Assembly: GCA_950054195.1 (NCBI GenBank) | Contig: CATLPG010000030.1 | Coordinates: forward strand, 1 to 34,537 | Reading direction: 5' to 3' | Source: an uncultured Saccharospirillaceae bacterium | GTDB lineage: Bacteria > Bacteroidota > Bacteroidia > Flavobacteriales_D > CAJJDF01 | Length of the DNA: 34,537 nucleotides | In this document: piece by piece, positions 1 through 34,537 of the stretch | How the letters are laid out: each line of letters opens with the position of its first letter | How positions within the stretch are numbered: position 1 is the stretch's first letter | The notes under the pieces: model-generated | What the model was told of the DNA's origin: nothing | The model's database searches: none | Seen by the model: only the letters and a program-made list of their open reading frames with translations | Made by a program: the position numbers and the translations under genes

Positions 1-1340
1 AAATTGGCAAGATCGGCTTTTAAGGATTTCAGCTTTGCTTCATCTTTCTCACGTTTAATGGCTTCAATCTCAATTTCTAGCTGCATGATTCTACGATCTA
101 CTTCATCTAGTTCTTCTGGCTTGGAGTTTATCTCCATTCTTAACTTTGATGCAGCCTCATCAATTAAATCAATGGCTTTATCTGGCAAAAAACGACTTGT
201 TATATATCTCTGAGAAAGTTCTACTGCAGAAATAATTGCAGCATCTTTAATCATTACTTTATGGTGATTTTCATATTTCTCTTTAATTCCTCGAAGAATG
301 GATATTGCATCTTCCGTTGAAGGTTCGTCAACCATTACCTTTTGGAATCGTCTCTCAAGTGCTTTATCTTTTTCAAAATACTTTTGGTACTCATCTAAGG
401 TAGTTGCTCCAATAGAACGTAATTCACCTCTTGCTAAAGCAGGCTTTAATATATTAGCCGCATCCATTGCTCCTTGTCCTCCTCCAGCTCCAACTAAGGT
501 GTGAATCTCATCAATAAAAAGAATAATTTCTCCCTCCGACTTTTTCACTTCATTAACAACAGCTTTTAATCTTTCTTCAAACTCCCCCTTAAACTTAGCT
601 CCTGCAATTAATGCTCCCATATCTAACGAATAGATAATTTTTGACTTCAAGTTTTCTGGAACATCTTCATTAATTATTCTATGTGCAATACCCTCAGCAA
701 TTGCTGTTTTACCAACACCTGGTTCACCAACTAAAATTGGGTTATTCTTAGTTCTTCGAGTAAGAATCTGCAATACTCTTCTTATTTCATCATCTCGACC
801 TATGACGGGATCTAGTTTACCAGACTTAGCCATTTCATTTAAGTTATTCGCATACTTATCTAATGACTTGTAGGTTTCTTCTTGAGAAGCAGACTTAATG
901 GTATCTCCGTTTCTTAATTCCATAATAATCTTTTTAACTTTTTTAAAATCTAGCCCACTATCTTTAAGCAGATTAGACACCTCTCCTCGACCTTGAATTA
1001 AAGCTAATATAAGGTGATCTAATGCTACATACTCATCACTCATTTCTTTTCTTAACTTATTAGCGTCTAATAAGGTTGTATTTAACTGAGATGACATTTG
1101 TAATTGCCCGCCTTGTACTTTAGGGTATCCCTTAACAATAGCATCAACACCAGTTTTTATTGCATTGTAATTTATTTTTTCTTGGTCTAACACGTAAGGA
1201 AACACCGAATCATCTACTAATAATATAGCTTTTAATAAGTGCCCATTATCTATTATTTGATTTTCACTTTCGTGTGCTATTTCTTGGACTTTAGCCAAGA
1301 CTTCTTTACTCTTATTTGTATAACTATCGAAATTCATCAT
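1..1340 (-). CDS. clpB: ATP-dependent chaperone ClpB, N-terminal part (cut by window edge)
   Basis: ClpB is a hexameric AAA+ disaggregase that works with DnaK to recover aggregated proteins. The visible 446 residues run from the start codon on the minus strand (ATG at 1340, with a second ATG directly after it) off the left edge. They cover the Clp-N domain (about 1-145), the first nucleotide-binding domain with Walker A GEPGVGKT at about residues 205-212, Walker B in [13 protein letters not shown] at about 273-285, and the start of the coiled-coil middle domain, rich in E and K, near the edge. Motif spacing matches ClpB rather than ClpA or ClpC. The second AAA domain lies outside the window. 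The gene is divergent from the T9SS adhesin gene at 1477. No frameshift is seen. The reading is continuous to the edge, and ClpC is the only realistic alternative. Confidence 0.95.
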
Positions 1341-1476
1341 TAATCAATTTTATTAGTAATACATCAAAAAAAAAACCACACGTTAAAAAATGTCATTTTG
1401 TCTTGTAAAACACACAATAACAGACAATTTGACTTGACAAAGACTAATCAAGCAACTTTTTGTCAGCCGATTCGTT
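1341..1476. promoter_or_regulatory. Divergent intergenic region with repeated TGTC/GACA motifs and an A10 tract
   Basis: This 136-bp spacer must hold the promoters of clpB (leftward) and the adhesin gene (rightward). It contains TGTCATTTTGTC at 1391-1402, TGACTTGACA at 1430-1439 and TTTTTGTCAG at 1456-1465, so TGTC or its complement recurs several times. A run of ten A occupies 1366-1375 in the presumed clpB leader. No clean TAnnTTTG element was found for either gene. The clustered TGTC words could be a heat-shock operator or sigma-factor site for clpB, but this is inference. No CIRCE element (TTAGCACTC-N9-GAGTGCTAA) is present here. Confidence 0.35.
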
Positions 1477-4098
1477 ATGATTGTAGCTTTTAATACTATA
1501 TTGTATAAATTAGAGAATTACTTTTACCAATTGAATAGAAAAATTATATATCAACTTGTTTGTATGGCTATTTGCTTTACATGGTCAATTGGATACTCTC
1601 AATTAGTCGTAACAAGCCAAACACCACAAAACTTGGTAAACAATGTTCTATTAGGAACAGGTGTTGCTGCATCAAACATAACATTTACAGGCAATACGAA
1701 TCAGATTGCGTATTTCGATGGCACAAACAGCAACCTAGGGCTAACTGAGGGTATTATTTTAGCTGCAGAAGATGTTAATAATGCAATTGGACCTAATGAT
1801 GATGCCGGAGGATTTGGAATGGGGCTAGGAAATAATAATGGTGATACTGACCTAGATCAAATTGCAGGGGTTAATAATAACACCTTTGATGCAGCTATAC
1901 TTGAGTTTGATGTAATTCCTGCTGGAGATTCAGTAACATTCAATTTTGTTTTTGCTTCAGAAGAGTATATGGAGTTTGTAAATGCGGGTGTGAATGATGC
2001 CTTTGGTTTATTTTTGAGTGGTCCCGGTATAACTGGTCCTTATTCAAACAATGCCATTAATTTAGCAACCATACCTGGAACAAATACTAATATCACTATA
2101 GATGATGTTAACGCTAATGTTAATTCAACTTATTATGTTGACAATGGTGATGGTTCATTTTTTTCCCCGCAATTTAATGACCCAACAGTTGTTCAATATG
2201 ATGGGTTTACAGTTAAGTTAAAAGCTGCTGCACAAGTACAATGTGGACAAACGTATCATTTAAAAATAGCAGTTGCTGATGTAGGTGATGATGTATACGG
2301 TTCTGCAGTATTTTTGGAGGCTAGTAGTTTCAATGCTAATCAATCAATAGTATCTTCCTTAACAAGTTTACAAGACACCATTCCTTGTGGTGGCTCTACC
2401 GATTTAACAGCAGCTAGTTCTGGAGGATCTACTTTTTTACTTAATCAAGGCTTACCTAATGCATTAGGAACATATACTGTTAGTCCGCCTGTTACAACTA
2501 CTTATCAATTAATAATTATTGATTCAAACTATTGTAATACTGTTTATACTGATACAATAGAACACACTATACACGTAGCAGCTACAGCTCCAACAATTTC
2601 AGCAAACTTAAGTTTAGCTAACAATACTATAAACTGTGGGGATAGCACAACACTAACAGCTACGAATATAGGAGGCTATAATTTTTCTTTAGACAATGGG
2701 CTGCCTAATTCACCGGGAACTTATACTATTAAGCCTGCTGTTACGACTACCTATGAATTTATTGTTTATGATACAAATTCATGTGGTTCTCAAATTACAG
2801 ACACTGCAACCATAACGCTAACGGTAGTTGGACCTAATCCAAATTTAAGTCCGAATTTAATGACAACTAACGATACTATTTGTTCTGGAGACTCTACACA
2901 AATCACCGCTTCTAATCTTGATGGTTCAGCTTTCGAGTTTAACCCTGGTTTACCTAATGCTCCAGGTACTTATTGGGTTTCACCTACCCAACCAACTCAA
3001 TATGAATTTATCGTTTTCGATACCGTTTGTGGGCAAGTAATTAGTGACACAGCTTTTTTGACGATTTACATTAGAGATACAACACCAGTAAATGGAATGA
3101 TTAGCTTATCAACTGATACTATTTGTGAATCAGATAGCTCTCAACTAACTATTTCAAGTGATCGAGCTAAATTATATGTATTAAACGGAGCTCCAGTTCA
3201 AGCTGGAACATTTTGGGTAAAACCAACTGTAACTACTGATTACGAACTTATTGTTTTTGATACTACTGTTTGTGGTGTTGTTGTTAGTGACACTATATCT
3301 ACTCGGTTGGTTGTAAACCCTTCTGACTCTGCTTTATTTATAGCCGATATTTTAAGTGGATGTACTCCACTTACTGTTCAGTTTACTAATTTATCTCCTA
3401 ATGCAAATTCTTCCAGCTGGAAATGGAAATTTGGGACACTTGATTCATCCACAAACCTAGATGCTTCATATACGTTTAATACTGGAGGCTGTTTTGATAT
3501 TTCACTAGAGTCTACATCTCCTGATTTGTGCTATATACCAAATACCAAGGCACAATATATATGTGCCTCACAAACTCCTGTTGCTGATTTTGATATTTCT
3601 CCAAACGTAATTACTGTTTTATCACCACAAGCTCAATTTACTAATCAATCTAGTAATGGTATTAATTACGAGTGGTTTATTGATAGTTTACTTGTTTCTA
3701 CAGATCCAAGTTTTAGTTATGTTTTTCCTCCTGTTGAAGATAATTATTTAGTAACGCTTATAGCTTTAGGAGCAAATGGTTGTTCTGATACAATTACTGA
3801 CTCTGTTAATGTTAGAGCAACTCCAACTATTTTTACTCCAAATGCTTTTACCCCTAGCGGGGATAGACACAATGAATTATTTGCCCCAGTTGTTAGTTCA
3901 GTAGCTAGCTATGAGTTTATTGTTTTTGATCGTTGGGGTCATGTTGTATTTGAATCAAATCAGCCTGGTGAGGGATGGGATGGTAGAGTAAAAGGACAAG
4001 CTCCTGTCTCTGGAGTTTATGTTTGGAAACTTACCTATGAATCTTATATAGAGAAAGGAAAGAAAACGATACACGGACATGTTGTTTTAATAAAGTAG
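1477..4098 (+). CDS. T9SS-secreted choice-of-anchor L adhesin-like protein with type B sorting domain
   Basis: This is an 873-residue exported surface protein. The N-terminus has a basic stretch and a hydrophobic signal peptide (about 21-42, ending IGYSQ). The start at 1477 is kept because the internal Met29 would leave almost no basic region. Residues about 45-290 match the choice-of-anchor L domain (NNVLLGTG, then FVFASEEY and DAFGLFLSGPG). Four related modules of about 75-85 residues follow (starting near 293, 374, 457 and 538), each with a GLPN/APVQ-x-x-GT(Y/F)-x-V-x-P core and paired cysteines. Two PKD-like modules follow (about 622-698 and 699-783, with WKWKFG and YEWFID). The last ~90 residues are the gliding-motility-associated C-terminal domain (IFTPNAFTP, FDRWGHVVFE, GWDG, PVSGVYVW), which directs export by the type IX secretion system and release or attachment at the surface. 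Ligand and exact role cannot be told from sequence. Confidence 0.9.
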   Translation: MIVAFNTILYKLENYFYQLNRKIIYQLVCMAICFTWSIGYSQLVVTSQTPQNLVNNVLLGTGVAASNITFTGNTNQIAYFDGTNSNLGLTEGIILAAEDVNNAIGPNDDAGGFGMGLGNNNGDTDLDQIAGVNNNTFDAAILEFDVIPAGDSVTFNFVFASEEYMEFVNAGVNDAFGLFLSGPGITGPYSNNAINLATIPGTNTNITIDDVNANVNSTYYVDNGDGSFFSPQFNDPTVVQYDGFTVKLKAAAQVQCGQTYHLKIAVADVGDDVYGSAVFLEASSFNANQSIVSSLTSLQDTIPCGGSTDLTAASSGGSTFLLNQGLPNALGTYTVSPPVTTTYQLIIIDSNYCNTVYTDTIEHTIHVAATAPTISANLSLANNTINCGDSTTLTATNIGGYNFSLDNGLPNSPGTYTIKPAVTTTYEFIVYDTNSCGSQITDTATITLTVVGPNPNLSPNLMTTNDTICSGDSTQITASNLDGSAFEFNPGLPNAPGTYWVSPTQPTQYEFIVFDTVCGQVISDTAFLTIYIRDTTPVNGMISLSTDTICESDSSQLTISSDRAKLYVLNGAPVQAGTFWVKPTVTTDYELIVFDTTVCGVVVSDTISTRLVVNPSDSALFIADILSGCTPLTVQFTNLSPNANSSSWKWKFGTLDSSTNLDASYTFNTGGCFDISLESTSPDLCYIPNTKAQYICASQTPVADFDISPNVITVLSPQAQFTNQSSNGINYEWFIDSLLVSTDPSFSYVFPPVEDNYLVTLIALGANGCSDTITDSVNVRATPTIFTPNAFTPSGDRHNELFAPVVSSVASYEFIVFDRWGHVVFESNQPGEGWDGRVKGQAPVSGVYVWKLTYESYIEKGKKTIHGHVVLIK

Positions 4099-4140
4099 CA
4101 CTCCCTCTCGACTTTTATAACAAAAAAACTTATTTTACAA

Positions 4141-4539
4141 ATGATATTAAGAGTAGCTAGACACACTAATCAATTGGATAAAATTGTTGAATTTTACACA
4201 GACGTTTTAAAGTTAAAAGTTTTAGGTTCATTTGAAGATCACGACAAGTATGATGGTACTTTTATTGGTAAAGAGAATGCTGATTGGCATATTGAGTTTA
4301 CACAAAGTGATGTTTCTCCTAAACATAAAGCTGACGATGACGATATATTGGTACTATACCCTTCAAGTACTGAAGAGTTTGAAAGTTTATTAAACAATAT
4401 AAAAGCAAAAAACATTGATATACTACCTCCTAACAATCCTTATTGGGAAAAAAATGGAGTTTTAATAAAAGATCCGGATGGCTTCAATGTAATTATTAGT
4501 CCAACTAGGTTAGCGTCTATTTCTCTTGAAGACTCCTAA
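4141..4539 (+). CDS. VOC-superfamily (glyoxalase/bleomycin-resistance fold) protein
   Basis: This 132-residue protein is one vicinal-oxygen-chelate module pair. The first beta-alpha-beta-beta-beta unit carries His8 (ARHTNQL) and Glu52 (WHIEFT), the usual metal-ligand positions. The second unit ends GVLIKDPDGFNVIIS. In glyoxalase I-like members the motif after DPDG normally supplies another acidic ligand (as in DPDGNxxEL). Here that position is hydrophobic, so metal binding or chemistry may differ. Family members include glyoxalase I, dioxygenases and fosfomycin/bleomycin resistance proteins, and no specific substrate can be assigned. It lies 42 bp downstream of the adhesin gene on the same strand, and no shared function is evident. 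Confidence 0.8.
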   Translation: MILRVARHTNQLDKIVEFYTDVLKLKVLGSFEDHDKYDGTFIGKENADWHIEFTQSDVSPKHKADDDDILVLYPSSTEEFESLLNNIKAKNIDILPPNNPYWEKNGVLIKDPDGFNVIISPTRLASISLEDS

Positions 4540-4608
4540 TTGACAAATAGAAACTGTTTCATTAAACATCTTTACTCTTTTCAGAAAATGTATTCTGCAA
4601 ATATTAAC

Positions 4609-4625
4609 ACCCGTTGTAAACGAGT
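4609..4625 (+). terminator. Possible weak terminator hairpin after the VOC gene
   Basis: Arms ACCCGTT and AACGAGT flank a 3-nt loop with one C-A mismatch. The sequence after it is AT-rich with short T runs, not a clean T tract. It lies 70 bp past the stop codon of the VOC gene. The stem is short, so this is a weak call. Confidence 0.2.
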
Positions 4626-4753
4626 ATTAAATTTTATTTAAAAAATAATACTTTATCTCACCTTTTATTCAAACCTTGTCATTAAGATTAGAAAGTCTGA
4701 GTTTACATATATCTAGTGCTTGATAGCCATTAAGCTCAAAAACTCTTAAAACA

Positions 4754-4783
4754 TTGTTAATTGCCTGAATATTTATTATTTTG
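4754..4783 (+). promoter_or_regulatory. Bacteroidota-type promoter for the DUF4197 lipoprotein gene
   Basis: A -33 TTG (4754-4756) is followed after 19 nt by TTATTTTG (4776-4783), one mismatch from the Bacteroidota -7 consensus TAnnTTTG. The start of transcription would fall near 4790, giving a leader of about 40 nt before the ATG at 4833. Spacing and position fit, but the call rests on motif match only. Confidence 0.5.
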
Positions 4784-4832
4784 GCATTGCATTTGAGTTA
4801 TATTTAAACAGTTAAATGCTTATTAAAAGATC

Positions 4833-5567
4833 ATGAAAAAATTTATTATTCCTTTTATGTCTGCTGCCCTATTTATTGGTTGCGACACTTTAAATCAAGT
4901 TGCTGGTGAAGTATTGACTACCAGCCCAACCACTACTCCTGCTCTTACAAATGCTGAAGTAGTATCTGGATTAAAATCAGCTCTACAGGTTGCTATTAAA
5001 AATTCATCTAGTGCAGCTAGTGCTACTGATGGCTTCAATGGGAACTCCATTATTCGCTTACCTTTTCCTCCAGAAGCTCAAGAAGCAAAAGACTATTTAT
5101 TAGATAAGGGATTATTAAAACCTCAAATAGAGAAATTTGAGCTTACACTTAATCGTGCTGCAGAAGAAGCTGCAAAGGAAGCTGCTCCAATCTTTATTGA
5201 TGCTATCACAAACATGTCTATTGAAGATGGATTTAAAATTTTAAAGGGAACTGATGACGCTGCTACACAATTCTTAAAAGTAAATACAACTGACAAATTA
5301 GTTGCTGCATTTTCTCCGAAAGCTAAAGCAGCTATTGATGAAGTAGAATTAACAAAATATTGGGAGCCAGTAATTACGGGCTACAACAAAACAACTTTTT
5401 TAACTGGAAAAGAAAAAGTTAATGCTAATCTTGAGGAATATGTAACTAATAGAGCTATTTCTGGTTTATTTACTTTGATGGAAGACGAAGAGAAAAAAAT
5501 ACGAAAAAATCCTGCTGCTAGAGTAAATGATATTTTAAAGAAAGTGTTTGGAAGTTTAGACTCATAA
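4833..5567 (+). CDS. DUF4197 domain lipoprotein
   Basis: A 244-residue protein with a short lipoprotein signal: MKKF, a hydrophobic stretch, then LFIGC with the lipidated cysteine at about residue 17. It is therefore probably anchored in a membrane facing the periplasm. The mature part is alpha-helical and matches DUF4197. It has an N-terminal helix (VVSGLKSALQVAI), a central RLPFPPEAQ segment, the stretch AAPIFIDAITNMSIEDGFKIL, then KYWEPVI and a C-terminal NRAISGLFTLMEDEEKKIR helix. The function of DUF4197 is not known to me, and the sequence shows no catalytic motif. It has its own likely promoter at 4754-4783. The nucleoside phosphorylase gene follows after 68 bp. Confidence 0.85.
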   Translation: MKKFIIPFMSAALFIGCDTLNQVAGEVLTTSPTTTPALTNAEVVSGLKSALQVAIKNSSSAASATDGFNGNSIIRLPFPPEAQEAKDYLLDKGLLKPQIEKFELTLNRAAEEAAKEAAPIFIDAITNMSIEDGFKILKGTDDAATQFLKVNTTDKLVAAFSPKAKAAIDEVELTKYWEPVITGYNKTTFLTGKEKVNANLEEYVTNRAISGLFTLMEDEEKKIRKNPAARVNDILKKVFGSLDS

Positions 5568-5635
5568 AGAGTAAACCCGTTAATTAGTAGATTAGTTAAC
5601 TAGTGAGACAAAGAACGCATTAAATAATAAACTTT

Positions 5636-6535
5636 TTGAAAGCAAATTTAAATACATCCAAGAAACCATTTGAACCATCTGAGTTAATCTTAAACCCAGA
5701 TGGTTCTGTTTATCATATAAAACTTAAGCCTGAACATATTGCTGATACCGTTATAGTTGTTGGCGACCAAGGAAGAGTTGAACGTGTCTCAAGACATTTT
5801 GATACTGTAGAACATAAAATCTCTAATAGAGAGTTTGTAACACATGTTGGTACTTATAAAGGGAAGCGTTTTACCGTTTTATCTACTGGTATTGGTGCTG
5901 ATAATTTAGATATTGCTATTAATGAGTTGGATGCATGTGTTAACATTGATTTTAATACACGTACAATAAAAAAAGAGCTTACCTCTTTAAATATTATTCG
6001 AATAGGAACTTCTGGCTCGCTGCAAGCAGATATTCCGGTTGACTCTTATTTATTATCAACCCATGGTTTAGGTTTTGATGGTCTGGCAGGTTTTTATGAT
6101 GCTATTTTAGAGGAAGAGGAACAAGACTTAGAAGAAGCTTTTGCCTCACAAGTAGAATGGCAAATCCCTACAATTAATCCTTATTTTGCTAAAGGTAATG
6201 ATGAATTAATTGCTAAACTAGAAGAAAAGGCTATTAAGGGAATTACCATTACTGGCAACGGTTTTTATGGTCCACAAGGAAGAGTTTTAAGGATTAATAC
6301 CTTTCAACCTTTTTTAAACAAGCAGCTACAAGAATTTGAATACAACGAGCAACGCATCACTAACTTTGAAATGGAAACCTCTGCATTGTACAGTTTAAGT
6401 TCCATGTTAGGACATAAAGCTGCTACTATTTGTGCCATTATTGCCAATAGAGATGCTAAAGAATATAGTAAAGACTATAAAAAAACGGTTGATGAGTTGA
6501 TTGTATATACGTTGGATAAGTTGGTTGGAGAATAA
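5636..6535 (+). CDS. Nucleoside phosphorylase (uridine phosphorylase-like, PNP_UDP_1 family)
   Basis: This 299-residue enzyme should split a nucleoside with phosphate to give the free base and ribose-1-phosphate in the cytoplasm. Family marks: VVGDQGRVERVS (about 41-52, the GDxxR phosphate-binding region), STGIGADN (about 83-90), IRIGTSGSLQ (about 121-130) and NFEMETSALYSL (about 243-254), the ribose-binding Glu-Met-Glu segment. The start is a TTG. An in-frame TAA lies at 5621-5623, no ATG or GTG lies between it and 5636, and the first internal Met comes far too late. The protein is longer than E. coli Udp (about 253 residues), with an insertion around 150-180 containing an acidic stretch. 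Base specificity (uridine or purine) cannot be fixed by eye. Confidence 0.87.
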   Translation: MKANLNTSKKPFEPSELILNPDGSVYHIKLKPEHIADTVIVVGDQGRVERVSRHFDTVEHKISNREFVTHVGTYKGKRFTVLSTGIGADNLDIAINELDACVNIDFNTRTIKKELTSLNIIRIGTSGSLQADIPVDSYLLSTHGLGFDGLAGFYDAILEEEEQDLEEAFASQVEWQIPTINPYFAKGNDELIAKLEEKAIKGITITGNGFYGPQGRVLRINTFQPFLNKQLQEFEYNEQRITNFEMETSALYSLSSMLGHKAATICAIIANRDAKEYSKDYKKTVDELIVYTLDKLVGE

Positions 6536-6618
6536 TCTATTAAAAGTTATTTGCAAACGACACTATAAATTTCATCTAAAGCTTTATTTTCATTATTTTT
6601 AATTCAATTACAAACTAG

Positions 6619-7818
6619 ATGAATTCTTCTCACACATATTTAGATTTAATTGGACGTTCTAGAAAATTATTTGATGATGACATCAATAAAAACACCGAAT
6701 ATCTAAACGAAATAGTATCGAACGCAAGGTTTTTAGTTCTTGGTGGTGCAGGAACTATTGGACAAGCAGTTGTTAAAGAGATTTTTATTCGAAACCCAAA
6801 AAAACTTCATGTTGTAGACATTAGTGAAAATAATCTAGTTGAATTAATAAGAGATATTAGAAGCTCCATAGGTTACATTGACGGAGACTTTAGAACTTAC
6901 GTTCTGGATATAGCTTCTGATGAATATGATGCGTTTATTAAAAGTGATGGTAAATATGATTATGTTTTAAATTTATCGGCTCTAAAGCACGTAAGAAGTG
7001 AGAAAGATCCTTTTACTCTTATGAGAATGATTCAAGTTAATATCTTGAATACAATCAAAACTATAGACCAATCCATTGAAAGTGGTGTAAAAAAGTATTT
7101 CTGTGTCTCTACTGATAAGGCTGCTAATCCAGTTAATATGATGGGAGGTTCTAAGCGAATAATGGAAATGTTTTTAATGAAAAAGAGTGAAAAAATAACC
7201 ATTTCAACTGCTAGGTTTGCTAATGTAGCTTTTTCTGATGGTTCATTATTACACGGTTTTGATCAAAGATTAAAAAAATTGCAACCTATTGCCGCTCCAT
7301 CAGATGTTAAGAGATATTTTGTTATTCCAAAAGAATCGGGAGAGTTATGTTTAATGTCAACAATATTTGGTAAAAATAGAGACATTTATTTTCCTAAGCT
7401 GGATCATGAATTAAACTTAATAACCTTTGAAAATATAGCTGTTAAATTTTTAAAAAACAGAGGTTTTGAACCATATATTTGCTCTAGTGAAAGTGAAGCT
7501 AGAAAAAAAATAAATGAGTTAGTACCTCAAAAAATTTGGCCATGTGTTTTCACTGCCAGCAATACTACTGGAGAAAAAAGCTTTGAAGAATTTTATACAA
7601 AGGATGAAATTTTAGATCTAAAACGACATCAAAATATCGGTATTGTTAAAAACAAAGCGATATATGATAATGAACAGCTCAATCTCTTCTTATCAAAAAT
7701 TCTTGATTTTAAATCATCAAAAAATTGGAGTAAAGAACAACTTGTTGATTTATTTCATCAAATGATACCTAATTTCGGTCATGTTGAAACTCATAAATAT
7801 TTAGATAGTAAAATGTAA
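6619..7818 (+). CDS. UDP-sugar 4,6-dehydratase, FlaA1/PglF-like (Met-type active site); first gene of nonulosonate run
   Basis: This 399-residue protein belongs to the polysacc_synt_2 (extended SDR) family. It probably converts an NDP-GlcNAc to the 4-keto-6-deoxy sugar, the first step of 2,4-diacetamido sugar synthesis. It has the nucleotide-binding loop LGGAGTIG at 41-48, a substrate region SALKHVRSEKDPF at 120-132, and the active-site segment STDK at 164-167 followed by MGGSK at 175-179. The catalytic Tyr of the usual YxxxK is replaced by Met175, the pattern known from WbpM/PglF-type retaining dehydratases and not from PseB, which has Tyr. It lacks the N-terminal membrane helices of full WbpM/PglF, so it should be soluble. 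The aminotransferase gene follows after 6 bp. The family is secure; the nucleotide carried by the substrate (UDP or GDP) is not. Confidence 0.85.
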   Translation: MNSSHTYLDLIGRSRKLFDDDINKNTEYLNEIVSNARFLVLGGAGTIGQAVVKEIFIRNPKKLHVVDISENNLVELIRDIRSSIGYIDGDFRTYVLDIASDEYDAFIKSDGKYDYVLNLSALKHVRSEKDPFTLMRMIQVNILNTIKTIDQSIESGVKKYFCVSTDKAANPVNMMGGSKRIMEMFLMKKSEKITISTARFANVAFSDGSLLHGFDQRLKKLQPIAAPSDVKRYFVIPKESGELCLMSTIFGKNRDIYFPKLDHELNLITFENIAVKFLKNRGFEPYICSSESEARKKINELVPQKIWPCVFTASNTTGEKSFEEFYTKDEILDLKRHQNIGIVKNKAIYDNEQLNLFLSKILDFKSSKNWSKEQLVDLFHQMIPNFGHVETHKYLDSKM

Positions 7819-7824
7819 ACGATA

Positions 7825-8970
7825 ATGTTTAGTGATTTAGTCAGGTATATAAAAGATGTTTTTAACAATCAAGAATTTATTCCTCTTCATGAACCAAGAT
7901 TCATTGGAAATGAGCGTAAATATGTTCTAGATGCAATAGATTCTACGTTTGTTTCTTCAGTTGGTAGTTACGTTGATCAGTTTGAAGAGAAAATTGCTGA
8001 AGTTACAGGAGCAAAATATGCTGTTGCGTTAGTAAACGGAACCAATGCATTACATTTATCCTTATTATTAGCTGGTGTTGAAGCTAATGATGAAGTAATT
8101 ACTCAACCATTAACTTTTATTGCAACAGCAAATGCAACTAGCTATTGTAATGCTATCCCGCACTTTGTAGATGTTGATAAAGACACTTTAGGCTTATCCC
8201 CAAAATCTTTAAGGAATCATTTAGAATCTATAGCTGAGGTTAAAGACGGATTTTGTTTTAATAGGTTGTCAGGAAGAAGAATTAAAGCATGTGTTCCAAT
8301 GCATACTTTTGGTTTATGTTCTAGAATTGATAGTATTGCAAAGATTTGTAAAGAATATAACATAGCCTTAATAGAAGATGCTGCTGAATCCATAGGATCA
8401 ACATTTAAAAATCAACATACAGGGACTTTCGGTTTACTTGGAACTTTTAGTTTAAATGGGAATAAAACAATAACATCTGGTGGCGGTGGAGCGATTGTCA
8501 CAAATGATGAAAATTTAGCAAAAAGAGCTAAACACCTTAGTACGCAAGCCAAAATACCTCATAAATGGGAGTATAAACATGACGCTATAGGTTATAATTA
8601 CAGAATGCCAAATTTAAATGCAGCTCTAGCATGTGCTCAACTTGAGCAACTAGATTTTTACGTGAAAAATAAGAGACAATTGAACGACTTGTATTTTAAT
8701 TTTTGTTCTCAAAATAATGTAACCCTTGTTCGCGAAATAGAAAATACATCTTCTAATTATTGGTTAAACTCAATTGTTTGTAAAGATAAAACAGAAAGAG
8801 ATCTATTATTAACTGAAACAAATGATAATGGTGTAATGACTAGGCCCATTTGGGGGTTAATGAATGAACTTTCTATGTTTAAAAATTCGCCTAAGTCTGA
8901 TTTATCCAATGCTCAATGGCTAGAAGATAGAGTTGTTAATATCCCGAGTAGTGTTAGACTTGATGGATAG
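7825..8970 (+). CDS. legC: PLP-dependent LegC-type sugar aminotransferase
   Basis: A DegT/DnrJ/EryC1/StrS-family aminotransferase of 381 residues that should add an amino group to C4 of the 4-keto-6-deoxy sugar made by the preceding dehydratase. It shows FVSSVGSYVDQFE near the N-terminus, GTNALHLSLLLAG (about 71-83), the PLP-phosphate region QPLTFIATANA, DAAESIGS (about 190-197), and FSLNGNKTITSGGGGA with the PLP lysine at Lys214. The extra N-terminal segment (FIPLHEPRFIGNE) is typical of LegC-type enzymes in legionaminic acid loci. The reading ends at 8970 and overlaps the acetyltransferase start by 8 bp. PglE- and PseC-like enzymes are the nearest alternatives; the dehydratase active site and the neighbours favour a legionaminic-type path. 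Confidence 0.87.
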   Translation: MFSDLVRYIKDVFNNQEFIPLHEPRFIGNERKYVLDAIDSTFVSSVGSYVDQFEEKIAEVTGAKYAVALVNGTNALHLSLLLAGVEANDEVITQPLTFIATANATSYCNAIPHFVDVDKDTLGLSPKSLRNHLESIAEVKDGFCFNRLSGRRIKACVPMHTFGLCSRIDSIAKICKEYNIALIEDAAESIGSTFKNQHTGTFGLLGTFSLNGNKTITSGGGGAIVTNDENLAKRAKHLSTQAKIPHKWEYKHDAIGYNYRMPNLNAALACAQLEQLDFYVKNKRQLNDLYFNFCSQNNVTLVREIENTSSNYWLNSIVCKDKTERDLLLTETNDNGVMTRPIWGLMNELSMFKNSPKSDLSNAQWLEDRVVNIPSSVRLDG

Positions 8971-9604
8971 GAAAAAAAACATATTATTAATTGGAGGTGG
9001 TGGCCATTGTGTATCGTGCATTGATGTTATTGAGTCAAATAATCAATTTACTATCGTAGGTATTGTAGATCAATCAAAATCAAAAGACGAAAGTATTTTA
9101 GGGTATCCGATACTTGGAACGGATGAAGACCTTCCAAAATTTAGGCTAAAATATGATTATGCGTTTGTTACTATTGGTCATATGAAAAGCAATAAAGCTC
9201 GGGTTAAAAGTTTTGAATTATTAAAGTCGCTAGAATTTAAAATCCCTACTATTGTTTCTAAAACTGCAATTGTTTCAGCACATTCTTCAATAGATGAAGG
9301 GACAATTGTTATGCATCATGCAATAGTAAATGCCAATAGTCGTGTAGGAAAAAATTGTATCATCAACTCGAAAGCTTTAATAGAACATGATAATCATGTT
9401 GGAAGTCATTGCCATATATCAACAAACTCAACACTAAATGGCTCAGTGAGAATTGGAGACAATTGTTTTATCGGATCTAATAGTAAAACCGTTAATAACA
9501 TTACAATTAAAAATAATATTTTTGTTGGTATAGATTCTCTTGTAACTAAAAACTTAAGTGAACCAGGTATGTATTTAGGATCACCAGCAAGAAAATACAA
9601 ATGA
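8963..9604 (+). CDS. Sugar N-acetyltransferase, PglD/NeuD family
   Basis: A 213-residue acetyltransferase expected to acetylate the 4-amino group of the LegC product with acetyl-CoA. The N-terminal Rossmann-like half has ILLIGGGGHC (7-16) for the sugar nucleotide. The C-terminal half (about 95-205) is a left-handed beta-helix of hexapeptide repeats (SSIDEGTIVM, NSRVGKNCII, GSVRIGDNCF) ending SEPGMYLGSPARK. His142 in IEHDNH lines up with the catalytic His of PglD. I chose the ATG at 8963, which overlaps the legC stop codon. The longer TTG-initiated frame from 8933 would run deep into legC and adds a tail not seen in the family. The gene overlaps neuB by 4 bp (ATGA). NeuD-type O-acetylation of the finished nonulosonate is the main alternative role. 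Confidence 0.85.
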   Translation: MDRKKNILLIGGGGHCVSCIDVIESNNQFTIVGIVDQSKSKDESILGYPILGTDEDLPKFRLKYDYAFVTIGHMKSNKARVKSFELLKSLEFKIPTIVSKTAIVSAHSSIDEGTIVMHHAIVNANSRVGKNCIINSKALIEHDNHVGSHCHISTNSTLNGSVRIGDNCFIGSNSKTVNNITIKNNIFVGIDSLVTKNLSEPGMYLGSPARKYK

Positions 9605-10608
9605 AAAGAAGAACCATCATTATAGCGGAAGCAGGTGTAAATCATAATGGAAACATTGACATTGCTAAAAAATTGATTGATGCTGCTGCTCAAGCTGGAG
9701 CAGATTACGTCAAATTTCAAACATTTAAAAGTGATTTACTAGTGAGTAAAAAGGCTAAAAAAGCCAATTATCAAAAGAAAAATACCTCATCTTCATCTGA
9801 TTCGCAACTTGAAATGCTTAGAAAGTTAGAATTATCTGAAAATGATCATGAAAATTTAATTCTTCACTGCAAAAAAAGAAAGATAAAATTTCTTTCAACT
9901 GCTTTTGATTTGGAAAGTATTGATTATTTGAAGAACAAACTAGATTTCTATAAAATACCATCTGGTGAAATAACTAATTTACCTTACTTGAGAAAAGTGG
10001 CTACTCTAGGTTTGCCTGTTATAATGAGTACAGGCATGGCTTCTATGCAAGAGGTAAAAGATGCATTTGAGGTTTTAACCAAAGGGGGAGTTTTAGTAAA
10101 AGACATAACTGTTTTACATTGCAATACTGAGTACCCAACTCCTATGGCAGATGTAAACCTCTCTGCCATGAATACAATAGGCGAAGAACTAGGTGTATCT
10201 ATTGGATATTCTGATCACACTTTAGGTATAGAAATACCTATTGCTGCTGTTGCTTTAGGAGCTAATGTTATTGAAAAACATTTTACAATCGATAGATCTT
10301 TACCTGGTCCAGACCATAAAGCCAGTTTAGAACCAAACGAACTTAGTGAAATGATTAAATCAATTAGAAATATTGAGGTTGCTATAGGTGATGGTATAAA
10401 AAAGCCTAGCCTAAGTGAGCAAAAAAATATAGAAGTAGCCCGAAAAAGTATTGTAGCTGCTAAGGATATTAATATTGGCGACATTTTTAATGAAGACAAC
10501 TTAACTGTTAAGAGACCAGGTAATGGAATATCTCCAATGCTATGGGATGATGTGGTTAATACTAAAGCTAACAAAATTTATAAAAAAGATGATTTGATTA
10601 TCATATGA
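9601..10608 (+). CDS. neuB: Nonulosonic acid synthase (NeuB/LegI family)
   Basis: This 335-residue enzyme condenses phosphoenolpyruvate with a 6-carbon (di)acetamido sugar to give a 9-carbon nonulosonic acid. The TIM barrel shows EAGVNHNGN (10-18), YVKFQTF (36-42), IPSGEITN (119-126), MSTGMAS (142-148), GYSDHT (202-207), EKHFT (225-229) and DHKAS (238-242), which include the metal- and PEP-binding positions. The C-terminal SAF/antifreeze-like domain (about 280-335; RKSIVAAKDI, GNGISP) normally caps the partner active site in the dimer. The length is normal for the family. Whether the product is legionaminic, pseudaminic or sialic acid cannot be read from these motifs alone, but the neighbours point to a legionaminic-type substrate. 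It overlaps the genes on both sides by 4 bp. Confidence 0.93.
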   Translation: MKRRTIIIAEAGVNHNGNIDIAKKLIDAAAQAGADYVKFQTFKSDLLVSKKAKKANYQKKNTSSSSDSQLEMLRKLELSENDHENLILHCKKRKIKFLSTAFDLESIDYLKNKLDFYKIPSGEITNLPYLRKVATLGLPVIMSTGMASMQEVKDAFEVLTKGGVLVKDITVLHCNTEYPTPMADVNLSAMNTIGEELGVSIGYSDHTLGIEIPIAAVALGANVIEKHFTIDRSLPGPDHKASLEPNELSEMIKSIRNIEVAIGDGIKKPSLSEQKNIEVARKSIVAAKDINIGDIFNEDNLTVKRPGNGISPMLWDDVVNTKANKIYKKDDLIII

Positions 10609-11714
10609 AAGTTGGGGTATTAACAAGTTCACGGGCTGATTTTGGTATTTATTTACCTTTAATAAATAAATTAAAAGCTGACCCATATTTTGATTTAGAG
10701 ATCATTGTTTTTGGTACTCACCTATCAAAAGAACATGGATATACGCTAAATGAAATAATATCATATGGTTTTTCAAACATCCATAAAATTGATACATTAC
10801 CTAATGGTGATTCTCCTATGGATATTTCTTCTTCAATGGGCAAAACAATAGAGCATTTTTCTGCTTTTTGGAATGAACAACAATTTGACTTAGTTTTTGC
10901 TCTTGGTGATCGTTATGAAATGTTTTCTGCTGTTATATCCTCAAGTCCATTTAATATTGATATAGCTCATATTCATGCTGGAGAAGTTACTTTAGGAGCT
11001 ATAGATAATGCTTTTAGACATGGAATATCACACCTGTCAAAAATCTTACTAACTTCTTCTGAGGCTTACAGATTAAGAGCCAATCAAATTGTAGATAATA
11101 ACAAACTGATATTTAATGTTGGAGCTTTAAGCATTGATAATTTATCACATCAAAAATTGCTTTCTGTCGATGCATTTAAGGCTAAATTTGATATTGATTT
11201 GAGTATTCCTAGTATACTATCAACTTTTCATCCAGAAACGGTATCATTAAATAAAAATGAAGAATATATTTATGAGCTAATGGATGCTTTTAATGCTCTA
11301 TCAGAAAAGTATCAAATCATTATCACTATGCCTAATGCTGATACAATGGGGAATGTTATTCGAAAGATAATAATCAAACGTTCTGAAGAAATTAGTAATA
11401 TCAAATTAGTTGAGTCATTTGGTATGGAAGGTTATTTAAGCTGTATGAAACATTGTTCGTTTATGCTTGGTAATACTTCTAGTGGATTTATTGAAGCTAA
11501 TTATTTCCCTAAATATGTGATCAATATCGGTGACAGACAAAAAGGAAGAATAATCACAGAAAATATTTTTAATATTCCTGTTGATAAAAGTAAAATAATG
11601 GAATGCGTTGGTAAAATAGAAGAATCGAAAAAACTATCTTATAAAGGAATTTACGGTGAAGGCAATACAGCGACTGAAATAATAAAAGTTATAAAAAAAA
11701 TATATGCACAATAA
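10605..11714 (+). CDS. neuC: Hydrolysing NDP-sugar 2-epimerase (NeuC/LegG family)
   Basis: This 369-residue GT-B-fold enzyme removes the nucleotide and inverts C2 of an NDP-acetamido sugar, giving the free ManNAc-type sugar used by NeuB. Motifs: LTSSRADFGIYLPL (6-19), LALGDRYEMFSAV (around 98-110), HIHAGEVTLGAIDNAFRH (around 121-139), FHPETV in the second domain and LGNTSSGFIEA near the C-terminus, which bind the uridine or guanosine phosphate. In legionaminic loci the homologue (LegG/NeuC2) acts on NDP-diacetamido-bacillosamine. Presence of this gene supports the gluco-to-manno route used for legionaminic and sialic acids; the pseudaminic path uses PseG, which belongs to another family. It overlaps the ptmE-like gene by 11 bp. 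Confidence 0.92.
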   Translation: MKVGVLTSSRADFGIYLPLINKLKADPYFDLEIIVFGTHLSKEHGYTLNEIISYGFSNIHKIDTLPNGDSPMDISSSMGKTIEHFSAFWNEQQFDLVFALGDRYEMFSAVISSSPFNIDIAHIHAGEVTLGAIDNAFRHGISHLSKILLTSSEAYRLRANQIVDNNKLIFNVGALSIDNLSHQKLLSVDAFKAKFDIDLSIPSILSTFHPETVSLNKNEEYIYELMDAFNALSEKYQIIITMPNADTMGNVIRKIIIKRSEEISNIKLVESFGMEGYLSCMKHCSFMLGNTSSGFIEANYFPKYVINIGDRQKGRIITENIFNIPVDKSKIMECVGKIEESKKLSYKGIYGEGNTATEIIKVIKKIYAQ

Positions 11715-12738
11715 TATAATAAATATAACTACAACGATACGAAGTGCTTTAAAAAGATTGGATGAATTATCTGGTAAAACTTTGTTTATTATTGACGATC
11801 AAAATAAGATGGTTGGAACGGTAACTGATGGCGATATAAGAAGAGGGTTATTAAAAAACAATCAGCTTGAATCTACAGTTGAAACAATAATGTCTGGTTC
11901 ATTTAAGTATATAGAACAACACACATTTTCTATAGAACATCTAAATGATTTAAGGAATTCAAATATTCAACATGTTCCTCTTTTGTCAAAAGAAGGGAAA
12001 ATAATTGATGTCATTGACTTCAAAAAAGTAAGTTCTGTATTGCCATTAGAAGCGATCATAATGGCTGGAGGTAAAGGTACAAGATTACAACCTTTAACAT
12101 TAGAAACCCCTAAGCCACTTCTTAAAATTGGAGGTAAACCTATCATTGAATATAACATTGATCGACTAATCAAATTTGGCATTAAAACTATATATATATC
12201 TGTAAACTATTTAAAAGACCAAATAATAAATTATTTTGGAGATGGTAGTAGTAAAGGCATAACTATTAAATATATAGAAGAAGAGCACATAACTGGTACA
12301 TTAGGTTCTGCTACCTATGTTGACTCCTTCAATTCAAAAGACATACTTGTCATGAACTCTGATTTGTTGACAAATATTAATTTCGAAAACCTTTACCAAA
12401 CTTATATTTCTAACAAAAATGAAATGGCTGTTGCTACAATCCCTTACGATGTAACCATTCCATATGGTGTTGTTGAAACAAAGGGTAACTTAGTTACTTC
12501 TTTAAAAGAAAAGCCCACATACACTTATTATTCAAATGCTGGTATATATATAATAAGTAGTAAATGTATAAGTGAGATACCTAAAAAAACTTTTTATAAT
12601 GCTACAGAATTGATCGATAAGCTTATTAATGAAAATTGTAATGTAGTCAACTTCCCTATAGTAGATTATTGGTTAGATATTGGCAAACCTCACGATTATC
12701 AAAAGGCTCAAAAAGATGTTCATCAGATTAAATTCTAA
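11704..12738 (+). CDS. ptmE: CBS-domain sugar-phosphate nucleotidyltransferase, PtmE family
   Basis: 344 residues: two CBS modules (about 1-113, with DDQNKMVGTVTDGDIRRG and SKEGKIIDVID) fused to a nucleotidyltransferase domain (about 115-340). The latter has the NTP loop AGGKGTRLQP (121-130), the Lys of TPKPLL, a DxD-like NSDLL in the middle and DYWLDIGKP near the end. In Campylobacter the family member PtmE makes GDP-glucosamine from glucosamine-1-phosphate for legionaminic acid. The CBS pair suggests control by an adenine nucleotide, by analogy with other CBS enzymes. Its place between neuC and neuA matches legionaminic loci. Which NTP is used cannot be seen; if GTP, the pathway here would carry GDP-linked intermediates. 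Confidence 0.85.
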   Translation: MHNNIINITTTIRSALKRLDELSGKTLFIIDDQNKMVGTVTDGDIRRGLLKNNQLESTVETIMSGSFKYIEQHTFSIEHLNDLRNSNIQHVPLLSKEGKIIDVIDFKKVSSVLPLEAIIMAGGKGTRLQPLTLETPKPLLKIGGKPIIEYNIDRLIKFGIKTIYISVNYLKDQIINYFGDGSSKGITIKYIEEEHITGTLGSATYVDSFNSKDILVMNSDLLTNINFENLYQTYISNKNEMAVATIPYDVTIPYGVVETKGNLVTSLKEKPTYTYYSNAGIYIISSKCISEIPKKTFYNATELIDKLINENCNVVNFPIVDYWLDIGKPHDYQKAQKDVHQIKF

Positions 12739-12749
12739 TCTAGAAACGT

Positions 12750-13481
12750 ATGAAAAAAATTTTAATTACTATATGTGCTAGAGGGGGGTCCAAAGGTATA
12801 CCTGGGAAAAACATAAAAATGCTTGGTGGTAGACATCTTATCGGCTACAGTATAAAACACTCACAACTGTTTAAAAAATGGCTTGAGGAAAATAATTATT
12901 TAGTTTTAATAGAACTCTCTACCGATAGTGAAGACATAAAAAAAACAGCAGAAATTTATGGTCTAGAAAGCTCATACATGCGTCCTGCATTTCTAGCAAA
13001 TGATACAGCGGGAAAACTTGACGCAATTAAAGATATTTGTATTACAACTGAAGGTAAAAATCAAATGACCTTTGATTATATCATTGATCTTGATGTTTCT
13101 GCTCCAATGAGAAGCATTGAAGATTTAATAAAAGGTTTTAGTCTGCTTATTAGCGATGAAAACTGTACTAATCTTTTTTCTGTTAGTTTAGCCAACAAAA
13201 ATCCTTACTTTAATATGGTTGAAAAATCGGAAAAAGGATATTATGTTTTGTCTAAAGAAAAAAATCAAATTTTAAGCAGACAAAAAGCTCCTCTTGTATA
13301 TGAAATGAATGCATCTTTTTATTTTTACAAAAGAGCATTTTTTAATGAGGAAAAACTTTATTTATTTGATAAAGCACTAATTTATGAAATGCCTCACGAG
13401 TCTTTTGACTTAGACCATGAAATAGATTTTATGTTCTTAGAATTTTTGATTAAAAATGACAAGTTATCTTTCAAGCTATAA
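12750..13481 (+). CDS. neuA: CMP-nonulosonate cytidylyltransferase (NeuA/LegF family)
   Basis: This 243-residue enzyme couples CTP to the nonulosonic acid, giving the CMP-sugar donor. The N-terminal signature ARGGSKGIPGKNIK (10-23) is the CTP-binding loop of acylneuraminate cytidylyltransferases. TDSEDI (about 58-63), LDVSAPMRS (about 113-121) and DLDHEIDFMFLE near the C-terminus hold the acidic metal-binding positions. The length is typical for the PtmB/LegF group, without the C-terminal esterase domain of some NeuA proteins. It lies 11 bp after the ptmE-like gene and 3 bp before the Gfo/Idh oxidoreductase. Confidence 0.92.
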   Translation: MKKILITICARGGSKGIPGKNIKMLGGRHLIGYSIKHSQLFKKWLEENNYLVLIELSTDSEDIKKTAEIYGLESSYMRPAFLANDTAGKLDAIKDICITTEGKNQMTFDYIIDLDVSAPMRSIEDLIKGFSLLISDENCTNLFSVSLANKNPYFNMVEKSEKGYYVLSKEKNQILSRQKAPLVYEMNASFYFYKRAFFNEEKLYLFDKALIYEMPHESFDLDHEIDFMFLEFLIKNDKLSFKL

Positions 13482-13484
13482 ACA

Positions 13485-14393
13485 ATGAAAGTATTAGTAA
13501 AAGGTCTCGGCAGTATAGCTCAAAAACACATTGCTGCAATTAAGCTAATTAACCCCAGTGCCAAAATATATGCCTTACGCTCTAACAAGCCTAGTAATAA
13601 CATCGAAGGAGTCACAAATATTTACTCATTAGAAGAAGTTGACTCTATTTCACTGGATTTTTGCATTATTTCATCACCAACTTATAGTCATAAAACAGAT
13701 ATTAATCATTTATTAAAGCTTGATATCCCTCTTTTTATTGAAAAACCACTTTACCACCAATTAAATCTTGACGATTTACTGAATAATAAAAAACTTAAAT
13801 CAATAAAAACATATGTTGCCTGTAATCTTCGTTTTTTAGAAAGCTTGAATTATGTAAAAGAACATTATTTATCACAAAACAGTTTAAAAATTGAAGAAGT
13901 TAATGTTTACTGCGGTTCGTACTTACCCTTATGGCGTAAAAACACTGATTACAAATCAATTTACAGCGCTAATGAGAATATGGGAGGAGGTGTACACCTA
14001 GATTTGATACATGAAATTGATTACGTCTATTGGCTATTTGGTTCTCCAATTTCCACCTGTAAAAGATTATCTAGCAAATCCTCCATAGACATCAATGCTG
14101 TTGATTACGCTAACTATCTGCTGGAATACGATTCTTTCTACACGTCTATTATTCTTAATTACTACCGTAGGGATAGTAAACGAACAGTAGAAATAGTTTT
14201 TGATAGCTATACTCTAAAAGTTGATTTAATTAAAAATATTGTTTATAAAGACAATAAAATTGTTTTTAGTTCAAAAAAAAACATCAACGATACCTACCTA
14301 TCTCAAATGAACTATTTTATGCAGAATATAAATTCAACAAATTTTAATGATATTTTTGAAGCTTTTGAAGTATTAAAAATAAGCTTAGGCTAA
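13485..14393 (+). CDS. Gfo/Idh/MocA-family sugar oxidoreductase
   Basis: A 302-residue NAD(P)-dependent oxidoreductase. The N-terminal Rossmann part has KGLGSIAQKHI (6-16) and ISSPTYSH (62-69), then the family's EKP at 86-88. The C-terminal sheet domain has GGGVHLDLIHEIDY (167-180), with the His and Asp of the usual HxxxD catalytic region (His176, Asp179). It sits directly between neuA and the PtmA-like SDR, so it probably redox-modifies the nonulosonate, its CMP form or a precursor. The exact substrate is unknown. A nine-A tract lies at 14273-14281, near the 3' end of the gene. The protein is somewhat short for the family (often about 320-380 residues) but shows no break. Confidence 0.82.
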   Translation: MKVLVKGLGSIAQKHIAAIKLINPSAKIYALRSNKPSNNIEGVTNIYSLEEVDSISLDFCIISSPTYSHKTDINHLLKLDIPLFIEKPLYHQLNLDDLLNNKKLKSIKTYVACNLRFLESLNYVKEHYLSQNSLKIEEVNVYCGSYLPLWRKNTDYKSIYSANENMGGGVHLDLIHEIDYVYWLFGSPISTCKRLSSKSSIDINAVDYANYLLEYDSFYTSIILNYYRRDSKRTVEIVFDSYTLKVDLIKNIVYKDNKIVFSSKKNINDTYLSQMNYFMQNINSTNFNDIFEAFEVLKISLG

Positions 14394-14403
14394 AAATTAC
14401 ACT

Positions 14404-15135
14404 ATGTTAAATAATAAAGTCATCATCGTTACTGGAGGAGAGGGTTTAATAGGCAAGGAAATTGTAAATGATATTAGAAAAAAGGGAGGAATAGCCATTA
14501 GTGCAGATATAACACATCAAACAAACCTAGAGAAATTCAAATTGAATTTTGATGTAACTTCTAAAGAGAATATAGAAGATGGCTACAATAAAATCATTGA
14601 AAAGTTTAAAAAAATAGACGGGGTAGTAAATAATGCCTACCCGAGAACGAAAGATTGGGGTAGTTTTTTTGAAGATATTACCATTTCTTCATGGAAAGAA
14701 AATGTTGACCTTCAATTAAATTCCGTTTTTCAATGTATCCAATCAATCATACCTCACTTAAAAAAGTCAAAAGGTACAATAGTTAATATTGCATCTATAT
14801 ACGGAGTTGTAGGAAATGACTTCACCGTATATGTAGGCACGGGGTTAACTTCTCCTGCGGCATATTCTGCTATTAAAGGAGGTATTATAAATTTTAGCCG
14901 ATACCTTGCTTCATACTATGGTGATGCTGGCATAACAGTTAATACCGTTTCTCCAGGGGGTATATTTAACCACCAACATGAAACATTTGTAAGAAATTAT
15001 GAAAAAAAAGTCCCTCTAAGAAGAATGGGCACACCTGAGGACATTGCCCCTGCTGTTTCATTTTTATTATCAAATGGTGCAAAATATATTACTGGTCAAA
15101 ATTTAATCGTTGATGGAGGTTGGACTGCTATCTAA
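14404..15135 (+). CDS. ptmA: SDR-family oxidoreductase, PtmA-like
   Basis: A 243-residue classical short-chain dehydrogenase/reductase with the cofactor loop TGGEGLIG (10-17), VVNNAYPR (74-81), NIASIYG with the catalytic Ser131, Tyr154 and Lys158 in YSAIKGG, then NTVSPGGI and a C-terminal TGQNLIVDGGW. The segment GTGLTSPAAYSAIKGG resembles the PtmA (flagellin modification protein A) subgroup found in Campylobacter next to the CMP-legionaminate synthetase gene, which is also the arrangement here. Known PtmA biology is glycan precursor synthesis, but the exact reaction is not certain. It may act in sequence with the Gfo/Idh protein encoded just upstream. Confidence 0.83.
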   Translation: MLNNKVIIVTGGEGLIGKEIVNDIRKKGGIAISADITHQTNLEKFKLNFDVTSKENIEDGYNKIIEKFKKIDGVVNNAYPRTKDWGSFFEDITISSWKENVDLQLNSVFQCIQSIIPHLKKSKGTIVNIASIYGVVGNDFTVYVGTGLTSPAAYSAIKGGIINFSRYLASYYGDAGITVNTVSPGGIFNHQHETFVRNYEKKVPLRRMGTPEDIAPAVSFLLSNGAKYITGQNLIVDGGWTAI

Positions 15136-15157
15136 TTTTTGATTGTATATTTAAAAA

Positions 15158-16399
15158 GTGAATTTCCCTGAAAGACATATTGTAATAAATTATTTCTTTG
15201 ATAATTTAAAATTAAATTATCATATAGATGATCACTCCTTTAATGATCTAAAAGACTTAATTCCTAATAACTATTCTTCTTTTAACTCAATTACTGATTT
15301 ATCTCCATGCTGGCTAAACTGGAAATCCTTTAGCTTTCCTGTGTTTTTTGAAAAGCCAAAAGATTTATTTGTTAGTGATCAACTTACTATTGATGTTTTT
15401 TCAAATACTTTTTTGTTACTGTCAGGATACCAAGAATTTATAAGCAATGATTTAGACATACACAGTCGTTTTAAATATCAAAATTCGATTCAATATATAC
15501 ACAATTTCGTTGATACTCCAGTTGTAAACATTTACTTTGAAATTTTTGAAAAACTAGCAAAAAAAAGAGGAATAACTTTACAAAAAAAAGTCATAAAAGA
15601 ACCAATAGTATTTACTCATGATATCGATCAACTTCGGTCTGGTTGGTTCGAGGATATAGGCTACGAATTAAGAAACTTCTCCTTCAAAAGCCCATTTAAC
15701 ATAAGTAAAAGTTTATTTACTAAATTATTCGGACTGAAAGACTCGTACCATCAAGCCTATGATAAAATGTTAACCATAGAAAAAAAACACCAAGTATCCG
15801 CAATTTCATTTTTTATGACCGAAAAATCAAAAAAAGATGCAGATTACGATATTCAAAGAGTAAAATATCAAAAGCTTATTAAAAATTCTCATAATGAAAT
15901 TGGTTTACATCCAGGATATTACACTTATAATAACTTTGAGAATTTTGAAAAACAACTAAGAATTTTATCTTCTTTTGATTTTAATGTTAGTAAGGTAAGG
16001 CAACATTTTTTAAAATTTAGCATCAGAGAAACTCCATACATCCATAATAAAAATAAAATATCTGAAGATTACTCACTAGGCTTTGCAGAAATGTATGGTT
16101 TTAGAAATAGTATTGCTTTACCTTTTTATCTATATGATTTTAATAAAAATAAAGCTCATCCAACAATAGAGATTCCCTTATTTTTTATGGATGGCACTAT
16201 TAGCCATTATCGTAAAGATAAGAACAGAGAAGAAGAGTTTGGTAAAGTATTACAATCTGCAAATAAAATATTAACTCTTTTTTCATGTAAATTTTCTGTT
16301 TTATTTCATAACACGGTTTTTTCAGAAAAAAAGTACAAAGGATTTACTAAGCTCTACTTGGACTTTATTAAATTAAATAAAAAGTTTTCAAATGATTAA
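15158..16399 (+). CDS. Polysaccharide deacetylase-fold protein of surface glycan locus
   Basis: A 413-residue protein starting at GTG 15158; an in-frame stop lies 6 bp upstream and no ATG occurs near. The first ~145 residues have no motif I can name. From about 150 on it resembles the deacetylase (NodB-like) superfamily in Bacteroidota glycan loci: VFTHDID (151-157) with Asp-rich motif 1, NEIGLHPGYYT (246-256) in the place of the zinc-binding segment, and SKVRQHFLKF (278-287). The standard HxxxH zinc motif is not obvious, so zinc-dependent N-deacetylation is uncertain. It overlaps the following glycosyltransferase-like gene by 8 bp, which suggests linked roles, perhaps trimming or recognising an acetamido group on the glycan. 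No signal peptide is seen, so it is likely cytoplasmic. Confidence 0.7.
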   Translation: MNFPERHIVINYFFDNLKLNYHIDDHSFNDLKDLIPNNYSSFNSITDLSPCWLNWKSFSFPVFFEKPKDLFVSDQLTIDVFSNTFLLLSGYQEFISNDLDIHSRFKYQNSIQYIHNFVDTPVVNIYFEIFEKLAKKRGITLQKKVIKEPIVFTHDIDQLRSGWFEDIGYELRNFSFKSPFNISKSLFTKLFGLKDSYHQAYDKMLTIEKKHQVSAISFFMTEKSKKDADYDIQRVKYQKLIKNSHNEIGLHPGYYTYNNFENFEKQLRILSSFDFNVSKVRQHFLKFSIRETPYIHNKNKISEDYSLGFAEMYGFRNSIALPFYLYDFNKNKAHPTIEIPLFFMDGTISHYRKDKNREEEFGKVLQSANKILTLFSCKFSVLFHNTVFSEKKYKGFTKLYLDFIKLNKKFSND

Positions 16400-18188
16400 G
16401 AAAACAGCAATCGTTTTACGAAAACTTGACCCTAATGAAACAATAAAATCATTTGATGAGGTATATGTGTTAAGTGATTATTACTACGAAATAGAACATT
16501 CAAATAAAAATCTCTTAGAGATTGGAAATAATTTCAAAAAAAAAATTGAGGAAGAATTTAGACAGAAAATAAAAGACTTTGGGCACACATCATATAATAA
16601 TAAAAGTGTCATCGAAAAACTATCCATTAATAATGATACTTACTGGTACTACTTAAGGTTTAGTCTTTACCATCAATTAATCTCAAAAATTTTAGAGTAT
16701 AATATTATTGAAAAATATAAACCAACAATTAAATCTAATGATAATTTAACTTTCTTCACAAAATATGAGCACTCTCATCTAGAGAAAAATATTAATATAC
16801 ATAGTGAAAAAATTATAAAATCTAAATCAAATATGAGTGCTAAAATCAATTTAGCACTCATATTTGTTATTAGAAGCCTAATCGGATTATATCGCTCTAT
16901 TTCAATCAAAAGAAAGGAAAATATTATTCTTTTAGAGCCATACAATCAACAACAATTAATCGATATAGAAAACCCTGATCAATTTATATCAGGTGATTAT
17001 TATAACGAATATTTCACCAATCACGCGCTTAAAAGAGACGATTTCTTTTTCTTATCAGATATATATCCTCCTCCACTAAGTGAAGATATTAAACTCAAAA
17101 AAGCTTACTTTGTAAATAAATACTCTAAACGATCCTTAAACTTTGAATATTTTATAGCACTAGTATTAATAAATCCAATAAATCTTTACAAAGCTTATAA
17201 AATCAACAAGCAATTAAAAAAGAACCTAAGTTTCAATAATAATGAGCTATGCTACACAGATAATTTATTATTTAATTTTTTACAAAGTAAAAGTAAGCTA
17301 TTGACTTACATTTGGATCCGTGAAAAAGCCGCTAAAATTGCAACTAGAAATAAGAATATTAAGCGAATTATAGGTCATCATGAACAATCAATTAATCACT
17401 TTTCTATCATTAAAGGTAGTAGAGAGAATAATATAATTTCTATTGGTATACAGCATGGTGTACTAACACCTTTTCATATGCAATACATCTACGACTCTAG
17501 GGATTTATCATATAAGCCAACAGCTGACTATATGATTACTTGGGGGGATTATTGGAATAATCTACTGATTGACTCATCTATATACACCAAAAATAATTGT
17601 TTTGCATTAGGTCAAATCAGAACAGATGTTATACCTAACCTAAATAAGTTATACCATGGCAATTCTAAAAAAAATATTTTGTTTGCATCTCAACCTGCTA
17701 TAATTGGTGAAGAAATAAGATATAATTTAGCACGTGATATATTAATGTCAGCTAAATCACTTAACTATAAGTTAATTATAAAACCACATCCTGGTGAAAA
17801 AGATGCTATAATTTTTTTCAAAAAAGTTGCAAATGATGTAAACTACTACGACTATGTGATTTCGAATAATGATTTATATAAATTATTAAGTGAAAGTGAC
17901 TGCTTAATGACTTATCACAGTACTGTATCTAGTGAAGCAGTGTACTTTTTAAAACCTGTTATCATTTTAGATTATAAAGAATATGATATTTCTAATTATT
18001 CGAAATTTGAAGGAGCTATATTTACAATAAAAAATAAAAATGAACTTATTAATACTCTTGACTTATTAATAAATGATAAACTAAAGATAAGTTTAGAAAC
18101 TCAAAAAAAATTCATTTCTAAATATTCTTTTAGCATTGATGGTAAAACCTCCGAGAGGTACATTAACTTTATACAATCACTATCGTAA
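16392..18188 (+). CDS. GT-B glycosyltransferase-like protein (candidate nonulosonate/capsule transferase)
   Basis: A 598-residue protein I cannot assign to a named family with certainty. The C-terminal half looks like a GT-B transferase of the capsule/polyglycerol-phosphate kind: ISIGIQHG (349-356), TWGDYW (383-388), FALGQIRTD (404-412), IIKPHPGEKD (462-471) and YHSTVSSEAV (508-517). The KPHP and STxxSEA segments resemble the donor-binding motifs of CDP-glycerol and sialic-acid polymer transferases. The N-terminal half is Lys/Asn-rich with a hydrophobic stretch at about 152-165. Its place after the CMP-nonulosonate genes makes it the best candidate for the transferase using that donor. It contains a ten-A tract (16536-16545, codons 49-51) and a perfect inverted repeat (16828-16866, codons 146-159). 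Confidence 0.65.
   Translation: MIKKTAIVLRKLDPNETIKSFDEVYVLSDYYYEIEHSNKNLLEIGNNFKKKIEEEFRQKIKDFGHTSYNNKSVIEKLSINNDTYWYYLRFSLYHQLISKILEYNIIEKYKPTIKSNDNLTFFTKYEHSHLEKNINIHSEKIIKSKSNMSAKINLALIFVIRSLIGLYRSISIKRKENIILLEPYNQQQLIDIENPDQFISGDYYNEYFTNHALKRDDFFFLSDIYPPPLSEDIKLKKAYFVNKYSKRSLNFEYFIALVLINPINLYKAYKINKQLKKNLSFNNNELCYTDNLLFNFLQSKSKLLTYIWIREKAAKIATRNKNIKRIIGHHEQSINHFSIIKGSRENNIISIGIQHGVLTPFHMQYIYDSRDLSYKPTADYMITWGDYWNNLLIDSSIYTKNNCFALGQIRTDVIPNLNKLYHGNSKKNILFASQPAIIGEEIRYNLARDILMSAKSLNYKLIIKPHPGEKDAIIFFKKVANDVNYYDYVISNNDLYKLLSESDCLMTYHSTVSSEAVYFLKPVIILDYKEYDISNYSKFEGAIFTIKNKNELINTLDLLINDKLKISLETQKKFISKYSFSIDGKTSERYINFIQSLS
16536..16545 (+). repeat. A10 homopolymer inside the GT-B gene
   Basis: Ten consecutive A encode Lys49-Lys51 and the first base of codon 52. 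Gain or loss of one A would shift the frame near the N-terminus and truncate the protein soon after. Such tracts are possible slippage sites for on/off switching of surface glycan genes. In this AT-rich locus A8 and A9 tracts are also common, so function is not shown. Confidence 0.6.
16828..16866. repeat. Perfect 17-bp inverted repeat within the GT-B gene, with CIRCE-like half-sites
   Basis: The left arm CAAATATGAGTGCTAAA (16828-16844) and right arm TTTAGCACTCATATTTG (16850-16866) are exact reverse complements around a 5-nt loop ATCAA. The arms contain GAGTGCTAA and TTAGCACTC, the two half-sites of the HrcA operator CIRCE, but in the opposite order to the real operator. No T tract follows on the plus strand, so it is not a typical terminator. 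Confidence 0.9.
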
Positions 18189-18189
18189 C

Positions 18190-18999
18190 ATGACAATAAA
18201 AGAAAAAATAATACATAATCTTAAGCAAGGAACATTTATAAAAAATGGCAAAAAATTTATATATCAACGCACGCTTAAATTTTTCAAATACAATAATTTA
18301 TTTAGTTCATTTAGCGATCATAAGAAAAAAATAAAAAATTTATATGAAAGTTTCCCTTCCATTAACTCTATTGAATGCATTACTTATGGCAATTATTTTG
18401 GAAGCAAAAAAGCACCTCTTAACGAAAAGAGTGTAGTTTATTCATTAGGTGTTGGAAATCATATTGACTTTGACCTAGTTGTTGCCAATGAATACAATAG
18501 TAATGTATACCTGTATGATCCTACTCCTGAATCTATTGAATTCATGAAAAAATTCATTTCAAATGAACGATTAATTTTTAACCCTTATGGAGTCTGGATG
18601 CATGAAACAACTTTAACATTTTACACCCCTAAATATGGCGGATCATCTTCTGCTGTTAACCATATGGATAGTAATTCAGATTCTTTTGACGCTAAATGTT
18701 ACCCATTAAAAAAATTCATGCTCGATAATAATCATGATTATATTGACTATTTAAAAATGGACATTGAGGGAGCTGCACTACCAATACTTAAAGATCTATT
18801 TGAAAATAATATTTTTCCTAATCAGGTAATGACAGAATTTGAATCACCAAATGGAAGCGATAAAGATAAAAAAGATGCTTTTTTAAAAGATGTAAATTAT
18901 GTTACTGAAATAGCTAAAAAAAATGGTTATAAAATATATAGTATTCCATACGAAGGCCCAAAATATTATTCAATCGAACTATTGATGACTAAAGTATAG
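18190..18999 (+). CDS. FkbM-family methyltransferase-like protein
   Basis: A 269-residue SAM-dependent methyltransferase-like protein. I chose the ATG at 18190, one base after the stop of the preceding gene; the longer frame from TTG 18136 would overlap that gene by 53 bp. Motif I is VVYSLGVGN (82-90), followed by VYLYDPTPESIEF (106-118), with the acidic residue after strand 2. The FkbM segment LKMDIEGAALPIL (188-200) is clear. Motif I has Ser-Leu in place of the more common Asp-x-Gly, so cofactor binding may be altered. FkbM enzymes O-methylate sugars and natural products. In this run it would fit methylation of a glycan hydroxyl. The flippase gene follows after 2 bp. Confidence 0.8.
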   Translation: MTIKEKIIHNLKQGTFIKNGKKFIYQRTLKFFKYNNLFSSFSDHKKKIKNLYESFPSINSIECITYGNYFGSKKAPLNEKSVVYSLGVGNHIDFDLVVANEYNSNVYLYDPTPESIEFMKKFISNERLIFNPYGVWMHETTLTFYTPKYGGSSSAVNHMDSNSDSFDAKCYPLKKFMLDNNHDYIDYLKMDIEGAALPILKDLFENNIFPNQVMTEFESPNGSDKDKKDAFLKDVNYVTEIAKKNGYKIYSIPYEGPKYYSIELLMTKV

Positions 19000-19001
19000 T
19001 T

Positions 19002-20507
19002 ATGGGGATTGTGGCTAGGCAAACTATAAAAGCTTCGTTTGTTATTTATGTTGCTGCACTGGTTGGAGCAATGAATAGGCTTTATTTTTATCCTAAGTTT
19101 GTTTCTAAAGAAGAGCTAGGTATACTGCAATTAGTTATCATATTGGGTACTCTTCTATCTCAGTTTAGCTTTTTGGGTATGTCTACAGCACTCTCTAAAT
19201 ACTTTAAAATGTTTAAGGATGCTGGATACTTAGGACAGCTACTTTTTTTATTTTTTGTAATACCATTAATCGGATTTATTGGGTTTTCAACAATATATTG
19301 GTGCTTTAGTGAAGACATTAGTTCACTTTACAGTAAAGGTGACTCTAAGCTAGATGAATATGCTATCTATGTGATACCGATAGGTTTTTTTATTCTTCAG
19401 CTCAATTCACTGGTTATATTTTGTAACAATAACCTTAGGTTAACCGTGCCTTCTATTTTCAATGATCTATTTATTAAACTAACGTTTTTAACTGGTTTAG
19501 TATGTATAGGTTTGGAATGGATCAATTTTAAGGAGTACTTGCTTTATGTATCTGCTGGATACGGATTAGCCTTTATAGCACTATTAACATACAGCTTTAT
19601 TTTGTTTAAACCACCTGTAAAATCAAAAATAAGTTTAGTCCCAAGAAGTTTTTTGAAAGACCTTTTTCAATACAGCAGCTGGTTTTTTATTGGTAGTTTA
19701 TCCAGCACGTTTATTCTTTCAGCTGATTCGATTATGCTAGGAGCCTATGAAGGAGTTGAAGCCGTTGGAGTATATACTATTGCTTTTTTTATAGGATCGG
19801 TTATTGAAATTCCTAAAAAAATGATTGTTAGTATTACAACACCAATAATTGCTGGTCATTGGAATAACAATAACACGAAAGAAATAAACAAGTTATATAA
19901 ACAGTCCTCCATAAACCAGGGTATTGTAGGGGTGCTATTGATTGTATTGCTTATAACTGGACTAGATGAATTATTTTATCTAATGCCTAATGGAAATGAG
20001 TTTATTGTAGGTAAATGGGTAGCTGTTTTTATTGGGTTATCCAAAGTTATAGATATGTTTGCTGGCGTTAATAGTGAGATAATTAAAACTTCCAGAATCT
20101 ATCGTCTTGATTTTATCTTATCCTTATTGTTTGTTCTTTTGGTTATCATTTCGAATTATATTTTTATTTCTATTCTTGAAATGGGGTTAAATGGAGCAGC
20201 TCTAGCTTCTTTAGCTGCAGTTTTCATTTATAATTTATCTAGATTTCTTATACTAAAAAAAGTATTTGGCCTCAACCCATTTACACTAAAATCTATTATT
20301 CTTTTGGCTATTGGCACTGGTTGCTTAATTGTTGGTTATTTACTGCCTAATTTTTCAATAGGTAGTAACTCGTTCTTAAACTTAGTCTTTGCATTAGTTT
20401 ATAAAACCGCTATTATTAGTGTACTATTTTTAGTTGGATTACATGGATTCAATATTTCTCCTGAATTTAATAATATAGTAAAGAAAATTACAAAACGTTT
20501 ACGTTAA
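19002..20507 (+). CDS. Wzx-type polysaccharide/lipid-linked glycan flippase
   Basis: A 501-residue integral membrane protein of the MATE/Polysacc_synt superfamily, which moves lipid-linked oligosaccharides across the inner membrane. The N-terminal region (ARQTIKASFVIYVAALVGAMNRLYFYPKF) is typical, with a conserved early amphipathic stretch and polar residues in helix 1. I count about 12-14 hydrophobic segments over the whole length, for example near 35-60, 74-95, 120-140, 155-205, 220-290, 300-325, 370-395 and 430-485. It is the last gene of the plus-strand run. Its stop overlaps the stop of the opposing FkbM gene by 9 bp (20499-20507). It is the expected exporter of the nonulosonate-bearing glycan. 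No Wzy polymerase gene is seen nearby. Confidence 0.87.
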   Translation: MGIVARQTIKASFVIYVAALVGAMNRLYFYPKFVSKEELGILQLVIILGTLLSQFSFLGMSTALSKYFKMFKDAGYLGQLLFLFFVIPLIGFIGFSTIYWCFSEDISSLYSKGDSKLDEYAIYVIPIGFFILQLNSLVIFCNNNLRLTVPSIFNDLFIKLTFLTGLVCIGLEWINFKEYLLYVSAGYGLAFIALLTYSFILFKPPVKSKISLVPRSFLKDLFQYSSWFFIGSLSSTFILSADSIMLGAYEGVEAVGVYTIAFFIGSVIEIPKKMIVSITTPIIAGHWNNNNTKEINKLYKQSSINQGIVGVLLIVLLITGLDELFYLMPNGNEFIVGKWVAVFIGLSKVIDMFAGVNSEIIKTSRIYRLDFILSLLFVLLVIISNYIFISILEMGLNGAALASLAAVFIYNLSRFLILKKVFGLNPFTLKSIILLAIGTGCLIVGYLLPNFSIGSNSFLNLVFALVYKTAIISVLFLVGLHGFNISPEFNNIVKKITKRLR

Positions 20508-21263
20508 CATTACGTGTAAATATACATCCCCACTAAGAACTTCTTGATCGTCTAATAATTTATCAATATTTGGTTGCCAAATAGTATTATTATAATGTAT
20601 GTCTTTTAAATACTCAAACTTAAAATTTTCGAAACCAAAAATCTCTGAAATATATTGATATAGCTTTTTAGATTCATCATTAAAATTCCCCATATGGAAC
20701 TCTATCAAAAAACTTGTTTTTCCTTTTTTGATGATGTTTTTACAGCCCTTTAATACCTCTAACTCAAATCCATCAGCATCAATTTTAATAAGTGTAGGAT
20801 ATTCATTATTAACTGAAAACTCATCTAAACTTACTGTTTTCCCTTGAGTTTTTTCTCCCACAAACTTAGGTACTAACATCCAGTCGTTTTGATTTTCACT
20901 AAGTTTAGCCGTGCGCTCAAAAAACATGGAGTGGCCAATGAAAGGTTCAAATCCATAAATTTTAGATTGGCTCACAGTATATAAAACTTGAGAATAATAC
21001 CCAAAACAAGCCCCAACATCATAAACAACTCCTTTAGCGTTTGAGTAATCTGAAATCATTTTTTCTTTAACACCAGTTTCATGACCTTTTTTATATCCTC
21101 CTAGCATATTTTCTGGAACAGAAACTTTAACTATTTCTCCATTTGCTAAAGGCTCTTCAAAAATTACTTCTTTATGATTGATAGCATATAGTTTCTTAGC
21201 CAGTGCTGGAGGCAGTATACCAAGAATATTATTCTTGAAATTATCTGTTTTACTCTTAATCAT
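20499..21263 (-). CDS. FkbM-family SAM-dependent methyltransferase
   Basis: A 254-residue methyltransferase with motif I VVYDVGACFGYYS (79-91), acidic motif II GFEPF (104-108) and the FkbM signature LIKIDADGFELEVLKG (158-173). It has a more canonical SAM site than the FkbM-like protein encoded at 18190. A likely role is O-methylation of a surface sugar. It is the last gene of the minus-strand run, overlaps the dioxygenase gene by 8 bp, and converges with the flippase gene. ATG start at 21263. Confidence 0.85.
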   Translation of the reverse strand: MIKSKTDNFKNNILGILPPALAKKLYAINHKEVIFEEPLANGEIVKVSVPENMLGGYKKGHETGVKEKMISDYSNAKGVVYDVGACFGYYSQVLYTVSQSKIYGFEPFIGHSMFFERTAKLSENQNDWMLVPKFVGEKTQGKTVSLDEFSVNNEYPTLIKIDADGFELEVLKGCKNIIKKGKTSFLIEFHMGNFNDESKKLYQYISEIFGFENFKFEYLKDIHYNNTIWQPNIDKLLDDQEVLSGDVYLHVMLT

Positions 21264-22053
21264 TTTTTATAATAACTTTACTAGAATGCTCCATCATTTT
21301 ATCGTAAATAGCCAGAGGACTATAATAATTTGTTAAAGCATATCGTGTACCTTCTTTAATAGGTGAACCTATATGGATTCCTCTTGTATCTACTAGTATT
21401 AAAGTCCCTGCTTTAGCAGTAAAAGTAGTTTTCTTGAGCTTAAATTTATTTTCAATAATAGAGACTTCATTTTCAGATAATCTTAGCTGATTGTACTTAA
21501 CTCCACAATCTCTAATAGAATCAACTACATTTTGATCATTATGTGAACCTAATAAGTATGTAAAAGGTCCGTTTGCTTCCTTCACATCAGATAAATATAA
21601 AATAGCCTTGAATTCATTCATATTTACAGAATCGCGGTGCCAACCACCTCCTGAACCTTTGTTATTTTCTTTAAAAACTAATTTAGCGGCCAAACACATA
21701 GTTAGTTTTAATTCCGTTTTCAGATAATTTTCCCCTACAGATTGAAGTTTTTGGTTAAACCCATACTTCGCTATTAAGTCTGATACCTTTTCTGCTCCAT
21801 AAATTCGATGATCAGAAGCAACATCATCTACCCAATATTTACCTTCATACTTCACTAATAGTTCGTCAATTTCATTTCTATAAGCTATACATTCTTCTTT
21901 TGTGAAAAAATCAGAAATAGCTACTACCCCATTTTGCTCAAGCTCTTGAAATACTGATTTAAATTCGTCTGCTAAGTTTAGTTTAGGGGCTTCTTTTTTA
22001 AACTTTGACCTATGGTAGGCAATATTCGCTTTGGTTTTAAGTACATCAAACAT
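21256..22053 (-). CDS. Phytanoyl-CoA dioxygenase (PhyH)-family Fe(II)/2-oxoglutarate oxygenase
   Basis: A 265-residue cupin-fold oxygenase. The iron ligands can be placed: WHRD with His139 and Asp141, and GIHIG with His227; Arg237 in EGTRYALT is the likely 2-oxoglutarate-binding residue. Other family marks are AILYLSDV (150-157), NGPFTYLLGSH (161-171) and AGTLILVDTRG (215-225). The family hydroxylates lipids, sugars and small metabolites. Next to FkbM and GT4 genes it may hydroxylate a glycan or lipid moiety, but no substrate can be named. Gap to the GT4 stop is 8 bp. Confidence 0.85.
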   Translation of the reverse strand: MFDVLKTKANIAYHRSKFKKEAPKLNLADEFKSVFQELEQNGVVAISDFFTKEECIAYRNEIDELLVKYEGKYWVDDVASDHRIYGAEKVSDLIAKYGFNQKLQSVGENYLKTELKLTMCLAAKLVFKENNKGSGGGWHRDSVNMNEFKAILYLSDVKEANGPFTYLLGSHNDQNVVDSIRDCGVKYNQLRLSENEVSIIENKFKLKKTTFTAKAGTLILVDTRGIHIGSPIKEGTRYALTNYYSPLAIYDKMMEHSSKVIIKND

Positions 22054-22061
22054 AATCTTTA

Positions 22062-23339
22062 TTATTTTTCAATAATTTCAACTAATTTTTTTGTTAGGTT
22101 TTCCCTACTATATTGTTTCACTCCTTCTCCTTCGACAGTACGCTTGCCTTTCTGGAAATTATTATATAATAAAGTTAAGCAATTAAAAATTTCATTGACC
22201 TGATGAAAATCAGCTAAAACACCACTTTTTGTCTCCTTTAATACTTTAGCTACTTCCCCATCCTCTGGTCCTAGCGCTAAAATTGGGTTTTTACTAGCCA
22301 TATATTCAAAGAATTTGCCCGTCAAAATCCCCTTTGCATTCGGTGAATCATTTACAAATAAAAGTAAAACACTAGATTGATACTGGTAGTTTATCGCTTC
22401 TTTATGATTAACAATACCTGTAAAAACTACGTTTTTTTCAATTCCTCTACTCTCAACATCAATTTTCACTTGTTGATCAAAAGAGCCGACTACTTGTACA
22501 CGAAACTCTTGGGTTACCTCATTCTTAAACTTAAGGATGGCATCCCAAAAAGCAGGGAAATTTCTTGCTTTAGAAAGTAAACCGATATGGGATAACGTAA
22601 AAACTTCATTTCTTTCTTGGTTCTTTATTTCTTCTACATCGTAACCATTGGTAACTACCTCAACATTAAGAGCTCCAATATTTTCTAGTTCTTGCTTTAG
22701 CGAATTTCCTATTGTAATAACTTTGTCAGCTGCTGTTAATACTTGCTTTTCTAAGTTTTTATGCTTTTTAAGTGATCTGTTTGTCAAATCAAGCTCATGG
22801 AAAAAATCGATATTAGTCCAAGGATCTCTAAAATCTGCTATCCACTCAATTTCACTATTAAAATATTGCTTAATTGAAAGACCAATAAGATGCATACTAT
22901 GAGGCGGGCCGGTAGTTATTATTGTAGTAATGTTATTATTTACTATATAATTTTTTAAAAATTTAGCTGATGGTTTTCTCCACCAAACTCGAGGATCTGG
23001 TATAAATAAATTGCTTCTAACCCACCAAGCTATTTTATATTTTAATCCTTTTTTATTGGAATTTGTCATTCCAAAATTTACCCCTTGAGCTTTTTTCCTG
23101 CCCATAAAGGTTCTAAACAAACTGTATGGTTCTCTAATTTTTCTTTTTACTATTACTGCTTCTTCTGGTATATCTCTTACTAGAGTTTCATCTTTAACAG
23201 AGAAATCTGGATTTAATGGCGTATATACATGCGGTTCTACACCATATTTCGGTAAATATTTAACAAACTTTAGCCATCTTTGAACTCCGCTTCCTCCACT
23301 TGGTGGCCAGTAATATGTGACGATTAAAACCTTTTTCAT
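22062..23339 (-). CDS. GT4-family glycosyltransferase
   Basis: A 425-residue GT-B enzyme. I chose the ATG at 23339, which overlaps the galE stop as ATGA and begins MKKVLIVTYYWPPSGGSGVQ, the usual N-terminus for this family. The longer frame to 23369 only extends into galE. The acceptor domain has the glycine-rich GGSGVQRWLKF. The donor domain has FTLSHIGLLSKARN, the VVFTGIVNHKEA segment, and GKFFEYMASKNPILALGPEDGE, an ExxxxxxxE-type nucleotide-sugar site. It probably adds a hexose to a lipid-linked glycan on the cytoplasmic side. Neighbouring galE could supply UDP-galactose or UDP-GalNAc. Donor and acceptor are unknown. Confidence 0.87.
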   Translation of the reverse strand: MKKVLIVTYYWPPSGGSGVQRWLKFVKYLPKYGVEPHVYTPLNPDFSVKDETLVRDIPEEAVIVKRKIREPYSLFRTFMGRKKAQGVNFGMTNSNKKGLKYKIAWWVRSNLFIPDPRVWWRKPSAKFLKNYIVNNNITTIITTGPPHSMHLIGLSIKQYFNSEIEWIADFRDPWTNIDFFHELDLTNRSLKKHKNLEKQVLTAADKVITIGNSLKQELENIGALNVEVVTNGYDVEEIKNQERNEVFTLSHIGLLSKARNFPAFWDAILKFKNEVTQEFRVQVVGSFDQQVKIDVESRGIEKNVVFTGIVNHKEAINYQYQSSVLLLFVNDSPNAKGILTGKFFEYMASKNPILALGPEDGEVAKVLKETKSGVLADFHQVNEIFNCLTLLYNNFQKGKRTVEGEGVKQYSRENLTKKLVEIIEK

Positions 23340-24361
23340 GAAAACAAGTCTTTTTGTGTTTCTTCCCATTTCAATGAAGAAAGAATCATCTCCTTTAGTC
23401 CGTTTTTAGCTTTCCAGTTTAATTCTTTTTCAGCTCTTTCCACATCAGCCCAAATTTTTTCTGCATCTCCAGTTCTTCTTGATAGAATTTCGTGCTTAAT
23501 TGGTTTATTTAGTATTTCAGCATAAGCTTGAATAATTTCTTTCACTGATAACCCCTTACCTGTCCCTATATTATATGCTCTATACTGATTTTTCAAATTT
23601 CTTAGTTTGCTCAACGCACTAACATGGGCTAAAGCCAAGTCAGTCACGTGAATATAATCTCTAACTGGTGTTCCATCCAGTGTATCATAGTTATCTCCAA
23701 AAATTAAAACTGGTCTATCCTCTTCTATTGAGTGATTAATAATAGGAAATAGATGTTTTGGTGTTCCTTGACTTAATTCACCAAGCATTCCTGACTTATG
23801 AGCACCAACAGGGTTAAAGTATCGTAAAGCAATAACGCTTAATCCAGCATTAGAATAAACACAATCTTTTAAAATCTGCTCCCCCATTATTTTTGTAGCA
23901 CCATAAGGAGACTTTGGAGTAGTTATTGGTGTGCTTTCATTAACTGGTAATTGATTTGGCTCACCATAAACAGTACATGAAGATGAAAATATAAACTCTT
24001 TACAATTAAAAAACTGAACTACTTCTAATAGATTTATCAAATTTGAAACATTATTTCTATAATATTTCAATGGTTTTTCTACAGATTCATCTACTAAAAG
24101 ATGAGCGGCAAAATGTACAACACTTTGTATTTTATGAGCATCAAATATAGCCGTTAACTTATCTTTATCACCGATATTAAACGCGTAAAAAGTTGGACGG
24201 TCACCAACAATTTTTTCAATTTGATCGAGTATTTCGATTTTGCTATTCGATAAGTCATCAACAACAATTACCTCCACGCCTTTCTGCATCAACTCAACAA
24301 CAGTATGAGAGCCAATGTAACCAAGTCCGCCAGTTACTAAAACTACCTCTTGATTCTCCAA
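23336..24361 (-). CDS. galE: UDP-glucose 4-epimerase GalE
   Basis: This 341-residue NAD-dependent epimerase interconverts UDP-glucose and UDP-galactose (or the N-acetyl forms). The NAD loop TGGLGYIGSHT is at 10-20. Ser128 in SSSCTVYGEP and Tyr153/Lys157 in SPYGATK form the catalytic triad. FNPVGAH and the GTPVRDYIHV segment are typical of GalE. The start is a TTG (24361), since no ATG or GTG lies upstream before the YfhO stop or in the first residues. It is 2 bp after the YfhO gene and overlaps the GT4 gene by 4 bp. Confidence 0.95.
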   Translation of the reverse strand: MENQEVVLVTGGLGYIGSHTVVELMQKGVEVIVVDDLSNSKIEILDQIEKIVGDRPTFYAFNIGDKDKLTAIFDAHKIQSVVHFAAHLLVDESVEKPLKYYRNNVSNLINLLEVVQFFNCKEFIFSSSCTVYGEPNQLPVNESTPITTPKSPYGATKIMGEQILKDCVYSNAGLSVIALRYFNPVGAHKSGMLGELSQGTPKHLFPIINHSIEEDRPVLIFGDNYDTLDGTPVRDYIHVTDLALAHVSALSKLRNLKNQYRAYNIGTGKGLSVKEIIQAYAEILNKPIKHEILSRRTGDAEKIWADVERAEKELNWKAKNGLKEMILSSLKWEETQKDLFS

Positions 24362-24363
24362 TG

Positions 24364-27132
24364 TTAGTCTTTCTTAGTTTTTAATTCTTGAAAGAAATAA
24401 GCTCCAAATGGCATTAGAACAAATAGAAATGCAATTAAACTAATGGTATTACTAGTATGATACATCTTAGATTCAAATTTAAATTCTATGCGATGTTCTC
24501 CACTTGGAATATTTAACGCCCTAACGATATAGTTAGCTCTTGCATAAGGCACTTCTTTCCCATCAATATATGCTTTCCACCCATCTCTATAATACACTTC
24601 AGAAAATACGGCTAACGCATCTTGACTTGATTTTGATGTATACACTAAATGGTTTGGAGCATAGCTTTCCATTACTATACTAGCATTTGAATCAATAGCT
24701 GATGGAGCTTTGATGATATCTTTAAATTCTTGATGGATAATTGCTGTATTTGTCAAATCTGCATCCTTGATAGCCAAAATTTCTTCGTTATTATCAGCAA
24801 CCTCTTTTACATTACTAACAAACCAAGCATTTCCTTGAGTATAAGGGTTTGTCCAAACCAATTGTCCGCTAAACAAGAAATATTTATTGTTAAGCATGTT
24901 TAACACCTTAATTCTATCTTTTTCAGCTGGAGATAATAAAGGCACTTTGCCTGTAATAACAGCTTTCATTATTTCAGGATTACGCTGTTGAATGGTTCTT
25001 ATTTTTGAAGATATGTAACCTGCTTCTTGCTGAATATAAAAATCAATTACATCTTGATATCTTTTTAGCTTGGCAGGACTATAACCCCCTGTGGTTTTAT
25101 GGAAATAACTCGCTCTTGCACTATTAAATGGATTATCTAAATCCATCATTCGATAATTTGTATTGAAGTTTAATGCTTCAAACTGAATATCTTCAATATC
25201 CGCTTGAGTAATATTTTTCTTCTTTTTACTTAACTCAACTCTTTTTTGGTTAAACGCTTGAGTTATTGCTGGATTTTTTTGAGCTTCTAGCTGATAAATT
25301 GCTTGATCACCTGGTGTGGATAAGTATGTTTCGTCATATACTTTTCCTTTTTTCCAAGCCATAAACTCGTTTGTATTCGGGTTTTTATCATTATTTAAGT
25401 ACTGCTTATCAACCGTAAATAAATCAATAAATACCAATAAAGCAATTGCAGCTAATGCAAATTTTCTTTGCTTTTTAAATGTTATTAAAACATATAAAAA
25501 GATGATAGTAAGTAAAACTAAGCCTAATGATCGTAAAGCATCCATTCGAACAATGGCTCCTCTAACATCCATGACCTGCTCCGCAATAGTCTCGGGGTTT
25601 GGACCTTTTGGATTAGACATAAACTGAGCTTGCATCGTATCAATATAGTTTTGTTCAAAATCACTCATTAACCCAACACTAGTTGGAGAAACTATTATGA
25701 TAAGCAATAGAAAAACTACAACTCCGGCCCCAATTGATAACTTCTTTATGTTCTCCTTAGCCCAATCTATATTTGATGTTATATGTAATAAAAATAATAT
25801 TGCCATGGTAGGGAACAATAGATTCACAACTACTAAAAGTGATGAAACTGCTCTAAATTTAGAATATAATGGAATATAATCTATGAAGAAGTTTGTTAGC
25901 CACATATCTTCTATGCTACCTCCTAAGTTTACCCCCCAACTAAGTAATATGGTTAGAATAGAGATAGCTAACATCGTCCACTTAAGTGGTGTGTGAACAA
26001 AAAACAGATACATCAAGGCTAGAAAAACAACTATAGCCCCAATGTAGTTTGGACCGCTAGTAAATGGTTGATTTCCCCAATAACCTCCAAATACTTTACC
26101 TCTTGTTTTTTGATATTGCTTTGCTACGAATTGAGCAGCTTGCGGGTTTTCATCAGCTAACTTTTCTATTACTTCATTAACTAAGTCGTTTTTTCCTTTT
26201 GCCTTTGAAACAAAAAGATTAATGGTTTCTGATTTTCCGTACGACCATTGCGTAATGTAATCTCTTTTTAATCCTGAGGTTTGGTTGAATTTATCATACG
26301 CTTTTTGTTCTTCTGATCTATTATCTTGACCTTGTGCTTTAGCACTGATTGAGATTACAGGTTTACCCCTCATCGTTTTCTTACTAAACTTATATACATT
26401 ATAGTAGTTAGCAAAGTTGGCTAAAACTCCGATAACTAAAGCTGCACCAACTAAAACCGCTCTTTTAAAATAAAAATTCAGGTCACCTTTCTTTAAATAT
26501 TTGATTAAGTAGGCAATAAATATGGCTAAGATCACAAACCCAAAATAGTAGGTCATCTGCACGTGATTAACTAAAAGCTCTAAACTCATAAATAACACTG
26601 TAACACCGAAGGGTAACAACCATTTTTCTCTTTTGAACATCATGATAATTCCCCCAATTACTCCTGGCATGTAGGCTATAGCCATCATTTTACCAGTATG
26701 TCCTGCTTCAATAATTGTTATATTGTAGGTAGATAATCCATAGGCTAATGCTCCTATCAAAGAAATATAGAATCCAGCATTAAATGACTTAGCAAGGATA
26801 TAAAAAGAAATAAAAGCTAAAAAAATAGACATTATTGGAAAAGTTAGCACTCTATTGATTGAAGCCTGCAATGATTTTAGAGGATTTGTATATTTAGCAC
26901 CAATCATGTAAGTTGGCATACCACTAAAGTTTGTTCCTGTCCAGAGTGTTGACTCCCCTTTAGCCTCCTCGTAATCAAAAGTTTCCTTAGCCATTCCCGA
27001 ATAGTTGGTGATATCCCCCATTTTAAGAGAATACCCCTGAAGTGCTGGGTAAAAGTAGATACAGCTAATGGCTAAAAATATAGCCACTGCCAAGAAATTA
27101 AACTTATGTTTTTGGAAAAATTCTTTTAACAT
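24364..27132 (-). CDS. YfhO-family integral membrane protein
   Basis: A 922-residue membrane protein of the YfhO type. The N-terminal region has a first helix (about 12-30), then a loop with FDYEEAKGESTLWTGTNFSGMP, followed by many helices to about residue 600. A soluble segment (about 600-890) follows, then a last helix (ISLIAFLFVLMPFGAYFF) and a short Lys-rich tail. Family members are GT-C-like and in Gram-positives take part in glycosylating lipoteichoic acid. In Bacteroidota the acceptor is not known to me. The C-terminal EVYYRDGWKAYIDGKEV and SGEHRIEFKF segments are characteristic of the family. It sits between pbpC and galE, with gaps of 42 and 2 bp. Confidence 0.87.
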   Translation of the reverse strand: MLKEFFQKHKFNFLAVAIFLAISCIYFYPALQGYSLKMGDITNYSGMAKETFDYEEAKGESTLWTGTNFSGMPTYMIGAKYTNPLKSLQASINRVLTFPIMSIFLAFISFYILAKSFNAGFYISLIGALAYGLSTYNITIIEAGHTGKMMAIAYMPGVIGGIIMMFKREKWLLPFGVTVLFMSLELLVNHVQMTYYFGFVILAIFIAYLIKYLKKGDLNFYFKRAVLVGAALVIGVLANFANYYNVYKFSKKTMRGKPVISISAKAQGQDNRSEEQKAYDKFNQTSGLKRDYITQWSYGKSETINLFVSKAKGKNDLVNEVIEKLADENPQAAQFVAKQYQKTRGKVFGGYWGNQPFTSGPNYIGAIVVFLALMYLFFVHTPLKWTMLAISILTILLSWGVNLGGSIEDMWLTNFFIDYIPLYSKFRAVSSLLVVVNLLFPTMAILFLLHITSNIDWAKENIKKLSIGAGVVVFLLLIIIVSPTSVGLMSDFEQNYIDTMQAQFMSNPKGPNPETIAEQVMDVRGAIVRMDALRSLGLVLLTIIFLYVLITFKKQRKFALAAIALLVFIDLFTVDKQYLNNDKNPNTNEFMAWKKGKVYDETYLSTPGDQAIYQLEAQKNPAITQAFNQKRVELSKKKKNITQADIEDIQFEALNFNTNYRMMDLDNPFNSARASYFHKTTGGYSPAKLKRYQDVIDFYIQQEAGYISSKIRTIQQRNPEIMKAVITGKVPLLSPAEKDRIKVLNMLNNKYFLFSGQLVWTNPYTQGNAWFVSNVKEVADNNEEILAIKDADLTNTAIIHQEFKDIIKAPSAIDSNASIVMESYAPNHLVYTSKSSQDALAVFSEVYYRDGWKAYIDGKEVPYARANYIVRALNIPSGEHRIEFKFESKMYHTSNTISLIAFLFVLMPFGAYFFQELKTKKD

Positions 27133-27174
27133 GAAATACTTGTTTTAATACTCGCTAAAATACTAATTAATTAG

Positions 27175-29505
27175 TTATTCATTAACGACTTCAAAAGTAA
27201 TTTGAGTTGACGAGCCGTATTCATCAAAAATAGATAGCGTATGATCTCCCTTTGATGGTAAATATTCTAACTGGTGAATATCCTTGGTTTCACCTAAATA
27301 CTCCTCATCCAAATACCAGTAAAGTAAGCTCTCAGAACGTTGATGAACGGCTTCAAAAACTACTTTTTCTTTCTCTCCTTTGACTCCTTTTGGTATAATT
27401 AAATGACTTTTATTTTTAGGATATAGGATGATTAATCGGTTAGACTCTTTTTTATCTTCACAATCATTAATAAATTCTGGTAGCTCTTGATAGTTTGGGT
27501 TACGTTTTTTAAAGTAGTTCTCCATCTTTGGAGGTAAAATAAACCAACTTGTATCAACCATGTCGCTTACGCTGTAACAGTTGCTAGTAACTCTGTAACT
27601 CTTTGTTTTATCTAGATGTAAAATTTTGTGGTAAGGACAAGCTAAAAACTCTTTTTTTATTATTGGTGCATAAGCTAATTGAGTAGTTGTACACTCTGGT
27701 TTTGCTACATATCCACTGCTAACACAAACCTCAACTTTCTTTATATCATCAACTGGTCTAGCTAAACTGGTTTGTTTAGGTAATTGATCAAAAACATCAA
27801 ATAGAATTGGTGCTGAAGCTTCAACTCCGATTATTCCTGGTCTGCCTTCTCCATCAGCATTACCTACCCAAACTCCTACAACGTATTTACTATCTAAACC
27901 AACTGCCCAAGCATCTCTAAATCCATAACTAGTTCCAGTTTTCCAAGAAATATCTTTAGATGAAGTAAACTCCTTCCAGCCTTGCTGGTTATAAGGTCTT
28001 TTTACTTTTTTCATCGCCTCTAGGGTTAGATACGAAGCTCCTTTGTTAAGTTTGTTAACCGTAGTATCGAGTTCTTGATCGATCTGATATTTTACTTGAT
28101 AATAATTATTATCTGATAAGCGTTTTCCTAGCTTACCGTAACCATTCACTAAGTCTATTAATTTTACTTCAGCTCCTCCTAAAATAAGAGACAGTCCGTA
28201 ATTGCTTGACGATCGAGTAATAGTTGTTAATCCATAATCTTTTAGATCTTCTTTAAAAGGTGCTACTCCGTATTTTCTTAATAGTAAAACAAATGGGATG
28301 TTTAAAGACCGTGATAGTGCTTCGTTACTTGGAACTGCTCCATCAAACTGCTTATTGTAATTAATTGGAGAATATCCAGCCATAGTAGTTGGTACATCAG
28401 CTAACAATTGGGTTGGAAGTATCATTCCTTGCGTTAAAGCTTCATTGTATAAAAAGGGTTTTAATATACTTCCAGAACTTCTTGGTGCTTGAATCATATC
28501 ATTATCTCCTCCATGTTCTTTTTCTTGAACAGACGTATTTCCTACATAAGCTAAAATAGCTCCATTTTGATAATCAGTAATAACTACCGCTCCATTAAAT
28601 ACTTGATTTTGCTTTAAACGTTGGTGATGATTTTCAAGGATTTGTTCTGTTCTTTTTTGCAAATCTAAATCTATGGTTGAGTATGTTTTTTGTCCTTCAT
28701 GACCTGCTTTTATTAAATAATTGGTTAAATGTGGAGCATATTGAGGGAGTGATTTAGGTGATCCTGGCAAAGGCTCTTGCACAGATAAATCATACGTAAG
28801 TTGATCAATATCTTTATTTTCAAGCAGTCTTTTTAATAATCGATTTCGCTTTTCTATCAACGCTTTTCTGTTTTTACTTAAGTGTAGCATACTAGGAGCA
28901 TTAGGTAGCACGGCTAACAAGGCAGATTCTGCCCAACTTAATTGATGTGCGTTTCTTCCAAAGTACCTCCAAGAAGCAGCTTCTAGCCCTACAACATTTC
29001 CTCCCATGGGAGCATGAGAAGCATACATATTCAATATTTCTTCCTTGGAATATCGAAATTCTAAACGAGTAGCCATAAACATCTCCACTACCTTTTGCCA
29101 AAGGGTTCGAGGTTTTCTTCTGCTCATTCTAATCACTTGCATAGTAATCGTGCTACCTCCACTAACTACGTGTCCAGCACTAATGTTTTGACTAATGGCT
29201 CTACCCAAACCTTTAATACTAATACCGAGGTGACTATAAAATGATCGATCTTCGAACTGTATGATTGCTTTTTCAAACTTTACAGGAACAGAGTCCATAT
29301 CTGGAAAACGCCACTGACCGTCATGTGCGATTCTAGCATTTAATAACTCTCCGTTTTTATCATAAATAATCGTGCTGTAAGGCACTTCAAATAGAGACTT
29401 TGGTAAACAGAAAAACCAAAGAATAAAAAGAAAACAAAAAATGGATAAGAAGTAATACTTTTTACTTTTTACCCATTTCCAAAATTTCTTTATTCGCTTA
29501 ACCAA
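27175..29505 (-). CDS. pbpC: Penicillin-binding protein 1C (bifunctional transglycosylase/transpeptidase)
   Basis: A 776-residue class A PBP that polymerises and cross-links peptidoglycan in the periplasm. It has a membrane anchor at about 19-34. The GT51 transglycosylase domain has Glu85 in EDRSFYSH (85-92) and GGSTITMQ (116-123). The transpeptidase domain has SxxK at Ser346-Lys349 (SILK), SxN at 400-402 (SLN) and KTGTS at 522-526. The last ~85 residues form the BiPBP_C domain of PBP1C. The start is TTG at 29505, two codons after the GT2 stop and in the same frame; no ATG or GTG fits better. PBP1C genes often neighbour an alpha-2-macroglobulin gene, and none is seen here. Confidence 0.93.
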   Translation of the reverse strand: MVKRIKKFWKWVKSKKYYFLSIFCFLFILWFFCLPKSLFEVPYSTIIYDKNGELLNARIAHDGQWRFPDMDSVPVKFEKAIIQFEDRSFYSHLGISIKGLGRAISQNISAGHVVSGGSTITMQVIRMSRRKPRTLWQKVVEMFMATRLEFRYSKEEILNMYASHAPMGGNVVGLEAASWRYFGRNAHQLSWAESALLAVLPNAPSMLHLSKNRKALIEKRNRLLKRLLENKDIDQLTYDLSVQEPLPGSPKSLPQYAPHLTNYLIKAGHEGQKTYSTIDLDLQKRTEQILENHHQRLKQNQVFNGAVVITDYQNGAILAYVGNTSVQEKEHGGDNDMIQAPRSSGSILKPFLYNEALTQGMILPTQLLADVPTTMAGYSPINYNKQFDGAVPSNEALSRSLNIPFVLLLRKYGVAPFKEDLKDYGLTTITRSSSNYGLSLILGGAEVKLIDLVNGYGKLGKRLSDNNYYQVKYQIDQELDTTVNKLNKGASYLTLEAMKKVKRPYNQQGWKEFTSSKDISWKTGTSYGFRDAWAVGLDSKYVVGVWVGNADGEGRPGIIGVEASAPILFDVFDQLPKQTSLARPVDDIKKVEVCVSSGYVAKPECTTTQLAYAPIIKKEFLACPYHKILHLDKTKSYRVTSNCYSVSDMVDTSWFILPPKMENYFKKRNPNYQELPEFINDCEDKKESNRLIILYPKNKSHLIIPKGVKGEKEKVVFEAVHQRSESLLYWYLDEEYLGETKDIHQLEYLPSKGDHTLSIFDEYGSSTQITFEVVNE

Positions 29506-29508
29506 GAC

Positions 29509-30234
29509 TTATTTTCTGCTAAAAATATTATACTTTAAAATACAGTAAATAGCTCTAAAACCATCTCGCCAACCTATGTGCTTTCCTTCTTCATACGTTC
29601 TGCCGTAGTATGATATTCCAACTTCATAGATTCTAACTTTAGGAACTCTAGCTAATTTTGCAGTTACTTCTGGCTCAAAACCGAAGCGCTGTTCCTTTAG
29701 GTTTAAAGACTGTGCTATTTTTGTATCAATTAACTTATAACATGTTTCCATATCTGTTAAATTTAAATTGGAGAACATATTAGATAAGTTGGTAAGAAAT
29801 TTATTTCCTCTCGAATGCCAATAAAACAATATTCGATGAGGATTACCTCCCATAAATCTAGATCCATAAACAACATCAGCTTGACCATTAACTACAGGTT
29901 TTAATAGATCATTGTATTCTTCAGGATCATACTCTAAATCAGCATCTTGAATAATTAAATATTCACCAGTAGCTTCTTTGATTCCTCGATGCAAAGCTGC
30001 ACCTTTCCCCATGTTTTTGGGTTGATTGTAAAACTGTATCCCCATTGTTGGATTTTCAGAAGCGTATTTCTTTACAACTTCTTCCGTGTTATCTGAAGAA
30101 CAATCATTAACAATTATAACTTCTTTTTGTATCCCTTTTATTAACTCTACATCTCTAACCTTATCAAGGATAAAATGAATGGTGCGAGCTTCGTTATAAG
30201 CTGGTATAATAATCGATAACTTTTGTATAGTCAT
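29509..30234 (-). CDS. GT2-family glycosyltransferase (DPM1/polyprenyl-phosphate sugar transferase-like)
   Basis: A 241-residue GT-A enzyme: [14 protein letters not shown] (6-19), VNDCSSDNT (42-50), [10 protein letters not shown] (76-85), the metal-binding DAD at 97-99 in [12 protein letters not shown], then YGSRFMGG and ETCYKLI. It has no C-terminal membrane helices. It resembles dolichol/undecaprenyl-phosphate mannose- or glucose-transferases, which load a sugar onto a lipid carrier for use outside the cytoplasm. YfhO, encoded two genes further, could be an extracytoplasmic user of such a donor, though that is inference. Three bases separate its stop from the pbpC start. Confidence 0.87.
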
Positions 30235-30251
30235 TTAGTGATCTTTTGCCA

Positions 30252-30259
30252 CGAAGATA
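30252..30259 (-). promoter_or_regulatory. Possible -7 element upstream of the GT2 gene
   Basis: On the minus strand TATCTTCG is one mismatch from TAnnTTTG and lies 18-25 bases before the GT2 ATG. No TTG lies at the right distance upstream, so this is only a weak candidate for a separate promoter of the GT2-pbpC-yfhO part of the run. Confidence 0.25.
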
Positions 30260-30274
30260 GTAAAACCTTCTGTT

Positions 30275-31156
30275 TTACTTCTTCTTATTTATTGGGTAAA
30301 TGATTTGACCCAAAAAAGAGGATGGGAATTTTTTCATATCTGGAAAACCTAACTGAATATCTCGTCCGTCTTTAGGCATATAGTTTGTTCTAAAGATATA
30401 ATCCCAAACACTTAAACTTATACCAAAGTTCATCCCTTTAGTATGCGTTGGGGGTAATTCTTTCGCATGATGCCATATGTGCATTCTAGGGTTGTTTAAG
30501 ATGTATCTTAAAGGTCCATAATCCAAATTAATATTGGCGTGATTAAAATGACCAATCGCTATATTGATATAATACACAACAAAAACGCTACTAGGTGCAA
30601 AACCTCCAATCAATAAAAGGATCATGTATTTTGCTGGTTCGTAGAGAACTGTTTCCATCCAATGATATCTTAAATGTGCTGCATATCCCATTTCCTCTAC
30701 TGAATGATGAACTTTATGGAAGTTCCATAAAAATGGAACACGATGAAGCAAGTTATGAACACACCACTGAATAAAGTCCATCGCAAGGAAAAAAATCACT
30801 ACTTGCAACCAATAAGGCAGTGTTCTCAATTCTAGTAGTGAAACAACCTGAGTGTCTCCGTTTAATAATTTGGCAAATGACGTAGAAGTTATTTTTGCTA
30901 AACCAGCAAAGAAGATCAATTTAAACACAAAAAAATTAAAGAACATATACCAAGTATCCAACCAAAAATCCTTTCTAAAGACTTTTTGGTCCTTCCTCCA
31001 AGGGAAAGCTATTTCTATCACCCATACAAGAAGGGATAGGGCTATCAAATAGAAAAAATAGTTTACGTACCACGGATTTGTTTGAAAAGTAATTTCTTTC
31101 CATAAGTAATTTCCATAGGCTCTACACGCTCCTAAAAATTGATCTAAAATATTCAC
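30275..31156 (-). CDS. Sterol desaturase/fatty acid hydroxylase-superfamily membrane protein
   Basis: A 293-residue di-iron membrane oxygenase. The eight-histidine pattern is visible: HNLLH (134-138), HKVHH (147-151), His203 and His206 (GHFNH), and HIWHH (226-230). Hydrophobic segments at about 32-50, 68-90, 116-133 and 177-200 form the membrane part. Family members hydroxylate or desaturate lipids and need an electron donor. In Bacteroidota the substrates of such proteins include fatty acyl groups and carotenoids, and none can be chosen here. The start is GTG 31156, overlapping the upstream stop as GTGA. The first Met in the frame is too far downstream to be the start. Confidence 0.87.
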   Translation of the reverse strand: MNILDQFLGACRAYGNYLWKEITFQTNPWYVNYFFYLIALSLLVWVIEIAFPWRKDQKVFRKDFWLDTWYMFFNFFVFKLIFFAGLAKITSTSFAKLLNGDTQVVSLLELRTLPYWLQVVIFFLAMDFIQWCVHNLLHRVPFLWNFHKVHHSVEEMGYAAHLRYHWMETVLYEPAKYMILLLIGGFAPSSVFVVYYINIAIGHFNHANINLDYGPLRYILNNPRMHIWHHAKELPPTHTKGMNFGISLSVWDYIFRTNYMPKDGRDIQLGFPDMKKFPSSFLGQIIYPINKKK

Positions 31157-32487
31157 TCTTCTTTTTCATTAAAAACAATTCCACAAGTTTCTAACTCATC
31201 CAATATAGGATTATAAACTTCTGGTGTGATAGGGAGTTGAACTCCTTGTAATTTTATCGTTCCATCAAGGATTAACTTACAACATATACCTACTGGTAAA
31301 CCTACAGTATTACTCATAGCTGTATATTTTTGAGTTTCTCCTATACTAACCATAGACGATGTAATTTGTTTTTCCTTACCCTCAGCATTTTTGTATTTTA
31401 TTTTATGCCACATCACGATCATATCTTTATCTGTGGGGTCGAGCGTCCATTTATCCTCTAGTATTTTTTGAAGAATTTGTGCTGGTGTAGCTTTTTTAAG
31501 TCCTATCTTTTTATGCTCAAAAATTCCTAACCACTCCAATTTTTCCCATAAGGTATCGTCTTGATCAATTTTTAAATAGTGCCTTAGTTTAAGTTCTACA
31601 GAATTATGTTTATCGTAGGGTAAAAAAGAGTTAATAAACTCCCTGTAGGTCATTTGCTCTGAGTTTTCTATGATGTAACTATCGTCTGTTGCTCCTAATT
31701 GAACAAATATATCCCAAGCACGCCCAAAACCAACTCTTCTTAATGTTCCTCTGTAAATTGTTTTTATATCATCTAATCCATAGATGGATTGATATTTTAA
31801 AGAATCTCTATTTGCAAGACCTTCGAACTTCCCATAATTATCTATTGTTATAAATTCTGTTCGTCTAAATAGTTTATGATAAGGAATGTATTTAAACTCT
31901 CCATTTTCAATGAATTTGGCTACACCTCCTTGTCCGGCTAACACCACATTTCTAGGGTTCCAAGTAAACTTATAGTTCCAAGGATTATTATCACTTTCTG
32001 GAGCTACTAGACCTCCAGTAAAAGATTCAAAATGGGTCACTTCATCTCCCCTATTTCGTATTTCATCTAGCATTTTCATTGCAGACATATGATCGATACC
32101 TGGATCTACACCAAGCTCATTCATAATTACAATTCCAGCTTGCTTTGCTTCTTCATCAAGTGCTTTCACATCATCCGAAACATAAGAAGGGGTTATCACA
32201 TTCTTTTTTAGCTGTATGCAGGTTTTTATTACAATAATGTGGAATTTCCATGGAAGCATGGAAATAACAATATCGGCTTGGGTAACTAACTCTTCACGGT
32301 GTTTATCATCATGTACATCAAAAGTCACTAATTGAACAAGTTTATTATCCTTAACCTCTTGAGGTAACAACGAAAAATTTTGATCTGCAATTGATAATTG
32401 CCAGCTATTTTCTTTAGAATGTTCAACTAGGTATCTTATTAAACTGGAAGAAGAGCGACCTGCCCCAATAACTAATATATTCTTCAT
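31153..32487 (-). CDS. Saccharopine dehydrogenase-family protein
   Basis: A 444-residue NAD(P)-dependent enzyme: Rossmann loop VIGAGRSSSSLI (6-17), DIVISMLPWKFH (about 73-84), the YVSDDVKALDEEAKQAGI segment, ELGVDPGIDHM (about 124-134) and a C-terminal domain with SNTVGLPVGICCKLIL. This matches the saccharopine dehydrogenase (Lys9-like, glutamate-forming) family in lysine metabolism, which acts on saccharopine or related adducts. In bacteria the family also includes carboxynorspermidine dehydrogenase, so the substrate is not proven. It is the first gene of the minus-strand run and divergent from the mutS-like gene across an 81-bp gap. ATG start at 32487. Confidence 0.87.
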   Translation of the reverse strand: MKNILVIGAGRSSSSLIRYLVEHSKENSWQLSIADQNFSLLPQEVKDNKLVQLVTFDVHDDKHREELVTQADIVISMLPWKFHIIVIKTCIQLKKNVITPSYVSDDVKALDEEAKQAGIVIMNELGVDPGIDHMSAMKMLDEIRNRGDEVTHFESFTGGLVAPESDNNPWNYKFTWNPRNVVLAGQGGVAKFIENGEFKYIPYHKLFRRTEFITIDNYGKFEGLANRDSLKYQSIYGLDDIKTIYRGTLRRVGFGRAWDIFVQLGATDDSYIIENSEQMTYREFINSFLPYDKHNSVELKLRHYLKIDQDDTLWEKLEWLGIFEHKKIGLKKATPAQILQKILEDKWTLDPTDKDMIVMWHKIKYKNAEGKEKQITSSMVSIGETQKYTAMSNTVGLPVGICCKLILDGTIKLQGVQLPITPEVYNPILDELETCGIVFNEKEE

Positions 32488-32498
32488 AAAACGTAGGG

Positions 32499-32526
32499 TT
32501 GAAAGTTATTTGATTGTCTATTTTTG
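32499..32526 (+). promoter_or_regulatory. Bacteroidota-type promoter for the mutS-like gene
   Basis: TTG (32499-32501) and TATTTTTG (32519-32526), an exact TAnnTTTG, are separated by 17 nt. Transcription would begin near 32533. This leaves the in-frame TTG at 32524 outside the transcript and supports the ATG at 32569 as the start. Confidence 0.55.
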
Positions 32527-32568
32527 TTTGGAGCAATCAAAAACTCAGTTCTATTAAATGTACAAATA

Positions 32569-34362
32569 ATGAATCAAAATTTTTACCAAAATAAAATTGA
32601 TCAATATTCGGCTTCGGAGAATAAGCTTAATCAAAAAATCACCCAAGTTCAAGTTTTTCGTCTAATTACCTTTTTGTTATTAACTGGATGTTTCTCGTTG
32701 GCAATGGTATATAAAGATGGCATTTACTTTATTGGTTTTCTTCCTTGCTTTATTGTTTTTGGGTGGCTCATCAAACGAAACTTAACCCTTAAAAAAGAAC
32801 GGAGGTTGATACAAGAGTTGTTGATTATAAATAAAAATGAGCAAGAAGCCTTAAACTTGAATTTTAGTATGTTCAAAAATGGGGAGGATCTTCAGGAAAG
32901 AAAACATGATTACACACACGACTTAGATATTTTTGGAGAACATTATATTTTTCAATGCTTAAATAGAACGTCCTCTATTCATGGACAAGAGAAACTTGCT
33001 TACATATTATCAAACTTTGAAGATAATACCGAGACTGTTAGGAATAGGCAAATAATAAACCAAGAGTTAGCAGAAAAAGTTGATTTTAGACAAAAAATTC
33101 TAGCTAAAGGGAACATACATTCATCTGAACTTAACTCTAATGGATTATTTTCTTGGCTAGACAAAGGTATTGAAGGATTTAATTCATCAACTGTATGGCT
33201 AACTACATTGTGGTTAGTGCCTCTTTTAATGACCATACCAACCACTTTACTTATTATTGGGATGATTCCTTTTTCTTTGTTTTCCCTATTTATGCTTATT
33301 CCTTTAGGAATTACTGCTCGAAAACTAAAGTTGATTCAATTGCATCATAAACAAAGTAGTGATTACCTCTCTCTACTCAAGCAACATCAAGAACAAGCTT
33401 TGTTAATTGAATCAGAAAAATTTAGTTCAGAAAGTTTAATTAATATTCAATCACTACTCGCTAACGAATCTTCAATCGCCTCTGAAGAAGTAAAAAAGTT
33501 GAGTCAAATTGTACAAGCTTTAGATAATAGAAGCAATCCTATTTTTGCACTCATAATGAATGTTCTTGTTTTATGGGATTTACAGTATTTATTCAAGCTA
33601 AAAAAATGGATAAATAAAAATGCTACGCTTGCTCCTCAATGGTTTGAAGCAGTAGCACAAATAGAAGCTTATTCTTCCCTGTCCAACTTTTCGTTTAATA
33701 ATTCTAATTATGTTTACCCTACAATAACTAACGACACTCCGATAGAAGCTAGAGAAGTTGGTCATCCATTAATTCCTGTTGACAGTATGGTTACAAATGA
33801 TTTTTCGATCGATTCTTTGCAATCTTTCACTATCATAACTGGAGCCAATATGGCTGGAAAAAGCACCTTTTTAAGAGCTGTTGGAGTGAATCTAATTTTA
33901 GCTATGGCTGGATCAAAAGTTTGTGCTTCTTCGTTTATATTTAAACCCTTGAAGTTATATAGTAGCATGAGAACTGCTGATTCACTCAGTGAAAACGAAT
34001 CCTATTTTTATGCTGAATTAAAGCGATTAGAAGTACTTATTCAAAAACTCAAAAAAGGCGATCAACTTTTTGTGATTCTTGATGAAATACTAAAAGGAAC
34101 TAATTCTAAAGATAAAGCTGAAGGATCTAAAAAATTTGTTGATCAATTAGTCAAATTTCAATTAGCAGGAATCATAGCCACACACGATTTGTCCTTATGT
34201 TCTTTAGCTCAAAATCACCCTCAAAAAATCTCGAACAACTACTTTGATGTTGAAATCATTAACGATGAATTAGTTTTTGATTATAAACTAAAGGAAGGTG
34301 TTTGCTCCAACATGAATGCAGCTTACCTAATGAAAAAAACGGGGATTATCTCTGAGGATTAA
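32569..34362 (+). CDS. Membrane-anchored MutS-family ATPase
   Basis: A 597-residue protein counted from the ATG at 32569; a longer frame from TTG 32524 begins inside the predicted -7 box. The C-terminal third is a MutS ATPase: Walker A TGANMAGKS (424-432) followed by TFLRAVG, Walker B LFVILDE (500-506), the loop LKGTNSKDKAEGS and ATHDLSL. The N-terminal mismatch-recognition domain of MutS is absent. Instead there are two pairs of hydrophobic helices (about 31-68 and 208-247), so it should sit in the membrane. Helical lever/clamp-like segments lie between. The C-terminal Smr domain of MutS2 is missing. The role is unknown; classical mismatch repair is unlikely. The stop overlaps the opposing T9SS gene by 4 bp. 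Confidence 0.85.
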   Translation: MNQNFYQNKIDQYSASENKLNQKITQVQVFRLITFLLLTGCFSLAMVYKDGIYFIGFLPCFIVFGWLIKRNLTLKKERRLIQELLIINKNEQEALNLNFSMFKNGEDLQERKHDYTHDLDIFGEHYIFQCLNRTSSIHGQEKLAYILSNFEDNTETVRNRQIINQELAEKVDFRQKILAKGNIHSSELNSNGLFSWLDKGIEGFNSSTVWLTTLWLVPLLMTIPTTLLIIGMIPFSLFSLFMLIPLGITARKLKLIQLHHKQSSDYLSLLKQHQEQALLIESEKFSSESLINIQSLLANESSIASEEVKKLSQIVQALDNRSNPIFALIMNVLVLWDLQYLFKLKKWINKNATLAPQWFEAVAQIEAYSSLSNFSFNNSNYVYPTITNDTPIEAREVGHPLIPVDSMVTNDFSIDSLQSFTIITGANMAGKSTFLRAVGVNLILAMAGSKVCASSFIFKPLKLYSSMRTADSLSENESYFYAELKRLEVLIQKLKKGDQLFVILDEILKGTNSKDKAEGSKKFVDQLVKFQLAGIIATHDLSLCSLAQNHPQKISNNYFDVEIINDELVFDYKLKEGVCSNMNAAYLMKKTGIISED

Positions 34363-34537
34363 TCTCTTACAACAATATAACCTGCCATAGGTTCACTACC
34401 GTCACCCAGGTCTAGGATATAATAGTATGTGCCTGTTGGTAGAGTTGAGCTTCCTATCAACGAACCATCGCTTACAGCATCCCATGTTCCATTAAAGGGT
34501 GCCTCTTGAAACACCATGTTCCCCCATCTATTGAATA
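34359..34537 (-). CDS. T9SS type B sorting domain protein, C-terminal end only (cut by window edge)
   Basis: The minus strand encodes the last ~59 residues of a secreted protein: FNRWGNMVFQEA, FNGTWDAVSD, LPTGTYYYILDLGDG and GYIVVRD before the stop at 34361-34359. This is the gliding-motility-associated C-terminal domain recognised by the type IX secretion system, as in the adhesin at 1477. The N-terminal part and function lie outside the window. The stop codon overlaps that of the mutS-like gene, so the two genes are convergent with no room for a separate terminator between the stops. Confidence 0.85.
   Translation of the reverse strand, partial: FNRWGNMVFQEAPFNGTWDAVSDGSLIGSSTLPTGTYYYILDLGDGSEPMAGYIVVRD

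Follow-up and report, generated by a model that had tools for sequence, protein, structure and literature searches.

A one-off 17 bp coding palindrome with everted CIRCE half-sites, probably without dedicated function, in an uncultured bacterium

Results

The window, by which we mean the whole stretch of 34,537 nucleotides analysed here, contains a perfect hairpin inside a protein-coding gene, and we put at roughly 80% the probability that this is a single-copy, lineage-specific coding palindrome without a dedicated function. It is present once in the genome, is absent from homologous genes and is accompanied by no trace of the heat-shock system that its sequence recalls, and it is thus likely to be a mutational curiosity without function. 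It is most likely neutral, and template switching possibly contributed to its formation.

The left arm (16828-16844, plus strand; CAAATATGAGTGCTAAA) and the right arm (16850-16866, plus strand; TTTAGCACTCATATTTG) are 100% complementary over 17 nt and are separated by a 5 nt loop, ATCAA (16845-16849, plus strand), in agreement with the preliminary description of this DNA. That description had also noted two exact 9 bp half-sites of CIRCE, the HrcA operator, in reversed order and 7 nt apart, and both are found in the hairpin: GAGTGCTAA lies within the left arm at 16835-16843 on the plus strand and again at 16851-16859 on the minus strand, where the right arm reads TTAGCACTC. The location in codons 146-159 is likewise borne out by the 598-residue open reading frame (ORF) at 16392-18188 on the plus strand. 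The right arm includes the Leu codon CTC, which accounts for just 4% of Leu codons and is placed exactly where pairing with the left arm requires that codon, and the left-arm codons are ordinary; we take the rare codon as a hint of template switching. RNA folding, proposed earlier as a check, gives a stable stem, with a minimum free energy of -25.8 kcal/mol for 16808-16886 and a mean of -7.1 for dinucleotide-shuffled sequences (z -8.1). No Rfam family matches the hairpin.

The ORF carrying the hairpin encodes a probable glycosyltransferase or glycerophosphotransferase-like protein, with homologues at 25-32% identity in the same order. Its earlier labelling as a GT-B gene finds weak support in residues 326-573, which share 23% identity with CDP-glycerol glycerophosphotransferase-family proteins, but none in a Pfam search of the ORF, which returned no match. 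A single-sequence structure model of the protein has a mean pLDDT of 33, and no reading is based on it. The gene is 26% GC and the whole genome 32% GC. It lies within a run of plus strand ORFs, and upstream of it genes for a NeuB-family synthase, a UDP-GlcNAc 2-epimerase, a nucleotidyltransferase, a cytidylyltransferase, an oxidoreductase and a short-chain dehydrogenase follow one another at 9601-15135; this row is a nonulosonic (sialic-acid-like) acid cluster.

How unusual such a hairpin is was assessed with a survey of perfect inverted repeats (loops of 3-20 nt) in 1.56 Mb of non-N sequence from the source genome (3.27 Mb in 118 contigs), 1.43 Mb of which are ORFs. The hairpin is the longest perfect coding inverted repeat in those 1.43 Mb, in which there are 41, 9, 6 and 1 repeats with arms of 10, 11, 12 and 13 bp, respectively. 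Arms of at least 13 bp are nearly all intergenic in the sample, and many of these repeats resemble intrinsic terminators. One ORF repeat with 15 bp arms ends in a T9 run near the ORF start, and is therefore probably a terminator within an over-extended ORF. When synonymous codons were permuted within each gene (100 replicates), the mean numbers per sample for arms of 10 to 17 bp were 36, 10.5, 2.8, 0.96, 0.30, 0.12, 0.01 and 0.02. Extrapolated linearly to the whole genome, the last value corresponds to about 0.04 arms of 17 bp per genome, or one in about 25 genomes. The earlier statement that a chance origin is improbable therefore holds within one genome, and a 17 bp coding stem, rare as it is there, is expected across a scan of many genomes. 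With the peptide held fixed, the probability of all 17 pairs forming at the hairpin centre is about 2e-5. Ten coding repeats have arms of at least 12 bp, against about 4.2 expected from the codon-shuffle null, and at least one or two of these appear to be artefacts of ORF calling; this mild excess fits an arm-homogenising mutation, and part of it may be ORF-calling error.

A palindrome inserted in frame, of the kind seen as palindromic elements in other bacteria, or the remnant of one, would account for a perfect inverted repeat that lies within a coding sequence and is missing from the homologues. However, codons 146-159 align free of gaps in seven homologues belonging to the same order (identity of 25-32% across the aligned parts), which contradicts the suggestion of an insertion remnant in the preliminary description, and no second copy of the hairpin is present in the source genome. 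An inserted palindromic element was rejected on these two grounds, and we consider this origin very improbable. The closest recurrences in the genome are one single arm matching the 17-mer with one mismatch and one double half-site with three mismatches, in a search allowing up to three mismatches in both half-sites. At the aligned segment the homologues have similar hydrophobic residues, with an arginine just downstream in most, and none of the seven has a palindrome there, the longest perfect arms being 4-8 bp. RNA folds of three of these segments give z values of -0.3, -1.1 and -3.7, the last arising from a different, unrelated pairing. A search by peptide patterns of 84,980 species genomes found no closer homologues, a phylum sample yielded no homologue at E <= 1e-25, and a plasmid search gave distant partial matches only; the best homologues are about 30% identical, and it is at this distance only that conservation of the hairpin is judged. 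Judged from the alignment, codons 146-159 are part of the ancestral protein, and the palindrome lies in the DNA spelling alone. Of the marks of a coincidence named in the preliminary description, those that can be read from sequence are what we observe: homologues have the equivalent segment with no palindrome, and the genome has no other copies.

The same observations bear on whether the hairpin acts within the operon, by slowing ribosomes or RNA polymerase or by exposing or blocking RNase sites, and so sets the relative amounts of upstream and downstream mRNA. The stem is very stable for its composition, is the longest among the coding inverted repeats of the sample and is situated within a run of plus strand ORFs, all of which fit such a role. 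Nonetheless, we think it unlikely: all seven homologues do without the hairpin, it has neither an Rfam match nor copies elsewhere in the genome, and ribosomes are expected to melt a stem lying in a translated frame. The more specific proposal, in which the coding hairpin is lineage-specific, adjusts expression within a surface-polysaccharide operon and is kept by selection on synonymous sites, is rather less likely again.

A further possibility concerns the opposite strand. At 20499-20507 the tails of two convergent gene sets share 9 bp, which leaves no intergenic gap, and none of the terminator-like sites listed by a simple scan falls at this junction. Four terminator-like sites are listed in 15001-22000, of which only the minus strand hairpin has a long stem. 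The terminator-like score of the minus strand stem and the 9 bp convergent overlap therefore make it conceivable that the hairpin is an antisense intrinsic terminator stopping transcription from the convergent minus strand operon, with low probability. Of the T run that follows the GC-rich stem of an intrinsic terminator, the hairpin has a counterpart on the minus strand only, and this T tail (ATTTAGATTT) is interrupted. Moreover, the hairpin is 3.6 kb beyond the end of the minus strand genes, is without the A-run/T-run stem base of many intergenic stems in the genome, and is among four listed sites where 2.2 are expected, so that we regard this function as quite improbable.

The similarity to CIRCE was examined at the level of the genome. 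A profile search for HrcA (PF01628) gave no match in the source genome (G000), the assembly of which is rated 100% complete, and the same search matched 7 of 14 control genomes. HrcA was found in only one of 20 searched genomes of the genus, family and order of the source, a member of the same order (L025, genome G016; E 9.8e-37), the other 19 being negative. The search for normal CIRCE elements that had been suggested earlier, run over the whole genome with up to three mismatches, returned a single match with three mismatches and none with fewer. Within the window the half-site 9-mer is not enriched, with seven hits at up to one mismatch and 6.8 expected. One of the sequences concerned, GAGCACTC at 16766-16774, precedes the hairpin by about 60 nt and belongs to a half-site with one mismatch, such hits being at chance level.

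Everted half-sites were also sought elsewhere. When 84,980 species genomes, together with viral contigs, were scanned for TGAGTGCTAA-N3-12-TTAGCACTCA, 35 stretches were obtained, mostly from Actinobacteria, and 22 of these are flanked on either side, at a distance of exactly 9 nt, by outer half-sites (6 or more of 9 bases). From this canonical spacing, the everted element in each of the 22 is read as the two inner half-sites of a pair of tandem CIRCEs, and three of four examined cases adjoin a groEL-like gene. Such cases fall among L108-L137, from Actinobacteria and a few other genomes, for example L110:3416-3444, L127:4780-4807 and L133:1796-1823. Stand-alone TGAGTGCTAA...TTAGCACTCA hairpins outside long ORFs are also seen (L107:3678-3707, L134:3315-3338 and L119:3599-3628, from Algibacter, Chryseobacterium and Bacillus), and outer CIRCE half-sites are absent from both of those checked, L107 and L119. 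The everted arrangement in itself thus already occurs in nature.

The two exact 9-mers, and the occurrence of everted half-sites as the middle of tandem CIRCEs, are what would recommend the hairpin as a variant HrcA operator or as part of a tandem CIRCE. In the window, however, just 1 of 9 bases agrees with the consensus at the outer position on either side, so that the hairpin is not a CIRCE and not a tandem CIRCE either; identity with the latter was ruled out on this basis. It is also situated mid-gene and not at a promoter, in a genome whose best CIRCE match has three mismatches and in which HrcA was not found by a search that detects it in half of the controls. The link to CIRCE drawn in the preliminary description, for which a second copy is missing as well, accordingly fails, and we hold an HrcA operator to be extremely improbable.

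Discussion

The simplest account of the one-off coding palindrome is codon coincidence. Its two arms specify ordinary residues in a conserved segment of the protein, SNMSAKINLALIFV, and synonymous codon choice in a gene of 26% GC would have yielded the inverted repeat. A template switch during DNA replication possibly finished the stem, one arm being made the exact complement of the other. A stable stem would form in the mRNA, and ribosomes are expected to unwind it during translation. Against a neutral reading we note the strength of the stem (z about -8), and also that intergenic stems of such length in this genome look like terminators.

The hairpin serves mainly as a caution, since an exact match to the half-site of a known operator does not imply the operator, and a perfect stem may occur just once in an AT-rich gene. 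It is also a clean single case of an inverted repeat within a bacterial coding sequence. Given sequences of close strains, it could be used to ask whether such stems are built by template switching.

Among known systems, CIRCE has the same two 9 bp half-sites, which the hairpin shares exactly, but in the hairpin these are reversed about a 7 nt spacer and lie mid-gene, in a genome without HrcA or CIRCE; CIRCE is located upstream of a chaperone gene, whereas the hairpin is in codons 146-159 of a sugar-cluster gene. The middle of the tandem CIRCEs of Actinobacteria and a few others has, like the hairpin, GAGTGCTAA followed by TTAGCACTC, with a gap of 7-14 nt, and differs from it in having outer half-sites at 9 nt spacing. 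Template switching that homogenises the arms of inverted repeats inside coding genes is documented in yeast (PMC8604942); the likeness is in the proposed origin, one arm being copied from the other in a coding sequence, but the yeast events are shown by strain phylogeny, whereas the best homologues of the hairpin gene are about 30% identical. In the mitochondria of Nematomorpha, perfect coding palindromes are translated into functional protein (PMC6649704), and the hairpin resembles these as a perfect inverted repeat of which both arms are translated, although the Nematomorpha palindromes are numerous and up to 284 bp long, whereas the one described here is single and of 17 bp.
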